From assembly GCF_907163125.1 (NCBI RefSeq), contig NZ_OU015319.1:2852001-2916000 (forward strand): a stretch of 64,000 nucleotides of DNA, in the 5' to 3' direction. Made by a program: the position numbers and the translations under genes. Positions 1 to 64,000 of this stretch are shown piece by piece. Origin of the DNA: Cloacibacterium caeni (GTDB lineage: Bacteria; Bacteroidota; Bacteroidia; Flavobacteriales; Weeksellaceae). Each line of letters opens with the position of its first letter. Position 1 is the first letter of the stretch. The notes under the pieces were generated by a model. It did not search any database, had not been told where the DNA came from, and saw only the letters and a program-made list of their open reading frames with translations.

Positions 1-1571
1 TTTTCTATGTTTTGAAGGATGTTTTCTTCGGTCTCTGTATCGAGTGCAGAAAGCGAATCATCAAAGATGAGGATTTCTGGTTTTTTAATGAGTGCTCTTG
101 CGATACAAATACGCTGTTTTTGCCCTCCAGAAAGCATTACGCCACGTTCGCCAACCATGGTTTTGTATTGGTCTTTGAATTCTACAATATTCTTATGCAC
201 ATCTGCTTTTTTTGCAAATTCTTCTACCAAATCATGCGTAGGATGGTCTATTGCAAAGCCAATGTTATTCTCAATCGTATCTGAGAATAAGTAACTTTCC
301 TGAGGAATATAGCCAATGTGTTTTCTGTATAATTCTAGATTATGGTCTTTTAGATTTTTCCCATCAATTAAAATTTCTCCTTCATCGGGATCAATTAACC
401 TGCATAGTAACAATGCGATTGTAGATTTTCCGCTGCCCGTTTTTCCCATAATTGCCATAGATTTCCCAGCTTCTAGTTTGAAACTTAGATTTTCTAAAGC
501 TTTAATTCCTGTATTTGGATAAGTGTATGATACATTTCTGAATTCTATATCGCCTTTAATTTCATATTGGTCGAAATTTTTGTTGACGATTTCAGATTTT
601 ATGTCCAAAAATTCATTCACTCTGGTCATAGAAGCAGCAGCTCTTTGATTAACAGATGAAACCCAACCTACCATAGAAAATGGCCAAATCAGAATGTTAA
701 TATACATGAAGAAATCTGCAATGGTTCCTACTGTAAGTTTTCCTTCGAAATAATTTTTACCACCGATGTATAAAATGGCAACATTTAATAAACCGATAAC
801 AAATAAAATAATGGTGAAGAAATACGCTTCTGTTTTGGCTAAATCTAATGCTTTGTCTTGATAATCCTTTACTTTTTCGCCATAATTTTTTTCGATGTAT
901 TTTTCTTTGTTGAAAAATTTCACCACTCTAATTCCCGAAAAACTGTCTTGTACAAATGTAGAAATCGCACTTTGGCTTTTCTGCATAATTTTAGATTTTC
1001 GATTGATAATAGAACTTACTTTGTAAATTAGAAAAGACAAAATAGGAAGAGGAATAAGTGTCCAAAGTGTCATCTCTACATTAGTCATGAGCATGTAAAT
1101 ACTCGTGATGACTAATAAAATCACCAAGTTCGCCACATACATTACACCAGGACCAAGGTACATTCTAATCGCCACTACATCTTCAGAAAGTCTGTTCAGT
1201 AAATCCCCAATTGTGGTTTTTTTATAAGTAGTAAGCGAAAGTTCCTGATAATGTCTGTAAATTTTATTTTTGAGTTCGTATTCTATTCTTCTAGAAGCTA
1301 CAATAATGGTTTGTCTCATCATAAATCTAAAAATTCCAGACAAAACTGAAGTTCCTACGATAATGGCTCCATTAATCAGTAAAGTATTAAATAATAATTC
1401 TTTATCTACACTTTTTTTATCTAAAACACTTTTGATAACATCTACACTCTGGCCTACAAACTGTACTTGATAAATAGCAAAAAAGTTAGATGCTATGATA
1501 AATAGCAAGCCCCAGAATAGCAGAACTCTGTGTTTCCAAAAGTAAGGATTAAGCGTTTTAAGTGAATTCAT
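1..1571 (-). CDS. ABC exporter, fused membrane and ATPase domains (3' end outside window)
   Basis: Type IV (exporter-fold) ABC half-transporter that would work as a homodimer in the inner membrane; the substrate cannot be told from sequence. Reading the minus strand from ATG at 1571 gives about 523 residues before the window edge. The N-terminal half has about six hydrophobic segments (ABC transmembrane domain type 1). The C-terminal half has Walker A GKTGSGKS (codons near 440), the signature LSGGQKQ (near 100) and Walker B ILIFDD followed by SLSALD. The Walker B carries Asp where many exporters have Glu as catalytic base, a variation seen in several Bacteroidota exporters. Only the last part of the ATPase domain (H-loop) is missing. 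It is divergent from nusB; the 1572-1692 gap holds both promoters. Confidence 0.93.
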   Translation of the reverse strand, partial: MNSLKTLNPYFWKHRVLLFWGLLFIIASNFFAIYQVQFVGQSVDVIKSVLDKKSVDKELLFNTLLINGAIIVGTSVLSGIFRFMMRQTIIVASRRIEYELKNKIYRHYQELSLTTYKKTTIGDLLNRLSEDVVAIRMYLGPGVMYVANLVILLVITSIYMLMTNVEMTLWTLIPLPILSFLIYKVSSIINRKSKIMQKSQSAISTFVQDSFSGIRVVKFFNKEKYIEKNYGEKVKDYQDKALDLAKTEAYFFTIILFVIGLLNVAILYIGGKNYFEGKLTVGTIADFFMYINILIWPFSMVGWVSSVNQRAAASMTRVNEFLDIKSEIVNKNFDQYEIKGDIEFRNVSYTYPNTGIKALENLSFKLEAGKSMAIMGKTGSGKSTIALLLCRLIDPDEGEILIDGKNLKDHNLELYRKHIGYIPQESYLFSDTIENNIGFAIDHPTHDLVEEFAKKADVHKNIVEFKDQYKTMVGERGVMLSGGQKQRICIARALIKKPEILIFDDSLSALDTETEENILQNIE

Positions 1572-1657
1572 AGTTGCAAAAATACAGAAAATATAAGTTT
1601 GAAAAAGAAGCAAAAATAACTTCTGGCTTCATGTTTCTTACTTCCAGCATTTTTTTC

Positions 1658-1665
1658 TATCTTTG
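1658..1665 (+). promoter_or_regulatory. Candidate -7 promoter element for nusB
   Basis: TATCTTTG matches the Bacteroidota -7 consensus TAnnTTTG and lies 27 nt before the nusB ATG at 1693. An in-frame TTG at 1663 overlaps this element, so it would not be transcribed and cannot be the translation start. No good TTTG -33 box was seen at the expected distance. Confidence 0.55.
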
Positions 1666-1692
1666 CAGCATCTTATTAAAAGCTCTTTGAAA

Positions 1693-2598
1693 ATGTTAGG
1701 AAGAAGACAAATCCGCGAAAAAGTAGTGCAGACACTATATTCTTATCATCAGAATCCTATAAAAACTGATGTTTTAGAGAAAAATATGTTTACAGAGATT
1801 GAAAAAATCTATTATCTCTATATTTATCAACTCAACTTCTTGGTTGCATTAAAAGATCTTGCCGAAAGACAAATTGAAATCGGTAAAAATAAATTTATTA
1901 AGACTGAAGAAGACCTTAATCCTAACATGAAATTCGTGAATAATCAAGTTTTTTTACAACTTGATCAAAACGAAGAAAGACTTTCCTTTAACTCAAAACA
2001 CAAAAAATATCAGTGGGACTTACACGATGAATTGTTGGTGAAAACATTTCAGAGAATCGTTGCGAGTAAGCGTTACCAAGAATATATGGCCGTAGAAAGC
2101 CTAAGTTTTGAAGAAGACCAAAAGTTTGTTGGGAAATTATTTCTAAAATATGTTGCCGAAAATGAAGATTTTCATGAGCGTTTAGAAGAATTAGAATTGT
2201 CTTGGGCAGATGATTTCCATATCTCGAATTCTATGATTCAGAAGACCATTGGTTTTATGAAACAAAATCAGCCGAGTCATACTTTAATCAAAATGCTTAA
2301 AGATGAAGAAGACAGGCATTTTGCTAAAAAATTATTACTACAAAGCATTTCTCACTGGGAAAATTCTGAGAAAAAAATCGAAGAAAGACTTGAAAATTGG
2401 GATTTAGAAAGAATTTCTTTAATGGATAGATTGATTTTAATTACAGCTATTACAGAGATAGATAATTTCCCTCTCACTCCAGCAAAAGTGATTATCAACG
2501 AATATATAGAGGTTTCTAAAGTTTTTGCTACCGATAGAAGTCAGATTTTTGTGAACGGAATCTTAGATAAATACACGAAAGATATTTCTAGAGCATAA
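1693..2598 (+). CDS. nusB: Transcription antitermination factor NusB
   Basis: NusB binds boxA RNA with ribosomal protein S10 and takes part in processive antitermination on rRNA operons. The 301-residue protein begins MLGRRQIREKVVQTLYSY and carries the conserved NusB helical core in its C-terminal 130 residues (for example RISLMDRLILITAITEI and FVNGILDKYTKD). The roughly 170-residue N-terminal extension is usual for Bacteroidota NusB, which is about twice the length of E. coli NusB. ATG 1693 is chosen because the upstream TTG at 1663 lies in the promoter element. First gene of a probable nusB-DUF1573-yajC unit. Confidence 0.93.
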   Translation: MLGRRQIREKVVQTLYSYHQNPIKTDVLEKNMFTEIEKIYYLYIYQLNFLVALKDLAERQIEIGKNKFIKTEEDLNPNMKFVNNQVFLQLDQNEERLSFNSKHKKYQWDLHDELLVKTFQRIVASKRYQEYMAVESLSFEEDQKFVGKLFLKYVAENEDFHERLEELELSWADDFHISNSMIQKTIGFMKQNQPSHTLIKMLKDEEDRHFAKKLLLQSISHWENSEKKIEERLENWDLERISLMDRLILITAITEIDNFPLTPAKVIINEYIEVSKVFATDRSQIFVNGILDKYTKDISRA

Positions 2599-2640
2599 AT
2601 TTTGATTAAATTTGAGGAAATTTTTAAAAAATCAGAATCA

Positions 2641-3129
2641 ATGAAAAGAATATTAGTTTTAAGCTTACTAGCTGTTTTGACTTTAGCTTCTTGTAAAAAA
2701 AATGAAGCAGCAGAAACATCAACTGCTACTACTTCAACAACAGAGCAAAAAGATCCTTTTGCAGATGATAGAGTAGTAAAACAAAGTGACTTGGTAAGCG
2801 AAGCAAAAAATCATGCAGAAACTACATTAGCACTTTCTGAACCAGATTTTAATTTCGGAAAAATCAAAAAAGGAGATGTGGTAGAACACGTTTACGAAGT
2901 AACCAACACAGGTAAAAATCCTTTGATTATTTCTGCGGTAAAACCAGGTTGCGGATGTACTGCTCCAGATTATACTAAAGAACCAATTATGCCTGGTCAA
3001 AAAGGTAAAATTACGCTAAAATTTGATTCTACAAATTTTGATGGTGTAGTGTATAAATCAGCAGAAGTGTATGCAAACGTATCACAAGTTCCTATCGAAA
3101 TTAGATTCTCAGCAGATATTCAACCCTAA
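2641..3129 (+). CDS. DUF1573 domain lipoprotein
   Basis: Predicted lipoprotein of 162 residues. Start ATG 2641 gives a signal peptide with lipobox LASC (residues about 14-17), followed by a Thr/Glu/Ala-rich linker and then a DUF1573 Ig-like domain (from about residue 65) with the family signature KPGCGCTAP. DUF1573 proteins are abundant in Bacteroidota envelopes and their molecular role is not established. An in-frame start at 2602 would put the signal peptide internally, so it is rejected. The gene lies 42 nt after nusB and 11 nt before yajC, the usual order in Flavobacteriia, and is probably co-transcribed. Confidence 0.9.
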   Translation: MKRILVLSLLAVLTLASCKKNEAAETSTATTSTTEQKDPFADDRVVKQSDLVSEAKNHAETTLALSEPDFNFGKIKKGDVVEHVYEVTNTGKNPLIISAVKPGCGCTAPDYTKEPIMPGQKGKITLKFDSTNFDGVVYKSAEVYANVSQVPIEIRFSADIQP

Positions 3130-3140
3130 AAAATAAAAAA

Positions 3141-3461
3141 ATGTTTACAACAATATTTCTACAAGCACAAGGTGGAGGTGATTTCTTCTCAATGATATTA
3201 CCATTTGTCTTAATGATTGTAATCTTCTACTTCTTAATCTTGAGACCACAAACTACCAAGCAAAAGAAAGAAAGACAATTTCAAGATTCTCTAAAACCAG
3301 GCGCTAGAGTAGTAACCACTTCTGGTATGCATGCTAAAATTGTACAAGTAGTAGAAGATGGCGTGATTTTAGAAACCATGAGCGGTAAATTAAAATTCGA
3401 AAAAGCTGCTATTTCTAGAGAATTTACAGAAGCTAGATTCCCTGAAACAGTAGGAAAATAA
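3141..3461 (+). CDS. yajC: Preprotein translocase subunit YajC
   Basis: Small single-pass accessory subunit associated with SecDF in the Sec translocon. The 106-residue protein has a short N-terminus with a Gly-rich stretch (QGGGDFFSM), one transmembrane helix (residues about 16-37) ending ILRPQ, then the typical basic stretch KQKKERQ and a small cytosolic domain with DSLKPGARVVTTSGMHAKI. Length and motif order match YajC. Last gene of the nusB unit; a strong hairpin follows 30 nt downstream. Confidence 0.95.
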   Translation: MFTTIFLQAQGGGDFFSMILPFVLMIVIFYFLILRPQTTKQKKERQFQDSLKPGARVVTTSGMHAKIVQVVEDGVILETMSGKLKFEKAAISREFTEARFPETVGK

Positions 3462-3490
3462 TTCTAAAAAATTTAGAAATTTATAAAATA

Positions 3491-3527
3491 AAAATTCCAT
3501 CAAATTATTGATGGAATTTTTTTATTT
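3491..3527. terminator. Bidirectional intrinsic terminator
   Basis: A perfect 13-bp stem (arms 3491-3503 and 3508-3520, loop ATTA) is followed by a T-run on the plus strand and preceded by A residues, so it can stop both yajC and the convergent transporter gene. Confidence 0.85.
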
Positions 3528-3543
3528 GGTATAATATTATTTT

Positions 3544-5232
3544 TTAAGTCAGTAGTAATATTAATAAACTCGCTGTAAAAATTCTTGCAATGGTAACCAA
3601 AGGATAAACTTGCGCGTAGCTTTGAATTGGAATGTCAGAATCTAAATAATTGGTACTGAATGATAATGCAGCTGGGTCTGTATAACTTCCGCTCATAATT
3701 CCTACCAATTGTAAATAATTGATTTTTAAGAAAAATCTGCCTACAATCACCATCAAGATTAATGGAATGAAAGTTACTGCAGAACCATATAAAATCCATA
3801 GCCAACCGTTATATTTGATGAAGTTTTCATAGAATCCTTCTCCTGCATGGATACCTACTGCTGCAAAGAATAAACAAATTCCTAAATCTTTCATGAAATA
3901 AGTCGCACCGTTATTGATATAAGAGTGAATGAAAGAAATACCGCCATATCTAGAAATAAGCAATGCTACAATCAGTGGTCCTGCTGCAAATCCTAGTTTT
4001 AAAGGAATTGGTAAACCTGGTATCATCAATGGAATAGAACCTACAATAATCCCTATTAATAAACCTCCGAAAAGGGATAAGAAATCTGGTTCTATTAATT
4101 TTTTCTCTTGATTACCAATGATTTTTTCTGCTTCTTTAATACCTTGATCAGTACCGATAACTCTCAAAATATCTCCGTAGAAAAGTTCTAAACTTGGTCT
4201 AGGAATCATTTCTTTACCCGCTCTGAAAACTCTAGTTACTTTTACATCATACGCATTGTACAAATCTAAATTTGAGAGTGTTTTGTGAACTGCAGAAGGT
4301 TTGGTTACGAAAATATTTTTCTTGTTAATATCAGAATCAGATTCTATGAAAGAGTCAGTAGAAGGTCTTCCTACTTTTTTGATGAAGTCTTGTAAATCAG
4401 CTTCTTTTCCTACAATCATCAGTACGTCTCTGTCTTGAAGCTCTGTGTCTAATTTTGGTGAAAAAACAGAAACCTCGCCACTGTGTTTTAATCTAGACAC
4501 TACAATGTCATATCCTATATTGCTAATTACTTCACCTAATGGAATTCCAAAATATTGAGGATTCGTAACTCTTAGTTTTTTGTGAATTAATGGTTCTTCG
4601 CGATTAATTTTATTCATTCTGAATTTTCTCATTTCTACATCAGGATGAATTTTTAAAAGAACTTTAGATAAAATAATGACACCAATGATTCCAAAAACAC
4701 CTAAAGGATAAGTGATGGCGTAACCAATTGTTGGGTCGTCAAATGTTTTATCTGGAAACTGATTTTTTAATTCTACAATGGTATTTTTAGCAGCTCCTAA
4801 ACCTGGTGTATTGGTTACAGCACCACTCATAATTCCTACTAAGTTTTCTATACTCACTCCTGTGAATTTAAAGAGTAGAAAAGTGATGAATCCGCCGAAT
4901 AAAACTGTAGAAACAGCAAGGATATTAAACTTTAAACCTTCATTTCTAAAAGAAGAGAAGAATGATGGTCCTACTTGTAATCCGATACCATAAACAAACA
5001 AAATCAAACCGAAATCTCTAATGAAATCGAATATTTCTTCATTCATTCTATAGCCAAAATGCCCCAAGATTAATCCAGTAAACATTACTGCAGAAACACC
5101 GAAGGTAATTTTGCCCATTTTCAATCTTCCAAAGAAAACTCCAGTACCTATTGCAAGCATTATGGTAACTAATGATTGAATTACACTTGGGTCTTCAGTT
5201 GGGAAAAGTAAGGTTTTAAGCCACTCGAACAT
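3544..5232 (-). CDS. AspT/YidE-type putative transporter with two TrkA-C domains
   Basis: Integral membrane protein of 562 residues. It has an N-terminal block of about six transmembrane helices, two consecutive TrkA-C (RCK_C) regulatory domains in the middle (about residues 205-375; for example IPLGEVISNIGYDIVVSRLK and YGDILRVIGTDQGIKEAE), and a second block of five to six helices. The two membrane blocks repeat the motif GIMSGA/GIMSGS, as in the Asp-Al_Ex duplication of the aspartate:alanine exchanger family (AspT, YidE, YbjL). The substrate is unknown. TrkA-C domains usually sense a small ligand or nucleotide. It stands alone, convergent with yajC. Confidence 0.85.
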   Translation of the reverse strand: MFEWLKTLLFPTEDPSVIQSLVTIMLAIGTGVFFGRLKMGKITFGVSAVMFTGLILGHFGYRMNEEIFDFIRDFGLILFVYGIGLQVGPSFFSSFRNEGLKFNILAVSTVLFGGFITFLLFKFTGVSIENLVGIMSGAVTNTPGLGAAKNTIVELKNQFPDKTFDDPTIGYAITYPLGVFGIIGVIILSKVLLKIHPDVEMRKFRMNKINREEPLIHKKLRVTNPQYFGIPLGEVISNIGYDIVVSRLKHSGEVSVFSPKLDTELQDRDVLMIVGKEADLQDFIKKVGRPSTDSFIESDSDINKKNIFVTKPSAVHKTLSNLDLYNAYDVKVTRVFRAGKEMIPRPSLELFYGDILRVIGTDQGIKEAEKIIGNQEKKLIEPDFLSLFGGLLIGIIVGSIPLMIPGLPIPLKLGFAAGPLIVALLISRYGGISFIHSYINNGATYFMKDLGICLFFAAVGIHAGEGFYENFIKYNGWLWILYGSAVTFIPLILMVIVGRFFLKINYLQLVGIMSGSYTDPAALSFSTNYLDSDIPIQSYAQVYPLVTIARIFTASLLILLLT

Positions 5233-5340
5233 AATAATAGTTTTTTAGTAGTGCAAAGTTACGCTATTGCTATTGCGTGAATAATATTTTTAAACTGAAA
5301 TATATCAGAAATCAAATAATCTTTTAATTTCCAAAAAAAA

Positions 5341-5367
5341 GCGAGGAAAAAACCTCGCTCTAATTTA
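5341..5367 (-). terminator. Terminator of fic, part of a 20-bp direct repeat
   Basis: GCGAGG (5341-5346) pairs with CCTCGC (5353-5358) and is followed, on the minus strand, by eight T residues. It terminates the fic transcript. The stretch AAAAACCTCGCTCTAATTTA at 5348-5367 recurs exactly at 7509-7528, the terminator-like sequence on the other side of the fic block. Confidence 0.8.
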
Positions 5368-5373
5368 TAAAAA

Positions 5374-6333
5374 TCAATTTAATTTTCTTTTTCTTTCTCG
5401 CTTTTCTATGTAATCTAGTACGGCTTCTTTGGTTGTAAGCCAGTTTCTACCTTCCTTGAAAGCGTCTATTTTTCCCTTTCTAGCCAATAAACTTACGTAT
5501 TCTTGTCCATAAGGAAGCCTTTCTTCTTCTACAATATTAGAAATCGGGCGATAATTATCATACGTATTATTGAGAGAACCTAAATAAATGTCTAAACTTC
5601 TCTCTAAAGCTTGAAGAACTAATAATAAAATTTTAGAATAATCTCCATTATTTGCTAAGTTTAAAGCATCATAATATTTTTTTCTATCATTTTTAAGGAT
5701 AATTGCAGGAGGAAAACCTTCTCTCATCAATAAAAGATTGAAAATCAAACGTACAGTTCTACCATTTCCATCGAAAAACGGATGAATCCAAACAAATCTG
5801 TGATGAAAAATTGCCGCTTTTATAATAATATTTATATCTGATGAATTTACCCAATCAATTAATTCTGTTACCAATTCATCTACTTTAAAAGCGTTTGGTG
5901 GAGTGAAATTAGCTCCAGAAATTCTTACACCAGAAGTTCTGAACATTCCAGCAAAATCTTTTTCAATTTTTTGTAAAACCAAATAATGAACTCTCATAAT
6001 ATCGGTTTTGTTTAAATTTTGTTTATCCGATATTAAAGACTCTACAAATTCTATCGCTTCTTGGTGATTTACCGCTTCGAAATGTTCTCTCAAAGATTTT
6101 CCTTTGATGGTAAAACCTTCTTCAATCACCATTTTTGTTTCGTGTAGCGTCAAAGTATTTCCTTCGATGCTATTAGAATTATACGTCCATTCTAGCATTA
6201 AACTTTCTTTAATGCTTTTCACAGCATAACTAGGAATTGGGCGTAATTGATCTAATTCTGTTTTTTTTTGCAGAATTCTTTCGAGGTGTTTTTCCAAACC
6301 TTCAAAGTGATAAGAATAATTTTGCCAATTCAT
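5374..6333 (-). CDS. Fic family AMP transferase-like protein with C-terminal DNA-binding domain
   Basis: Fic-fold enzyme of 319 residues, predicted to transfer AMP (or another nucleotide moiety) to a target protein; the target is unknown. The full active-site motif HPFFDGNGRTVR is present at residues 184-195, and the target-clamping flap is near 129-146. The N-terminal region has the inhibitory-helix motif SNSIEG (residues 53-58), fitting (S/T)xxxE(G/N), which marks a self-inhibited Fic of the class with the inhibitory helix at the N-terminus. The last 50 residues (YGQEYVSLLARKGKIDAFKE, GRNWLTTKEAVLDYI) resemble the excisionase-type winged helix, suggesting DNA binding. Operator-like palindromes lie upstream and inside the gene. 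No separate antitoxin gene is adjacent. Confidence 0.9.
   Translation of the reverse strand: MNWQNYSYHFEGLEKHLERILQKKTELDQLRPIPSYAVKSIKESLMLEWTYNSNSIEGNTLTLHETKMVIEEGFTIKGKSLREHFEAVNHQEAIEFVESLISDKQNLNKTDIMRVHYLVLQKIEKDFAGMFRTSGVRISGANFTPPNAFKVDELVTELIDWVNSSDINIIIKAAIFHHRFVWIHPFFDGNGRTVRLIFNLLLMREGFPPAIILKNDRKKYYDALNLANNGDYSKILLLVLQALERSLDIYLGSLNNTYDNYRPISNIVEEERLPYGQEYVSLLARKGKIDAFKEGRNWLTTKEAVLDYIEKRERKRKLN
5996..6036. promoter_or_regulatory. Second operator-like inverted repeat, inside fic
   Basis: The right arm TTTATCCGATATTAA (6022-6036) is the exact complement of the promoter-proximal arm of the upstream operator. The left arm (5996-6010) keeps the core TAATATCGG. Arm-to-arm span is 41 bp, the same as upstream. 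It lies in codons for residues about 100-113 of the Fic protein. Function inferred only from matching sequence and geometry. Confidence 0.5.
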
Positions 6334-6337
6334 TTGA

Positions 6338-6345
6338 CAAAGGTA
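6338..6345 (-). promoter_or_regulatory. -7 promoter element of fic, possibly leaderless
   Basis: Minus-strand TACCTTTG matches TAnnTTTG. Its last base is only four nucleotides from the ATG at 6333, so transcription would begin at or next to the start codon. Either the mRNA is leaderless or a later start codon is used. Confidence 0.6.
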
Positions 6346-6356
6346 AGGAATTTTTC

Positions 6357-6397
6357 TTAATATCGGATAAATTTATTTTTATTTTATCCGATGTTAA
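6357..6397. promoter_or_regulatory. Operator-like inverted repeat upstream of fic
   Basis: Arms TTAATATCGGATAAA (6357-6371) and TTTATCCGATGTTAA (6383-6397) are complementary at 14 of 15 positions with an 11-nt A/T spacer. It covers roughly -24 to -64 relative to the likely start of transcription of fic, where a repressor or activator would act. The C-terminal winged-helix-like domain of the Fic protein is the obvious candidate binder. Confidence 0.6.
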
Positions 6398-6410
6398 AAA
6401 AACAAGAAAA

Positions 6411-6438
6411 AAAGAGAGGAAAATTTCCCTTGCTCTCT
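6411..6438 (-). terminator. Candidate terminator of the 6443-7474 gene
   Basis: On the minus strand AGAGAG (6438-6433) pairs with CTCTCT (6418-6413), followed by a T-rich run, five nucleotides beyond the stop codon of the upstream gene. The stem is short with a 14-nt loop. Confidence 0.5.
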
Positions 6439-6442
6439 ATTA

Positions 6443-7474
6443 TTAGTCGTAAAATTCAATTTTATATTCATAACTTTTAATCAAAAATTCATCTTGTTTT
6501 ATTTCCATTTTTGTCCAAAAATTATATTTATCAAAAAAATATTGTTTCAGAGTTTTTGTTTTGTCTTTTCTCTCAAGAAAATTTCTAAAAATCAATCCTC
6601 CATTATTATAGGTTTCAATTCTGGAAATTCTTTGTTTTGAATCATAAAAAATTTTTGTTTCTCCTTTTCCTTTATTTTGTATCTCTTGAATCATATTTGT
6701 TAGTAAGCCATTTTCATATGTATATTTTATGTTTCCATCAAAATTGTCATAAGTTTCATAATTTTCTTCAATTAATTTTTCATTTAAATATTTAAAATTA
6801 TAAAAACTTTTTCTTCCTAAAGATTGAGCAGTTATAAGCACGCATTGTTTGTTTTTGTTATATGAATAGATTACATCTTCTGATTCAATTGTTTTTAATT
6901 TGTTGCCTTCTAAAAAATGCCTTCTAGAAATGTATTCTATTAGTTGATTATTTAAGAATTTATATTTATAAGAGTTTGTTAGTTTATTATTTATATAATC
7001 TTCTCTTTTAATTAAATTAATGTTGCTGTCATAAAAATATTTATAACTCATTTCAACGCCAATACGATAAATATTTTTTTGAAATATTAAATTCTTTCTT
7101 TGATCAAATTGAAAAAGATAAATATCTGGCTTTTCATTAAGGATTTTATTGTTTTGAAATCTATATACCGAAATAGATTTATTATTTTCTTTATAATCAT
7201 AAATCCATTTTTCATTTCTTTTACCATTCTCAAACTTAATTTCTTCAATTATTTTTCCATATTTATCAAACTGGTTAATAAACAAAGTGTCATTTTTAAT
7301 AGTTTCTATATAAATTTGTTTTTTTATTTTATTTGATGAAACCAAATTTTCATTTTGAAAATCATTCTTTATAAGTGAATCAAAATATTTTGCAGGAGTA
7401 TTATCCAAGTATGTTTGAGAATAAATGAAAACATTGTTAATAAGTAAAATAATAATGATAAAATATTTTTTCAT
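6443..7474 (-). CDS. Secreted protein of unknown function with YD-like repeats
   Basis: I do not recognise a named family. The 343-residue protein starts with a signal peptide (MKKYFIIIILLINNVFIYSQ) and is otherwise polar and rich in Lys, Asn, Tyr and Ile. It shows irregular short motifs of the kind FDKYGKIIEEIKFENGK, YDSNINLIKREDYINNK and YENGLLTNMIQEI, which resemble the beta-hairpin YD/MORN-like repeats of many Bacteroidota secreted proteins. Base composition is even more AT-rich than its neighbours, fitting an accessory gene. It lies upstream of fic in the same direction with its own probable terminator, inside the block bounded by a 20-bp direct repeat. Confidence 0.75.
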   Translation of the reverse strand: MKKYFIIIILLINNVFIYSQTYLDNTPAKYFDSLIKNDFQNENLVSSNKIKKQIYIETIKNDTLFINQFDKYGKIIEEIKFENGKRNEKWIYDYKENNKSISVYRFQNNKILNEKPDIYLFQFDQRKNLIFQKNIYRIGVEMSYKYFYDSNINLIKREDYINNKLTNSYKYKFLNNQLIEYISRRHFLEGNKLKTIESEDVIYSYNKNKQCVLITAQSLGRKSFYNFKYLNEKLIEENYETYDNFDGNIKYTYENGLLTNMIQEIQNKGKGETKIFYDSKQRISRIETYNNGGLIFRNFLERKDKTKTLKQYFFDKYNFWTKMEIKQDEFLIKSYEYKIEFYD

Positions 7475-7498
7475 TTGGAGAAAATTTTAATTTAAAAA

Positions 7499-7528
7499 AG
7501 CGAAGTTCAAAAACCTCGCTCTAATTTA
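7499..7528 (-). terminator. Terminator-like hairpin downstream of aspS with direct-repeat copy
   Basis: On the minus strand AGCGA (7520-7516) pairs with TCGCT (7503-7499), followed by six T residues. AAAAACCTCGCTCTAATTTA at 7509-7528 repeats 5348-5367 exactly. Confidence 0.6.
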
Positions 7529-7541
7529 CAAATTTATTCTA

Positions 7542-7558
7542 AAAACCTCGAAGGTTTT
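7542..7558 (-). terminator. Short hairpin directly after aspS
   Basis: AAAACCT (7542-7548) and AGGTTTT (7552-7558) form a 7-bp stem with loop CGA, seven nucleotides beyond the aspS stop codon. A weak terminator or mRNA 3' end stabiliser. Confidence 0.45.
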
Positions 7559-7564
7559 GAATTT

Positions 7565-9313
7565 CTACAAATTAACCTTCAATGCCAATTCATTAAGTTG
7601 TTCGTCGTGAATTGGTGAAGGTGCGTCAATCATCACATCTCGTCCAGAATTATTTTTCGGGAAAGCAATGTAATCTCTAATCACTTCGTTTCCATCTAGA
7701 ATGGCAACTAATCTATCAAAACCGAAAGCCAATCCAGCGTGAGGTGGCGCTCCGAATTTGAAGGCATTCATCAAGAAACCAAACTGCGATTCCGCTTCTT
7801 CCTTAGAAAATCCTAATAAATCAAACATTTTCGACTGCAATTCTTTATTGAAAATTCTTACAGAACCACCGCCAATTTCGTTACCGTTCAAAACCATATC
7901 ATAAGCATTGGCTCTTGCTTTTCCTGGTTCAGTTTCTAATAAATGTACATCTTCAGGTTTTGGCGAAGTAAAAGGATGGTGCATTGCGTGATATCTTCCA
8001 GTTTCTTCGTCCCATTCTAAAAGCGGGAAATCTATTACCCAAAGTGGAGCAAATTCATCGCCTTTTCTTAAGCCTAATCTGTTCCCTAATTCCATTCTCA
8101 ATGCAGAAAGTTGAGTTCTCACTTTATTGGCGTTTCCGCTCATTAGTAACATTAAATCTCCTTCTTTTGCACCGAATTTTTCTGCGATTTTCTTTAGGTC
8201 TTCTTCAGAGTAGAATTTATTTACCGATGAAGTAACAACTCCATCATTTTGGAATTTAATCCAAACCATTCCAGAAGCACCAATTTGTGGACGTTTTACC
8301 CAATCAATGAGTTCGTCAATTTGTTTTCTGGTATAATCTGCACAACCTTCTACATTAATCCCAACAACCAATTCTGCTTCGTCAAATATTTTGAAATCTT
8401 TTCCTTGAACCAATTCATTTACTTCCACGAATTTCATCCCGAATCTAATGTCTGGTTTGTCGTTTCCGTAAGTTTTCATTGCTTCATCAAAAGTCATTCT
8501 TGGGAATTTACCAAATTCTTTTCCAGTGATATCTTTCAACAAATGCGCCGTCATTCCTTCGAAAATTTCCAGAACATCTTCTTGTTCTACAAACGCCATT
8601 TCGCAGTCTATTTGGGTAAATTCTGGTTGACGGTCTGCACGTAAATCTTCGTCACGGAAACATTTTACGATTTGAAAATATCTATCCATTCCACCAACCA
8701 TCAACAATTGTTTGAAAGTTTGTGGAGATTGCGGAAGCGCATAAAATTGCCCTTGATTCATTCTACTTGGTACCACGAAATCTCTCGCACCTTCTGGTGT
8801 AGATTTTATCAAAACTGGAGTTTCCACTTCGATGAAGCCTTTATCTGAAAGATAATTTCTAACTTTTTGCGCCATTTTATGACGGAAAATCAGTTTGTCT
8901 TTCACAGGATTTCTTCTAATGTCGAGATATCTGTATTTCATTCTCAATTCTTCGCCGCCATCAGTTTCGTCTTCGATTGTGAAAGGTGGCAATTCTGCGC
9001 TATTGAGAATCGTTAATTTTTCTACTAAAATTTCAATTTCTCCAGTTGGGATTTTTGGGTTTTTAGAAGCACGTTCAATTACGGTTCCTTCTGCCTGAAT
9101 CACAAATTCACGACCTAATTTTTTAGCATTTTCTAGAATTTCTGCTGAGGTTCTGTCTGCATCGAAAACCAATTGTGTAATTCCGTAACGGTCTCGCAAA
9201 TCTATCCAAACCATAAAACCTTTGTCTCTGATGGTTTGTACCCAACCAGAAAGTGTAACTTTTTCATTAAGATTTTTGACTGTAAGTTCTCCGTTAGTGT
9301 GCGTTCTGAACAT
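7565..9313 (-). CDS. aspS: Aspartate--tRNA ligase
   Basis: Class II aminoacyl-tRNA synthetase that charges tRNA-Asp in the cytoplasm. The 582-residue protein has the N-terminal OB-fold anticodon-binding domain ([20 protein letters not shown]), motif 2 with the [14 protein letters not shown] signature (about residue 219), a bacterial GAD insertion domain in the middle, and C-terminal motif 3 ([13 protein letters not shown]). Length and domain order match the bacterial AspRS type. Whether it is discriminating or also charges tRNA-Asn cannot be decided here. ATG 9313 fits the family N-terminus [10 protein letters not shown]. The upstream region carries heptamer-phased repeats. Confidence 0.97.
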
Positions 9314-9321
9314 AAAATTTA

Positions 9322-9409
9322 AATTTTAGATGTAAGATTTTTGATTTCAGATTTTTCTGAATTTCAAGTTGCAAAGATAAGATTTTAGGATGGAAGATGG
9401 AAGTGAGAT
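9322..9409. repeat. Degenerate heptanucleotide repeat tract upstream of aspS
   Basis: Units GATTTTT, GATTTCA, GATTTTT follow each other at 7-nt steps (9336-9356), and GATGGAA occurs twice in tandem at 9389-9402. Similar heptamer tracts occur at other loci in the window. Confidence 0.55.
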
Positions 9410-9441
9410 TATAGAAGTTTTTTTGATGGTAAAAACTATTT

Positions 9442-9645
9442 TTATGGAATATATTCTAATAAATCTGCTGGTGTACAATCTAAAGCTTTGCAAATGGCTT
9501 CTAAAGTAGAAAGTTTTATTGCTTTGGCTTTACCTGTTTTTAGTATGGAAAGATTGGCTTGTGTAATGCCAATTTTTTCTGCGAGTTCTTGCGATTGCAT
9601 TTTGCGTTTGGCAAGCATTACGTCTAGGTTGATGATGATTGGCAT
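9442..9645 (-). CDS. Small XRE-family regulator (YozG-like)
   Basis: A 67-residue cytosolic DNA-binding protein consisting of one helix-turn-helix domain of the Cro/C1 type: AEKIGITQANLSILKTGKAK holds the two recognition helices (residues 22-41), followed by STLEAICKALDCTPADLL. This is the compact form usually encoded next to DUF2975 membrane proteins, as it is here, where it follows the DUF2975 gene after 4 nt. The membrane partner is generally thought to influence the regulator, but that is not shown. Confidence 0.93.
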   Translation of the reverse strand: MPIIINLDVMLAKRKMQSQELAEKIGITQANLSILKTGKAKAIKLSTLEAICKALDCTPADLLEYIP

Positions 9646-9649
9646 ATTT

Positions 9650-10252
9650 CTAAATTGTTAAATCGTTTTCTGATTGAAGTTCGTAACCTTTTTTGAAGAA
9701 AGCAATAATAAAGAATAAAATGATTCCTAATGACAAAAATATAAAGCTAATATAAAGCAGACTAGCACTCATTTTTAAATTAAGATTAAAAAACCAATTA
9801 ATAATTTGAATAGGAACAAATAGAATGCTCAACCAAGCCAATTTTTTGAACCAATTTATTGTTTTTAAGTTAAAAATATAATCTTTACCTAAAGCTTCGG
9901 TAATTTTATAGCATACAAAACTGAAAATTGTAAAAAAGCTAGAGCTTATTAAGCTATTGATAATGAAACTTTTAGTATAAATTCCAGTTAATAGATTTTG
10001 TTCTGAAAATGGAAAATAAATTTTAAATTTCAGAACATCTTTTATTGGATTGGTATATTCATTTTTTGCCCAACCTACATCATTTCCCAGAAGAAAATAG
10101 TCTGATAAAATATTGCTTCCTGTTTTATATTTATAGTAGAGTACCGAAAATCCAATGATTTCATAAATAAAATGAAAAGCAATAAATAAGAAAAGGACTA
10201 AAAAAAAGTAACTGAAATACTTAGAGACAGAGTTTTTGCCGATGAGTTTCAT
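9650..10252 (-). CDS. DUF2975 membrane protein, copy 2
   Basis: A 200-residue inner-membrane protein with four predicted transmembrane helices (about residues 12-32, 98-118, 138-155, 165-187). It begins MKLIGKNSVSKYF and ends YELQSENDLTI; the same start (MKLIGKNSV) and end (ENDLTI) occur in the preceding paralogue at 10263-10838. The family is DUF2975, of unknown biochemical role, typically paired with an XRE regulator such as the one immediately downstream. The three genes form one operon with spacings of 10 and 4 nt. Confidence 0.85.
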   Translation of the reverse strand: MKLIGKNSVSKYFSYFFLVLFLFIAFHFIYEIIGFSVLYYKYKTGSNILSDYFLLGNDVGWAKNEYTNPIKDVLKFKIYFPFSEQNLLTGIYTKSFIINSLISSSFFTIFSFVCYKITEALGKDYIFNLKTINWFKKLAWLSILFVPIQIINWFFNLNLKMSASLLYISFIFLSLGIILFFIIAFFKKGYELQSENDLTI

Positions 10253-10262
10253 AATTTTTGTT

Positions 10263-10838
10263 TTAAATGGTTAAGTCGTTTTCTTCTTGAATATTTTTAC
10301 CTTCAGAAAAAATTTCTCTAATAAATAATATAATTATACCTATTAATATGGAAAGCAAAGGTGTTCCAATTCCATAATGGTGTGTTTTGTCTATGTATTC
10401 AATAATAATATGCACTATTCCTAAAATAATCAAACCTAAACCTAAAACAGTTAGCGTTTTAACTGTGTTTTTTGTAAAGATATTTTTTTTCACCAAATTA
10501 TTGATAAAATTTAAGACACCCCAAAGTATAAAAGATACTGATATTAGACCAATAATTGTCATAATTATACTCAATGTAGAGTTATCGGTTTGAACAACCA
10601 TTGAAGAAAAAGGATATTTGAAGTTAATCAGTTCAACAACCAGTTCATTTTTCTGTCCTTCATCAAATTTATATTTTTCAATTAAGTTTTTACTTATATA
10701 AGAATTTGTATTATTTGTAAACAAATAATACGTCGCTAAAAGTATAATCCAAAGAGAACTTAAAATAAAGCCTGCAACATAAATTGCAAATGGGATTCTC
10801 AACCAATATAAAACCGAATTTTTACCGATTAATTTCAT
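10263..10838 (-). CDS. DUF2975 membrane protein, copy 1
   Basis: A 191-residue protein with four predicted transmembrane helices, DUF2975 family. ATG 10838 is used because it gives the N-terminus MKLIGKNSVLYWLRI, matching the paralogue downstream; the longer in-frame start at 10892 would begin within the likely promoter. The central segment KKNIFTKNTVKTLTVLGLGL (about residues 117-136) is the best conserved family stretch. First gene of the DUF2975-DUF2975-XRE operon. The two paralogues share termini but differ strongly in between, so the duplication is old. Confidence 0.85.
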   Translation of the reverse strand: MKLIGKNSVLYWLRIPFAIYVAGFILSSLWIILLATYYLFTNNTNSYISKNLIEKYKFDEGQKNELVVELINFKYPFSSMVVQTDNSTLSIIMTIIGLISVSFILWGVLNFINNLVKKNIFTKNTVKTLTVLGLGLIILGIVHIIIEYIDKTHHYGIGTPLLSILIGIIILFIREIFSEGKNIQEENDLTI

Positions 10839-10863
10839 AATTATTTGTTTTAAAATTATATCG

Positions 10864-10892
10864 CAAATATATAAATAATTATTGTAAAACAA
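10864..10892 (-). promoter_or_regulatory. Promoter of the DUF2975/XRE operon
   Basis: Minus-strand TATATTTG (10871-10864) fits the -7 consensus, and TTG (10892-10890) lies 18 nt further upstream in the -33 position. The ATG at 10838 is 25 nt downstream. Confidence 0.6.
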
Positions 10893-10914
10893 TAAAATAT
10901 TTCAAATTTTGATA

Positions 10915-11090
10915 AAATTTATTTTTCTGCTTTGCATTTTGCGTGAGGGCGTAACCGAAAATCCCGCAGTAGGCGCAGGCTAAAGCTTTGGCATGAGGAA
11001 TTGTAGGTGAAGACCGACTTTTTGTTTTTTTTGGAAAGGAATGAAGTGGCTTAAAACAAAAAGGCACGCCCAAAAAATATACATTTTTAA
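10915..11090. repeat. GC-richer intergenic element, probably a dispersed repeat
   Basis: This 327-nt gap between genes contains a block visibly richer in G and C than its flanks, running from about 10915 to 11075. It is open in one frame on the minus strand, but the translation has no domain, no signal and improbable composition, so I treat it as non-coding. Its make-up resembles the conserved intergenic repeats common in Flavobacteriia chromosomes. Identity as a repeat cannot be proven from one copy. Confidence 0.4.
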
Positions 11091-11104
11091 GATGATAAAA
11101 TGCA

Positions 11105-11135
11105 TTTGTGTACTATTTTAATTTTTTTAACTTTG
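11105..11135 (+). promoter_or_regulatory. Consensus Bacteroidota promoter of thx
   Basis: TTTG (11105-11108), a 19-nt spacer and TAACTTTG (11128-11135) match the Bacteroidota housekeeping promoter exactly. The ATG of the Thx gene follows 29 nt later. Confidence 0.85.
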
Positions 11136-11164
11136 TAAGAACCAATCATTTAAAACTAATATTT

Positions 11165-11371
11165 ATGGGAAAAGGCGATAAAAAAACGAGAAGAGGAAAA
11201 GTAACCGCAGGAAGCTACGGAAAAACAAGACCAAGAAAATCAGGAACATCTAAAGTAGCGGCTCCAAAAGTGGAAGCAAAAGCTGAAAAACCTAAAAAAG
11301 CAGCAAAACCTAAAGAAGAAGTAGCTGAAGAAAAGCCAAAAACTACTAGAAAGAAAAAAACCGAAGAATAA
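11165..11371 (+). CDS. 30S ribosomal protein Thx with basic tail
   Basis: Small basic protein of the ribosomal small subunit. The N-terminal 26 residues (MGKGDKKTRRGKVTAGSYGK, then TRPRKS) match ribosomal protein Thx, which sits among 16S rRNA helices in the 30S head. Thermus Thx consists of little more than this segment. Here a further 40-residue Lys/Ala/Glu/Pro-rich tail follows (AAPKVEAKAEKPKKAAKPKE), likely disordered. ATG 11165 is chosen because it starts the family motif; a longer in-frame start overlaps the promoter. A terminator overlaps the stop codon. A monocistronic, probably highly expressed gene. Confidence 0.88.
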   Translation: MGKGDKKTRRGKVTAGSYGKTRPRKSGTSKVAAPKVEAKAEKPKKAAKPKEEVAEEKPKTTRKKKTEE

Positions 11372-11388
11372 TCTTCGGTTTTTTTTAT
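11358..11388 (+). terminator. Terminator overlapping the thx stop codon
   Basis: CCGAAGA (11361-11367) pairs with TCTTCGG (11372-11378), followed by a run of T residues. The TAA stop codon (11369-11371) lies in the loop. Confidence 0.85.
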
Positions 11389-11399
11389 TGAGACTTTTT

Positions 11400-11909
11400 C
11401 TAATTTTTAAAAATTGGGACATTAGAACAAGCTTCGCCGAACATGAGCGATTTTACAATAGGTTTCAGTTTTTCTACCAATTCTATGTAAGCATTTTCGG
11501 GAATGTCTTCTTCGCTACAGCCTTTTACGAGAACACGTTTAGCTTCTAAATCAGCGAAATTATAATGAGAAATGGCTTCGTGCATTAAAACCACTTCTAA
11601 ATCTTTCTTGGTTCCATAAACTATCTTTTTAGCAACTCCGGTAAGTTTGGAAGTGATGAGGAAATAAGCCCAAATCGGAACAATAGCGTCTACGGAACAA
11701 TAAACGTAAACATAAGCGTCACGATAGATTTCAGAGTCTATTTCTGCAACTTTTTTGCGGAAATCTTTTTCTTTCAAAATCATTTCCATGAAAAGAAATT
11801 CTTTCAAATCTATTCCAATTCTTTTGCCTTTAGGAGAAAGTGCTGATAAATCAAAATTCACCAAACCGCTTTCTGCTACTTTATTTTTTATTTCGAAATC
11901 TTCTGACAT
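11400..11909 (-). CDS. DUF2480 family protein
   Basis: A 169-residue cytosolic protein without signal peptide or membrane segment. It matches the Bacteroidota-restricted family DUF2480 by its start (KVAESGLVNFDLSALSPKGK, about residues 10-29), the FLFMEMILKEKDFR stretch and the centre DAYVYVYCSVDAIVPIWAYF. The family function is unknown. Two conserved Cys (the one in the DAYVYVYCS stretch and one near residue 131) are visible, but no metal site can be assigned. Divergent from lpxB; minus-strand TAATTTTG at 11937-11930 may be its -7 element. Confidence 0.8.
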   Translation of the reverse strand: MSEDFEIKNKVAESGLVNFDLSALSPKGKRIGIDLKEFLFMEMILKEKDFRKKVAEIDSEIYRDAYVYVYCSVDAIVPIWAYFLITSKLTGVAKKIVYGTKKDLEVVLMHEAISHYNFADLEAKRVLVKGCSEEDIPENAYIELVEKLKPIVKSLMFGEACSNVPIFKN

Positions 11910-11919
11910 TTTTTATTAT

Positions 11920-11927
11920 TATCTTTG
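11920..11927 (+). promoter_or_regulatory. Candidate -7 element for lpxB
   Basis: TATCTTTG fits TAnnTTTG. The leader to the lpxB start would be about 80 nt and includes the heptamer tract at 11975-12011. Confidence 0.5.
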
Positions 11928-11974
11928 AGCAAAATTAAGTCAAATTTTTAGAATAAAAATTTTTAGTCCATCTG

Positions 11975-12011
11975 AAAATCTAAAATCTAAAATCTAAAAA
12001 ATCTAAAATCT
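11975..12011 (+). repeat. Heptanucleotide repeat (AAAATCT)n running into the lpxB start codon
   Basis: Three tandem AAAATCT units (11975-11995), two extra A residues, then two more units (11998-12011). The last T of the tract is the first base of the TTG start codon of lpxB. Confidence 0.85.
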
Positions 12012-13117
12012 TGAAATACTATATCATCGCAGGAGAAGCATCAGGAGACTTACACGCTTGTAATTTAATGAAAGCCATTTTACAGAAAGACCAAAATGCA
12101 GAATTCAGATTTTGGGGAGGAGATTTAATGGCGAAAGTTGCGGGTGAAAAACCTGTAAAACACTATAAAGATCTCGCTTTTATGGGTTTTTTAGAAGTGG
12201 CGATGAACATTAGAACCATTTTGAAAAACATAAAACTTTGCAAAGAAGATATTAAGAATTATCAACCAGATGTTTTGGTTTTGGTAGATTATCCGGGTTT
12301 TAATTTGAGGATTGCAGAGTTTGCCAAAAATCTTGGAATAAAGGTAGTTTACTATATTTCTCCTCAACTTTGGGCTTGGAAAGAAGGCAGAGTAGAAACC
12401 ATCAAAAAATATGTAGACGAAATGCTAGTGATTCTTCCTTTCGAGAAAGATTTTTATAAAAAACATCAAGTAGATGCGCATTTTGTGGGGCATCCTTTAC
12501 TCGATGCGATTTCTGATTTGCCAGAAATTTCTGTTGAAAATTTCAAAAAGGAACATGGTTTAAATGAAAAAGAAATCATCGCACTTTTACCAGGTTCTCG
12601 CGAACAGGAAGTAGAAAAAATGCTCACTTTGATGCTTTCGGTTAGAGATTCTTTTAAAAATTATCAGTTTGTAATAGCAGGAGCGCCAAGTTTACCCAAA
12701 GAATTTTACCAGAAATTTGTAGATGATGATGTGCATTTTGTTTCCAATAAAACTTATGATTTATTGAGATGTTCTAGAGCAGCTTTGGTGACTTCGGGAA
12801 CGGCAACTCTAGAAACGGCGTTGCTGAATGTTCCAGAAATTGTGTGTTACCGAACCAGTAAAATTTCTTACGAAATTGGGAAACGTGTGGTGAAAAATAT
12901 CAAATTTATTTCTCTGGTGAATTTGATTATGGACAAAGAAGTGGTGAAGGAATTGATTCAAAATCAACTCAATACAGAAAATTTAGTTGATGAACTTCAA
13001 AAAATTCTGGAAGGGCCAAAACGTGACAAAATGCTTCAGGACTATGAACTTCTCAGAGAAAAATTGGGTGGAAAAGGAGCAAGTAATCACGCCGCAGAAA
13101 TTATTGTTAATCTATGA
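12011..13117 (+). CDS. lpxB: Lipid-A-disaccharide synthase
   Basis: GT19 glycosyltransferase that joins UDP-2,3-diacylglucosamine and lipid X to lipid A disaccharide, at the inner face of the inner membrane. The 368-residue protein shows MKYYIIAGEASGDLHA at the N-terminus, VLVDYPGFNLRIA, YYISPQLWAWKEGR and the nucleotide-binding region ALLPGSREQEVEKML, then LVTSGTATLETALL. Start TTG at 12011 is required to keep the conserved N-terminus; no ATG is available. It overlaps the next gene by 4 nt, suggesting translational coupling. The leader and start codon are formed by heptamer repeats. Confidence 0.95.
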   Translation: MKYYIIAGEASGDLHACNLMKAILQKDQNAEFRFWGGDLMAKVAGEKPVKHYKDLAFMGFLEVAMNIRTILKNIKLCKEDIKNYQPDVLVLVDYPGFNLRIAEFAKNLGIKVVYYISPQLWAWKEGRVETIKKYVDEMLVILPFEKDFYKKHQVDAHFVGHPLLDAISDLPEISVENFKKEHGLNEKEIIALLPGSREQEVEKMLTLMLSVRDSFKNYQFVIAGAPSLPKEFYQKFVDDDVHFVSNKTYDLLRCSRAALVTSGTATLETALLNVPEIVCYRTSKISYEIGKRVVKNIKFISLVNLIMDKEVVKELIQNQLNTENLVDELQKILEGPKRDKMLQDYELLREKLGGKGASNHAAEIIVNL

Positions 13118-13584
13118 TGAAAAAAATAATTACACAACTCGCAGAAATAGAGAGTTTAAAACAATTTTCCCATAAAAATGCACCTGAAATTTCAGAAGCC
13201 AATATTGGTTGGCATTTAGAACACTCTCTTTTGGTGATTTCTAGAATTTTAGAAGGTTTGCCTACTTCTCATCCAGAAAAATATCAACCTAAATTTTCTT
13301 GGGCTAAATTTATGGTCATGACTTCGGGATATATACCTAGAAAAAAAGGAAAAGCTCCGAAATTCACTATTCCTACAAATGAAAACTTTCTAGAAAATAT
13401 AGATAATTATCTAAATTCGGTTCGAGAAAATTTACAAATGATTAAGAATCTCCCTTCTCAATCTTATATAGAACATCCTTATTTCGGACATTTAGATGTA
13501 AAACAAACTTTAAAATTTTTAAAAATTCATACTCAGCATCATCTTAAAATTGCAAGAGACATATTGGCTAAATCTCATTCGTGA
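13114..13584 (+). CDS. DUF1569/DinB-like protein
   Basis: A 156-residue predicted four-helix-bundle protein of the DinB-like group, closest by eye to DUF1569. Candidate metal ligands are His37 (in GWHLEHS) and the pair His139 and His143 (HTQHH), in the H...HxxxH arrangement typical of DinB-like metal sites. The motif HPYFGHLDVKQTLKFLKIH is characteristic of DUF1569. DinB-like enzymes include thiol-dependent transferases; no substrate can be assigned here. Start ATG 13114 overlaps the lpxB stop codon (ATGA), so it is co-translated; a second ATG follows directly. Confidence 0.75.
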   Translation: MMKKIITQLAEIESLKQFSHKNAPEISEANIGWHLEHSLLVISRILEGLPTSHPEKYQPKFSWAKFMVMTSGYIPRKKGKAPKFTIPTNENFLENIDNYLNSVRENLQMIKNLPSQSYIEHPYFGHLDVKQTLKFLKIHTQHHLKIARDILAKSHS

Positions 13585-13611
13585 ATTTAATTAAGAATAA
13601 ATGACAAATAG

Positions 13612-13640
13612 AAGAGTAACAAGAGGTTGCTCTTTTTTTA
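13612..13640 (+). terminator. Terminator after the lpxB unit
   Basis: AAGAG-T-AAC (13612-13620) pairs with GTT-G-CTCTT (13626-13634), followed by seven T residues. Confidence 0.75.
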
Positions 13641-13697
13641 TTATAAGGGTGAGTGTTTTCAGGATAGTTTCTTCATGTTTTAATCAATTTCATTGCG

Positions 13698-13705
13698 TAA
13701 ATTTG
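13698..13705 (+). promoter_or_regulatory. Candidate -7 element for ppc
   Basis: TAAATTTG fits TAnnTTTG, 16 nt before the ppc ATG. No clear -33 box. Confidence 0.45.
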
Positions 13706-13721
13706 TTAAAAATTAAGAATT

Positions 13722-16427
13722 ATGGCTTTTAACGAAAAGGATTATCAGAAAATTTCTACGGACCGTACTTTCATCATTGATTGCTATACAGAAATGTTGT
13801 CTAGAATTAATGAAAAGGAACTAGTAGATTTAATCAACAATACAGAAGAAGGGAAAAAGTTCGAAGAAAATGAATTGTCTAGCGAGAAAATTATACAATC
13901 ATTAAGTATCTATTTTCAATTGATGACATTGGTAGAAGAAAACGGAGCTACACAATATAGAAGAAGATTAGAAGACCAAGAAAAAATTACCGCAATTCGT
14001 GGTTCATGGGGAGAAGCATTCCATTTTTGGAAAAATTCCAATGTGACAGAAGAAGATATGCTGAATGCGGTTTCTGCTACACATGTTATTCCTGTGCTTA
14101 CTGCGCATCCTACTGAAGCAAAAAGAGTTACAGTTATAGAATTGCATAGAGAATTGTACTTGCTTTTGGTGAAAAAAGAAAATACTTCTCTCAGTAAATT
14201 AGAGCAAAATGAAATTAAAGAAAAAATTATTCAGCTTCTAGAAAGATGGTGGAGAACAGGCGAAATTTACCTAGAAAAACCAGATATTAAAGATGAGAGA
14301 GCAAATGTTTTATATTATCTTACCAAAATTTTCCCGAATGTTTTAGTGAAAAGTGACCAAGAAATCATCAATTCTTGGATTGAGTTAGGGCTTAATCCTC
14401 AGAAAATTAAAAATCCAGATTATTTTCCGAAAATTAATTTTGGAAGTTGGGTTGGTGGTGACAGAGATGGTCATCCTTTTGTAACACCTGCAGTGACTAA
14501 GGAAACACTTTTACTTCATCGAAAAGCCGCATTAGCATTGATTAAAGAAGATTTAATTCATTTGGCAAAGAAAATTTCTATTTCGGCGGTGTCTAATCCT
14601 GTTCCTTTTCAGCTTTCTGAAATGATTCAGGAGAAAGTTTCTGCATTAGGTGAAATGGGCAAAAAAGCAGTAGAAAGAAATCATTATGAACCGTGGAGAC
14701 AATTCGTAAATCTTATGATTTGTCAATTAGAAAATACCATAACAGAAAATTTTGAAGATTCTAAAACCTATTATAAATCTAGCAAAGCGCTTCAAGAAGA
14801 TTTAAAAAATCTGAGAGAAGTTTTGGTACAGAATGGTTTCCAAAGCATTGCCGAAGATTTATTATTCTCGGTAGAAAGAGCGGTTCAATGTTTCGGTTTT
14901 CATTTGGCTAAATTAGATATTAGACAAAATAGCGCTTTCCATGATAAAGCTATTTCGCAGATTCTTAAAGCCAGCGGTGAAACAGATTATGATTTCGAAA
15001 ACTGGGAAGAAGAAAAAAGAGTAAATTACCTGAACCAAGTCTTGAGCAACAATGCTTTTATTACAGATGTTACCATTTCTTACGGTCCAGAAGCAGATAA
15101 TGTTTTAGATTGTTATAGAGTCATTCGTCAACATATCAGTCAGTACGGAGCAGAAGGAATAGGTTCTTTAATTGTAAGTATGACCAGAAATTTAAGTGAT
15201 TTATTGGTGGTTTATCTATTAATGAGAGAAACTCAACTTCTTAATACCAAAATAAGAGTAGTTCCACTTTTAGAAACTATCGAAGATTTACAAAATGGTT
15301 CAGAAATTTTAGAAAAATTCTTGCAGCATCCTATCACAATTAGCAGAGCTAAAAATTTAGATGGAAAACAAGAAGTAATGTTAGGTTATAGTGATAGCAA
15401 TAAAGATGGCGGAACCATTGCAAGCAAGTGGAATCTTCATAAAGCAGAAATTGCTTTATCAGAAATCGGCAAAAAACATAATACCGAAATTTATTTCTTC
15501 CACGGAACTGGAGGAACCATCAGTAGAGGTGGTGGTAAATATCATCGTTTTCTAGAAAGTATGCCAGAACAAACCGTTTTTGGAACCGTGAAAATCACCG
15601 TTCAAGGTGAATCTGTAGCGCAACTTTTCGGAAATCCTATGACAGCGAAATATAATCTCAATGCACTTTCGTCTGGAACTGCAAGACATATTATTCAAAA
15701 TAAATACAAAACCGAAAAACCACAATATCCATTTGATTCTATGGAATTTCTGGCTCAAAAATCCTTTGAACATTATAGAAGTTTAATAGAAACTCCAGGA
15801 TTTATCAATTTTTACGGTAAAGCAACTTGCATAGATGTTTTAGAGAAAAGTAAAATAGGTTCTAGACCAGCTAGAAGAACGGGAACCAGAACATTGCAGG
15901 ATTTACGCGCCATTCCTTGGGTTTTCAGCTGGAATCTTTCTCGTATCGCACTCACAGGTTGGTACGGTTTAGGTGAAGCGCTCAAAATTTTGAAATCAGA
16001 AAAACCACAAGAATATCAACAGTTAAAAGAAGCGGCTCAAAATTGGAATTTCTTCAAATTTTTAATGATTCAGACCGAGACCAATCTTATTTTGTCTAAT
16101 CTAGAAATTATGAAAAAATATGCAGAATTAGACCAAAATGAAGAAGAAAGAAACCTATTGATGGATAAATTTCTTACCGACCATCAAAATGGAGTTCAGC
16201 TGATAGAAGAATTGTTCGGTGAAGCTGCTCTGGAAAGAAGAAGCGGACAATATGATAACTTGAAATGGAGAAACCAAAAATTAGATGTTTTACACCATTT
16301 ACACCTTCAATATCTACAACAATGGAGAAATTTAGATGACGAAAATAAACTAGAAAAAGACAAAATTCTCAATAAATTATTAAGTTTAATCAATGCCATT
16401 TCAAGTGGCTTGAAAAACACTGGATAA
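13722..16427 (+). CDS. ppc: Phosphoenolpyruvate carboxylase
   Basis: Cytosolic enzyme that adds bicarbonate to phosphoenolpyruvate to give oxaloacetate, refilling the TCA cycle. The 901-residue protein has the normal full length. Catalytic landmarks are TAHPTEAKR with His129, the loop FHGTGGTISRGGGKYHRF with the GRGG-type Arg, and SRPARRTGTRTLQDLRAIPW with VFSWNLSR near the C-terminus. The C-terminus ends KNTG, the conserved tail that takes part in allosteric inhibition by aspartate or malate in characterised enzymes. Flanked by terminators on both sides, so monocistronic. Confidence 0.96.
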   Translation: MAFNEKDYQKISTDRTFIIDCYTEMLSRINEKELVDLINNTEEGKKFEENELSSEKIIQSLSIYFQLMTLVEENGATQYRRRLEDQEKITAIRGSWGEAFHFWKNSNVTEEDMLNAVSATHVIPVLTAHPTEAKRVTVIELHRELYLLLVKKENTSLSKLEQNEIKEKIIQLLERWWRTGEIYLEKPDIKDERANVLYYLTKIFPNVLVKSDQEIINSWIELGLNPQKIKNPDYFPKINFGSWVGGDRDGHPFVTPAVTKETLLLHRKAALALIKEDLIHLAKKISISAVSNPVPFQLSEMIQEKVSALGEMGKKAVERNHYEPWRQFVNLMICQLENTITENFEDSKTYYKSSKALQEDLKNLREVLVQNGFQSIAEDLLFSVERAVQCFGFHLAKLDIRQNSAFHDKAISQILKASGETDYDFENWEEEKRVNYLNQVLSNNAFITDVTISYGPEADNVLDCYRVIRQHISQYGAEGIGSLIVSMTRNLSDLLVVYLLMRETQLLNTKIRVVPLLETIEDLQNGSEILEKFLQHPITISRAKNLDGKQEVMLGYSDSNKDGGTIASKWNLHKAEIALSEIGKKHNTEIYFFHGTGGTISRGGGKYHRFLESMPEQTVFGTVKITVQGESVAQLFGNPMTAKYNLNALSSGTARHIIQNKYKTEKPQYPFDSMEFLAQKSFEHYRSLIETPGFINFYGKATCIDVLEKSKIGSRPARRTGTRTLQDLRAIPWVFSWNLSRIALTGWYGLGEALKILKSEKPQEYQQLKEAAQNWNFFKFLMIQTETNLILSNLEIMKKYAELDQNEEERNLLMDKFLTDHQNGVQLIEELFGEAALERRSGQYDNLKWRNQKLDVLHHLHLQYLQQWRNLDDENKLEKDKILNKLLSLINAISSGLKNTG

Positions 16428-16434
16428 GAGTATA

Positions 16435-16470
16435 AAATTCCTTAAATGTAACGTTTAAGGAATTTTTTTG
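16435..16470 (+). terminator. Terminator of ppc
   Basis: AAATTCCTTAAA (16435-16446) and TTTAAGGAATTT (16454-16465) form a perfect 12-bp stem with a 7-nt loop, followed by T residues. Confidence 0.88.
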
Positions 16471-16512
16471 TTTAAAAATGGAGAAAAAGAACTCGTGAGT
16501 TCAATAAATTTT

Positions 16513-16538
16513 TATATTTGGTTAAACTAATAACCAAA
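16513..16538 (+). promoter_or_regulatory. comEC promoter with overlapping inverted repeat
   Basis: TATATTTG (16513-16520) is a good -7 element. It overlaps the inverted repeat TTTGGTTA (16517-16524) / TAACCAAA (16531-16538) with a 6-nt spacer, ending four nucleotides before the ATG. This may be an operator or a hairpin in the very short leader. Confidence 0.55.
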
Positions 16539-16542
16539 TTGT

Positions 16543-18318
16543 ATGAACAAGCAACCACTTTTGATTTTGTGGATTTGTTTTATTTTCGGGATTCTTATTT
16601 CCGAAAAGTTGAGTTTGTCAACGGTTTTAGTCCATGTATTTTTGAGTTTTAGCTTCCTATTTTTAGTTTTTAGCTTTTTAAAAATTCATTTTTTCTTCAA
16701 AATTAAAGATTTTGTATTGGCAATTTTCTTTTTGGGATTAGGTGTTTTCGCACATGAACTCCATAATAAAGAACAAGTTCTTCCAAATTTTCCTAGTTCT
16801 TCGGAAGTGGTTTTTACTTTGGATAAAAAGCTGAATTCCAACGAGAAAAATAAACGCTACGAAGTCAAAATTTTGAAAGTTAATGAGAAATCGGTTGATT
16901 TAGGCTTGGTTTTGTCGGTTCCAAAAGAAGAAAAGGAACTGGATTTCAAACATTTTTATAAAGCCGAAATTTATCTCAACAAAGTAAAAGCGAATGTGCA
17001 GGATTTTGGATTTGATTATCAAAAATATCTTGGTAGAAAGCAGATTTATTTTCAAGGATATGCTCCTAATTCTTTTCAAGTTGCGGAGAAAGAAAACCTT
17101 ACTTTGTCCGAAAAAATTAAACAAAAACGCTTAGAAATTTTGAAAAATATCGACAAAGCAAAACTTTCTGAAAAATCTAAAGAATTTACGAAAGGAATTA
17201 TATTGGCAGACCGAACAGAAATGGACCGAGAAACGGTAGAAGATTTTAGCAAATCTGGATTGGTGCATATTTTGGCGATTTCAGGTTCGCACATGGCAAT
17301 TATTTTTTGGCTGATTTTACTGCTTTTGAAACCAATTTTTCCTGCAAATTTTAGAAATGTTCCGATTGTTATTTCTTTGATATTCATTTGGTTATTTGCA
17401 ATTTTTATAGATTTTGGAAGTTCTGTGATTCGTTCGTGTATTATGATTACAGCATATTATTTCTATGTTTTATTGCAACGGAAACCAGATTTGTTACATG
17501 CAATGGCGATTTCTGGTTTAGCGATTTTGATTTTTGATACAAATCAACTTTTTGATGTAGGATTTCAATTGAGTTTTATTGCGGTTTTCGGAATTTTTTG
17601 GCTCAATGAACCGATTTTGAAATATTTGCCAAAGCCTAAAAATAATGTTCAGAATTTTTTGGTGAATGTAATTTCGATTAGTATTGCTGCGCAATTGGCG
17701 ACTTTACCATTGGTTATTTTTTATTTTCATCAATATTCTCTGATTTCGGTTATTGCGAATCTGGTGGTGATTCCTTTTTCTGAAGTAATTATCGTTTTTG
17801 CATTGTTGATGACCATTTTGTTGGGTTTTGGCTTCGAAATTTCTTGGTTAAATGCTCTTTACGATTCTGGAGTTCAACTGGTTTTGAAAGTGATTCATTT
17901 TTTCGCAAGCCTTGATGTTTTCTTCTTTAAAAACATACCAATGCATTGGTCAGAAGTCATCGTTCTTTTTCTTATGATTTATTTTTTGAGGAAATTTTTA
18001 ACACGTCATCATTTAAAATCACTCATCAAAGTAGGATTTTTGGTCATTTTATTTTTAATGCTTAGAATAGGATTTAACTACTATGAAAATTCTCAATCTG
18101 AAATCTTAGTACACGAATTTTTTAAAGAAAAAATAATTTCTGTTAAAGAAAAAGATAAAGTAGTCTTTTTTGTGAAAAATTCTAAAAATTTAGAAAAGCA
18201 GAAAAAGTACATCATAGAGCCTTATTTGGTTGCTAGAAGAGTGAATGATTTTAAAATTGTATTTGTTCCTCAAAATGTAAAATCTATAGTCATAAATAAG
18301 AAAAATTATAGACTATAA
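16543..18318 (+). CDS. ComEC/Rec2 family DNA-uptake channel protein
   Basis: Polytopic inner-membrane protein that forms the channel for single-stranded DNA entering the cytoplasm in natural transformation. The 591-residue protein has an N-terminal two-helix segment and soluble OB-like DUF4131 part (about residues 30-180), then the competence domain with the family stretch GLVHILAISGSHMAIIFW (about 241-258) and many membrane helices. The C-terminal metallo-beta-lactamase domain found in Bacillus ComEC is absent; only a short tail of about 90 residues follows the last helix. Whether the strain is transformable is not known. Stands alone between a terminator and the sdh promoter. Confidence 0.88.
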   Translation: MNKQPLLILWICFIFGILISEKLSLSTVLVHVFLSFSFLFLVFSFLKIHFFFKIKDFVLAIFFLGLGVFAHELHNKEQVLPNFPSSSEVVFTLDKKLNSNEKNKRYEVKILKVNEKSVDLGLVLSVPKEEKELDFKHFYKAEIYLNKVKANVQDFGFDYQKYLGRKQIYFQGYAPNSFQVAEKENLTLSEKIKQKRLEILKNIDKAKLSEKSKEFTKGIILADRTEMDRETVEDFSKSGLVHILAISGSHMAIIFWLILLLLKPIFPANFRNVPIVISLIFIWLFAIFIDFGSSVIRSCIMITAYYFYVLLQRKPDLLHAMAISGLAILIFDTNQLFDVGFQLSFIAVFGIFWLNEPILKYLPKPKNNVQNFLVNVISISIAAQLATLPLVIFYFHQYSLISVIANLVVIPFSEVIIVFALLMTILLGFGFEISWLNALYDSGVQLVLKVIHFFASLDVFFFKNIPMHWSEVIVLFLMIYFLRKFLTRHHLKSLIKVGFLVILFLMLRIGFNYYENSQSEILVHEFFKEKIISVKEKDKVVFFVKNSKNLEKQKKYIIEPYLVARRVNDFKIVFVPQNVKSIVINKKNYRL

Positions 18319-18388
18319 TAATTTATTTAGAATAGTTATAAACTGAAAAACATGACATTTGTCATAGTTTCAAACGTTAACAAATTCT

Positions 18389-18396
18389 TAATTTTG
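18389..18396 (+). promoter_or_regulatory. Candidate -7 element for sdhCAB
   Basis: TAATTTTG fits TAnnTTTG, 26 nt before the sdhC ATG. Confidence 0.55.
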
Positions 18397-18422
18397 TGAA
18401 AATTCAAAAAAATAAATAAACA

Positions 18423-19085
18423 ATGGCAGGATTAACTCAATCTACAATTGGTAGAAAGTTTTTAATGGCGCTTTCAGCAATGTTTTTGCTTGTCTTTTTG
18501 TTGATTCACTTGTCGGTAAATTTACTATCGATATTTAGTGAAGATGCATTTAACACAGCGTCTCATTTTATGGGATACAATCCTTTAATACAATTTGTGT
18601 TGCAGCCGGTTTTAGTAGCGGGTGTAATCTTTCACTTTGTAATGGGCTTCGTTTTAGAAATGAAAAACAAAAACGCAAGACCAGTAAAGTATGCTGTAGC
18701 AAATAACAGCGGAAATTCTAGTTGGTCTTCTAGAAATATGATTATTTCTGGAGCAGTAATTTTAGCTTTCTTAGGACTGCATATGTATGATTTCTGGATG
18801 CATGAGATGAATTATAAGTATGTAGAAGCTCTATCAATCAATGAAACAAGATATTGGGAAGAGTTACATGCTAAGTTTGCAGATTTATGGAGAGTGATTT
18901 TTTATGCAGTTTCTTTTGTTTTATTAGGATTGCACTTATCACACGGTTTCCAATCATCATTCCAATCGATTGGAGCTAGACATCCTAAGTATTTAAAATG
19001 TGTAAACACTTTAGGAACTTGGTATTCTATTTTAATTCCGCTAGGATTTATCATAGTAGCTGTATTTCATTTCGTAACTCAATAA
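18423..19085 (+). CDS. sdhC: Succinate dehydrogenase cytochrome b558 subunit
   Basis: Membrane anchor of complex II that passes electrons to menaquinone. The 220-residue protein has five predicted transmembrane helices and is of the single-anchor-subunit type (b558 family, as in Bacillus and Wolinella), not the SdhC/SdhD pair. His residues within helices (for example in [39 protein letters not shown]) are the likely ligands of two hemes b. The start [19 protein letters not shown] is typical for Bacteroidota. It is followed by sdhA after 13 nt. Confidence 0.94.
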
Positions 19086-19098
19086 TTTACATAATATT

Positions 19099-21111
19099 AT
19101 GAGCAAATTAGATTCAAAAATTCCAGCAGGTCCTTTAGCAGACAAATGGAAAAATCATAAAGCACACATGAATTTGGTTGCACCAAATAACCGTGATAAA
19201 ATAGATATTATTGTAGTAGGAACTGGTTTAGCTGGTGGTTCTGCTGCGGCAACTCTTGCAGAGCAAGGATATAATGTAAAAGCTTTTTGCTACCAAGATT
19301 CACCAAGAAGAGCGCACTCTATTGCAGCTCAAGGTGGTATTAATGCAGCTAAAAATTATCAAAATGATGGTGACTCTGTTTACAGATTATTCTATGACAC
19401 CATCAAAGGTGGAGATTATAGAGCAAGAGAAGCTAACGTACACAGATTAGCAGAAGTTTCTGCAAATATCATTGACCAATGTGTAGCACAAGGTGTTCCT
19501 TTTGGTAGAGAATACGGCGGTCAGTTAGATAACCGTTCTTTCGGTGGAACTCAGGTGAAGAGAACTTTCTACGCAAAAGGTCAAACAGGTCAGCAATTAC
19601 TATTAGGTGCATATTCTGCAATGAGCCGTCAAATCGGTAAAGGTAGAATTAAAATGTACAACCGTCACGAAATGATGGACTTAGTAATGGTAGATGGTAA
19701 AGCTAGAGGTATTATCGCAAGAAACTTAGTAACAGGAGAAATCGAAAGACATTCTGCTCACGCTGTAGTGATTGCTTCTGGTGGTTACGGAAACGTATAT
19801 TTCCTTTCTACTAACGCGATGGGTTCTAACGTTTCTGCAGCTTGGAAAATTCACAAAAAAGGAGCGTATTTCGCAAATCCTTGTTTCGTACAGATTCACC
19901 CAACTTGTATTCCAGTTCACGGAACACAACAGTCTAAACTGACTCTGATGTCTGAATCTCTTAGAAACTCTGGAAGAATTTGGGTTCCTAAAAAATTAGA
20001 AGATGCTCAAGCAATCAGAGAAGGAAAACTTAGACCAGAAAGTATAAAAGAAGAAGATAGAGATTACTATTTAGAAAGAAGATATCCTGCATTCGGTAAC
20101 TTAGTACCTAGAGACGTAGCTTCTAGAGCTGCTAAAGAAAGATGTGATGCTGGTTTCGGAATCGAAAATAATGATACTAAAGAAGGTGTATTCTTAGATT
20201 TCTCTACAGAAATTATGAAAAAAGGTAGAGAAGCAGCGACTGAGAAAAATATTCACAATCCTTCTGAACAACAAATATATGCTTTGGGTAAAAAATGGGT
20301 GGAAGAAAAATACGGAAACCTATTCCAAATGTATGAGAAAATTACAGCAGACGATCCATACGTAACTCCTATGAAAATTTATCCTGCAGTTCACTATACC
20401 ATGGGAGGAGTTTGGGTAGATTATAACTTAATGAGTACTATTCCTGGTTGTTTCGTAATTGGTGAGGCTAATTTCTCAGACCACGGAGCAAACAGATTAG
20501 GAGCTTCTGCTTTAATGCAAGGTTTAGCAGACGGTTATTTCGTATTGCCTTACACGATTGCAGATTATCTTTCTGCAGATATCAGAACAGGACAAATTCC
20601 TACCAATTCTTCAGAATTTGAAGCTGCTGAAAAAGAAATTAAAGATAAAGTAAACTTCTTCTTAACCAATAAAGGAACTCATTCTGTAGACTACTTCCAC
20701 AAAAAACTAGGAAACGTAATGTGGAACAAAGTAGGTATGGGTAGAACTCCAGAAGGTTTAGCAGAAGCAATTAAAGAAATAGAAGAAATCAGAAACGATT
20801 TCTGGAAAAATGTAAAAGTTCCTGGCGAAGCAGATGGAATGAATACAGAACTTGAAAAAGCATTCAGAGTGGCAGATTTCTTAGAACTGGGTCAATTAAT
20901 GGCGAAAGATGCTCTCGAAAGAAAAGAATCTTGTGGAGGACATTTCCGTTGGGATCACGCTACTCCAGAAGGTGAAGCAGAAAGAGATGACGAGAACTAC
21001 AAATATGTAGCAGCTTGGGAATACAAAGGTGATGATATCAACGCCGAAGTATTGCACAAAGAAGAATTGGTGTACGAGAATATTGAAGTGAAAACGAGAA
21101 GTTATAAATAA
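19099..21111 (+). CDS. sdhA: Succinate dehydrogenase/fumarate reductase flavoprotein subunit
   Basis: Catalytic subunit of complex II, oxidising succinate to fumarate with covalent FAD on the cytoplasmic side. The 670-residue protein shows the dinucleotide fold [20 protein letters not shown], the covalent flavin site [18 protein letters not shown] with His, and the substrate-site stretches HPTCIPVHG and [18 protein letters not shown]. The size is that of the b558-type complexes, longer than E. coli SdhA. Codon use is less AT-biased than most neighbours, as expected for a highly expressed gene. Middle gene of sdhCAB. Confidence 0.97.
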
Positions 21112-21133
21112 TCTCCATAAAATAATTTAAAAA

Positions 21134-21904
21134 ATGAGTGCAAAAAAAGGATTAAACCTGACTCTAAAAATTTGGAGACAGAAAAATAATAAATCAAAAG
21201 GTCAGTTCGAGACCTACAAAATATCAGATGTTTCTACGGATTCTTCTTTCCTTGAAATGCTAGATATGCTAAACGAACAATTGGTAAATAACGGAAGCGA
21301 ACCAGTAGCATTCGACCACGATTGTAGAGAAGGAATCTGCGGTATGTGTTCATTGTACATTAATGGTAGAGCTCACGGTCCAGATACAGGAATCACAACT
21401 TGCCAATTGCACATGAGAATGTTCAAAGATGGCGAAACTATCACTATTGAACCTTGGAGAAGTGCTGCGTTCCCAGTAATCAAAGACTTGGTAGTAGACA
21501 GAAGCGCATTTGACAGAATTATGGCTGCAGGAGGTTTCGTTTCTGTAAATACTTCAGGAAATACACTTGATGCAAACGCAATCCCAGTTCCAAAAGAAGA
21601 TGCAGATAAAGCAATGGATGCAGCAGCTTGTATTGGTTGTGGAGCTTGTGTAGCAACTTGTAAAAATGGTTCTGCTATGCTATTTGTAGGTGCTAAAGTT
21701 TCTCAGTTTGCTCTTTTACCACAAGGTAGAGTAGAAGCGAAGAGAAGAGTACTGAACATGGTAAAACAAATGGACGAAGAAGGCTTCGGTAACTGTTCTA
21801 ACACAGGTGCTTGCGAAGTAGAATGTCCTAAAGGAATTTCTCTAGAAAACATCGCTAGAATGAACAGAGAATTTCTTGCGGCTCAATTTACTACAGTAGA
21901 TTAA
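21134..21904 (+). CDS. sdhB: Succinate dehydrogenase/fumarate reductase iron-sulfur subunit
   Basis: Electron-transfer subunit of complex II carrying three iron-sulfur clusters between SdhA and SdhC. The 256-residue protein has the plant-type ferredoxin motif [20 protein letters not shown] (2Fe-2S) and two C-terminal ferredoxin-type motifs, [15 protein letters not shown] and [15 protein letters not shown], for the 4Fe-4S and 3Fe-4S clusters. Last gene of sdhCAB, 22 nt after sdhA and followed by a strong terminator. Confidence 0.97.
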
Positions 21905-21925
21905 CCTTATCAATGAAATAATTTA

Positions 21926-21956
21926 AAAATCACCTCTTTCTTTGAGGTGATTTTTC
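21926..21956 (+). terminator. Terminator of sdhCAB
   Basis: AAAATCACCTC (21926-21936) pairs with GAGGTGATTTT (21944-21954), a perfect 11-bp stem followed by T residues. Confidence 0.9.
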
Positions 21957-22009
21957 GTTAAAACTTTCCCAAAACACAAAGTTTTTTTCTGCAAATAAAA
22001 CTAAAAGTA

Positions 22010-22017
22010 TATTTTTG
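22010..22017 (+). promoter_or_regulatory. Candidate -7 element
   Basis: TATTTTTG fits TAnnTTTG and lies 34 nt before the ATG at 22052. Confidence 0.5.
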
Positions 22018-22051
22018 CGTGATTAAAAACAAAAACAACTTTTTTAAAGAA

Positions 22052-23554
22052 ATGAAAAAATATTTTTTATTATTCTTATTCTCCATTTTAATGCTATCAT
22101 GTTCTAAAGGTGGCAAAGTAACTATAAATGGTAAAGTGACTAATGGCTCACCATTAGAAAGATTAGAAATTATAGATGCTTCAGGAATTGCAACTTTACC
22201 GCTTGCTAATTTTGGTGTAGATGCCAAAGGAAATTTCTCAGAAACTATAGAAATTCCTAGAGATGGAGTTTATGTAATTACTTATGGTGGGAACACTGGT
22301 TTCCTTTATCTAAAAGGTGGTGATCAAGTAAATCTTGATTTTGAAGCGATGCTTTTCCCTCAAGGAATGAAAATTACTGGTGATGCTAAAGGAAATACAG
22401 AATACTTAATGGAATCTCAGCAATTCATTAACCAATATATGTCTAAATTAGACCAATCTGTTATTTCTAAAAAAGAAGAAGATTTCCTAAAAGAATTAGA
22501 AAAATATAAAGGTGATATTACCAAAAAAATGGATGAAATCGCTAAGGTTAAAAAACCAGACAGCGATGTAGAAAAATTCAATAAAAGAGAACTAGATGTA
22601 ACCTTATTGATGATTTCTTCTCAGTACGAAAGCATGCATGGTCCAGCTACCAATGATCCTAAATATAAAGCAGGAGCTAAATTGTTAGATTTCCAGAAAG
22701 GTCTAGAAAACGAAAGCTATGTAGAAGATATGCCTAATTACAGAAACTACGTTATCAGTAAATTAAGTGCAGGTTTCCAAAAATTCTTCGAAGGACAAAA
22801 GAATGCTGCTCCTACTTCTAATGTGCAAATGTTCTCTAAATTCTTAGATACACAAAAAGATGTTTCAGATAAAACTAAAGAATATCTTCTTGCTGCGGTA
22901 GCTGCTCAATATGATTTAAGAGAGCCTGCTAATCCTAAATTACAAGAAGTTTTCAAATTTTTAGATACTAAAATCAAAAATTCTGCAATCAAATCTGAGT
23001 TGAAAAATTTAGAAGAAGCAATTTACGGAATTGAGCAAGGAACTGATGTTTCTGGTTTAAGTTTAGTAAAACAAGATGGCAGTAAAATAACTTTAGCAGA
23101 TCTTAAAGGAAAACCTACAGCATTAGTGTTCTACGCTTCTTGGAATCCTTACATTACGGAAAGCACAATGCCAGTTCTTAAAGAAATGGTGAAATTCTAT
23201 GGTTCAAAAATGAATTTTGCTTTCATTAATTTAGATGATACTCAAGACCAATTCGTGAAAACTTCTAAAGCGATGTTTACAGGGATTCAAGGAAACAATT
23301 ATTATGCAACTGGTGGCATGAAATCTGAAGTTGCTAAGAAATTTGCAGTATACGGATTTAAAATGCCAAGTTTCATCATCATTGATAAAGACGGTAAAAT
23401 TTCTAGTAAAACTTACTTAAATATCGCAGACCCAGCTCTAGTAGATGGATTGAACAAAGCTTCTGGTTTACAAGCTCCAACTGGAATTCCTCAAACTCCA
23501 GAAATGATGGCTCCACCAACTGAGCATTCTGCAAATGATGGTCACGGTCACTAA
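22052..23554 (+). CDS. TlpA-like thioredoxin-fold lipoprotein lacking the CxxC motif
   Basis: Predicted 500-residue lipoprotein. ATG 22052 gives a signal peptide with lipobox LMLSC (Cys at about residue 18). A DUF4369-like beta domain follows (about 22-120: GKVTINGKVTNGSPLERLEI), then a long helical middle region and a C-terminal TlpA/AhpC-like redoxin domain (about 340-475). The position where redoxins carry WCxxC reads WNPYI (residues 364-368), so both catalytic Cys are missing and thiol oxidoreductase activity is unlikely. The tail is Pro- and His-rich (HSANDGHGH). It may be a scaffold or binding domain. Monocistronic. Confidence 0.85.
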   Translation: MKKYFLLFLFSILMLSCSKGGKVTINGKVTNGSPLERLEIIDASGIATLPLANFGVDAKGNFSETIEIPRDGVYVITYGGNTGFLYLKGGDQVNLDFEAMLFPQGMKITGDAKGNTEYLMESQQFINQYMSKLDQSVISKKEEDFLKELEKYKGDITKKMDEIAKVKKPDSDVEKFNKRELDVTLLMISSQYESMHGPATNDPKYKAGAKLLDFQKGLENESYVEDMPNYRNYVISKLSAGFQKFFEGQKNAAPTSNVQMFSKFLDTQKDVSDKTKEYLLAAVAAQYDLREPANPKLQEVFKFLDTKIKNSAIKSELKNLEEAIYGIEQGTDVSGLSLVKQDGSKITLADLKGKPTALVFYASWNPYITESTMPVLKEMVKFYGSKMNFAFINLDDTQDQFVKTSKAMFTGIQGNNYYATGGMKSEVAKKFAVYGFKMPSFIIIDKDGKISSKTYLNIADPALVDGLNKASGLQAPTGIPQTPEMMAPPTEHSANDGHGH

Positions 23555-23577
23555 AAAAAGATAAAAATATCATATCA

Positions 23578-23605
23578 AAAAGCGGACTTTAGTCCGCTTT
23601 TTATT
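23578..23605 (+). terminator. Terminator
   Basis: AAAAGCGGACT (23578-23588) and AGTCCGCTTTT (23591-23601), perfect 11-bp stem with a 2-nt loop, then T residues. Confidence 0.88.
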
Positions 23606-23656
23606 TTTCAATAGACATCAAATCAACAATCACTCTGAAAATTAGTTTTAAAACAT

Positions 23657-23664
23657 TAATTTTG
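23657..23664 (+). promoter_or_regulatory. Candidate -7 element for rlmD
   Basis: TAATTTTG fits TAnnTTTG and ends seven nucleotides before the ATG, implying a very short or absent leader. Confidence 0.5.
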
Positions 23665-23671
23665 CAACGTT

Positions 23672-25081
23672 ATGAGTAAGAAAAAGAAAAACATTATTTT
23701 AGAAAATATTAAATTAATTACTGCTGGTGCAAAAGGTGTAGCCGTAGGAAAAACTGAAGAAGGGAAAACAGTTTTAATTTCTGGTGCGGTTCCGGGTGAT
23801 GTAGTAAATGCCAGAGTGAAAAAATCTAAATCTAAATACTTCGAAGCAGAAGCCATAGAAATTTTAGAAAAATCACCTTACAGAGTTGAGCCGAAATGTA
23901 TTCATTTCGGAGTTTGTGGTGGTTGCAAATGGCAGAACCTTTCTTACCAAAAACAACTCGATTTCAAGCAAGAAGAAGTTTATAACAATATCAAACGAAT
24001 CGGAGGAATCGAAAATTTTGAAATCTTGCCAATTCTCGGTTCAGAGCAAGAATATTTCTACAGAAATAAAATGGAGTTTTCTTTTTCTAATGCTCGTTGG
24101 CTTACTCAATATGAAATCAGTTCCGAAGAAAATTTCGGTAATAAAGATGCTTTAGGATTCCATATTCCAGGAATGTGGAGTAAAATTTTAGATTTGCAAG
24201 AATGCTTCCTTCAAGAAGCACCATCTAATGATTTAAGATTAGCTGTAAGAAATTACGCCATCAAAAATGGTCTAGATTTCTTTGATGTAAGAAATCAAGA
24301 AGGCTTTTTGAGAACTTTAATGCTTCGTCAAAACTCGCAAGGCGAGTGGATGGTTTTATTCCAATTGTACAGAGAAGAGAAGGAAAACAGAGAACAATTA
24401 TTCGATTATATTTTAGAGAAATTCCCGCAAATCAAAACATTGGTATTTGCCATTAATCCGAAACAGAATGATTCTATTTATGATTTAGATGTGCAAACGT
24501 ATTTCGGCGAAGGTTTTATTTATGAAGAAATGGATGGGCTGAAATTTAAAATCGGACCAAAATCTTTCTTCCAAACCAATTATAAACAAGCGCTTAATTT
24601 GTACAGAAAAACACTAGAATTTGCAGAAATTTCTGAAAATGATGTAGTATACGATTTATATACAGGGACAGGAACGATTGCACAATATATTGCCAAAAAA
24701 GCAAAATACGTAATCGGAATCGAGTCGGTTCAGGAAGCAATTGATGCGGCAAAAGAACATGCTAAACTCAATGGTTTGGATAACTGTGAGTTTTATTGTG
24801 GTGACATGAAAGACGTTTTCACCGAAGAGTTTTTAGCTAATCATCCAAAACCAAATGTTTTGGTTACCGATCCGCCTAGAGACGGAATGCACCAAAAAGT
24901 GGTAGAACAAATTCTGAAAATAGCACCGCCTAAAATTGTCTATGTTAGCTGTAATTCTGCTACTCAAGCTAGAGATTTAGCACTGATGAAGGAACATTAT
25001 GATGTGGTGAAGATTTTGCCAGTAGATATGTTTCCGCAGACACATCACGTAGAAAATATAGCGCTATTAATAAAAAAATAA
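23672..25081 (+). CDS. rlmD: 23S rRNA (uracil-5-)-methyltransferase RlmD
   Basis: SAM-dependent enzyme methylating uridine in 23S rRNA (U1939 in E. coli numbering). The 469-residue protein has an N-terminal TRAM domain (about 10-65), an iron-sulfur cluster motif CIHFGVCGGCKWQNL with a fourth Cys in LQECFLQ, and a Rossmann methyltransferase domain with DLYTGTGTIAQYIA, TDPPRDGMHQKVV and the nucleophile loop VYVSCNSATQARDL. The iron-sulfur cluster favours RlmD over TrmA. DUF6452 and DUF6048, often near rlmD in Flavobacteriia, occur 2.8 kb downstream. Confidence 0.92.
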   Translation: MSKKKKNIILENIKLITAGAKGVAVGKTEEGKTVLISGAVPGDVVNARVKKSKSKYFEAEAIEILEKSPYRVEPKCIHFGVCGGCKWQNLSYQKQLDFKQEEVYNNIKRIGGIENFEILPILGSEQEYFYRNKMEFSFSNARWLTQYEISSEENFGNKDALGFHIPGMWSKILDLQECFLQEAPSNDLRLAVRNYAIKNGLDFFDVRNQEGFLRTLMLRQNSQGEWMVLFQLYREEKENREQLFDYILEKFPQIKTLVFAINPKQNDSIYDLDVQTYFGEGFIYEEMDGLKFKIGPKSFFQTNYKQALNLYRKTLEFAEISENDVVYDLYTGTGTIAQYIAKKAKYVIGIESVQEAIDAAKEHAKLNGLDNCEFYCGDMKDVFTEEFLANHPKPNVLVTDPPRDGMHQKVVEQILKIAPPKIVYVSCNSATQARDLALMKEHYDVVKILPVDMFPQTHHVENIALLIKK

Positions 25082-25083
25082 CT

Positions 25084-25120
25084 AAATTGGGGGTTCGAAA
25101 CAGAATCCTCAATTTTTTTA
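25084..25120 (+). terminator. Terminator of rlmD
   Basis: AAATTGGGG near 25084-25092 pairs with CCTCAATTT (25107-25115) with one mismatch, followed by T residues. Confidence 0.65.
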
Positions 25121-25166
25121 TCTTATAGTTGAGGTATTTTAACCAAATAAAAAATTAAAATATCGA

Positions 25167-27686
25167 ATGAAAAATGTACTGAATTTGTTTTGCGCATTGT
25201 CATTAATGATGTCAGCGAGCGCATTTTCTCAACAGAAAGACAGTGTAAAAGTAGATGTAAAAGCTAAAAAAGACACCGTAAACACTGCAAAACCAAAAGA
25301 CAAAAAACCAGAAAAAATTCAACCTTTCGAGAAAGTAATTACCAGCAAAGCAGTTAGCGATGAAGGAATTATTACCGTTCACAAGGTAGAAGACAAATAT
25401 TATTTCGAAATTCCGGATAAAGCACTAAAAAAAGAATTTTTGGTAGTCACCAGATTGACCAAAGCCGGTGCCGAAATGAGAATGGGAACAGTAGGTTATG
25501 CAGGAGATCAAATCAGTCAAAACGTTATCAGTTTCGAGAAAGGACCAAATGATAAAGTGTTTTTACGTTCTATTTCTTACGTAGATTATGCTAAAGATTC
25601 TACCTCTGCAATGTATAAAACAGTGATGAGAAACAACGTAAATTCTATTGAACAAGCTTTTGACATTAAAGCTTTCGGTAAAGAAAAAAACTCTACCGTG
25701 ATAGATGTTACAGATTTTATCAATGCTGATAATGATGTGGTTTCTTTTGACACTCGTTTCAAGAAAGGATTTAGAGTAGGCGCTTTTCAAAAAGATAAAT
25801 CTTTTGTCAATTTCGTGAAATCTTTCCCAGCCAATATTGAAATTAATACGACTAAAACCTACAACAGAAGTGCAGGAGAAGCTTCGCCAATTCCAGGTGC
25901 TCCAAAACCTGAAGTGAGCGGAAATTATACTGTAGAAGTCAATTCTTCTATTATTCTTTTGCCAGAAAATAAAATGCAGGCAAGGTATTTCGATCCTAGA
26001 GTAGGTTATTTTACAGTAGGTTATACCGATTTTGATGAAAATCCTCAAGGCGTAGAAAGAGTTTCTCTAGTAAAAAGATGGAGACTGGAACCCAAAGCAA
26101 AAGATTTAGAAAAATATAAAAGAGGAGAATTGGTAGAGCCAGAAAAACCAATAGTTTTTTACATAGACCCATTAACTCCAAAAAAATGGATTCCATATTT
26201 AATTCAAGGAGTAAATGATTGGCAAAAATCTTTTGAAAAAGCAGGTTTCAAAAACGCTATTTATGCAAAAGTTCCGAATGCTAAAGAAGATCCAGAATGG
26301 AGTTTAGAAGATGCAAGATTCTCGGCTATCGTTTATAAACCTTCAGATGTTCCTAATGCTTCTGGTCCTTCAATTGCAGATCCTAGAACTGGTGAGATTT
26401 TAGAAAGTCACATCAATTGGTATCATAATGTGATGAAATTGTTGAACGATTGGTATTTCGTACAAGCTTCACCGAATGATCCTAGAGCTAGAAAAGTAGA
26501 TTTTGATGATGAATTAATGGGGCAATTAATCAGATTTGTTTCTTCACACGAAGTAGGTCATACCCTTGGTTTGAGACATAATTTCGGGTCTAGTTCTACT
26601 GTTCCTGTAGAAAATCTTAGAAATAAAGCTTGGTTAAAAGCCAATGGACACACTCCTTCAATCATGGATTATGCGAGATTTAACTACGTTGCACAACCAG
26701 AAGATAATGTAGGAGAAGCTGGATTAATGCCAAGAATTGGTGATTATGATGATTGGGCAATAGAATGGGGTTACAGAAGATTTTACAACTATAATTCTCC
26801 AGAAAAAGAAAAAGCTCATCTTAATAAATGGGTGATGGAAAAATTACAGAATCCAAGACTTTGGTTTGGTACAGAAACCAATCCTTATGATCCGCGTTCG
26901 CAGAGCGAACAAGTAGGAGATAATCCTATGATTGCTGGAAAATACGGAGTGAAAAATCTTCAGCGAATCATGGAAAACATAGAAGCGTGGAGTACAAAAC
27001 CAAATGAAGATTACAGCAGTCTTAATAATAGATTTACTCAAGTTTCTGGTCAGTTTGCTCGATATTTAGGTCATGTTTCTAAATACATCGGTGGCGTAAA
27101 AGAAACGCCGAAAATGGTAGAACAAAAAGGAGCTATTTATGAATTGGTTTCTAAATCAGAGCAAAAAGAAGCTTTGAAATTTTTATCAGAAAATGTATTT
27201 ACCACTCCAAATTGGTTGTTGAAAACTTCTGTTTTAACCAAAATAGATAAATCGCCTGTAGAAGTGGTAGAAAATCTTCAAAAAACAGTGCTCAATAGAG
27301 TTTTAAGCGAAGGTGTTTTGAATAAACTATACGAAGGAGAATCTTTAGATGCTAATGCTTACGCTGTGTATGATTATCTTCAAGATATTAAAAATAGTGT
27401 ATTTTCTGAGTTGAAATCTTCTTCTAAAATTGATATTTACAGAAGAAATTTACAGAAAAATTTTGTAGAAACTTTAATTGCGAGAACTCAAGCAAGTAAA
27501 CCAAGTACGGGTAGAAATGCTGAAAATGTTTCTGATAATTCTGATGTGAAATCATTAACCAGAGGAGTTCTAAGAGAAATAAAAGCAGATGCTTCTAAAA
27601 ATGCACAAAATGCACAAGATGCAGTGACCAAATATCATTTAGAAGATTTGGTTTACAGGATAGATAAAGCTTTAGAAGTAAAATAA
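25167..27686 (+). CDS. Secreted zinc metalloprotease (DUF5117/DUF4953)
   Basis: Exported 839-residue protein with signal peptide (cleavage likely after ASAFSQ, residue about 21) and a Lys-rich spacer. DUF5118/DUF5117-type domains fill the N-terminal half. The zinc site HEVGHTLGLRH begins at His461, a metzincin-like HExxHxxGxxH, with a Met-containing turn downstream (HTPSIMDYARFNYVAQ). DUF4953 covers the C-terminal half. Members are common in Bacteroidota; substrates are unknown. No T9SS sorting domain and no lipobox, so the protein is probably periplasmic. Followed by a terminator. Confidence 0.88.
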   Translation: MKNVLNLFCALSLMMSASAFSQQKDSVKVDVKAKKDTVNTAKPKDKKPEKIQPFEKVITSKAVSDEGIITVHKVEDKYYFEIPDKALKKEFLVVTRLTKAGAEMRMGTVGYAGDQISQNVISFEKGPNDKVFLRSISYVDYAKDSTSAMYKTVMRNNVNSIEQAFDIKAFGKEKNSTVIDVTDFINADNDVVSFDTRFKKGFRVGAFQKDKSFVNFVKSFPANIEINTTKTYNRSAGEASPIPGAPKPEVSGNYTVEVNSSIILLPENKMQARYFDPRVGYFTVGYTDFDENPQGVERVSLVKRWRLEPKAKDLEKYKRGELVEPEKPIVFYIDPLTPKKWIPYLIQGVNDWQKSFEKAGFKNAIYAKVPNAKEDPEWSLEDARFSAIVYKPSDVPNASGPSIADPRTGEILESHINWYHNVMKLLNDWYFVQASPNDPRARKVDFDDELMGQLIRFVSSHEVGHTLGLRHNFGSSSTVPVENLRNKAWLKANGHTPSIMDYARFNYVAQPEDNVGEAGLMPRIGDYDDWAIEWGYRRFYNYNSPEKEKAHLNKWVMEKLQNPRLWFGTETNPYDPRSQSEQVGDNPMIAGKYGVKNLQRIMENIEAWSTKPNEDYSSLNNRFTQVSGQFARYLGHVSKYIGGVKETPKMVEQKGAIYELVSKSEQKEALKFLSENVFTTPNWLLKTSVLTKIDKSPVEVVENLQKTVLNRVLSEGVLNKLYEGESLDANAYAVYDYLQDIKNSVFSELKSSSKIDIYRRNLQKNFVETLIARTQASKPSTGRNAENVSDNSDVKSLTRGVLREIKADASKNAQNAQDAVTKYHLEDLVYRIDKALEVK

Positions 27687-27695
27687 TTCAAAAAT

Positions 27696-27735
27696 AAAGT
27701 TCATCATTTCCAGAAAATGGTGAACTTTGTTTTAT
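27696..27735 (+). terminator. Terminator of the metalloprotease gene
   Basis: Arms 27696-27709 (AAAGTTCATCATTT) and 27715-27728 pair at 14 positions with one G-T wobble; a T-rich stretch follows. Confidence 0.75.
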
Positions 27736-27850
27736 AAAAGAGATTTTTCTAGAAATTTGAAATAAGAAAAATCAAAATAGTAAGTTAAATATCTGAAACC
27801 GACTTTCAAGTTGAATAGGCGTTTTCAGAATATTATTTCCTCGTAAAAAA

Positions 27851-28324
27851 ATGAAAAAATTAATCTTTCCCTTTTTGATTTTAGGGTTTTTGCTCACTTC
27901 TTGCGAAAACGATGACGATGTTTGCGTAAGTGGAGAAGCTACACCTCGACTAAAAATTAAATTTAAAAGTGCAGATAATAAAGTGCTGACTTTAGATTCG
28001 CTTTATTTAGATGTAGATTATGGTAATAATAATATTTTAACAGTTGTAAGAGCTGCTAAAGTAGATTCTGCATTGATTCCAATTCGAGTAGATGATGCAG
28101 GTTTTACAGAATTATATGTGAGAAAAACTAAAAAAGGTAACGTTTCTAAAATAAAACTGAATTATAATACCACTTCTGAGTATGTTTCGCCAGCTTGTGG
28201 TTTCAAAAGACTTTACCAAAACCTTACTGGAACTCTAGAAACTGCCAATCCAGTCACTAAAGTAGAACTCAATCAAAATCAAATTATCAATGAAAACAAA
28301 GCTCACCTTTATCTTGTTTTTTAG
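27851..28324 (+). CDS. DUF6452 lipoprotein
   Basis: A 157-residue predicted lipoprotein. The signal peptide ends in lipobox LLTSC (Cys at about residue 18), followed by ENDDDVCVSGEATPRLKIKF, the start of the DUF6452 domain, a beta-sandwich-like domain with Cys residues CxxC-like only in part (residues about 24 and 116). Function unknown. It overlaps the DUF6048 gene by 35 nt, and the pair is conserved in Flavobacteriia, which implies a shared function in the envelope. Confidence 0.8.
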   Translation: MKKLIFPFLILGFLLTSCENDDDVCVSGEATPRLKIKFKSADNKVLTLDSLYLDVDYGNNNILTVVRAAKVDSALIPIRVDDAGFTELYVRKTKKGNVSKIKLNYNTTSEYVSPACGFKRLYQNLTGTLETANPVTKVELNQNQIINENKAHLYLVF

Positions 28325-28940
28325 TTTTTGTTTGGGTTTTTCTCAAGAGAAAGATTCAGTAAAAACCAAATATCAATATAAACCCAATTTTACAGTAGGA
28401 GTAGATGTGCTGAATGCTGGATTATCTGCTTTTAGTGATAGAAAATTATTTCAAGGATATGTTTCTTCTGAGATTAAGAAAAATCTTCATGCCGTTTTAG
28501 ATGTAGGTTTTGAAAAAAATATTTATCAGAAAAACGGTTATGATGCTAGTGCAAACGGAATTTTCGGAAAATTAGGAGGCTATTATATGCTTTCTATGGA
28601 TACCGAAAATCCTAATAATGGTTTTTATGCAGGAGCAAAAATGGCAGCAAGTTTTTACAATCAAGAGTACAAAAAAGTTCCCATTCGTGGTTTTGGTGGC
28701 AGCGACCAATATCTTGCCTTTCCATCAGTGAATCAGTCTGCCTATTGGTTAGAAGGTTTTGCTGGAGCTAGAGTTCAGCTATTTAAGTCTAATTTATATG
28801 TAGATGTGAATGCTCAACCAAGATTTTTATTTTTTTCTACCAAACAAGAAGAAATGAAACCCATGATTGTACCTGGATTTGGCAAAAGTTCTACTAAGTT
28901 TAATGTAGGTTTTAGTTGGAATTTAGCGTATCAATTTTAG
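28290..28940 (+). CDS. DUF6048 outer-membrane-type protein
   Basis: A 216-residue exported protein with signal peptide MKTKLTFILFFSFCLGFSQ. The rest has alternating hydrophobic strands (for example NFTVGVDVLNAGLSAF, HAVLDVGFEKNIY, NGFYAGAKMAASFYNQ, STKFNVGFSWNLAYQF) ending in an aromatic residue, as in small outer-membrane beta barrels. The family is DUF6048, of unknown function. It starts inside the preceding DUF6452 gene, so translation is probably coupled. Confidence 0.8.
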   Translation: MKTKLTFILFFSFCLGFSQEKDSVKTKYQYKPNFTVGVDVLNAGLSAFSDRKLFQGYVSSEIKKNLHAVLDVGFEKNIYQKNGYDASANGIFGKLGGYYMLSMDTENPNNGFYAGAKMAASFYNQEYKKVPIRGFGGSDQYLAFPSVNQSAYWLEGFAGARVQLFKSNLYVDVNAQPRFLFFSTKQEEMKPMIVPGFGKSSTKFNVGFSWNLAYQF

Positions 28941-29021
28941 CAAGTTTTTATTGAGATTGTAAAAATGTTACTTTTTTTTAAAAAAAATGTAATTTATTTT
29001 AAATAATTGAATAAAAGTGTA

Positions 29022-29029
29022 TAACTTTG
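29022..29029 (+). promoter_or_regulatory. Candidate -7 element for the M43 protease gene
   Basis: TAACTTTG fits TAnnTTTG, 40 nt before the ATG at 29070. Confidence 0.55.
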
Positions 29030-29069
29030 ATACCCTTTAAAATTAAAAAAATAATTAAAATTTATGTAG

Positions 29070-31049
29070 ATGAAGAAAATTCTATTCTTTCTAATGGCTG
29101 GATTATTATCAATAAATATCTCGGCTCAGACAAAAAAAACAAGTAAAATACTTAGCAAATCTCCCAACGGATATATAAGATGTTATTCTACTGAATACGA
29201 AAAAAGTATACAGAAAAAAAACAATAGAAGAGCTAGTACAGACGTTTTTGAAAATTGGATTGCTACCAAAATTTCAAAACAAAAAACCTTTAATCAAAGA
29301 ATTACCGCAGTAAGAACAATACCAGTAGTTGTTCATGTAGTCAACAAAGGTGAGGAAGTAGGTACAGGAACAAACATAAGTGATACGCAAGTTATCTCCC
29401 AAATTACGACACTTAATAATGATTACAGAAAAAAATCTGGAACAAGAGGTTTTAATACCAATCCAGTAGGTGCAGATGCTAATATAGAATTTGCTTTAGC
29501 AGTAAGAGATCCTAATGGAAATCCTACAAATGGTATTGATAGAATTACTATTGATAACGATTACTGGGATGAAAATGCTGTAGAAACTGAATTAAAACCG
29601 AATACCATTTGGGATCCTACAAAATATTTAAATATTTGGGTAGTTAATTTTGGTGGAGATTTAGATGGTGTTTTAGGTTATGCTCAGTTTCCTGAAGCGA
29701 CTACTTTAAGTGGGATAGATTATCCTCCTTTTACTGCCACTACAGATGGTGTAATTATTGGTTATCAATTTTTCGGGAATTTAGATTATGATGATGGGAG
29801 TTTTAATTTAGATTCTACCTATGGTTATGGAAGAACTGTAACTCATGAAGTAGGTCACTGGTTAGGATTACGTCACATTTGGGGAGATGAAGATTGCGGT
29901 ACAGATTACGTAGCAGATACTCCAATTCATAAGACTGAGAACTATGGATGTTTTACACATCCTAAAGTAAATACTTGCTCGCCTCCTACAGCAGACGAAA
30001 TGTTCGAAAATTACATGGATTATACAAGTGATACATGTATGAATATTTTCACAATTAACCAAGTTGATAGATTTAATGCCGTTTTAGCTAATTCACCAAG
30101 AAGAAAAGAATTATTAACTTCTGATGCATTAACACCTGTTACATTGTATGCTAATGATGCAGAATTAAAATTTAGTAATGTAAATGTAGAAGCATCTACA
30201 ACTTGTAAAAAAGCTACAGCAAATGTAAGGTTAATTAATAGAGGAACCTCTAATTTAAATACTGCAATAATCTCAATCAATGATGCAGGTACTAATTACA
30301 ATCAAAGTTGGTCTGGTAATTTAGCTCCTAATAAAGAAACTTTAGTGCCAATAACTTTATTAGGAACATCATTATCTAATAATGTCACAATTGGTGTTTC
30401 TTCTGTGAACGGTGATGTAGATGCTAGAAATACTAACAATGCAGATTCTTTTAGTTATGAGTTTTTAGCGGCTCAGAACTTTGCTTCTTCTACCGTGAAA
30501 TTAGAATTACAATTAGATGATTATGGTTCAGAAACTTCTTGGGAAATAGTAAATAGTGAAGGCATAGTGCTTTATTCTGGTGACTCTTATGAGGATATAG
30601 AAAATCCAGCAGTTAAAAAATTTACTTTCAACTTACCTAATAATTCTTGCTATACTTTTAAAATTTATGATACCTATGGAGATGGTTTTTGCTGTGATTA
30701 TGGTAATGGATATTATAAACTTACAACTGATTCAGGTGTAGTTATGGTTAATCAAAATACGTTTAATAAAGACAAAGAAATATATCCATTTATTTTGGGA
30801 ACTTTATCTACCCAAGAGAATAATAAACTTGGAGTAAATATTTTCCCTAATCCAGCGGTTGATGTTTTAAATATTACTAAAGTATCTAATAATGCTACTT
30901 TTACCATCTATAACGTTGCAGGTCAATTTATTTCAAAAGGAAAAGTGACCAATAATAAAGTCAATGTTTCGTCCCTTGCAAAAGGAGTGTATTTCATTGA
31001 GATTTCTGAAAAAGGAGCAACTTCTAAAATGAAATTTATCAAAAAATAA
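29070..31049 (+). CDS. M43 family secreted metalloprotease with T9SS sorting domain
   Basis: Exported zinc endopeptidase of the pappalysin/cytophagalysin family, 659 residues. A signal peptide (cleavage near ISAQ, residue 19) is followed by a propeptide, and the catalytic domain carries HEVGHWLGLRH from His259 with the Met-turn NYMDYTSD. Next come a CARDB-like segment (about 350-465) and a Cys-containing beta domain with YGDGFCCDYGNG. The last 75 residues (NIFPNPAVDVLNITKVSNNA to the basic C-terminus KFIKK) form a type A C-terminal sorting domain, so the protein should cross the outer membrane through the type IX system. Its terminator has been split by an IS. Confidence 0.93.
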   Translation: MKKILFFLMAGLLSINISAQTKKTSKILSKSPNGYIRCYSTEYEKSIQKKNNRRASTDVFENWIATKISKQKTFNQRITAVRTIPVVVHVVNKGEEVGTGTNISDTQVISQITTLNNDYRKKSGTRGFNTNPVGADANIEFALAVRDPNGNPTNGIDRITIDNDYWDENAVETELKPNTIWDPTKYLNIWVVNFGGDLDGVLGYAQFPEATTLSGIDYPPFTATTDGVIIGYQFFGNLDYDDGSFNLDSTYGYGRTVTHEVGHWLGLRHIWGDEDCGTDYVADTPIHKTENYGCFTHPKVNTCSPPTADEMFENYMDYTSDTCMNIFTINQVDRFNAVLANSPRRKELLTSDALTPVTLYANDAELKFSNVNVEASTTCKKATANVRLINRGTSNLNTAIISINDAGTNYNQSWSGNLAPNKETLVPITLLGTSLSNNVTIGVSSVNGDVDARNTNNADSFSYEFLAAQNFASSTVKLELQLDDYGSETSWEIVNSEGIVLYSGDSYEDIENPAVKKFTFNLPNNSCYTFKIYDTYGDGFCCDYGNGYYKLTTDSGVVMVNQNTFNKDKEIYPFILGTLSTQENNKLGVNIFPNPAVDVLNITKVSNNATFTIYNVAGQFISKGKVTNNKVNVSSLAKGVYFIEISEKGATSKMKFIKK

Positions 31050-31111
31050 CCTTGTAGGATATAAATAAGAAAACCTTGAGTTCTAGACTGCACCCAAAAG
31101 TTTAGACAAAA

Positions 31112-31900
31112 TTAAACAATATTTTCAAAGGAAAGAGTTCGGTACTGTACCGGACTCTTTCCTTTGAGATTGAGTCTTATTCTATCATTGTTGTAATAGT
31201 GAATGTACTTCACTATTTCCATCTTAAGTTCCTGAATGGAACCAAACTTTCTGGCATAAAACATTTCTGATTTTATCGTTCCAAAAAAGTTTTCTATCAC
31301 CGCATTGTCCAAACAGTTTCCTTTTCGGGACATACTTTGAATAATACCTTTTTCTTTTAACAAGTTTTGGTAATGTTTCATTTGATATTGCCAACCTTGA
31401 TCAGAATGTAGAATGATGTTTTGTGTAGATTTTACTTTTCTGAATGATTTCTTTAGCATTCTGATGATTTGGCTAAACACAGGTCTTTCAGATAAGTCAA
31501 AACTGACAATTTCACCATTAAATAAATCGATGATTGGAGATAGATAAAGTTTATTACCCGATACATTAAACTCTGTAACATCGGTTGCCCATTTCTGATT
31601 AGGAGTGTCCGATTTGAAATTCCTCTGTAGAACATTGGGCGCAATTTTCCCTTGCTCTCCCTTGTAAGATTTATATTTCTTCACTCGGATAATACTCTTT
31701 AAACCTAATATTTTCATAAGTCGTAAAACAGTTTTGTGATTAATCAAAATTCCTTTTTCTTTCAAAAGCAAAGTAATTCTTCTATAGCCCAACCTTCCTT
31801 TGTGACGATGATAAATCTGCTTAATCATTTCTTTTATTTCCGCATATTTATCTTTCATTTGAAAGCGTTTTTGATAGTAATAAAAACTGCTTCTTGCCAT
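31112..31900 (-). CDS. IS3-family transposase OrfB, copy 1
   Basis: Catalytic part (262 residues from ATG 31900) of the transposase with an RNase H-fold rve domain. The DDE residues lie in WATDVTEF, HSDQGWQYQ and NAVIENFFGTIKSEMF. The N-terminal HTH_21-like segment is KGRLGYRRITLLLKEKG. The reading frame is open upstream of the ATG to the slippery site at 31993-31999, so the active enzyme is probably the OrfAB fusion. The last codons contain a 20-bp hairpin. Confidence 0.95.
   Translation of the reverse strand: MARSSFYYYQKRFQMKDKYAEIKEMIKQIYHRHKGRLGYRRITLLLKEKGILINHKTVLRLMKILGLKSIIRVKKYKSYKGEQGKIAPNVLQRNFKSDTPNQKWATDVTEFNVSGNKLYLSPIIDLFNGEIVSFDLSERPVFSQIIRMLKKSFRKVKSTQNIILHSDQGWQYQMKHYQNLLKEKGIIQSMSRKGNCLDNAVIENFFGTIKSEMFYARKFGSIQELKMEIVKYIHYYNNDRIRLNLKGKSPVQYRTLSFENIV
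31126..31166. other. 20-bp hairpin near the left end of IS copy 1
   Basis: Thirteen perfect pairs (31126-31138 with 31154-31166), one T-G wobble and six more pairs enclose the loop CTG. It lies within the last codons of orfB, without a T-run on either strand. The same hairpin is at 39268-39308 in copy 2. Role unknown: possibly blocks translation or transcription entering or leaving the element. Confidence 0.8.
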
Positions 31901-31941
31901 CGATGTACAATGCAGTAGTACTGCTAAATCAAAGTCCTGCC

Positions 31942-32466
31942 TTAACTCTTCGATGGCTTTGGATTTTTCCTTTCCTGAATTAAGGCGTCTAACTTTTTTA
32001 AAATGGCGTTCTCGGCTTCTAAATAATAAATCCTCTCCAACAGTTCTTCCTCCCTTGTTAAGGGTTTGCCTGTTTTCTTTTTTTTTCGCGTGTAATTACT
32101 CATGGTTTTAGGTCTTCCTCTGGGTATGTTTTCTAAACCTAAAATACCATTTTTTTTGTAATTACGCTGCCAACTAAGAATACTGGACTCCGCAGGAATA
32201 TTAAACCTTCTCGACGCTTCTTTTAAACTTAAATTCTCTTTCTCAATTACTGATAAAATCTTTAATTTAAAATCTTTTGTGTAATGCGTATTGGAAAGCC
32301 GAACAAGTCCTGAAACTCCATAAAGTTCATAAAATTTTATCCATTTACGAACCAAGGAACCACAAACTCCAATGCGTTTTCCTAAATCGTCTGTTCCAAT
32401 ATCCCCTTTGTGATATCTCTTTATAGCTTTTAATTTAAAGTCTAATGAATATTTACTTTTCCCCAT
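31942..32466 (-). CDS. IS3-family transposase OrfA, copy 1
   Basis: DNA-binding part (174 residues from ATG 32466) with two helix-turn-helix segments, about residues 5-50 (SLDFKLKAIKRYHKGDIGTD) and 60-110, followed by a basic linker and a leucine-zipper-like C-terminus (LTREEELLERIYYLEAENAI). A longer in-frame ATG at 32511 uses the T of the target duplication and crosses the terminator-like hairpin, so the internal ATG is preferred. Same direction as coaE upstream. Confidence 0.93.
   Translation of the reverse strand: MGKSKYSLDFKLKAIKRYHKGDIGTDDLGKRIGVCGSLVRKWIKFYELYGVSGLVRLSNTHYTKDFKLKILSVIEKENLSLKEASRRFNIPAESSILSWQRNYKKNGILGLENIPRGRPKTMSNYTRKKKKTGKPLTREEELLERIYYLEAENAILKKLDALIQERKNPKPSKS
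31993..31999 (-). other. Programmed -1 frameshift site, copy 1
   Basis: Minus-strand A AAA AAG heptamer in the orfA frame (codons TTA AAA AAG). A -1 shift enters a frame open to orfB and yields the continuous sequence ILKKVRRLNSGKEKSKAIEE. Confidence 0.85.
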
Positions 32467-32505
32467 AAAAAATGCCCCTAAAAAGTGTCTAACTTTTTGG
32501 GGGCA
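32467..32505 (-). terminator. IS-borne terminator before orfA, copy 1
   Basis: On the minus strand a 14-bp stem with one wobble (TGCCCCC... with ...GGGGCA, loop of 5 nt) is followed by six T residues immediately before the orfA ATG. It would stop transcripts arriving from coaE. Confidence 0.75.
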
Positions 32506-32547
32506 GTCCATTCATCTCAAGGTTTTCTTATTTTTTTAAATTATAAT

Positions 32548-33168
32548 TTACAAATCCATTCGTTGTAACTCGTCTGTAACTTGATGAGTAAATTCCTTTA
32601 AAGACTCTAAATCAGTATTATTTTGAATCACAAAATCCGCTAATTTCACTTTGTCAACTTCAGGCATTTGTTTATCGATGATTTCTTTTACTTCTCGGTA
32701 TGTTCTGCCATCTCTATCCATCACTCTTTTTATTCTGATGTTTTCATCAGCAGTAACCAAAATTGATTGATAACAACTTTCATTCAATTTTAATTCAAAA
32801 AGCAAAGCCGTTTCTTTGAAGACAAATTCTGCGGTTTGAGCATTTACCCAATTTTCAAAATGAATTTTCACCGCAGGGTGAATGATTTGGTTGAGTTGTA
32901 AAAGCAATTCTTGATGGTCAAAAACTTTTTCAGCAACAAATTTCCGGTTGTATTTTCCGTTTTCGTCATAAGATTCTTCGCCAAGAAGTTCTATAATTCT
33001 AGACTTTAGATTTTCGTCTATATTCACCAATTCTTTTGCCCAAAAATCAGAATCATAAACGGGAAATCCCAACTCTTCTATAAATTTAGAAACTGTTGAT
33101 TTTCCACTTCCTATTCCGCCCGTAATTCCAATAATTTTTTTTGCAGTATGTAAACTTCCAGCTTCCAT
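32548..33168 (-). CDS. coaE: Dephospho-CoA kinase
   Basis: Last enzyme of coenzyme A synthesis, phosphorylating the ribose 3' hydroxyl of dephospho-CoA. The 206-residue protein has the P-loop GITGGIGSGKSTVSKF (about residues 14-29), YDSD after strand two, and the lid DRDGRTYREVKEIIDKQM. Only one ATG precedes the P-loop (33168), and it lies within a heptamer repeat tract, so the first nine residues (MEAGSLHTA) are probably repeat-derived. The gene is convergent with the M43 protease; the shared terminator is split by the IS. Confidence 0.93.
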   Translation of the reverse strand: MEAGSLHTAKKIIGITGGIGSGKSTVSKFIEELGFPVYDSDFWAKELVNIDENLKSRIIELLGEESYDENGKYNRKFVAEKVFDHQELLLQLNQIIHPAVKIHFENWVNAQTAEFVFKETALLFELKLNESCYQSILVTADENIRIKRVMDRDGRTYREVKEIIDKQMPEVDKVKLADFVIQNNTDLESLKEFTHQVTDELQRMDL

Positions 33169-33181
33169 CTTCTAACTTGCC
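33154..33181. repeat. Degenerate heptamer tract at the coaE start codon
   Basis: Units ACTTCCA, GCTTCCA, TCTTCTA, ACTTGCC follow at 7-nt steps. The coaE start codon (33166-33168) is inside the second and third unit. Confidence 0.6.
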
Positions 33182-33186
33182 GCAAA

Positions 33187-34053
33187 TTAATACCCAAAAA
33201 CTTCGTTAAAACTGAACGTTTCATCTAGCTTCACGCCTTTTTCAGTCATTTTCAGACTGGCCAATTCATGATGAGCATCGTGTTCGAAGAACAGTAAATA
33301 TTCATTCTCTACACATTGCTTCAAAAATTTTCCTTTTTCTTCCATGGTAAGAAGCGGTCTCGTGTCATATCCCATCACGTAAACTTGCGGAATGTGACCC
33401 GCTGTTGGAATTAAATCTGCTGCAAAAACAATCGTTTTTTCTTGATATTGAATTACAGGAAGCATTTGTTTTTCTGTATGTCCGTCTACAAAAATAACAT
33501 CCATTTTCAAATCTGGTGCAAAACCATAATTTCCAGTTTTTGGAGTAGGCAGGAATTGCAATTGTCCGCTTTCTTGCATCGGCAAAATGTTTTCCTTCAA
33601 GAAACTTGCTTTTTCACGAGGATTAGGTTCAGTTGCCCATTGCCAATGATTTTCGTTCGTCCAAAACTGTGCGTTCTTAAAAGCTGGTCTATAACCAGAT
33701 TTATCATCATTCCATTCAATGGCGCCACCACAATGGTCAAAGTGAAGGTGCGTCAAAAAAACATCGGTAATATCTTCTCTTACAAACCCGAATTTTTTTA
33801 AATTTTTGTCTAAAGATTCGTCTCCATAAAGCGAATAATGTCCGAAAAACTTCTCATCTTGCTTATTTCCTAAACCACAGTCTATTAAGATGAGTTTTTT
33901 GCCATCTTCCACCAAAAGAGAACGAGTTCCCAGTTCAATTAAATTTTTAGAATCTGCAGGATTGGTACGTTCCCAAAGAGATTTCGGGACGACGCCAAAC
34001 ATAGCACCGCCGTCTAATTTAAAATTTCCGCATTGTATAGGGTAAAGTTTCAT
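33187..34053 (-). CDS. MBL-fold metallo-hydrolase
   Basis: Cytosolic metallo-beta-lactamase-fold enzyme of 288 residues. The zinc motif THLHFDHCGG (HxHxDH) begins near residue 100, with further ligands His in FVDGHTEKQ, Asp in FAADLIPTAGH and His in FEHDAHHEL. The arrangement is that of the lactonase-like branch (quorum-quenching lactonases, alkylsulfatase-like hydrolases), but a substrate cannot be assigned. It lies 18 nt upstream of coaE on the same strand and may be co-transcribed with it. Confidence 0.88.
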   Translation of the reverse strand: MKLYPIQCGNFKLDGGAMFGVVPKSLWERTNPADSKNLIELGTRSLLVEDGKKLILIDCGLGNKQDEKFFGHYSLYGDESLDKNLKKFGFVREDITDVFLTHLHFDHCGGAIEWNDDKSGYRPAFKNAQFWTNENHWQWATEPNPREKASFLKENILPMQESGQLQFLPTPKTGNYGFAPDLKMDVIFVDGHTEKQMLPVIQYQEKTIVFAADLIPTAGHIPQVYVMGYDTRPLLTMEEKGKFLKQCVENEYLLFFEHDAHHELASLKMTEKGVKLDETFSFNEVFGY

Positions 34054-34135
34054 ATAAAGTGTGATTTTTACTAATTTAATTAATTTTCTGATAGTTTATA
34101 TTTTTCATTTTCTTAACCTAACTCTTTGCCTCAAC

Positions 34136-35158
34136 CTAAAAAAGTTCTCCTGGGTTTTTCGGCCTCGAAATTCCTAAATGTTTGTAAGCTTTTTCTGTAA
34201 CTTCTCTTCCTCTTGGAGTTCTGATGATAAAACCTTCCTGAATCAAAAACGGTTCGTAAACTTCTTCCAAAGTTTCTGGATTTTCGCCAATAGAAGTTGC
34301 CAAAGCAGAAATCCCAACGGGTTTCCCTTTGAAATTTTCTATCATTACGCGCATAATTTTATTGTCCATATCATCCAATCCATATTCATCTACATTCAGA
34401 GAATTGAGAGCAAACTTGGTAATTTCAATTTCAATTTCGCCGTTTCCTTTAATTTCTGCAAAATCTCGAACTCTGCGCAATAGTGCATTGGCAATTCTCG
34501 GAGTTCCTCTGCTTCTTCTCGCAATTTCTAGTGCTGCATCTTCATAAATGGGAACGCCTAAAACTCTTGCACTTCTCTCGATAATCATTCCCAAAAGTTC
34601 TACCGTATAATATTCTAATCGAGATTGAATCCCAAATCTTGCCAACATTGGTTTTGTGAGCATTCCAGAACGCGTAGTGGCGCCAACTAAAGTAAAAGGA
34701 TTCAAGCCAATTTGTACAGAACGTGCATTTGGACCTGTTTCCAGCATAATGTCGATTTTATAATCTTCCATGGCAGAATACAAATATTCTTCCACCACAG
34801 GCGAAAGTCGGTGAATTTCATCAATGAAAAGCACGTCGTTTTCTTCCAAATTCGTTAAAAGTCCAGCCAAACTTCCGGGTTTATCTAAAACTGGTCCCGA
34901 AGTAATTTTACAATTTACGCCTAGTTCATTGGCAATAATATGCGCCAAAGTTGTTTTTCCCAAACCTGGAGGCCCGTGTAAAAGCACGTGGTCTAAAGCG
35001 CCACCTCTATTTTTAGCAGCCGCCACGAAAACCTCTAAATTATCCAACGTTTTTCTTTGTCCCGCAAAATCCTTAAAACTTTGTGGACGAATCTGTTCTT
35101 CCTGCATTAATTCCTCATCAGAGAAATTTTCTTTATCTGCGTGTAAAAAATCTGGCAT
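34136..35158 (-). CDS. ruvB: Holliday junction branch migration ATPase RuvB
   Basis: Hexameric AAA+ motor that drives branch migration with RuvA. The 340-residue protein shows Walker [17 protein letters not shown], Walker [20 protein letters not shown], the sensor region [20 protein letters not shown] and the C-terminal winged-helix with [20 protein letters not shown]. Length is standard. Start ATG 35158 gives [12 protein letters not shown], typical in the family. Likely first gene of ruvB-MBL-coaE. Confidence 0.97.
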
Positions 35159-35194
35159 CAGTGAAAATTATATCTTCAAATTTATTGTTTTTTG

Positions 35195-35420
35195 CTCAAT
35201 TTACGACATAGAATTCGGAGGCGTTAAGAAAATTTTGAAATAATTCGTTAAAAAATTCCTGCTGTTTGAGCATTGTTGGGAATGTGGTGGAGCGAGTTTC
35301 AGGGATTTTAGAATTATTTTGAAATTTTTAGCCGAGGATTCAAGTCTTGAAATAGTATTCGCCGACATAAAGGAGGCAATTTTTGGTTCTTTTGTATCAA
35401 GACAAAAGAACAAATTGTTT
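35195..35420. repeat. Intergenic element with inverted repeat, probably dispersed
   Basis: The 274-nt gap between ruvB and hutI is filled by sequence of unusual composition ending in the inverted repeat GTTCTTTTGT (35386-35395) / ACAAAAGAAC (35402-35411). Similar palindromic intergenic elements recur in Flavobacteriia genomes, in my recollection. It is open in the hutI frame from 35319, but I read this as chance: the hutI family start is at 35433. Confidence 0.4.
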
Positions 35421-35432
35421 ATTTTTACAATT

Positions 35433-36668
35433 ATGAAACTCATAGGTCCTTTCAAACAAATTCTTACACTCAATAATCTTCCACTTCGAGGAAAACTCTC
35501 TGATGAACAATTAGAAATTATCGAAAACGGCGGAATTTTAATTAACAACGAAAATTTAATTGAAGCAATTGGTGATTTTGAAAAATTGAAATCTGACTTC
35601 CCAAACGCTGAACTCGAACCTCGAACCTCGAACCTCGAACCTCAAATCCTTCTTCCCGCATTCATAGATTGTCACACGCATATTTGTTTTGGAGGAAACA
35701 GAGCCAATGATTTTGCCATGCGCAATGCAGGGAAAACTTATCTAGAAATTGCAGAAAAAGGTGGTGGAATTTGGAGTTCGGTTAAGCATACCAGAAATGC
35801 TTCCGAAGACGAACTTTTAGAAAAACTATTAGAAAGAATCAATCGCTTAATTTCACTGGGAATTACGACTATTGAAATCAAATCTGGTTACGGATTGAAT
35901 GTAGAAAGTGAACTGAAAATGCTTCGCGTGATTCAACAAGCACAAACTAAAACCAAAGCAACTTTAATCCCAACTTGTCTTTCTGCGCATTTAAAACCAA
36001 GAGATTTTGAAGGGAGTAATGAAGAATACTTACAATATATTGTTGATGAAATTCTACCAAAAGTAAAAGAAGAAAATTTAGCGAAAAGAGTAGATATTTT
36101 CATCGAAAAATCCGCATTTCAACCAGAAGAAAGCCGAAAATTTTTAGAAAAAGCAAAAGAATTAGGTTTTGAAATCACCGTTCATGCAGACCAATTTACA
36201 GCGGGAAGTTCTAGAATTGCAGTGGAAGTTGGTGCTGTTTCAGCAGACCATTTAGAAGCGACAATTGATGAAGATATACAATATTTAGCCAATTCAGAAT
36301 CCGTTGCAGTGGCACTTCCTGGTGCGAGTTTAGGTTTGGGAGAACCTTTTACCCCAGCGAGAAAAATTTTAGATAAAAACGGAATTCTCGCTATTGCAAG
36401 TGATTGGAATCCCGGTTCAGCACCAATGGGAAATCTCATTACCCAAGCTTCCATTTTAGCCACTTTTCAGAAGTTAAGCACTGCCGAAGTTTTAGCTGGA
36501 ATTACATTCCGTGCGGCAAAAGCATTAAATTTGACTGATAGAGGAATTCTGAAAAAAGGAATGAAGGCAGATTTTGTAGTTTTTGAAACTGACAATTTTC
36601 AAAATATTTTATACAATCAAGGAAGTTTGGTGGCAAGTGAAGTATATATTGATGGAGAAAAAATTTAA
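35433..36668 (+). CDS. hutI: Imidazolonepropionase
   Basis: Third enzyme of histidine degradation, hydrolysing imidazolone-5-propionate to N-formimino-glutamate with a bound metal. The 411-residue protein of the amidohydrolase superfamily shows FIDCHTHICFGGNRANDF, GGGIWSSVKHTR, ITVHADQFTAGSS and IASDWNPGSAPMG. ATG 35433 gives the family-like start MKLIGPFKQILTL. Residues about 61-71 (ELEPRTSNLEPQ) are encoded by four GAACCTC heptamers just before the catalytic HTH strand, an insertion not expected from the family. Followed by hutG after 6 nt. Confidence 0.94.
   Translation: MKLIGPFKQILTLNNLPLRGKLSDEQLEIIENGGILINNENLIEAIGDFEKLKSDFPNAELEPRTSNLEPQILLPAFIDCHTHICFGGNRANDFAMRNAGKTYLEIAEKGGGIWSSVKHTRNASEDELLEKLLERINRLISLGITTIEIKSGYGLNVESELKMLRVIQQAQTKTKATLIPTCLSAHLKPRDFEGSNEEYLQYIVDEILPKVKEENLAKRVDIFIEKSAFQPEESRKFLEKAKELGFEITVHADQFTAGSSRIAVEVGAVSADHLEATIDEDIQYLANSESVAVALPGASLGLGEPFTPARKILDKNGILAIASDWNPGSAPMGNLITQASILATFQKLSTAEVLAGITFRAAKALNLTDRGILKKGMKADFVVFETDNFQNILYNQGSLVASEVYIDGEKI
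35616..35643 (+). repeat. Four tandem GAACCTC heptamers inside hutI
   Basis: Perfect 4 x 7 nt array, preceded by the partial unit GAACTC. Gain or loss of one unit would shift the hutI frame. Confidence 0.92.
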
Positions 36669-36674
36669 TTAAAC

Positions 36675-37598
36675 ATGGACAACATTTGGCAAGGACGTAA
36701 CGATGGAGATTCACCGCTTCATCACAGAGTATTTCAACGAGTAGAAATAGTGGAGAACTATGAAAATATTTCACCGAATAATTTCGTTTTGCATGGTTTT
36801 GCGGTAGATGAAGGCGTTAGAAGAAACAAAGGAAGAATTGGCGCTGCCAAAGCTCCAGACATCATTCGAAAAAATATGAGCAATTTTCCTGTAGTTTCTC
36901 CAGATTTTAAATTATTAGATTTCGGAAATATCACTAGCGAAGACCAAAATTTAGAAAAAAGCCAAGAAAATCTTGCTGAAAAAGTTTCTAAAATTCTGCA
37001 AAAAAATGGAAAATCAATTGTTTTAGGAGGCGGCCATGAAGTGACTTTTGCGCATTATTCTGGCATCAAAAAAGCATTTCCAAACCAAAAAATTGGCATA
37101 ATCAATCTCGATGCACATTTTGATAACCGTGAACCAGAAAATGGAGTAGGAGCAAGCTCTGGAACGGGTTTTTGGCAAATCGCCCAAGAAGGAGAAATTC
37201 ATTCATTGCACATCGGGATTCAGAAAAATTCTAATACATTAAAGTTGTTTGATACTGCCCATCAATTCGGGATGAAATACATTTTGGCAGACGAAATTTT
37301 TTTTGAAAATCTACCTAAAATCTATCATCAAATAGATGAACTAATTCTTTCGGTAGACCAATTGTATCTCACCATTTGCATGGATGTTTTCAACGCGTCT
37401 ATTGCGCCCGGAGTTTCGGCTGCTGCGTACAACGGAATCTTTGCAGATGCTACTTTTCTACATTTTTACAGACATATTTTGAAGTCAGAAAAATTGGTCG
37501 CGCTAGATGTTGCGGAGGTAAATCCAGATTTTGACATTGCCGAGAGAACCGCCAGATTAGCTGCCAGTTTGGTAAATGAGTGGTTTATGATTTCGTAG
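36675..37598 (+). CDS. hutG: Formimidoylglutamase
   Basis: Arginase/ureohydrolase-fold enzyme that releases formamide from N-formimino-L-glutamate, the last step of histidine degradation. The 307-residue protein carries the binuclear manganese ligands in GGGHEVTFAHY, INLDAHFDNRE and CMDVFNASIAPGVSAAAY. Gene order hutI-hutG with 6 nt spacing indicates one operon. A hairpin follows at 37599-37618. Urocanase is not in the window, and hutH lies 20 kb away. Confidence 0.9.
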   Translation: MDNIWQGRNDGDSPLHHRVFQRVEIVENYENISPNNFVLHGFAVDEGVRRNKGRIGAAKAPDIIRKNMSNFPVVSPDFKLLDFGNITSEDQNLEKSQENLAEKVSKILQKNGKSIVLGGGHEVTFAHYSGIKKAFPNQKIGIINLDAHFDNREPENGVGASSGTGFWQIAQEGEIHSLHIGIQKNSNTLKLFDTAHQFGMKYILADEIFFENLPKIYHQIDELILSVDQLYLTICMDVFNASIAPGVSAAAYNGIFADATFLHFYRHILKSEKLVALDVAEVNPDFDIAERTARLAASLVNEWFMIS

Positions 37599-37790
37599 GG
37601 ACAAATCGTGATTTGTCCAATAATTAAAATTTTTAGGAGCAACACGTTTTCTGTTTTCTTTCACTTTCAGTCCTGCTTTCGCTACTCGCTTTTTTGTTTT
37701 TTTTGTCATATTGAGTGAAGTCGAAATATCTAAAAAAAAACAAAAAGAGCTCAAACATATCGCTCAATCAGGGCTAGAAATTGGTTTCGG
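37599..37790. repeat. Intergenic hairpin and repeat-like sequence
   Basis: GGACAAATC (37599-37607) and GATTTGTCC (37610-37618) form a 9-bp hairpin directly after the hutG stop codon. The next 170 nt up to about 37790 are repeat-like, with stretches GTCATATTGAGTGAAGTCGA and GCTCAATCAGGGCTAG of the kind dispersed in flavobacterial genomes. I see no gene in this gap. Confidence 0.45.
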
Positions 37791-37831
37791 TTTTATTTTC
37801 ACTTTTTTAAATGATAAGCATTTAAAATTTT

Positions 37832-37875
37832 TATCTTTGGCAAAACCACGTTTAGGCTTTGGTACAGTATCTTTG
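37832..37875 (+). promoter_or_regulatory. Two candidate -7 elements for the aldehyde dehydrogenase gene
   Basis: TATCTTTG occurs at 37832-37839 and again at 37868-37875, the second 22 nt before the ATG. The second is flanked by GTACA (37862-37866) and TGTAC (37874-37878), a possible small operator. Confidence 0.5.
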
Positions 37876-37897
37876 TACACTTTTTTAATCAAAAATT

Positions 37898-39193
37898 ATG
37901 GAACAATTCCTTCAAAATAAATTACAAAATTCTCAAGACGCTTTCCAAAAATGGAAAAAAATTCCATTTGAAGAAAGACAAAAACATTTCACTCAACTAT
38001 CTGAAATTCTGAATGATAGAAAACAAGAATTTGGCGAAATTATAACCAAAGAAATGAATAAACCGATTTCGCAATCTGTTTCAGAAATAGAAAAATGTGC
38101 AGTATTATGTGATTATTATGCGGCCGCAGAAAATGTACTGAAAACGGAACAATTAGAAACAGAGTTTCAAATTTCCGAAATCCATCACGAACCTTTGGGC
38201 GTTATTTTGGGCGTTATGCCATGGAATTTTCCTTTTTGGCAAGCGATTAGATTTGCAGTTCCTACCATTTTAGCAGGAAATGTAATCGTGCTAAAACATG
38301 CTTCAATTTGTGAAAAATCAGGTGAAACCATGCAAGAAATTTTCGAGAAAGCAGGTTTTCCAAAAGGTATTTTTACCTTTTTAAAAGTTTCTCACACGCA
38401 AGTAGAAGAAATGATTGCTCATCCGATTATTAGAGGCGTTTCTCTTACAGGTAGTGAAGCTGCAGGAAGAAAAATTGCCGAAACTGCAGGGAAAAATTTA
38501 AAAAAATGTGTTTTGGAATTAGGTGGAAGTGATGCTTTTATTGTTTGTGAAGATGCAGATGTTTCTAAAGCAGCAAAAGAAGGAGCACAAGCAAGATTAC
38601 AGAATAACGGTCAAACTTGTGTAGCTGGGAAAAGATTTGTCATTCACGAAAAAATATATCAAAATTTTGTAGAAAAATTCACAGAAGAGTATCAAAAATA
38701 CCAACCAGAAAATCCTATGAATGAAGAAACGAAGTTAGGATTAATGGCGAGAGAAGATTTGGCTTCAGATTTAGAAAAACAATATCAAAAAGCGCTTAAC
38801 AACGGAGCGAAAGCTATTGTAGCATTAGAATCTGTAGGAAATATGGCTTTTAAACCAGGAATTTTAGAAATGAATCCAGAAAATCCTATTGCTCAGGAAG
38901 AATTATTTGGTCCATTGGCAATGGTTTTTAAAGTAAAAAATGATGAAGAAGCTTTACAAATTGCCAATAATACCATGTTTGGATTAGGAAACGCCGTTTT
39001 CACCTCAAATAAAGAAAGAGCTTTGTTTTTCGCAGAGAATTTAGAAAGCGGAGGCGTGGCAATTAATCAAATTTTTCGTTCAGATGTAAGATTGCCTTTT
39101 GGCGGAAGAAAGAATTCTGGATATGGAGTAGAATTGTCTCTGTATGCGCTCAAAGAATTTACCGCTCCCAAAACCATTATCGGAAAATTTTAG
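37898..39193 (+). CDS. Aldehyde dehydrogenase, succinate-semialdehyde dehydrogenase-like
   Basis: NAD(P)-dependent aldehyde dehydrogenase of 431 residues, cytosolic. Landmarks: PWNFPFWQAIRFAVPTILAG (Asn of the oxyanion hole), SLTGSEAAGRKIA (cofactor loop), the general base in LELGGSDAFIV, the catalytic Cys in QNNGQTCVAGKRF and EELFGPLAMVF. It is shorter than the usual 480 residues because the N-terminal region is abridged, as in many Bacteroidota GabD-like proteins. A role in oxidising succinate semialdehyde is plausible, but the exact substrate is inferred. Confidence 0.88.
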   Translation: MEQFLQNKLQNSQDAFQKWKKIPFEERQKHFTQLSEILNDRKQEFGEIITKEMNKPISQSVSEIEKCAVLCDYYAAAENVLKTEQLETEFQISEIHHEPLGVILGVMPWNFPFWQAIRFAVPTILAGNVIVLKHASICEKSGETMQEIFEKAGFPKGIFTFLKVSHTQVEEMIAHPIIRGVSLTGSEAAGRKIAETAGKNLKKCVLELGGSDAFIVCEDADVSKAAKEGAQARLQNNGQTCVAGKRFVIHEKIYQNFVEKFTEEYQKYQPENPMNEETKLGLMAREDLASDLEKQYQKALNNGAKAIVALESVGNMAFKPGILEMNPENPIAQEELFGPLAMVFKVKNDEEALQIANNTMFGLGNAVFTSNKERALFFAENLESGGVAINQIFRSDVRLPFGGRKNSGYGVELSLYALKEFTAPKTIIGKF

Positions 39194-39253
39194 AAATTTA
39201 AAAAAATAAAAAAGCTCCAAAATTATAGACTGCACCCAAAAGTTTAGACAAAA

Positions 39254-40042
39254 TTAAACAATATTTTCAAAGGAAAGAGTTCGGTACTGTACCGGACTCT
39301 TTCCTTTGAGATTGAGTCTTATTCTATCATTGTTGTAATAGTGAATGTACTTCACTATTTCCATCTTAAGTTCCTGAATGGAACCAAACTTTCTGGCATA
39401 AAACATTTCTGATTTTATCGTTCCAAAAAAGTTTTCTATCACCGCATTGTCCAAACAGTTTCCTTTTCGGGACATACTTTGAATAATACCTTTTTCTTTT
39501 AACAAGTTTTGGTAATGTTTCATTTGATATTGCCAACCTTGATCAGAATGTAGAATGATGTTTTGTGTAGATTTTACTTTTCTGAATGATTTCTTTAGCA
39601 TTCTGATGATTTGGCTAAACACAGGTCTTTCAGATAAGTCAAAACTGACAATTTCACCATTAAATAAATCGATGATTGGAGATAGATAAAGTTTATTACC
39701 CGATACATTAAACTCTGTAACATCGGTTGCCCATTTCTGATTAGGAGTGTCCGATTTGAAATTCCTCTGTAGAACATTGGGCGCAATTTTCCCTTGCTCT
39801 CCCTTGTAAGATTTATATTTCTTCACTCGGATAATACTCTTTAAACCTAATATTTTCATAAGTCGTAAAACAGTTTTGTGATTAATCAAAATTCCTTTTT
39901 CTTTCAAAAGCAAAGTAATTCTTCTATAGCCCAACCTTCCTTTGTGACGATGATAAATCTGCTTAATCATTTCTTTTATTTCCGCATATTTATCTTTCAT
40001 TTGAAAGCGTTTTTGATAGTAATAAAAACTGCTTCTTGCCAT
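39254..40042 (-). CDS. IS3-family transposase OrfB, copy 2
   Basis: Identical over all 262 residues to the OrfB at 31112-31900, with the DDE catalytic residues intact (WATDVTEF, HSDQGWQYQ, NAVIENFFG). Expected to be made as the OrfAB fusion by frameshifting at 40135-40141. Its end contains the 20-bp hairpin 39268-39308. Confidence 0.95.
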   Translation of the reverse strand: MARSSFYYYQKRFQMKDKYAEIKEMIKQIYHRHKGRLGYRRITLLLKEKGILINHKTVLRLMKILGLKSIIRVKKYKSYKGEQGKIAPNVLQRNFKSDTPNQKWATDVTEFNVSGNKLYLSPIIDLFNGEIVSFDLSERPVFSQIIRMLKKSFRKVKSTQNIILHSDQGWQYQMKHYQNLLKEKGIIQSMSRKGNCLDNAVIENFFGTIKSEMFYARKFGSIQELKMEIVKYIHYYNNDRIRLNLKGKSPVQYRTLSFENIV

Positions 40043-40083
40043 CGATGTACAATGCAGTAGTACTGCTAAATCAAAGTCCTGCC

Positions 40084-40608
40084 TTAACTCTTCGATGGCT
40101 TTGGATTTTTCCTTTCCTGAATTAAGGCGTCTAACTTTTTTAAAATGGCGTTCTCGGCTTCTAAATAATAAATCCTCTCCAACAGTTCTTCCTCCCTTGT
40201 TAAGGGTTTGCCTGTTTTCTTTTTTTTTCGCGTGTAATTACTCATGGTTTTAGGTCTTCCTCTGGGTATGTTTTCTAAACCTAAAATACCATTTTTTTTG
40301 TAATTACGCTGCCAACTAAGAATACTGGACTCCGCAGGAATATTAAACCTTCTCGACGCTTCTTTTAAACTTAAATTCTCTTTCTCAATTACTGATAAAA
40401 TCTTTAATTTAAAATCTTTTGTGTAATGCGTATTGGAAAGCCGAACAAGTCCTGAAACTCCATAAAGTTCATAAAATTTTATCCATTTACGAACCAAGGA
40501 ACCACAAACTCCAATGCGTTTTCCTAAATCGTCTGTTCCAATATCCCCTTTGTGATATCTCTTTATAGCTTTTAATTTAAAGTCTAATGAATATTTACTT
40601 TTCCCCAT
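40084..40608 (-). CDS. IS3-family transposase OrfA, copy 2
   Basis: Identical to the OrfA at 31942-32466: two HTH segments and a coiled-coil C-terminus, 174 residues from ATG 40608. The IS-borne terminator-like hairpin lies just upstream (40609-40647). Confidence 0.93.
   Translation of the reverse strand: MGKSKYSLDFKLKAIKRYHKGDIGTDDLGKRIGVCGSLVRKWIKFYELYGVSGLVRLSNTHYTKDFKLKILSVIEKENLSLKEASRRFNIPAESSILSWQRNYKKNGILGLENIPRGRPKTMSNYTRKKKKTGKPLTREEELLERIYYLEAENAILKKLDALIQERKNPKPSKS
40135..40141 (-). other. Programmed -1 frameshift site, copy 2
   Basis: Minus-strand A AAA AAG heptamer in the orfA frame, leading into the open orfB frame, as in copy 1. Confidence 0.85.
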
Positions 40609-40647
40609 AAAAAATGCCCCTAAAAAGTGTCTAACTTTTTGGGGGCA
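40609..40647 (-). terminator. IS-borne terminator before orfA, copy 2
   Basis: Same 14-bp stem and six-T tract as in copy 1; it would stop read-through from pyk. Confidence 0.75.
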
Positions 40648-40668
40648 GTCCATTATGGAGCTTTTATT

Positions 40669-42105
40669 TTATATATTTGTTAATCTGAGTGTATTGGTTT
40701 TTCCACCTTCATAAACTGGCATTGCATTGAGATTTACTACGAAATCTCCTTTTTCTACATAGCCATAATGATGTGTTAACATGTTCACTTGGATTACCGT
40801 TTCGTCTGTAGATTTGTTCATGTCATAGTAGAACGCTCTTACTCCCCATAAAAGGTTCAGCATGGTAAGAACTCTTCTGTTTGAACTGAAAACGATAATT
40901 CTAGAAGTAGGTCTGTGTGCAGAAATTTGGAAAGCAGTGTAACCAGAGTGAGTAAGCGTAATAATGGCTGCTGCACCAGTAGTTTCTGCAATTTTAACTG
41001 CGTTTAGACAAACCATATCTGTTACGAAACGATCGTCTACACAAGTTATTTTTTCTATAATATCATTTTTCTTTTCGTAAAGATTAGTAGATTCTATATT
41101 CTTAATGATCTTTGTGATGTTTTTAACTACATCTACTGGATATTTTCCTACAGAAGTTTCACCAGAAAGCATCACCGCATCAGCACCGTCTAATACGTTG
41201 TTTGCTACGTCATTTACCTCGGCTCTAGTTGGAGTAAGGCTACTGATCATGGTTTCCATCATTTGCGTAGCGATAATTACTGGTTTAGAGTAATATCTGG
41301 CTTTGTCTACTAATTTTTTCTGAATGACAGGAACTTCTTCCATTGGAACTTCTACACCTAAATCTCCACGTGCAACCATTAATCCGTCACATTCTAGAAG
41401 AATTTCGTCAATATTTTTTACACCTTCTGGTTTTTCAATTTTTGCAATAATTGGAATTTTGAAATCAGAATGCGCTTGAATTAATTTCTTTAAATCAATA
41501 ATGTCTTGAGCATGACGAACGAATGAAAGTGCAATCCAGTCGAATTCATTTTCAATCATGAATTTAGCATCTTCGATGTCTTTTTCTGTCAAAGCAGGAA
41601 GAGAAACATTGGTGTTTGGTAAATTCACTCCTTTTTTAGAGCTTAATGGTCCACCTTGAATCGTTTTTGCTTTTACGGTATCTTTTTGGTTGGTTTCGAT
41701 AACTTCGAAAACTAATTTCCCATCGTCAATAAGGATTCTTTCGCCAACTTTTACGTCTTGCGGGAATTTTTCGTAAGTCATGAATACTTTGGTTGAATCT
41801 CCTTCGCAAGGCTCATTGGTAAAGGTAAGTACGTCTCCTGGATTAAGGAAAGAGCCTTCTTTTACCACACCTACTCTTAATTTAGGACCTTGTAAATCTC
41901 CTAAAATAGAGATGTTATAACCGTATTCTTGATTGATTTCTCTAATAATGTCTACATTTCTCTTAACCAGTTCGTAATCGGCATGAGAAAAATTTATTCT
42001 AAAAACATCGGCTCCAGCTTTTACCAGTTCTAGCATGATTTCTTTCGTAGAAGAAGCAGGTCCTAATGTTGCGATTACTTTGGTTTTTTTCGCTCTCTTA
42101 TTCAT
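40669..42105 (-). CDS. pyk: Pyruvate kinase
   Basis: Glycolytic enzyme converting phosphoenolpyruvate and ADP to pyruvate and ATP. The 478-residue protein has KVIATLGPASSTKEIM, FRINFSHADYE, the catalytic Lys in IIAKIEKPEGVKNIDEI, MVARGDLGVEVPMEEVPVIQ and VMLSGETSVGKYP. The C-terminal allosteric domain is complete. It overlaps the IPExxxVDY gene by 8 nt and is the last gene of the acpP-fabF-rnc-IPExxxVDY-pyk series. The natural terminator beyond its stop codon is split by the IS. Confidence 0.97.
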   Translation of the reverse strand: MNKRAKKTKVIATLGPASSTKEIMLELVKAGADVFRINFSHADYELVKRNVDIIREINQEYGYNISILGDLQGPKLRVGVVKEGSFLNPGDVLTFTNEPCEGDSTKVFMTYEKFPQDVKVGERILIDDGKLVFEVIETNQKDTVKAKTIQGGPLSSKKGVNLPNTNVSLPALTEKDIEDAKFMIENEFDWIALSFVRHAQDIIDLKKLIQAHSDFKIPIIAKIEKPEGVKNIDEILLECDGLMVARGDLGVEVPMEEVPVIQKKLVDKARYYSKPVIIATQMMETMISSLTPTRAEVNDVANNVLDGADAVMLSGETSVGKYPVDVVKNITKIIKNIESTNLYEKKNDIIEKITCVDDRFVTDMVCLNAVKIAETTGAAAIITLTHSGYTAFQISAHRPTSRIIVFSSNRRVLTMLNLLWGVRAFYYDMNKSTDETVIQVNMLTHHYGYVEKGDFVVNLNAMPVYEGGKTNTLRLTNI

Positions 42106-42556
42106 AATAATTAATTAGCTTGTATAGTTCGCTATTGGGTTGTAAAGAAAAATCTTGTATTTGAAACATGATGTTTTCTGGCAGCAAAATTAGTGAAAAA
42201 TCTTTAAAACTATCCTTTGCATAAATAATGTAGTCTACATCTTTATTTTTGGGCATCAGAAATTTGATTTCTTCAGTCTGTGCAAAGAGTTCGTTGTCTG
42301 TTTTTTTTCGTAATGGTGCTGATTTGTTAGATACTATAGAATAGCAATTTTTAGTTTCTTTATGATATCCTTCGAATTTTGTAAAACAAAACTGTTTTAT
42401 TTTTAAGTCGTCTGTTCTTACGAATTGGAAGGGATTTATTTTGTTAATTTCGAAAAATATTTCGTGATCGGGTAATTTTTTAGCCAATCTAAGTAAACCA
42501 ATGTCCATTGGTTCATCATCTTCTAGGTCAAGAAATATTTTTTTGCTTTTCAACAA
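42098..42556 (-). CDS. IPExxxVDY family protein
   Basis: A 152-residue cytosolic protein of a Bacteroidota family named after the motif IPExxxVDY. Here it reads MPKNKDVDYIIYAKD (about residues 101-115), so Ile-Pro-Glu is replaced by Met-Pro-Lys while VDY is kept. Function unknown. It overlaps rnc by 29 nt upstream and pyk by 8 nt downstream, the conserved order in Flavobacteriia, which points to tight co-expression. Confidence 0.85.
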   Translation of the reverse strand: MLKSKKIFLDLEDDEPMDIGLLRLAKKLPDHEIFFEINKINPFQFVRTDDLKIKQFCFTKFEGYHKETKNCYSIVSNKSAPLRKKTDNELFAQTEEIKFLMPKNKDVDYIIYAKDSFKDFSLILLPENIMFQIQDFSLQPNSELYKLINYYE

Positions 42557-43295
42557 TGTGTTCTTTTTTATTTAAGGAGTAAAACGCTCTTTGTGCTGCT
42601 TTTTCTTCTGCTTTTTTCTTAGAAGTTTCTGTGGCAGAAGAGATTTTTACATTATTTAAGTAGATACAACTCTTAAATAGAAGGTTCTTATTGGGCAAAG
42701 TTTCTTCGGTGATATCATACTTTATTGTCACCTTTTTCTTTTGACTCCATTCTAGCAATAATCCTTTGTAGCTTACGATTTTGTTTTCTAGTTTTTCGAT
42801 ATGTTTATCGGTAAACAATTTTTCTAAAACAATTTTTTCGCAAGTTTCATAATTGGTGTCTAAATATAGCGCACCAATAAAGGCTTCGAAGAGATTCCCC
42901 GAAATGTTTTCACCTAAATTACCATTTCCACCATTTTGAATAAAATCTCTAAGCTTCAGTTTTTCGCCTAGAGAGTTAAGGTTTTTTCGATTGACAATTT
43001 TTGATTTCATTTGGGTAAGAAATCCTTCATTGGCAACAGGATAATTTTTATAAAGGTAGCAAGAAATGATGCTTCCTAAGACTGCATCTCCTAAAAATTC
43101 TAATCTTTCGTAGTTTTTAGCTCCTATAGTTTTATTAGGAATTTTCAGAGAAAAAGCTTCATGATAGTAATCAAGATTTTTTACATTCTGCCCAATTATT
43201 TTACTAACTCTGGCAGAAAGTAGCTTTTCTTTTTCAGTCTTTTTTTTGAAAGGTCTTTTAAGTAGAAATTTTTGTAATGAATTTTTTAAGCCCAT
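42528..43295 (-). CDS. rnc: Ribonuclease III
   Basis: Double-stranded RNA endonuclease that matures rRNA precursors and processes mRNAs. The 255-residue protein has the catalytic signature ERLEFLGDAVLGSIISCY (about residues 62-79), downstream catalytic carboxylates in GNLFEAFIGALYLD, and a C-terminal dsRNA-binding domain (about 180-245: YKGLLLEWSQKKKVTIKYDI). ATG 43295 shares its A with the fabF stop codon (TAATG), indicating translational coupling; a longer in-frame start would lie inside fabF. Confidence 0.94.
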   Translation of the reverse strand: MGLKNSLQKFLLKRPFKKKTEKEKLLSARVSKIIGQNVKNLDYYHEAFSLKIPNKTIGAKNYERLEFLGDAVLGSIISCYLYKNYPVANEGFLTQMKSKIVNRKNLNSLGEKLKLRDFIQNGGNGNLGENISGNLFEAFIGALYLDTNYETCEKIVLEKLFTDKHIEKLENKIVSYKGLLLEWSQKKKVTIKYDITEETLPNKNLLFKSCIYLNNVKISSATETSKKKAEEKAAQRAFYSLNKKEHIVEKQKNIS

Positions 43296-44542
43296 TATAA
43301 TTTCTTGAATAGAACGCAAGCATTGTGACCTCCGAAACCAAAGGTATTACTCATGGCTACTTTTACATCTTTTTTTACAGCGTGGTTAAATGTAAAATCT
43401 AATCTGCTGTCAATGTTTTCGTCATCAGTAAAATGGTTAATAGTAGGAGGAACAATACCATGTAAAATAGTTCCTAACGCTGCTATAGCTTCTATTACAC
43501 CAGCTGCACCAAGAAGGTGACCAGTCATAGATTTAGTAGAGTTTATTTGAATATCAAATGCATGCTCGCCTAATAGTTTAACAATTGCATTAGATTCTGC
43601 AATATCTCCTAATGGAGTAGAGGTACCATGCATATTGATGTGGTCTACTTCATCTGGAGTTACACCAGCGTCTTCTAAACAATTTTTCATCACTAGATAA
43701 GCGCCTAATCCTTCTGGATGAGGTGCAGTCATATGATACGCATCTGCACTTAAACCACCACCTGCAAGTTCTGCGTAAATGGTAGCGCCACGTTTTTTAG
43801 CATGTTCATACTCTTCAAGGATGATACAACCTGCACCTTCTCCTAGAACAAATCCATCTCTGTCTTTGTCAAATGGTCTAGAAGCAGTTTTATAATCATC
43901 ATTTCTTGTAGAAAGAGCCATCATAGAATTAAATCCTCCCATTCCAGATGCGGTAACAGCAGCTTCTGAACCTCCACATACAATTACGTCTGCTTTTCCT
44001 AATTGGAGAAGCATTTTAGCATCTATCAATGCATTTGTAGAAGATGCACACGCAGAAACTGTAGTATAATTAGGTCCATGAAAACCGTATTCCATAGAAA
44101 CATGACCCGGAGTAATATCCGCAATCATTTTTGGAATGAAGAAAGGATTAAATCTAGGTATTCCTTCAGATTTTGCCCAGCCTAGAACTTCGGTTTCGAA
44201 AGTTTCTAAACCTCCAATTCCTGAACCCCAGATTACACCCACTCTGTTTTTATCTACTTGATCTTCGATAATTCTAGAATGTGAAACAGCTTCACGAGCT
44301 GCCACCACACCGAGTTGAGTGTTTCGGTCCATTTTTTTTGCTTCCTTTTTTTCAAAATGATCTAGAGGATTGAAGTTTTTAACCTCACAAGCAAATTTTG
44401 TTTTGAAGTTAGTAGAATCGAAGAGAGTGATAGGAGCAGCGCCACTTACACCTTTTACAAGGTTTTCCCAATACTCTTGAGCATTATTACCAATTGGTGT
44501 AATTGCACCAAATCCTGTTACTACAACTCTCTTCAATTCCAT
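43295..44542 (-). CDS. fabF: Beta-ketoacyl-ACP synthase II
   Basis: Condensing enzyme of type II fatty acid synthesis that elongates acyl-ACP with malonyl-ACP. The 415-residue thiolase-fold protein has the catalytic Cys in TTVSACASSTNALIDA (near residue 165), His in INMHGTSTPLGD and His in NSTKSMTGHLLGAAGVIEA, with C-terminal NTFGFGGHNACVLF. It follows acpP by 26 nt and is coupled to rnc. Confidence 0.97.
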   Translation of the reverse strand: MELKRVVVTGFGAITPIGNNAQEYWENLVKGVSGAAPITLFDSTNFKTKFACEVKNFNPLDHFEKKEAKKMDRNTQLGVVAAREAVSHSRIIEDQVDKNRVGVIWGSGIGGLETFETEVLGWAKSEGIPRFNPFFIPKMIADITPGHVSMEYGFHGPNYTTVSACASSTNALIDAKMLLQLGKADVIVCGGSEAAVTASGMGGFNSMMALSTRNDDYKTASRPFDKDRDGFVLGEGAGCIILEEYEHAKKRGATIYAELAGGGLSADAYHMTAPHPEGLGAYLVMKNCLEDAGVTPDEVDHINMHGTSTPLGDIAESNAIVKLLGEHAFDIQINSTKSMTGHLLGAAGVIEAIAALGTILHGIVPPTINHFTDDENIDSRLDFTFNHAVKKDVKVAMSNTFGFGGHNACVLFKKL

Positions 44543-44568
44543 AGTTTTGTTAATTTTTGTAATAAAAA

Positions 44569-44808
44569 TTATTGTTTGATAACTTCTTCAATATAAGCGA
44601 TTGCGTGACCTACAGTAGTGATTTTTTCTGCCTGATCATCAGGAATCTGAATGTTGAATTCTTTTTCAAATTCCATAATTAATTCTACAGTATCTAAAGA
44701 ATCTGCACCTAAATCATTAGTGAAGCTTGCTTCAGGAGTTACTTCTGTTTCTTCCACGTCTAGCTTATCTGCGATGATAGCTTTTACTCTTGATGTAATG
44801 TCTGACAT
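44569..44808 (-). CDS. acpP: Acyl carrier protein
   Basis: Acidic 79-residue carrier of growing acyl chains. The phosphopantetheine attachment Ser lies in [17 protein letters not shown] (about residue 39). Four-helix ACP length and the high Glu/Asp content are normal. First gene of the acpP-fabF-rnc-IPExxxVDY-pyk series, preceded by a good promoter. Confidence 0.97.
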
Positions 44809-44844
44809 AGCAATTTGTTTTAAAAATTTTTGTTAATTCAAGTG

Positions 44845-44874
44845 CAAATATATAAAATTCTGTGCCAATACAAA
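44845..44874 (-). promoter_or_regulatory. Promoter of the acpP operon
   Basis: Minus strand: TTTG (44874-44871), 18-nt spacer, TATATTTG (44852-44845). The acpP ATG at 44808 follows after 36 nt. Confidence 0.75.
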
Positions 44875-44954
44875 TTTTTTTCATATATTTTGATTTTAAA
44901 TTATTGTAAATCAGTCTAATAATATTTTAGTGATACGATTTAGAGATTAATTCT

Positions 44955-44962
44955 TAATTTTG
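44955..44962 (+). promoter_or_regulatory. Candidate -7 element for folE
   Basis: TAATTTTG fits TAnnTTTG, 17 nt before the ATG at 44980. Confidence 0.5.
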
Positions 44963-44979
44963 TGACATTATTTCAGACT

Positions 44980-45645
44980 ATGAGTAACTTTTTTGAAAAC
45001 GATGATGATGTTTTTACAGGCAAAGACCATACTCCGCTTCGTGAGGATGCTTTTGTAAAGACACCAGAAGAAAAAATAAAAATTATAGAAGAAAAGTTTG
45101 CAGAGATTATGCACACTTTGGGTCTTGATATGACCGATGATTCTCTTAAAGATTCACCAAAACGTGTTGCTAAGATGTATGTAAACGAAATTTTTGGTGG
45201 ACTTTTGCCAGAAAACAAACCAGGGATTTCTACTTTCAGTAATAAATATAAGTATAGACAAATGCTGGTAGAGAAGGATATAACGGTGTATTCTTTCTGT
45301 GAGCATCATTTTTTACCCATTATTGGCAAAGCGCACGTTGCGTATATTTCAAACGGAGACGTAATTGGGCTTTCTAAAATCAATAGAATTGTAGATTATT
45401 ACGCAAAACGTCCGCAAGTTCAGGAAAGATTAACGATGCAGATTGTAGATGCGCTGAAAGAAGCTCTCGGAACGAAAGATGTAGCTTGTATTATTGATGC
45501 AAAACACCTTTGTGTAAATTGCAGAGGAATAAAAGACACCGCAAGTTCTACCATCACGGCAGAATTAAGCGGAATTTTTAGAACTAATCCTATTACCAGA
45601 CAAGAATTCTTACATTATGTAGGAAGTCATGCGAAATTGGATTAA
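44980..45645 (+). CDS. folE: GTP cyclohydrolase I
   Basis: Converts GTP to 7,8-dihydroneopterin triphosphate, the entry step of folate (and queuosine) synthesis. The 221-residue protein has the zinc and active-site segments YSFCEHHFLPIIGKAHVAYI and KHLCVNCRGIKDTASST, plus GLSKINRIVDYYAKRPQVQE. ATG 44980 (MSNFFENDDDVFTG) is chosen because the longer in-frame start overlaps the -7 element. Divergent from acpP. Confidence 0.96.
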   Translation: MSNFFENDDDVFTGKDHTPLREDAFVKTPEEKIKIIEEKFAEIMHTLGLDMTDDSLKDSPKRVAKMYVNEIFGGLLPENKPGISTFSNKYKYRQMLVEKDITVYSFCEHHFLPIIGKAHVAYISNGDVIGLSKINRIVDYYAKRPQVQERLTMQIVDALKEALGTKDVACIIDAKHLCVNCRGIKDTASSTITAELSGIFRTNPITRQEFLHYVGSHAKLD

Positions 45646-45691
45646 ATACAATTGGATAATTTGAAAATAAGATAATTTGAAAATTTTAGAA

Positions 45692-46108
45692 ATGAAGAAA
45701 ATACTACTAATATTTATTTTAATCATATTTTCAAATTGTCAAGACCAAAAAATTGAATATAATTTTAAGTCTCAAGAGAATCAAGTATTAACTGTAGAAG
45801 AAGATTTCAATACTTTTTTTGAAAAATTTAAAAAAGATTCTGTTTTTCAAAAACAACGAGTTGTTTTTCCTTTGAAAATTAGAGTTTTTAATACAGATAA
45901 TTTAATAACAGAAGAAAATAGTTTTGAAGAAAAAGACTATGAGTTTCTCAAAATAGATGAAAATGAAGTTTCTATGGAGAAGAAAATTTCTAAAGATTCA
46001 GTAAAAATTATTTTGAAAGGAAAAGATAATGGAATTTATATTGAAACTCAATTTTTAAAAGATAAAGGAATTTGGAAATTAGAGTCATATAATGATCAAT
46101 CCACATAA
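45692..46108 (+). CDS. Small lipoprotein, DUF4348-like
   Basis: A 138-residue predicted lipoprotein with lipobox SNC (Cys at about residue 17) after MKKILLIFILIIFSNC. The mature part has DFNTFFEKFKKDSVFQKQRV (about residues 38-57) and FPLKIRVF, resembling DUF4348, a family of small Bacteroidota envelope proteins with unknown role. The assignment is by eye and uncertain. ATG 45692 is preferred over 45677 since it directly starts the signal peptide. The 117-nt gap to cysS shows no obvious feature apart from a weak hairpin. Confidence 0.7.
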   Translation: MKKILLIFILIIFSNCQDQKIEYNFKSQENQVLTVEEDFNTFFEKFKKDSVFQKQRVVFPLKIRVFNTDNLITEENSFEEKDYEFLKIDENEVSMEKKISKDSVKIILKGKDNGIYIETQFLKDKGIWKLESYNDQST

Positions 46109-46224
46109 ATTATGACCAGATTTAAAAAAATATCACACCAGATTTTTACAACTACAATTATTTGTTGTTGCTGATTTTTATGTTTTCAACTTTTATCTTA
46201 AACTTTACCTCAACCTAAAAAATT

Positions 46225-47712
46225 ATGCAACTTAAAATATACAATTCGCTTTCTGCGGAAAAAGAAATTTTCTCACCTATTAACGGCAACAAAGTAGGAA
46301 TGTACGTTTGTGGACCTACCGTTTACAGCAATGTGCACCTTGGAAACGTGAGAACTTTTATGAATTTCGACTTCATTTATAGAAGTTTGAAACATTTGGG
46401 TTATGATGTTCGTTACGTAAGAAATATTACAGATGCAGGACATTTAACAGATGATGGAGATGTAAATAACGACCGTTTCGTTAAGCAGTCTCGTCTCGAA
46501 AAACTAGAACCTATGGAAATTGTGCAAAAGTACACCGTAGATTTTCATAAAGTTTTAGAAAAATTTAATCTTTTGCCTCCAACGATTGAACCAACTGCAA
46601 CTGGTCACATTATCGAACAAATTGAATTGACTAAAGATTTAATCGAAAAAGGTTTGGCTTATGAAAGTAACGGTTCTGTGTATTTCGATGTAAGAACTTA
46701 CAACGAAAAAGGCGGAAATTATGGCGAACTTTCCAAAAGAAATATAGACGAACTTTTTGCCAATACTCGTGATTTAGACGGACAAAACGAAAAGAAAAAT
46801 CCACAGGATTTTGCCCTTTGGAAAAAAGCAAGTCCAGAACATATTATGAAATGGATTTCACCTTGGGGAGAAGGTTTTCCAGGTTGGCATCTTGAATGTA
46901 CTGCGATGTCTACTAAATATTTAGGCGAACAATTTGATATTCATGGAGGTGGAATGGATCTTAAATTTCCGCACCACGAATGCGAAATTGCTCAAGGAAA
47001 AGGTTGCAACGGTGTTTCGCCAGTGAAATATTGGATGCATGCGAATATGCTGACCATGAACGGACAAAGAATGAGTAAATCTACAGGAAACTATATTCTT
47101 CCGCATCAATTAATTTCTGGTGAAAATGATTTTTTTGAAAAACCGTTTCATCCAACTGTAGTTCGTTTTAATTTTTTACAAGCGCATTACAGAAGTGTTC
47201 TCGATATTTCAAATGAAGCAATGTTGGCTTCAGAAAAGGGATTTCAACGATTGATGGAGTCTTTGAAAACGCTTTCAGCAATCAGCAATCAGCAATCGGC
47301 GGAAAGAGGAAAGCAGAAAGCAGAAAGCGATTTTAATTTAAATTCTTGGAAAGAAAAATGTTATGATGCTTTGAATGATGATTTCAATTCGCCAATTTTA
47401 ATTTCTCATCTTTTTGAAGCGGTAAGTTTTATTTTTAAACTAAAAGATGGAAAAGAAAATATTACTTCTGAAGATTTAGAAGAATTAAAAACCTTGATGA
47501 ATGCTTTTGTATTTGATGTTTTAGGTTTACAAAATATTGAAGAAAATAACAATTCAAAATTGGACCAAACATTACAAGTTTTAATTGAATTAAGAAATCA
47601 AGCCAGAAAAGCCAAAAATTTTGAACTTTCTGACCAAATTCGTGATAAGTTATTAGAACAAGGTATAGAACTGAAAGACGGAAGAGAAGGTACTTCTTAC
47701 GTTTTAAATTAA
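46225..47712 (+). CDS. cysS: Cysteine--tRNA ligase
   Basis: Class I aminoacyl-tRNA synthetase charging tRNA-Cys. The 495-residue protein has [17 protein letters not shown] (zinc Cys and the HIGH-like motif HLGN), [10 protein letters not shown], the zinc ligands [18 protein letters not shown], and [10 protein letters not shown] (KMSKS). The C-terminal DALR-type helical domain is present. Residues about 351-369 ([18 protein letters not shown]) are encoded by heptanucleotide repeats and form a hydrophilic insertion at the start of the helical domain, kept in frame. Confidence 0.96.
47276..47328 (+). repeat. Heptamer repeat array inside cysS
   Basis: CAGCAAT three times (47276-47296), a 4-nt CGGC link, then GGAAAGA, GGAAAGC, AGAAAGC, AGAAAGC (47301-47328). 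Confidence 0.92.
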
Positions 47713-47732
47713 AAAAAAAACTAAAATATAGT

Positions 47733-47763
47733 AAAAGCTTCAGAGATTTTCTGAAGCTTTTTG
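47733..47763 (+). terminator. Terminator of cysS
   Basis: AAAAGCTTCAG (47733-47743) pairs with CTGAAGCTTTT (47751-47761), followed by T residues. Confidence 0.88.
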
Positions 47764-47822
47764 TTTTCTTTTCCTTGAAAACAAATTAAAAATCATATAA
47801 TTAATTTTTTCTAAAGCATATA

Positions 47823-47830
47823 TATTTTTG
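47823..47830 (+). promoter_or_regulatory. Candidate -7 element for malQ
   Basis: TATTTTTG fits TAnnTTTG, 28 nt before the ATG at 47859. Confidence 0.5.
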
Positions 47831-47858
47831 TAAATTCGTGATTTGAAAAACGAAAAAA

Positions 47859-50510
47859 ATGAAATTATATTTCACTATTAATTATGGAACTGAGTTTGGG
47901 CAGAGGTTAGCCATTCAAGTTTCTGAAGGGAAAAATGTGAAAACACATGACCTTCATTTCTCCGATAATAGAAATTGGAAGGGCGAAATCGATTTTTTCT
48001 CTAAATCTATAGAATACAAATATTTGGTTCTAGATGCTAATAATCAAATCATTAATGAGGAGATTTGCCATCATCGATTGAATTTTGTGAATAATTTCCA
48101 AGAGTATAACATTTACGATGTCTGGAACAATAAAAATTTCCCCGAAAACTATCTCAATAATAAGATTCTTCGAAATAAACTAGGAGATTTCAAAGCAGAG
48201 AAAGTTGCCATTCTTAAAAAACATACGCATCATTTCAGAATAGAAGCGCCGCTGTATTCGCCTGATTGGAAGGTTGTGATTCTAGGAAATAATGAAGCTT
48301 TGGGAAACTGGAATTATGCTGACGCCCCAAAAATGGCTCAAACATCTGTTGGCGTTTGGGAATTGGCAGTAGATTTAAAAAAACAAAAAGAATTTGTACA
48401 GTATAAATACGGGATTTTCGACGAGAAAAAAGGTGAAGTTATTGCAGTAGAATACGGTGAAAACAGATTAGCTTTCCCTAATCAGGATGCGGAAGTTTTG
48501 CAAGTTCACGCAGATCATTATTTCAGATTTAATGCCGAACAATTATACAAAGCAGCTGGAGTTGCCATTCCTGTTTTCAGTTTAAGAAGCGAAAGCGGTT
48601 TTGGAGTTGGGGAATTTACAGATATTAAAAAATTAGCAGATTGGGCTCATAAAACCAATCTTTCTATCATTCAGATTTTACCTATTAATGATACTACAGC
48701 AAATTACAGTTGGACGGATTCTTATCCTTATGCGGCGATTTCGGTGTATGCATTGCATCCTCAGTATTTGAGTTTAGAAAATTTGCAGTATTCAATTCCA
48801 GAAAATTTAAAAGTAGAATATAAGCACAAAAAAGATGAATTAAATGCTGAAAAGTTTGTGGATTATGAACAAATGATTTCAGGAAAATGGAAATTCATCA
48901 AAGCTGTTTTTGAAGAAAATAAATCTGAAATTCTTAAAGACAAAGATTTCTTAAAATTCTTGAATGAAAATGCAGATTGGCTGAAACCTTATGCTGCTTT
49001 TTGTGTTTTAAGAGACAAAAATAACACTCCGAATTTCAATAATTGGAAAACGCATAAAAAATACGTTGCAGGAAAAATTTCTCAATTTTTTGATGCAAAA
49101 CATGCCGAATTTGAAGGTGTAATGCTTCATTCTTGGGTGCAATATCAGTTGCATTTGCAGTTAAAAGACGCTGTAGATTACACTCACGGTTTAGGAATTT
49201 CTCTGAAAGGAGATTTACCAATCGGTATTTACAGATTTTCTACCGATGCGTGGACAGAGCCAGAACTCTTCGGGATGGATTTTCAAGCGGGAGCACCACC
49301 TGATGAATTTTCTGATTTAGGTCAAAACTGGGAATTCCCAACGTATAATTGGGAAGTAATGAAAGAAAACAATTACGATTGGTGGAAAAAACGCTTTAAC
49401 GTAATTGCGCGCTATTTCGATGCGATGAGAATAGACCATATTCTAGGATTTTTCAGAATTTGGAGAATGCCAATGACTGCTACACAAGGGATTTTAGGAT
49501 ATTTTTATCCTGCGGTTCCTGTGACTTTGCAAGAGTTTTCGGCAAGACATATTCCATTTAATTATGATAGATATTGCAGACCTTTTATCAATGACCAAAT
49601 TCTTTGGGATAATTTCGGTTACGAAAAAGAGGCGATTGCAGAACATTTCTTGTATCAAGAAAATGGCGTGTATCATTTCAAACCAGAATATGATTCGCAA
49701 AGAAAATTAGTAGATTATTTTAAAACTCATCCTAGAGATTGGATGGAAGAAAAACTGATTTCACTTGCAGCAAATGTGTTATTCTTAACGGAAAATAATG
49801 GTGAAGACATTGTTTATCACCCAAGATTTAATATTCAAAAAACGTCTTCATATCAACATCTTTCTGATTGGGAAAAGAATGCATTGCATGAATTGTATAT
49901 CGATTATTTCTTCAGAAGACAAGATGGACTTTGGCATGAAAAAGCCATGGAAAAATTACCAATGTTGCTTTCTGCAACAGATATGTTAATTTGTGGCGAA
50001 GATTTAGGTTTGGTTCCAGATTGTGTTCCTGGTGTGATGGATGCTTTAGGAATTACAGCGCTCAAAGTTCAGCGTTCGCCAAAAGAAGATGTTCCGTATT
50101 ACAATCCTCAAAATGCAGGTTATATGAACGTAGTTACAGCTTCTTCTCACGACAGTTCTACATTAAGACAATGGTGGAAAGAAAATAGAGAACTTACGCA
50201 GAATTATTATAATAATCAGCTTAATCAATACGGAACTGCACCTTCAGAACTTCTTCCAGAATTGGCAGAAATTATTATGAAACAGCATTTACATTCTCAA
50301 GCGATGTTAGCGATTTTCCCAATTCAAGAGTATTTTGCTACAGATTATGAAATTGTAAATCCTTATGCAGATGACGAGAGAATCAATAATCCAGCGGTTT
50401 TCCCTCATTATTGGAGATATAGAATGCATATTGCACTAGAAGATTTACTACAAAAAGAACATTTTAATAATAAAATTGCACAGTTTGTAAGTGAATCAAA
50501 CAGACAATAA
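47859..50510 (+). CDS. malQ: 4-alpha-glucanotransferase with starch-binding domains
   Basis: GH77 amylomaltase/disproportionating enzyme that transfers alpha-1,4-glucan segments; cytosolic (no signal peptide). At 883 residues it is much longer than E. coli MalQ because two CBM20-like starch-binding domains precede the catalytic part (about residues 1-105 and 120-225; NNEALGNWNYADAPKM is typical CBM20). This domain order is that of plant DPE2-type enzymes. The catalytic domain shows AIPVFSLRSESGFGVGEFTD, the nucleophile region YFDAMRIDHILGFFRIW, CGEDLGLVPDCV and ASSHDSSTLRQWW. It suggests internal glycogen or maltodextrin turnover. Confidence 0.93.
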   Translation: MKLYFTINYGTEFGQRLAIQVSEGKNVKTHDLHFSDNRNWKGEIDFFSKSIEYKYLVLDANNQIINEEICHHRLNFVNNFQEYNIYDVWNNKNFPENYLNNKILRNKLGDFKAEKVAILKKHTHHFRIEAPLYSPDWKVVILGNNEALGNWNYADAPKMAQTSVGVWELAVDLKKQKEFVQYKYGIFDEKKGEVIAVEYGENRLAFPNQDAEVLQVHADHYFRFNAEQLYKAAGVAIPVFSLRSESGFGVGEFTDIKKLADWAHKTNLSIIQILPINDTTANYSWTDSYPYAAISVYALHPQYLSLENLQYSIPENLKVEYKHKKDELNAEKFVDYEQMISGKWKFIKAVFEENKSEILKDKDFLKFLNENADWLKPYAAFCVLRDKNNTPNFNNWKTHKKYVAGKISQFFDAKHAEFEGVMLHSWVQYQLHLQLKDAVDYTHGLGISLKGDLPIGIYRFSTDAWTEPELFGMDFQAGAPPDEFSDLGQNWEFPTYNWEVMKENNYDWWKKRFNVIARYFDAMRIDHILGFFRIWRMPMTATQGILGYFYPAVPVTLQEFSARHIPFNYDRYCRPFINDQILWDNFGYEKEAIAEHFLYQENGVYHFKPEYDSQRKLVDYFKTHPRDWMEEKLISLAANVLFLTENNGEDIVYHPRFNIQKTSSYQHLSDWEKNALHELYIDYFFRRQDGLWHEKAMEKLPMLLSATDMLICGEDLGLVPDCVPGVMDALGITALKVQRSPKEDVPYYNPQNAGYMNVVTASSHDSSTLRQWWKENRELTQNYYNNQLNQYGTAPSELLPELAEIIMKQHLHSQAMLAIFPIQEYFATDYEIVNPYADDERINNPAVFPHYWRYRMHIALEDLLQKEHFNNKIAQFVSESNRQ

Positions 50511-50540
50511 TTGAGATTAAAATTCCTTAGTTACACAATA

Positions 50541-50578
50541 AAAAAGTTAAAATCGAGTTTAGATTTTAACTTTTTTTA
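50541..50578 (+). terminator. Terminator of malQ
   Basis: AAAAAGTTAAAATC (50541-50554) and GATTTTAACTTTTT (50562-50575), perfect 14-bp stem, 7-nt loop, followed by T residues. Confidence 0.88.
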
Positions 50579-50670
50579 TTTTTCTATATCAAATTCTTAG
50601 TTAGTAAATATGGCTTAAATTCTACGTTTTTAAAAAGATACACCCTAATCGTTATCAAAAAATAGAAAGT

Positions 50671-50685
50671 TTGGCACGTATTTTT
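50671..50685 (+). promoter_or_regulatory. Possible sigma-54 type -24 box
   Basis: TTGGCACG matches the conserved -24 element of sigma-54 promoters, but the -12 position reads TTTAA in place of TTGCA, so the assignment is weak. It lies 43 nt before the ATG at 50721, and no TAnnTTTG element is visible there. Confidence 0.35.
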
Positions 50686-50720
50686 AATAATGCATAATAG
50701 AACCTTAAATAACTAAGAAG

Positions 50721-51650
50721 ATGAAATCTATATTCACAAAATTATTCCTCGTTTCTGCGTTATCAGTTACAGGAATTTCATACGCACAATATTATCCTAA
50801 TGATGATTATGGCAACAATTATGGCTATGAATATTATTATGATGATTACAATTATCCAGACGAATATTATTATGAATATCCTAATAATTATTACACCAAT
50901 GATTTATATAGAGGATATTATAATGATTACAGGAATACGATTATCAGTATCAATTGGGATAGATTTTTTGTAGAATTCAGGCTTTCTCCTTATCAAATCA
51001 GAGAAATAAGAATCTTAAACTCACGTTTTTCTAATTATGGACATTGGCAGAGATATTACAGATATAATCCTAACAGATGGTATTATGACAGATTTATTGC
51101 ATTAGAAAGAATTTTAGGTCCTAGAATTTACGTAGTATATTATCAAAGATATTATAGAAACTATAATCCAATTGTTTACTATCAAAATTATAGAGTAAAA
51201 CATTATAGACCAACGGTTTATGTGACTCCTAGATATAGAAATGTAGATGTAAGAACATTTAAAAATGATGCTTACAGAACAGGAGGTTTCAGAAATAATG
51301 ATAGAGCGTATAATGACAATAGAAATTTCGAGAAATCTAGAGAAAATTCAGGTTTTAGATCAGGTTCATCTGATGAAAGACTAAGAGATAATGGTGGTTT
51401 TAGAAGTTCAGATTCTAGAAATGATAATGACAGAAACTACGGGAACCAAAGTCAACAACCATCTAGAAATGAAGGCTTCAGAAGTGTTTCTCCTCAAAGA
51501 AGTGAAAACCAAAACAGAGGAAATGACGCAGTAAGAAGCGGTGGTTTTAGAGGTCAAGGTCAAGAAAACAAAGCTTCAGAAAATCGTTCTTCAGGAAATG
51601 GAAGAGGAAATGGCAACGGAAACGGAAACAGAGGTGGCGGATTTAGATAG
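50721..51650 (+). CDS. Secreted low-complexity protein, Tyr-rich and Gly-Phe-Arg-rich
   Basis: I do not recognise a named family. The 309-residue protein has a signal peptide (cleavage near SYAQ, residue 23) and three zones. Residues 24-75 are extremely rich in Tyr, Asn and Asp. Residues 76-170 are more ordered (INWDRFFVEFRLSPYQIREI, FIALERILGPRIYVVYYQRY). Residues 180-309 are disordered, rich in Arg, Asn, Gly and Ser, and repeat GFR six times, ending GNGNGNRGGGFR. It has no lipobox or T9SS domain. A similar architecture is frequent in Weeksellaceae secreted proteins, role unknown. Confidence 0.8.
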   Translation: MKSIFTKLFLVSALSVTGISYAQYYPNDDYGNNYGYEYYYDDYNYPDEYYYEYPNNYYTNDLYRGYYNDYRNTIISINWDRFFVEFRLSPYQIREIRILNSRFSNYGHWQRYYRYNPNRWYYDRFIALERILGPRIYVVYYQRYYRNYNPIVYYQNYRVKHYRPTVYVTPRYRNVDVRTFKNDAYRTGGFRNNDRAYNDNRNFEKSRENSGFRSGSSDERLRDNGGFRSSDSRNDNDRNYGNQSQQPSRNEGFRSVSPQRSENQNRGNDAVRSGGFRGQGQENKASENRSSGNGRGNGNGNGNRGGGFR

Positions 51651-51686
51651 AAACATCATACTTTACATACCAATATTTTGATTTTT

Positions 51687-51722
51687 AAATGAGGAACTAT
51701 TCTATTGTTCCTCATTTTTTAT
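51687..51722 (+). terminator. Terminator of the Tyr/GFR-rich gene
   Basis: AAATGAGGAAC (51687-51697) pairs with GTTCCTCATTT (51707-51717), followed by T residues. Confidence 0.85.
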
Positions 51723-51746
51723 GATAAAAAACATAAACCAATTTTT

Positions 51747-51847
51747 AGGCACGAGATTTGATTACGTTAAATAAGAGAAGTAATTCTTCATATCAAATTA
51801 ATTTTTACATTCACACAAAAGCGGAACTTTGGTTTCGCTTTTTTTAT
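51747..51847 (+). ncRNA. Possible small RNA between two tandem terminators
   Basis: A second intrinsic terminator (AAAAGCGGAAC 51817-51827 with GTTTCGCTTTT 51832-51842, one mismatch) lies 125 nt after the first, with no gene between. AGGCACG at 51747-51753 followed by TTGAT at 51758-51762 loosely resembles a sigma-54 promoter. A transcript of 70-80 nt is possible. An ORF of 17 codons (51721-51774) is the only reading frame. Speculative. Confidence 0.25.
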
Positions 51848-51907
51848 TTAACATTAAATTTATTTAAACTTGAATTTTGAGAAAATTTTTGTTCTAACTT
51901 CGTAGTT

Positions 51908-52888
51908 ATGAAAATTTTATATGCGATTCAAGGAACAGGAAACGGACATGTTTCCAGAGCGAGAGAAATTATTCCCATCCTCAAAAAATATGGTGAACTT
52001 GATATTCTCATCAGTGGAACACAAGCCGACGTAAATTTAGATGAAGAAATAAAATATCAGTTTAAAGGTTTCGGGTTTGATTTTGGTACCAATGGCGGTA
52101 TCAATTATAAAAGCAGTTTCAGGAAGGCAGATTTCAGACAATTGATAAAAGATATTAGAAATCTCCCAGTGAAAGATTATGATTTGGTGATTAATGATTT
52201 TGAACCCGTTACAGCTTGGGCTTGTAAACTGAGAGGAAAAAAATCGGTAGCGCTGAGTCATCAATCAGCATTTTTGTCTCCTAAAACGCCTATTATTTCT
52301 GGAATTCATTTGGGTGCAATCATTCTCAAAAATTATGCTCCAGCTACTGATAAAGTGGGATTTCACTTCGAGCGATATGATGATTTTATCAGAACTCCTG
52401 TGATTCGTTCGGAAATAAGGAACTTAAAACCAGAAAATTTAGGACATTACACGGTTTATCTTCCTGCTTATTCAGATGAATTTATTTTGAAAAAATTATC
52501 AAAACATCCAGACCAAAAATTTCAAGTTTTTTCTAAACATACTCGCGAAGATTATTCTCAAGAAAATGTAGAAGTCTATAAGGTGAATAATGAAAAATTT
52601 AATCAATCTCTAGCAAAATCCGAAGGATTATTAACGGGTGGCGGTTTCGAAGGTCCCGCTGAAGCTTTATTCTTGGGTAAAAACCTTTTGTGTGTGCCTA
52701 TGTTTCATCAGTATGAACAACAATGCAATGCTTTGGCTGCCGAAAAAATGGGAGCAACTGTGATTTGGAGTGAGAAAGAATTTGACCAAAAATTAAATCA
52801 TTGGCTCAATAATGCAGCTCCCATTCAAGTCAATTTTCCTGATGAAACAGAAGAAGTCATTAAAAACCTCATCGAAAAATACAGCTAA
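51908..52888 (+). CDS. Glycosyltransferase family protein (MJ1255-like)
   Basis: A 326-residue GT-B-fold protein of the MJ1255/VC2487 group related to glycosyltransferase family 28. The N-terminus MKILYAIQGTGNGHVSRARE holds the acceptor-side glycine loop with GxGHxxR. The C-terminal half has the nucleotide-sugar site pattern LLTGGGFEGPAEALFLGKNL followed by PMFHQYEQQCNALAAEKMG. There is no signal peptide; the sugar donor and acceptor are unknown. It stands alone, with candidate -7 TAACTTCG at 51895-51902. Confidence 0.85.
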   Translation: MKILYAIQGTGNGHVSRAREIIPILKKYGELDILISGTQADVNLDEEIKYQFKGFGFDFGTNGGINYKSSFRKADFRQLIKDIRNLPVKDYDLVINDFEPVTAWACKLRGKKSVALSHQSAFLSPKTPIISGIHLGAIILKNYAPATDKVGFHFERYDDFIRTPVIRSEIRNLKPENLGHYTVYLPAYSDEFILKKLSKHPDQKFQVFSKHTREDYSQENVEVYKVNNEKFNQSLAKSEGLLTGGGFEGPAEALFLGKNLLCVPMFHQYEQQCNALAAEKMGATVIWSEKEFDQKLNHWLNNAAPIQVNFPDETEEVIKNLIEKYS

Positions 52889-52977
52889 ATTTTTTAACAA
52901 AATTTTAGCTTTTTAGCTTTTAACCTTTGTAAGATTATGTCATCAAAAAGATAATTAACCAAATAATTACAAAAAAA

Positions 52978-53442
52978 ATGACAAAGAAAATAATTTTAAG
53001 TGCAGCCATTTTTGGTGCAGTATTCATGTTCGGACAAGAGAGACAAGAACTTACGCCAGAACAAAGAGAAGCTAAAAAAGCGGAAATGGTTCAGAAATCG
53101 AAAGAAAGACAACAAGCTCATTTAGACAAGATGACCACAGAACTTAATCTTTCTAAAAAGCAAGTGGAACAAATAAAAGCTTTACAGGAAAAAAATAATG
53201 CAGAAAGAGAAGCGAATAGAGCAAAAATGGAAGAAATGAGAAAGCAAAGACAACAAGAAATGCATGCGAAAAGAGATGCTCATGATGCAGAAATAAAAAA
53301 AATCCTTTCGCCTGAACAATATGATAAATGGCAAAAACAAAGATTAGAAAACATGCAGAAACAAAGAGACGCATGGAAAAATAAAGCCATGAGAAAAGGA
53401 GGAAAACAAGGCGGAATGAAACCACAAAATACACCTCAATAA
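52978..53442 (+). CDS. Spy/CpxP-like periplasmic protein
   Basis: A 154-residue exported protein: signal peptide (MTKKIILSAAIFGAVFMFGQ), then a highly charged helical region rich in Lys, Glu, Gln, Arg and Met, with LNLSKKQVEQIKALQEKNNA (about residues 56-75) and ILSPEQYDKWQKQRLENMQ (about 105-123). These two segments correspond to the LTxxQ-type repeats of Spy/CpxP-like proteins, in Bacteroidota often called DUF4890. The tail is Gly/Lys/Pro-rich. A periplasmic chaperone or metal-stress role is inferred from the family only. Confidence 0.75.
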   Translation: MTKKIILSAAIFGAVFMFGQERQELTPEQREAKKAEMVQKSKERQQAHLDKMTTELNLSKKQVEQIKALQEKNNAEREANRAKMEEMRKQRQQEMHAKRDAHDAEIKKILSPEQYDKWQKQRLENMQKQRDAWKNKAMRKGGKQGGMKPQNTPQ

Positions 53443-53486
53443 AACACAAACTTCATAAACTTTTTATTTTAATTTTTAATTCACAC

Positions 53487-53512
53487 AGCGAGATTTTTTC
53501 TCGCTTTTTTTG
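53487..53512 (+). terminator. Terminator before the DUF3857 pair
   Basis: AGCGAGA (53487-53493) pairs with TCTCGCT (53499-53505), followed by T residues. The whole hairpin and T-tract is repeated exactly at 57412-57435. Confidence 0.85.
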
Positions 53513-53590
53513 TGATTTTTATCAAGTTCTTAAAGGTTTGTTTAATAAAAGAATTTTTATAAATTTAGCAAAAACTATCAAAACCATTAT

Positions 53591-55477
53591 ATGAACCGTT
53601 TTTTTTCTTTTATTTTATTGTCTTTCAGTGCTTTCTTGTTTTCTCAAAATTATGCGGTTTCTGCGATTCCAGAAAATTTACTTCATAAAGCCAATGCTGT
53701 TGTAAGAAATGATGAAACCATTATTGATATAAATGCCATAGATAATATGGTGCAGACTTACAATAAAACCATTACCATACTGAATAAATCTGGTGAAAAT
53801 TTTTCGAGTATTCGTATTCCTTATGATAAAAGTGTTTCGGTAAGCAATATAAAAGTGTCTATTTTAGACCAAAACGGAAAAGTCATTAAGAAATATTCTA
53901 AAAGTGATTTTACAGATGCTAGTCATAGTCCTAGTTTTTCCTTTTATGATGATAGCAGAATTTTGTTTCTGAATTACATGTCAATCACTTATCCGTATTC
54001 TATACAGTATTCTTATACCACAGAGACTAGAAATACAGTTTTTATGCCAGATTTTTTCCCAATTGATGGCTATAATATTTCTACAGAAAAAAACAGTTTA
54101 GTAATTAATAATAAATCTGGAATCAGATTGAGAACTAAAATGCATGAAAATGATTTTGCGAAAATTTCGTTTACAGAAAATGGACAAAAATATTTTTACA
54201 GTTTTTCTAATGTTCCAGCAGTAGAAGATGAGCCTCGTTCGCCAAGTTTAAATGAATTTTTACCGAGAGCAGAGTTTTCATTAGATCAATTTTCATTAGA
54301 AGGGAAAAAAGGAAACCTTACTCAGTGGAATGAATTCGGAAATTGGTTTTATCAAAATCTAATCAACCCTGTTTCTGAAGTTACGCCAGCGCTTCAAGCA
54401 GAAGTAGCAGCACTTAATCTTACAGGAAGTACGCATGATAAAGTTAAAAAACTTTATCAATATATGCAGAGTAAAACCAGATATGTTGCGATAATGGAAG
54501 GAATAGGTGGTTGGAAACCTATGTTGGTAGAAGATGTTAGAAAAAAAGGATATGGTGATTGTAAAGCATTAACCAATTACATGAGAACCTTATTAAAAGC
54601 GGCAGGAATTAAATCTTATTATTGTAGAATAAAAGATGATCGTTCAGTTCAAAAGTATGATGAAAATTTCCCAAAAATGTTTGGAAACCATGTAATTCTG
54701 ATGGTTCCTACAGAAAAAGGAAATATTTGGTTAGAAAACACTTCACAAGAAATTGCTTTTAATCATTTGAATTATACCTCGCTCAATAGAAATGTGATGG
54801 CCATTTCTGAGGACGAAATCAAGTTAGTCAATACACCTACATATAAACCAGAAGAAAGCAGTGAAATTCTAAATGCTGAAGTTAAACTAAATCCAGATAA
54901 TAGTATAAATGTGGATGCTAAATTTAGATTTTCTGGGGCACAATATGATTTCCAAATGCCACTGACTACGCTTAACAAAGATGAGGTAAAAGGAGCGCTT
55001 AAAGAAAGATTTTATTACCTTAACATGGAAAATCTAGAGGCTAATAATGTGACTAATAATAGAGATGAAGCGCTGATAAATTATGAAGTGAAGTTGCAAG
55101 CGAAAAATTATTCTAAAAAATTAGGAAATGACATCATTTTAAGAGCAATGCCGTTCTTAGATCTTATGCAAATGACCAGTCATGAAGACAGAAAATTACC
55201 ATTAGAAGTCTATTTTTCTTATCAAGATACTTACAATTTTTCCCTGGAAATTCCAGAAGGATATAAGTTGGCAGAAGTTCCAAAATCTGTACAGTTAAAT
55301 TCAGAGTTTGGCAGCTATTCTCTCCAATTTTCTATGGAAAATGGCAAATTGGTTACTCAACGAAAAATTACTATCCTGAAAAATATTTATCCTAAAGAAA
55401 AATTTAAAGAATATATAGAATTCAGAAAAAAAACCAATAACCTAGATAATACTAAAATTCTTTTAACTAAAATATAA
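53591..55477 (+). CDS. DUF3857 / transglutaminase-like protein, Cys present
   Basis: A 628-residue exported protein with signal peptide (cleavage near LFSQ, residue 19). A DUF3857 beta domain (about 45-230) is followed by a transglutaminase-like domain (about 270-400) with the catalytic Cys324 in KGYGDCKALTNYMR, His in FGNHVILMVPTE and the acid in WLENTSQ. A DUF2569-free C-terminal beta region follows (DUF3858-like). Such proteins are common in Bacteroidota envelopes; substrates are unknown, and a protease-like or isopeptidase activity is possible. It is followed after 2 nt by a paralogue without the Cys. Confidence 0.85.
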   Translation: MNRFFSFILLSFSAFLFSQNYAVSAIPENLLHKANAVVRNDETIIDINAIDNMVQTYNKTITILNKSGENFSSIRIPYDKSVSVSNIKVSILDQNGKVIKKYSKSDFTDASHSPSFSFYDDSRILFLNYMSITYPYSIQYSYTTETRNTVFMPDFFPIDGYNISTEKNSLVINNKSGIRLRTKMHENDFAKISFTENGQKYFYSFSNVPAVEDEPRSPSLNEFLPRAEFSLDQFSLEGKKGNLTQWNEFGNWFYQNLINPVSEVTPALQAEVAALNLTGSTHDKVKKLYQYMQSKTRYVAIMEGIGGWKPMLVEDVRKKGYGDCKALTNYMRTLLKAAGIKSYYCRIKDDRSVQKYDENFPKMFGNHVILMVPTEKGNIWLENTSQEIAFNHLNYTSLNRNVMAISEDEIKLVNTPTYKPEESSEILNAEVKLNPDNSINVDAKFRFSGAQYDFQMPLTTLNKDEVKGALKERFYYLNMENLEANNVTNNRDEALINYEVKLQAKNYSKKLGNDIILRAMPFLDLMQMTSHEDRKLPLEVYFSYQDTYNFSLEIPEGYKLAEVPKSVQLNSEFGSYSLQFSMENGKLVTQRKITILKNIYPKEKFKEYIEFRKKTNNLDNTKILLTKI

Positions 55478-55479
55478 CC

Positions 55480-57405
55480 ATGAAGACTAAAATTTTTACT
55501 GTTTTTTTATTCTCTATTTCTGTGTTTGTGTTTTCGCAGCACAAGTTTATGAAATATCCAGAGTTTAATAAAAACGAACTTTCTAAAACAAAATCTACCA
55601 TCAAAGAAGATGCTCATGCAGAAATATTATACAGTTCTATTAGTAATTTGATTATTAATGGAGAATTAGAAACCAAAGTCTTTAAAAGAATTAAAATTTA
55701 CAATAAAGAAAAATCTTCTCAGTATCTAGATGTTGAAATACCTTTATATGAAGGAAATGGAGAAAGAGAGTCGGTTTCTGGATTGAAGGCAGTAACTTAC
55801 AATTTAGAAAATGATAAAGTCGTTAATGCTAAAGTAGAAAAAGACGCAAAATTTAAGTCTAAGGAACAAAAAAATCAAGTAATTCAAAAATTCACGTTTC
55901 CTAATGTGAAAGATGGGTCTATTATAGAATATCAATATCAATTAAATTCTCCTTTTTTACAATTGTTAGACAAAACTTATTTGGAGTTTGATATTCCTGT
56001 TATTTATGAAGAATATATTTTTGATTTTCCTAAGTTTTTTGGCTACAATTATAATTTTCAAGGAGGATTAATGCCAAAATATAAAGAAGATCAAGCTCAA
56101 ATGATGTATGGTCAAGATTACTACAGTTTGAGGCTAGGTTTCGAAAATGTACCGCCTTTTAAAGCCGAAAATTTCATAAAAAATGAAAGGAATTATATTG
56201 CTAGTGTGAGACCTGAGTTAAATTCTACAAATTTTAATAATATTTTTAAATCTTACGCTACAACTTGGGATGATGTTAGAGATAAGTTAAAAGAGTATGA
56301 TGATTTTGGAGGACAATTAAGTAAAAAATCTTTGGCAAGAAATGTGCTTTCGCAAGATATTTTAAGCATGACTTTGCCAAAAGAAAAAGCGGGTAAAATT
56401 CTAAAATTTGTTCAAACTACTTATACTTGGGACGGAAATGTTGGGTTATTTACAGGAGATGGTATTAAAAGTTTAATAGACTCTAAAATAGGAAATAGTG
56501 CAGAGATTAATCTTTATTTAATTATGCTGATGAGAGAAGCTGGGCTTAATGTAAGTCCAATGATTATGAATACTGTAAATAGAGGAATTTTGAATATTGC
56601 ATTTCCTACAATTGGTGCTCCTAATTATGTAGTAGCTTGTTTAGAAGATAATGGTAATTACTATTTGTATGATGCAACTTCTAAATTTTCTTTGCCCAAT
56701 TTATTGCCACCAAGAGCTTATAACTATAACGCTATTCTGTTAAAAGATAAAAAAGCAGAAATTCTACAGATTAATAATTTCATCGAAAGTAAAACCTATC
56801 TTAATGTAGATGCTAAACTGAATGAAGATACTACTTTTGAAGGCAAATTTAAAGATAGAGATACTAAAACTTTTGCGATTCTTGCCTATGATGAATATGT
56901 AGACAATAAACAAGACTACGAGAAAAAGTATAAGGAAAGATACACTTTTAACTTTAATAATTATAAATCAGAAGTAGTAAATGATAATGAGTTTCAGACC
57001 AGTTTTGATTTTATTTCAGATAGTTTTGTAGATGGAGTTGGGGGTAAATTAATTTTCAATCCACTGCTATTTTTATTCAGACAAAACCATGAATTTAATC
57101 AAACCGAAGAAAGAAAATATCCTATAGAGTTTCTTTCTCCTTACGAAACGGTAAAAAAAGTGGTAATTACCATTCCAGATAACTATAAATTTGAAAATCT
57201 TCCGAAGTCTAAAAAATTCAAAACCGAAGATGAAGGGATTGTTTATTCTTATGTAGTGAGCACTGAAGGTAATAAAATCACTGTAGAAACCTCAGTGAAG
57301 ATAGATTCTGATAATTATCCAAGAGAATATTATCCAGCATTTAAGCAGATTTTTGATGCCATTACACAACTCGAAGGTCAGCTGGTAACGCTGGTAAAAA
57401 AATAA
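55480..57405 (+). CDS. DUF3857 / transglutaminase-like protein, Cys absent
   Basis: A 641-residue paralogue of the preceding protein, with signal peptide (cleavage near FSQ, residue 20), DUF3857 domain (about 50-230) and a transglutaminase-like domain. Where the neighbour has YGDCKAL, this one reads IGNSAEINLYLIMLMREAGL, so the nucleophile Cys is replaced and it is probably not catalytic. Only 2 nt separate the genes, so the active and inactive paralogues are likely made together and may form a complex. An identical terminator stands before and after the pair. Confidence 0.85.
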   Translation: MKTKIFTVFLFSISVFVFSQHKFMKYPEFNKNELSKTKSTIKEDAHAEILYSSISNLIINGELETKVFKRIKIYNKEKSSQYLDVEIPLYEGNGERESVSGLKAVTYNLENDKVVNAKVEKDAKFKSKEQKNQVIQKFTFPNVKDGSIIEYQYQLNSPFLQLLDKTYLEFDIPVIYEEYIFDFPKFFGYNYNFQGGLMPKYKEDQAQMMYGQDYYSLRLGFENVPPFKAENFIKNERNYIASVRPELNSTNFNNIFKSYATTWDDVRDKLKEYDDFGGQLSKKSLARNVLSQDILSMTLPKEKAGKILKFVQTTYTWDGNVGLFTGDGIKSLIDSKIGNSAEINLYLIMLMREAGLNVSPMIMNTVNRGILNIAFPTIGAPNYVVACLEDNGNYYLYDATSKFSLPNLLPPRAYNYNAILLKDKKAEILQINNFIESKTYLNVDAKLNEDTTFEGKFKDRDTKTFAILAYDEYVDNKQDYEKKYKERYTFNFNNYKSEVVNDNEFQTSFDFISDSFVDGVGGKLIFNPLLFLFRQNHEFNQTEERKYPIEFLSPYETVKKVVITIPDNYKFENLPKSKKFKTEDEGIVYSYVVSTEGNKITVETSVKIDSDNYPREYYPAFKQIFDAITQLEGQLVTLVKK

Positions 57406-57410
57406 ACGAA

Positions 57411-57436
57411 AAGCGAGATTTTTTCTCGCTTTTTTC
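57411..57436 (+). terminator. Terminator after the DUF3857 pair
   Basis: AGCGAGA (57412-57418) pairs with TCTCGCT (57424-57430), then T residues; same sequence as the terminator at 53487. Confidence 0.88.
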
Positions 57437-57476
57437 TTTGCAAGGATTTGTGTAATTTTAGGCAAAATAATTTAAA

Positions 57477-58970
57477 ATGTTAATTTACGGAGTAGACCAC
57501 TTTACTTACCAAGATGTCATCAATATTATCAATGGTAAGCAGAAAGCAAATTTGGATAAAAAATCAAAAACCCAAATCCAGAATTCTTACCAAAATGTAC
57601 AGAAAATCGTAAAATCAGATAAAACCGTTTATGGAATTAATACAGGTTTTGGTCCGCTCTGTGATGTGAAAATTTCCGAAGAAGAAACCTCACAGTTACA
57701 AGAAAATCTTATCATTTCGCATTCTGTAGGAGTAGGAAATCCAATTGCTAAAGAACTTTCAAAAATCATGATGGTGTGTAAAATTCACGCTTTGTCAAAA
57801 GGATTTTCGGGGATTTCTTTAGATGTTGTAGAACGATTGATGCTCATGCTAGAAAAAGATATTATTCCTGTAGTTCCAGAGCAAGGTTCAGTTGGCGCAA
57901 GTGGAGATTTGGCGCCACTTTCTCATTTGGTTTTACCACTTTTAGGTTTAGGAAAAGTTTGGGAAGGCGAAAATACAGTAGAAACTGCCCAAGTTTTAGA
58001 AAAACATCAATTACAGCCTTTAAAATTACAAGCTAAAGAAGGTTTAGCGCTGATTAATGGAACTCAATTTATTCTGGCACATGCGATTTTAGGCTTGGAT
58101 AAATTTAAATACTTATTAGATTTAGCAGATTTAGCTGCTGCTTTTTCGATTGAAGCATATCAAGGTTCTGCAAGTCCTTTTAAGAAAGAATTACACGAAA
58201 TTAGAGCGTATAAAGGCAGTCAATTGGTGGCGAAAAGAATGACCAAACTGCTTAAAAATTCTGAAAATTTAGAATACCACGAAAATTGTGGAAGAGTGCA
58301 AGACCCGTATTCTATGCGTTGTGTTCCACAAGTTCATGGTGCGAGTAGAAATGCTTATGAACATTTAAAACAAATGGCAGAAACAGAATTGAATTCTGTA
58401 ACGGATAATCCTATTGTAATTTCTGATGAAGAAGCAATTTCTGGAGGGAATTTTCATGGTCAATTAATGGCGCTTCCTCTTGATTACGCTACTTTAGCTG
58501 TCGCAGAATTAGGAAATATTTCTGATAGAAGAAGTTATCTTTTACTCGAAGGGAAATATGGTTTGCCAAAATTATTGATTGAAAGTTCTGGATTGAATTC
58601 AGGATTCATGATTCCGCAATATACTACTGCAGCATTGGTTACCGAAAATAAAACGCTTTGTTTCCCTGCTTCGGCAGATTCTGTTCCTACGAGTTTGGGT
58701 CAAGAAGACCATGTTTCTATGGGAAGTATTTCGGGTAGAAAATTTAATCAAGTTTTAGGGAATTTAGAAAATATTTTAGCGATAGAACTTATGTTTGCAG
58801 CGCAAGGTTTAGAGTTCCGTAGACCGCTGAAATCTTCTAAAATCATCGAAGAAAACTATGTGATTATTCGTGAAAAAGTGAAAAAACTAGAAAACGACAG
58901 ATTAATTGGCGAAGATATTCTTACCATTGCAGAAATGGTGAAAAATAGAGCATTTAAAGTGGAGGTTTAA
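57477..58970 (+). CDS. hutH: Histidine ammonia-lyase
   Basis: First enzyme of histidine degradation, releasing ammonia to give trans-urocanate. The 497-residue protein of the MIO-dependent lyase family shows YGINTGFGPLCDVKI, the self-forming MIO cofactor triad Ala-Ser-Gly in GSVGASGDLAPLSHL (near residue 144), GLALINGTQFILAHA and the active-site Tyr and Gln regions RVQDPYSMRCVPQVHG. It is a single gene bounded by terminators, 20 kb away from hutI-hutG. Confidence 0.95.
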   Translation: MLIYGVDHFTYQDVINIINGKQKANLDKKSKTQIQNSYQNVQKIVKSDKTVYGINTGFGPLCDVKISEEETSQLQENLIISHSVGVGNPIAKELSKIMMVCKIHALSKGFSGISLDVVERLMLMLEKDIIPVVPEQGSVGASGDLAPLSHLVLPLLGLGKVWEGENTVETAQVLEKHQLQPLKLQAKEGLALINGTQFILAHAILGLDKFKYLLDLADLAAAFSIEAYQGSASPFKKELHEIRAYKGSQLVAKRMTKLLKNSENLEYHENCGRVQDPYSMRCVPQVHGASRNAYEHLKQMAETELNSVTDNPIVISDEEAISGGNFHGQLMALPLDYATLAVAELGNISDRRSYLLLEGKYGLPKLLIESSGLNSGFMIPQYTTAALVTENKTLCFPASADSVPTSLGQEDHVSMGSISGRKFNQVLGNLENILAIELMFAAQGLEFRRPLKSSKIIEENYVIIREKVKKLENDRLIGEDILTIAEMVKNRAFKVEV

Positions 58971-58972
58971 AT

Positions 58973-59006
58973 AAAAGGACTTCTATATAGAAGTCCTTTT
59001 TTGTTA
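58973..59006. terminator. Terminator shared by hutH and the LamG gene
   Basis: A perfect 28-nt palindrome: AAAAGGACTTCTAT (58973-58986) and ATAGAAGTCCTTTT (58987-59000), with T residues after and A residues before. The IS at 59011 starts only ten nucleotides beyond it. Confidence 0.9.
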
Positions 59007-59050
59007 TAAGTGACCCGTCCTAAAATAAGTTTACACCAAATAGACTTATT

Positions 59051-59440
59051 ATGGAAAATCGAGAGAAGACAGTAGAAAAGCGTACACAACAAGATTACAC
59101 AATGGCTTTTAAATTAGGTATTGTAAGCCGTGTAGAAAAGGGCGAATTCACTTACAAACAGGCACAGCAACATTACGGTATCCAAGGTAGAAGTACCGTT
59201 TTGGTTTGGCTCAGAAAATATGGTAATTTAGATTGGAGCAAACCCACCATTCATACCATGTTACAATCCAAAGAAACACCCGCCGAAAAGATTAAAAGAT
59301 TAGAGAAAGAATTAGCTGATGAGAAACTAAAAACCAAAGTTCTCAATATGATGATTGATATCTCGGACAAGCAATACGGCACACAGATTCGAAAAAAGTT
59401 TACGCCCAAACAGTCAGACAACTCCAAGAAAAAGGATTGA
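59051..59440 (+). CDS. IS3-family OrfA (second type)
   Basis: A 129-residue DNA-binding protein with one helix-turn-helix (FTYKQAQQHYGIQGRSTVLVW, about residues 33-53 in two parts) and a coiled-coil segment (EKIKRLEKELADEKLKTKVL), followed by the typical MIDISDKQYGTQIRKK where the frameshift occurs. Overlaps orfB by 4 nt. Confidence 0.92.
   Translation: MENREKTVEKRTQQDYTMAFKLGIVSRVEKGEFTYKQAQQHYGIQGRSTVLVWLRKYGNLDWSKPTIHTMLQSKETPAEKIKRLEKELADEKLKTKVLNMMIDISDKQYGTQIRKKFTPKQSDNSKKKD
59392..59398 (+). other. Programmed -1 frameshift site, second IS type
   Basis: A AAA AAG in the orfA frame (codons CGA AAA AAG). The -1 frame is open and gives KKVYAQTVRQLQEKGLSLSK leading into OrfB. Confidence 0.82.
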
Positions 59441-60282
59441 GTTTATCCAAAATCTGCAGATTGTTTGGGATAAGCAGACAAGCCATTTACCAGCAGCGCC
59501 AAAGATTATGTGTTCGGGAAAAAGAATTGGAGAAAGTTAAACGATTTGTTGAGGAGATTCGTTTAGAACAGCCCAGAATAGGAACAAGAAAACTTTATTA
59601 TTTGCTTAAAAATAAGTTCAAGCTTGAAAAGATAAAAATAGGCAGAGATGCGCTGTTCAATTATTTACGAAGAGAAAACCTGCTTATTTATCCTAAGAAA
59701 AGATATACAAGAACAACTTTCTCCAAACACTGGCTCAGAAAACACCCCAACCTTTTGAAAACGACTTGCCTGAAAAGAAAAGAACAGGTATTTGTAAGCG
59801 ATATCACTTATATAAAAACCAAAACGAATGTCTGTTATTTATCTTTGGTTACGGATGCTTACAGCAGAAAAATAATGGGTTACGAATTAAGTGAAAATAT
59901 GAATGCTGAAAATGTAGTCAAAGCTCTGAAAATGGCCGTTAAAAACAGAACAACACATCTTCCGCTTATTCATCACTCAGACAGAGGATTGCAATATTGC
60001 TCAGAAGTGTATCAGAAAGTACTTGTTGAAAACAAAATAAAACCCTCAATGACAGATGGCTATGATTGTTATCAAAATGCTTTGGCAGAAAGAATAAACG
60101 GAATATTGAAGCAGGAATTTTTAATTTATAAATGCAAAAACATTCAGGATTTAAAACAAATGGTTAAAGAAAGTATTTATATTTACAACAACAAAAGACC
60201 ACATCTTAGTCTGAAGATGAAAACCCCGGAAACAATCCACAAAAAATCCGGAAAATCAATATCTTCCGGATTGGTATCTTAA
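59437..60282 (+). CDS. IS3-family OrfB transposase (second type)
   Basis: Catalytic transposase part, 281 residues counted from the TTG at 59437; probably made only as the OrfAB fusion. HTH_21-like N-terminus (LSKICRLFGISRQAIYQQRQ) and rve domain with DDE residues in FVSDITYIKT, HSDRGLQYCS and NALAERINGILKQEF. All catalytic residues present, so possibly active. Confidence 0.93.
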   Translation: MSLSKICRLFGISRQAIYQQRQRLCVREKELEKVKRFVEEIRLEQPRIGTRKLYYLLKNKFKLEKIKIGRDALFNYLRRENLLIYPKKRYTRTTFSKHWLRKHPNLLKTTCLKRKEQVFVSDITYIKTKTNVCYLSLVTDAYSRKIMGYELSENMNAENVVKALKMAVKNRTTHLPLIHHSDRGLQYCSEVYQKVLVENKIKPSMTDGYDCYQNALAERINGILKQEFLIYKCKNIQDLKQMVKESIYIYNNKRPHLSLKMKTPETIHKKSGKSISSGLVS

Positions 60283-60322
60283 TGTAAAACTTGTAAACCT
60301 ATTTTAGGATTAGTCAAAGATA

Positions 60323-61834
60323 TTACTCTTTTATCAAATTTTTAGTTTGCGTATTTCCTTCTTTATCCGTAATCCTTATAAGGTAATTTCCTCTTTGTAA
60401 AGAAGAAATATTCATTTCTTTGGAAGTAGATTCTTTCAGTTTTTTACCAGAAAAGTCATAAAGTTCAATCTTAGTAATTTGTTTTTCAGATTTTACAAAG
60501 ACAACATTTTTTGCAGGATTGGGATAGATGGAAATAGTACTTTTTGCCATGCGATTATTTTCAGAAGCGCTGAGCGTATTATTTTGATATAAATTTAAAA
60601 TCTGTGTACTTTTAAGAGCTCTATCATATATTTTTAAATCATCAATTGCTCCAGCGAAAGCATTAATTCTAAAAGAAGTTAACGTAGTGTTTATTAAAGG
60701 TTTAGGAGAAGTGCCTTTTATTACTCCATTTATATATATTTTTACATTATCTGCTTCAAAAACCAGAGCTGCATGATACCATTGGTAAGGATTTGTAGTT
60801 CCGTTTGTAAAACTAGCATCATAGGAAGCCCCAGAAAAACTAACGCTATTAGCATTCATGTAAAATCCAAAGGCATTGTATTGTGAGGTTCCGCCATAAC
60901 CTAATGCTGCATAAGAAGTTATAGGGTTGAAAGTAGTGTGATAGTACCAAAAAGAAATAGTTCTGTCTCTTTTCCCAAGTGGTAAATTAGGAATATTACA
61001 AACTCTTGTAGCAGAAGCCGTGGTAACCATTGCTTGGCCAGCTCCAGATCTTCCAGCAGTATAAGTTATAGGATAAGATGCATTACTTGTTGTAAAACTC
61101 ACACTATTTGAATCATCTGCAGCAGTATTATTAAACGAAAAAGATTTTATTAATCCTACAGTATTTGTATTGGGCTCATTATATATATCTGTAACTTCAC
61201 TGTCGGAAACAGCTCTATCATATATTTTTAAATCGTCTATTAAGCCATTAAACCATTGTTCTCCACCAACACCAACACCTAATTTAAAAATATCTGAATT
61301 ATTAATAGTATTCCAGGATTTAGTCATAGAACCCATTAATTGTCCATTTCTGTACATTTTTGCAGTTGTTCCGTCATAAGTCATCACGAAATGATACCAA
61401 GTTCCTACATTGTTGGGATTTCCTCCCATCATTACGGTATAATTGTCTGTATGAGACATAAACATCGTTCTATCTACGCTTACACCACCGCCACATGCAT
61501 TTCCAGACGTACCAGTTCCGTAAGTGAAAATTGGGCCGTAATTTAATCCTGCATCTGCTAAAGATCTTGTCCAGAATGCAATAGTTCGTGGAGCATTACC
61601 ATAAGGTAATCCAGGAATGGTAGCTTGAGATTGCAAAGTGTAGGTCATTCTGATTGCAGAATTGGGATATCCACTTCTATCATAATCAAATGAAGTGGGT
61701 GAAAAAGAAACTGTATTTGCTTCGTTAGTATAAGAATTATCAAACTTAAAATATTGAATGAGCCCCGCTGTAACTTGTGCATTCCCAACTGTAAAAAATA
61801 CAACTAGTAAAAAAGTAAATGTTTTTGTTTTCAT
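60323..61834 (-). CDS. Secreted protein with two LamG-like domains and T9SS sorting domain
   Basis: A 503-residue exported protein: signal peptide (cleavage near VGNAQ, residue 20), two LamG/concanavalin-like jelly-roll domains (about 25-210 and 230-415, each ending IDDLKIYDRA), and a type A C-terminal sorting domain (SIYPNPAKNVVFVKSEKQIT to the end). It is expected on the cell surface or outside, exported by the type IX system; LamG domains bind carbohydrates or proteins. It is paralogous to the next gene upstream. A long palindrome lies just before its start codon, and an IS begins 7 bp past its stop. Confidence 0.88.
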   Translation of the reverse strand: MKTKTFTFLLVVFFTVGNAQVTAGLIQYFKFDNSYTNEANTVSFSPTSFDYDRSGYPNSAIRMTYTLQSQATIPGLPYGNAPRTIAFWTRSLADAGLNYGPIFTYGTGTSGNACGGGVSVDRTMFMSHTDNYTVMMGGNPNNVGTWYHFVMTYDGTTAKMYRNGQLMGSMTKSWNTINNSDIFKLGVGVGGEQWFNGLIDDLKIYDRAVSDSEVTDIYNEPNTNTVGLIKSFSFNNTAADDSNSVSFTTSNASYPITYTAGRSGAGQAMVTTASATRVCNIPNLPLGKRDRTISFWYYHTTFNPITSYAALGYGGTSQYNAFGFYMNANSVSFSGASYDASFTNGTTNPYQWYHAALVFEADNVKIYINGVIKGTSPKPLINTTLTSFRINAFAGAIDDLKIYDRALKSTQILNLYQNNTLSASENNRMAKSTISIYPNPAKNVVFVKSEKQITKIELYDFSGKKLKESTSKEMNISSLQRGNYLIRITDKEGNTQTKNLIKE

Positions 61835-61841
61835 AATTATA

Positions 61842-61870
61842 ACCTATAAAATTTAGCTAAATTTATAGGT
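61842..61870. promoter_or_regulatory. Palindrome before the LamG gene start
   Basis: Outer arms ACCTATAAA (61842-61850) and TTTATAGGT (61862-61870) enclose the perfect palindrome TTTAGCTAAA (61852-61861), with one unpaired A. It ends eight nucleotides from the ATG at 61834: an operator or a leader hairpin. Confidence 0.55.
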
Positions 61871-61985
61871 AGTATTTATTGAAAATTAAGCAAATTAACC
61901 AAACCTGCTTTTGAGTTAACGAAAGCTTGCTTTTAGTTTTTTGTTTAATCATTTACAGAAAACAAATCGCAAAAAATTTCAATAA

Positions 61986-62014
61986 AAAACTTCAAAAATA
62001 GAAGTCCTTTTCGT
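61986..62014 (-). terminator. Degenerate terminator after the second LamG gene
   Basis: ATAGAAGTCCTTTT at 61998-62011 copies one arm of the hutH/LamG terminator (58987-59000), but the opposite arm is degraded to ACTTC. The copy shows that the duplicated segment included the 3' flank. Confidence 0.5.
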
Positions 62015-62022
62015 GAGAAATA

Positions 62023-62967
62023 TTACTCTTTTATTAAACTTTTCGTTTGCGTATTTCCTTCTTTATCAGTGATTTTTACAAGGTAATTTCCTCTTTGTAA
62101 AGAAGAGATGTTCATTTCTTTTGAAGCTGATTCTTTTATTTTTTTACCTGAAAAATCATAAAGTTCTATTTTTGTAATAAGAGTCTCAGATTTCACAAAA
62201 ACAACATCTTTTGCAGGATTGGGATAGATGGAAATGTTGTTTTTGATATTAGACAAGTCAGCTGTAGCCAGCGTTCCGGAATATAAACTATTTACCTGAG
62301 CATCTGTTAGTGCCACGTCAAAAATTTGTAAATCATCAATCGTCGCATTTAGAGTTAACCAAGAAGAAGTACTTGGAGTAGCACCTATTTTAAATAAATT
62401 ATTGATTGTGTTAGATGTGTTGATTGCTAAATTTTGTGTTTTGATGAGTGCACCATTCATATAGATTTTAATTTTAGAGCCATCATAAGTCGTTACTAAA
62501 TGATACCATTGTCCGTTATTAAAAAAGACATTAGAATTTTCATTAATGGTGATTGTTACACTATAACCGGCACCCCAATTGTATTGTTCTAAACCATTAT
62601 TGTAGTTCATGGTAAGGCCAAAAGCTTGTCCGTTTACAGCATTTCCATAACTAAATATGTAACTTCCACCGGTTGCATTATATTGGTTGAATTTTATCCA
62701 AGTTGCAACAGTTCTAGGGTTATTTCCTAATGGTAAATTATTGATAATTGCTTTTAAACCTCCAGCATTGGGAATATTCACTGCTTGTCCACCATTTCTA
62801 CCCGTAACAAATGAAGTCGGAAAAGTGGCATTCAGTTGACCAAGTTGTATAGTAGAATTGCTATTAGAATATGTATTATTAAATGTAAAGTGATGAATTG
62901 GTGTTTGTGCAAAAGCCAAGACAGAAATAAACAAAGTGAAAATGAGTAGAGATTTTATTTTCATCAT
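62023..62967 (-). CDS. Secreted protein with one LamG-like domain and T9SS sorting domain
   Basis: A 314-residue exported protein: signal peptide (cleavage near LAFAQ, residue 21), one LamG-like jelly-roll domain (about 22-225, ending IDDLQIFDVALTDAQV) and a type A sorting domain nearly identical in sequence to that of the protein at 60323-61834 (NISIYPNPAKDVVFVKSE). It overlaps the preceding gene by 4 nt (ATGA), so it is translated from the same mRNA. Function unknown beyond surface display. Confidence 0.86.
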   Translation of the reverse strand: MMKIKSLLIFTLFISVLAFAQTPIHHFTFNNTYSNSNSTIQLGQLNATFPTSFVTGRNGGQAVNIPNAGGLKAIINNLPLGNNPRTVATWIKFNQYNATGGSYIFSYGNAVNGQAFGLTMNYNNGLEQYNWGAGYSVTITINENSNVFFNNGQWYHLVTTYDGSKIKIYMNGALIKTQNLAINTSNTINNLFKIGATPSTSSWLTLNATIDDLQIFDVALTDAQVNSLYSGTLATADLSNIKNNISIYPNPAKDVVFVKSETLITKIELYDFSGKKIKESASKEMNISSLQRGNYLVKITDKEGNTQTKSLIKE

Positions 62968-63392
62968 TTTTTGTTTTTAATGGTTAAAAAATAATTTTGA
63001 AATTCGTTTTCTATGTCTGTAATATCAATTTGTTTTGCACTTTTTTTCGGCATGTAGAAAATAATATCCCAAGAAAGTTCTTTAATATTGAATTTCTTAA
63101 ATCGGCCATTTTCTAAGAATCTTACTTGATCAGAACTATTGATTTTAATGGTTTTGATGTTTTTCTTTTTTAAGAAAATTTTGGCTTGATCTAAATAATA
63201 TAAGCCATCTTCTACAATCACAGAAAACTCATCTTCACTCGCAGATTCTTTTTTCAGTTGGTTAATTCTATCGTTAGAAGGCATTACAATCACTACTGCT
63301 TTTTCTTTAATATTCAATGTTTTTTGAGCCGGTAATACGTTGAATGTGAAAAGAAGTAGAAGAGCAAAAAGGTTTAATTTGAATTTCATCAT
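62964..63392 (-). CDS. Secreted protein of unknown function
   Basis: Unrecognised 142-residue protein. ATG 63392 (or the adjacent ATG 63389) starts a signal peptide (MKFKLNLFALLLLFTFNVLPAQ shown here in part: FALLLLFTFNVLPAQ). The mature part is Lys- and Ile-rich, with KAVVIVMPSNDRINQLKKES and DGLYYLDQAKIFLKKKNIKT, suggesting a small alpha/beta domain. No Cys residues. It is translationally coupled to the LamG gene and probably acts in the same envelope process. Confidence 0.7.
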   Translation of the reverse strand: MMKFKLNLFALLLLFTFNVLPAQKTLNIKEKAVVIVMPSNDRINQLKKESASEDEFSVIVEDGLYYLDQAKIFLKKKNIKTIKINSSDQVRFLENGRFKKFNIKELSWDIIFYMPKKSAKQIDITDIENEFQNYFLTIKNKK

Positions 63393-63460
63393 TTTTAGAA
63401 AATTTAAAGAAATTACCACGGAACTTATAGAAAAGTCCCGCAGTAATCATATGAAGAAGG

Positions 63461-64000
63461 TTACTTGTTTGCGTTTGCTTTAGCACAATCTATCGGGTCC
63501 ATTCCAGAGTTGGCATAATCTGTAGGTGGAGTGATATAGTTTTCGGCTAAACTTCCTGGTGCAGAATAAGAATTTTGCTGTTCTATTTGCATATTCATAA
63601 ATCCACAAGTTCCGTCAGGTTTTTTGAAAACTGCTACAATAGCCATAATTCTAGAAGTTAAAGTTTTTACATAAATTCCTTGATTGTTCCTTAAATCTTG
63701 ATATTGTGGCGCCCATTCACTTGTTGGGTAACAATAGATTGGCGTTTCTTTCCAGCCGTAATCTGCTACACGTTTTTTTACTGCTGCCATCATTGCTTGT
63801 TGAGAAGGTGCTTTTGCTGGAGTTGCTTTTTTAGGGAGATTCATATTTGCAGAATAAGCTTCTTCTTTTTTCTTGTCCATATCTTTAAAGATTTGAGCAA
63901 TTTTTGCAGGAGTATAGTTTTTAATTTTGTCTTCCATTCCTGCTTTATAGAAGAATAAATATTGCTGTCCTTCAAATAAATTATGTCCATAAGGATCACT
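63461..64000 (-). CDS. Protein of unknown function (5' end outside window)
   Basis: Unrecognised. The frame is open from the window edge; 179 residues are visible. The ATG at 63937 (MEDKIKNYTPAKIAQIF) is preceded in frame by SDPYGHNLFEGQQYLFFYKA, so it may be internal. The visible part is hydrophilic, with a Lys/Ala/Pro linker (LPKKATPAKAPSQQAMMAAV) followed by a domain with Cys in YCYPTSEWAPQYQDL, GTCGFMNMQ and PIDCAKANANK. It lies 68 nt upstream of the next gene, same strand. Confidence 0.6.
   Translation of the reverse strand, partial: SDPYGHNLFEGQQYLFFYKAGMEDKIKNYTPAKIAQIFKDMDKKKEEAYSANMNLPKKATPAKAPSQQAMMAAVKKRVADYGWKETPIYCYPTSEWAPQYQDLRNNQGIYVKTLTSRIMAIVAVFKKPDGTCGFMNMQIEQQNSYSAPGSLAENYITPPTDYANSGMDPIDCAKANANK

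Follow-up and report, generated by a model that had tools for sequence, protein, structure and literature searches.

How a stand-alone fic gene could be kept in check with no antitoxin gene at its side is the question raised by a locus of Cloacibacterium caeni, lying in a stretch of 64,000 nucleotides that we call the window and from whose first letter all positions are numbered (Table 1). A 41-bp inverted repeat reading TTAATATCGGATAAATTTATTTTTATTTTATCCGATGTTAA is found 23 nt before the fic start codon, and a second one of the same span, ATAATATCGGTTTTGTTTAAATTTTGTTTATCCGATATTAA, falls within the coding sequence. Both had been described in an original prediction made from the letters alone, and direct reading bears that description out, since the two palindromes have in common the exact 15-nt stretch TTAATATCGGATAAA, on opposite strands. 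In a repeat search the two places align over 55 nt at 73%, and the 12-mer ATATCGGATAAA has just two exact copies in the 2.98-Mb genome, both of them at fic.

Table 1. Features of the fic locus, in window coordinates.
Feature	Position	Strand	Basis
fic, 319-aa class II Fic protein with predicted C-terminal winged helix	5374..6333	(-)	Pfam, 80-member alignment, fold model
Predicted winged helix-turn-helix, C-terminal, residues 264-311	5401..5544	(-)	Structure prediction, fold matches
FIC catalytic motif HPFFDGNGRTVR, residues 184-195	5749..5784	(-)	Translation
Intragenic palindrome (possible auxiliary operator), fic codons 100-113	5996..6036	(.)	Sequence; synonymous-recoding tests
Inhibitory motif S53-NSI-E57-G58, N-terminal	6160..6177	(-)	Alignment
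-7 promoter box TACCTTTG (TAnnTTTG type)	6338..6345	(-)	Sequence; between palindrome and start codon
Promoter palindrome (candidate operator), fic strand TTAACATCGGATAA-N13-TTATCCGATATTAA	6357..6397	(.)	Sequence, conservation

The product of the gene matches the Pfam Fic domain at 4.4e-23 and has the two marks of a class II Fic protein, namely a catalytic motif of the form HPFx[D/E]GNGRxxR (HPFFDGNGRTVR) and, near the N-terminus, the stretch S53-N-S-I-E57-G58, of the form [S/T]xxxE[G/N] that defines the inhibitory motif. Across 80 aligned proteins, which are the window's own and 79 relatives, S53, E57 and G58 are invariant, and so are H184, P185, F186, D188, G189, N190, G191 and R195; judging from sequence, the protein probably AMPylates other proteins. 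The relatives came from a scan of genome contigs that found 435, from which the best 80 were kept on protein alone, with identities of 98-60%. The closest named one among those best 80 of 435 is a Cloacibacterium normanense protein (98% identity), and we take the record names of those kept to denote Flavobacteriia-, Sphingobacteriia-, Chitinophagia-, Saprospiria- and Cytophagia-type organisms. Of the solved structures, animal FICD comes nearest to the catalytic domain in sequence (E 4e-44), with the Bacteroides BtFic 3cuc at only 2e-24, and by fold FICD/HYPE is again the nearest, a protein that is not known to have a DNA-binding tail. According to the titles of its structure entries, FICD/HYPE acts on BiP.

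It is at the other end of the chain that a link with DNA was suspected, as the protein had been proposed to finish in an excisionase-like winged helix. Structure prediction does give such a domain: the full-length model has a mean pLDDT of 79, and the last 63 residues modelled alone reach a pLDDT of 90 and follow the order helix, helix, beta hairpin, helix. Foldseek ranks the lambda Xis-DNA complex first for this domain (E 0.13, probability 0.97) and lists BldC-DNA complexes lower down, and a second structure aligner returned BldC, Xis, GlnR and MerR regulators with Z of at most 5.8, modest fold scores for a small predicted domain. The HTH_17 family matches the Fic protein of the window with an E of 0.0027 and 18.4 bits, under the Pfam cut-off of 27, and matches 30 of the 80 members at E up to 0.01. 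By prediction we thus call the C-terminus a lambda-Xis/BldC/MerR-like winged helix, and membership of HTH_17 is not claimed.

If such a domain were to recognise the upstream palindrome, the site should be seen at orthologous genes. The upstream site scores 27 out of 28 letters of a consensus derived from the window itself, and shuffled upstream regions (single-base shuffles, 10 per locus) give a mean of 17.2 and a maximum of 21. In a first set of 80, made of the window and 79 relatives with readable upstream sequence, 65 score at least 21, compared with 0.25% of the shuffles. The set was enlarged to 121 distinct loci with duplicates removed, 97 of them with the C-terminus (a match that extends at least to query residue 300) and 24 without. 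The core ATCG-N22..25-CGAT occurs near the fic start in 89 of the 97 loci with the C-terminus, so orthologous genes have retained the palindrome, versus 2 of the 24 without it (L126 and L137), in which just 5 and 7 arm positions out of 14 match. Where upstream sequence was available, a score of at least 20 was reached in 88/96 loci with the C-terminus and 0/23 without it, and a score of at least 21 in 80/96 and 0/23; an inverted-repeat test free of any consensus, asking for at least 12 of 13 arm matches, gave 39/96 versus 0/23, with 0.7% in shuffles. As many of the loci are related, these counts are not independent trials. The strict core is missing in eight of the 97: L078 has no upstream sequence, L135 is 5'-truncated, and in six (L035, L042, L059, L063, L073 and L120) the site looks degenerate by eye. 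The half-site consensus is TTAATATCGGATA, and the core measures 32 nt in 67 loci and 31 nt in the other 22 (n=89). Two arrangements stand apart: locus L093 (Pedobacter fastidiosus) has two operator-like palindromes in tandem before fic, and L064 has its candidate operator 143 nt ahead of the fic start codon, some 120 nt farther out than in its close relatives.

A sample of 395 Bacteroidota genomes gave the same picture. A Fic match was present in 206 of them and 30 loci were fetched, among which a site of at least 21 precedes all 11 full-length genes with the C-terminus, our own included, and none of the 18 homologues without it. The remaining fetched case, L135 (1501-2028), is a 5'-truncated fic remnant that retains the FIC region and the winged helix, and its palindrome is gone. 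Twelve of the 395 genomes gave a match to the C-terminal sequence, always on this Fic subfamily. Moreover, 13 other Fic genes were taken from genomes in which the winged-helix type is present too, and none of them reaches 20, the best scoring 19 (one of the 13, L197, has no intact frame at the place inspected). From its sequence, the upstream palindrome is thus a conserved element of the fic promoter. The C-terminus and the site may have been inherited jointly in one clade, which would make the association partly a single evolutionary event, and so it is read here as an association, not as proof of binding.

The position of the palindrome tells what a bound protein could do. The Bacteroidetes -7 consensus is TAnnTTTG (PMC7366714, in the part available), and a box of this type is found at most 45 nt past the core in 75 of 89 loci (3.8% in shuffles), or in 82 of the 89 if it is also permitted inside the palindrome. 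The gap between core and box is 5-9 nt in 41 loci and 15-17 nt in 27 (n=89), the two classes being about one helix turn apart. Helical phasing of palindrome and box has a resultant of 0.54 at a period of 10.5 in 27 representatives (P 0.00035 against uniform positions), in a post hoc test where periods of 8-11 come out nearly as high over all 82 loci. Given that the palindrome is located on the promoter, a protein sitting there would occupy some of the polymerase site.

A different view of the same repeat is that it works as RNA, as a terminator, attenuator or leader hairpin. Inverted repeats this large can form hairpins, a similar repeat elsewhere in the genome looks like a terminator (see below), and paired double changes in the two arms exceed independence at two positions, +5 (13 versus 8.2 expected) and +6 (10 versus 3.2). 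Fewer than one such change is expected at each of -3 to -1 and at +4, so the zero seen there says little, and the excess at +5 and +6 could each come from symmetric recognition, from descent or from an RNA stem; the pattern of arm changes thus favours neither protein nor RNA recognition. Against a role as RNA stand the conservation of the half-site sequence itself and the order of the elements, as in the 75 loci with the box downstream the palindrome would not be transcribed from that promoter. We regard this explanation as very improbable.

If protein is what binds, the effect on fic could still be other than simple repression, with Fic binding its operator as an activator or as a MerR-like switch between repressor and activator. 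The likeness of the predicted winged helix to MerR-type domains speaks in favour, and so do a site that mostly lies upstream of the -7 box and two distances about a helix turn apart; the box inside the palindrome in 5 of the 82 loci is a better fit to blocking, and the closest tested protein, CccR, is a repressor in the available part of its description (PMC9755527). On balance, activation or a switch seems unlikely to us, and repression is the reading we carry forward.

Who would bind is the next point, since the palindrome could belong to another regulator, one that acts on fic in trans. In favour of this is the mutual-information scan of operator letters versus protein columns, which did not single out the C-terminal domain. 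One pair picked post hoc from the covariation is suggestive: residue 296, which in the model sits between the two wing strands, is R in loci where the GG of the operator is kept 63 times and its second G lost 4 times, and K where it is kept 10 times and lost 10 times (Fisher 2.8e-5, ignoring kinship and excluding two loci with another letter). On a tree where 38 of 175 branches carry K, these account for 5 of the 8 gains of a lost second G. Operator position 4 has matches as good or better in the Fic part, at residues 128 and 50.

Three results weigh against a trans regulator, the first being that no other comparable site was found in the genome except a terminator-like repeat. Searched for the gapped palindrome, our genome gives the fic locus plus one repeat at 1071189, which was considered as a second operator and judged a terminator, as it comes after a gene and has a T run behind it. 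This repeat (L107:1501-1527) is a 27-bp ATCGGATA palindrome, probably a terminator, with two tandem small genes downstream that look helix-turn-helix by eye. The looser core ATCGG-N20..23-CCGAT occurs at nine places in the genome, of which the two fic sites alone exceed 18 of 28; the other seven were set aside, with scores of at most 18/28 and positions within stop-free frames of 166-624 aa. A further 23 places with a single half-site were also rejected, the best pair never having both cores nor exceeding 21 (L010 with 21; L003, L015 and L023 with 20). Within our own genome, no place outside fic matched the scores of the two sites there. Over the 395 genomes, the strict pattern occurs at 25 places in 23 genomes, and a reversed control pattern at 4; our own upstream site escapes it because one arm reads ACATCGG. 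Twelve of the 25 places were classified, as five fic promoters, our intragenic site and six alike in one genus. One of these six (G170, L190 about 929-964) lies inside a methyltransferase-like coding sequence, presumably RlmF, and similar strings in G206, G316, G174, G025 and G222 belong to a conserved coding stretch in one genus, so the core alone is no proof of a site.

The second result concerns the neighbours, which vary between lineages. Among complete frames of at least 80 aa within 1.5 kb on either strand, a count that misses longer genes, the commonest family is present in only 12 of 97 loci, and among same-strand frames of at least 30 aa within 400-500 nt the largest family is in 9 of 97. 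In the window itself, the gaps beside fic hold no same-strand frame of at least 30 aa. Since the neighbour families differ across loci, no linked regulator or antitoxin gene travels with fic, and the earlier proposal of a circuit with no separate antitoxin agrees with these counts. In the third place, the Fic homologues examined that have no winged helix have no site upstream, even in the same genomes. A separate regulator as owner of the palindrome is, in our judgement, quite unlikely.

We therefore hold it as likely that fic is a one-gene, self-controlled module in which the winged helix of Fic itself binds the promoter palindrome and represses fic, with no separate antitoxin. In molecular terms, we infer the following. 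The AMP-transferase would be restrained by its own N-terminal inhibitory motif, and a dimer of the Xis/MerR-like winged helix would bind TTAATATCGGATA-N-TATCCGATATTAA, whose ATCG cores are 27-28 bp apart, or about 2.6 helix turns. As the palindrome would overlap the RNA-polymerase site at the -7 box, binding would repress fic, and this negative autoregulation would keep the enzyme scarce. The two usual jobs of an antitoxin, inhibition and autorepression, would in this way be built into the Fic enzyme. That Fic controls its own gene had been the core of the original prediction, and it came through the two checks that could be run, on the fold and on the palindromes of orthologous genes, with a palindrome that tracks the C-terminus; its looping component fared poorly, as the intragenic site makes clear.

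The intragenic palindrome scores 24 of the 28 consensus letters, and the simplest account of it would be a coincidence of coding and not a binding site. Its full core is found at the same codons in only 9 of 97 loci (the window's own locus L110 together with L027, L153, L154, L028, L074, L031, L064 and L066), it has half disappeared from L029, L159 and L160 and is missing from the close relative L030, and synonymous conservation at its arms is just moderately high, ranking 26 and 51 of 313 windows. Moreover, the distant L066 is outside the 16 lowest P values in the recoding test. Three more core matches within coding sequences (L039, L042 and L095, making 12/97 in total) were discarded, with positions elsewhere in the gene and scores of 15-16. 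On the other side, synonymous recodings rarely recreate the site. In the window, a score of 24 was reached by 1 in 4000 recodings with the codon usage of the clade and by 0.2% of 2000 with that of the gene itself; with clade usage, the observed score was reached in 1/4000 for L064 and 0/4000 for L028, L031 and L074, and with own-gene usage P ran from 0 to 0.002 in eight close-clade loci. A P of at most 0.005 was obtained for 11 of 95 genes, with 0.5 expected and the sequences being related. L064 has S in place of T just ahead of the right core and has nonetheless kept CCGAT. Coincidence is an explanation with real weight, though we lean to the other side: the intragenic site was probably selected in one lineage, outside the general design, and in the Cloacibacterium/Epilithonimonas group it is probably, with a weaker case than that of the promoter site, an auxiliary site for Fic acting through a roadblock or a loop. 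The proposal that both sites are bound with looping between them did not hold as a general one, with the intragenic core in so few loci, its loss in L030 and a distance between the centres of the two sites of 358.5-362.5 bp in eight loci that becomes 481.5 bp in L064.

The idea that a Fic protein can repress its own gene is not a new one. As early as 2009, the Fido paper raised the possibility that fic expression is under the control of HTH domains fused to Fic, and Phd autorepression is mentioned there as well (PMC2686095). The principle of an autorepressing Fic-HTH protein is known from CccR of Yersinia pseudotuberculosis, which the part of its report available describes as a Fic domain with a C-terminal HTH and an inhibitory motif in the same chain, binding promoter inverted repeats as a dimer, with negative autoregulation demonstrated through footprint, gel shift and reporter (PMC9755527). 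The footprint covers AGATAATCAT-N26-ATGATAATCT near -35 and -10, palindrome mutations relieve repression and a dimer-interface mutant fails to restore it (PMC9755527, same part). CccR is also described there as a secreted T6SS effector that AMPylates FtsZ, and Fic proteins bearing an HTH as widely distributed (PMC9755527).

The Fic protein of the window resembles CccR in having a predicted C-terminal HTH, an inhibitory motif in the same chain and an inverted repeat over the fic promoter. It differs in that the half-sites here have an ATCGG core and are 27-28 bp apart, unlike AGATAATCAT-N26-ATGATAATCT, and its HTH is by prediction Xis/MerR-like. Furthermore, here the operator was followed through many Bacteroidota lineages and has a possible intragenic companion.

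Other relatives of this design are partial ones. CbFic2 of Coxiella burnetii is a class II Fic whose C-terminal wHTH, called DeoR-family, binds DNA; binding was measured on random DNA and induces dimerisation and activity, and the available part of the report describes no operator (PMC10628234), whereas here a candidate operator is defined from sequence. SoFic of Shewanella oneidensis (PDB 3eqx, 3zcn) is likewise a Fic with a C-terminal wHTH, of low sequence similarity to ours (E about 5e-8) and with a C-terminal domain that ours matches weakly; its DNA binding has not been demonstrated, according to the part of PMC10628234 available. A functional parallel is found in toxin-antitoxin systems, where the inhibitor and the enzyme are separate. 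The phd-doc system is of type II, with an enzyme of Fic fold and autorepression at its own promoter, and in comparison with it the inhibitor, the enzyme and the predicted DNA-binding domain are one protein here, with no widely common antitoxin-like neighbour.

Among the literature matches listed, in a search with subscription journals mostly outside its scope, none dealt with an operator of a Fic protein from Bacteroidota or with the autoregulation of one, and among the matches listed we found no Fic-HTH with an identified operator besides CccR. What is new here is then the predicted type of HTH, the operator, its spread through Bacteroidota and the lineage-specific second site. A second and different candidate operator of a Fic-HTH, with a different predicted HTH type and conserved through Bacteroidota, points to autorepression by the enzyme as a design that recurs among stand-alone Fic proteins with built-in inhibition.

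A defined site also permits asking whether DNA binding and AMPylation are coupled. In a bolder and rather doubtful extension, the Fic dimer on the promoter, and in Cloacibacterium and relatives also on the intragenic operator, would be a stored, inhibited form, whose release from DNA would both activate the enzyme and derepress fic, with ATP level, self-AMPylation or a target as the trigger. Were this so, DNA itself would play the part of the antitoxin in a one-gene module present in many Bacteroidota lineages.

Finally, some observations concern the occurrence of the gene itself. In our 2.98-Mb genome, fic is the sole Fic gene found. In six other listed genomes of one genus (G446, G459, G468, G403, G430 and G476), the gene is patchy, three of them having it and three giving no match at E 1e-30. 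One homologue (L065:1501-2463) has an in-frame stop after residue 124, as a broken gene or an assembly error, and viral contigs contain five relatives with 30-34% identity that cover part of the Fic domain.
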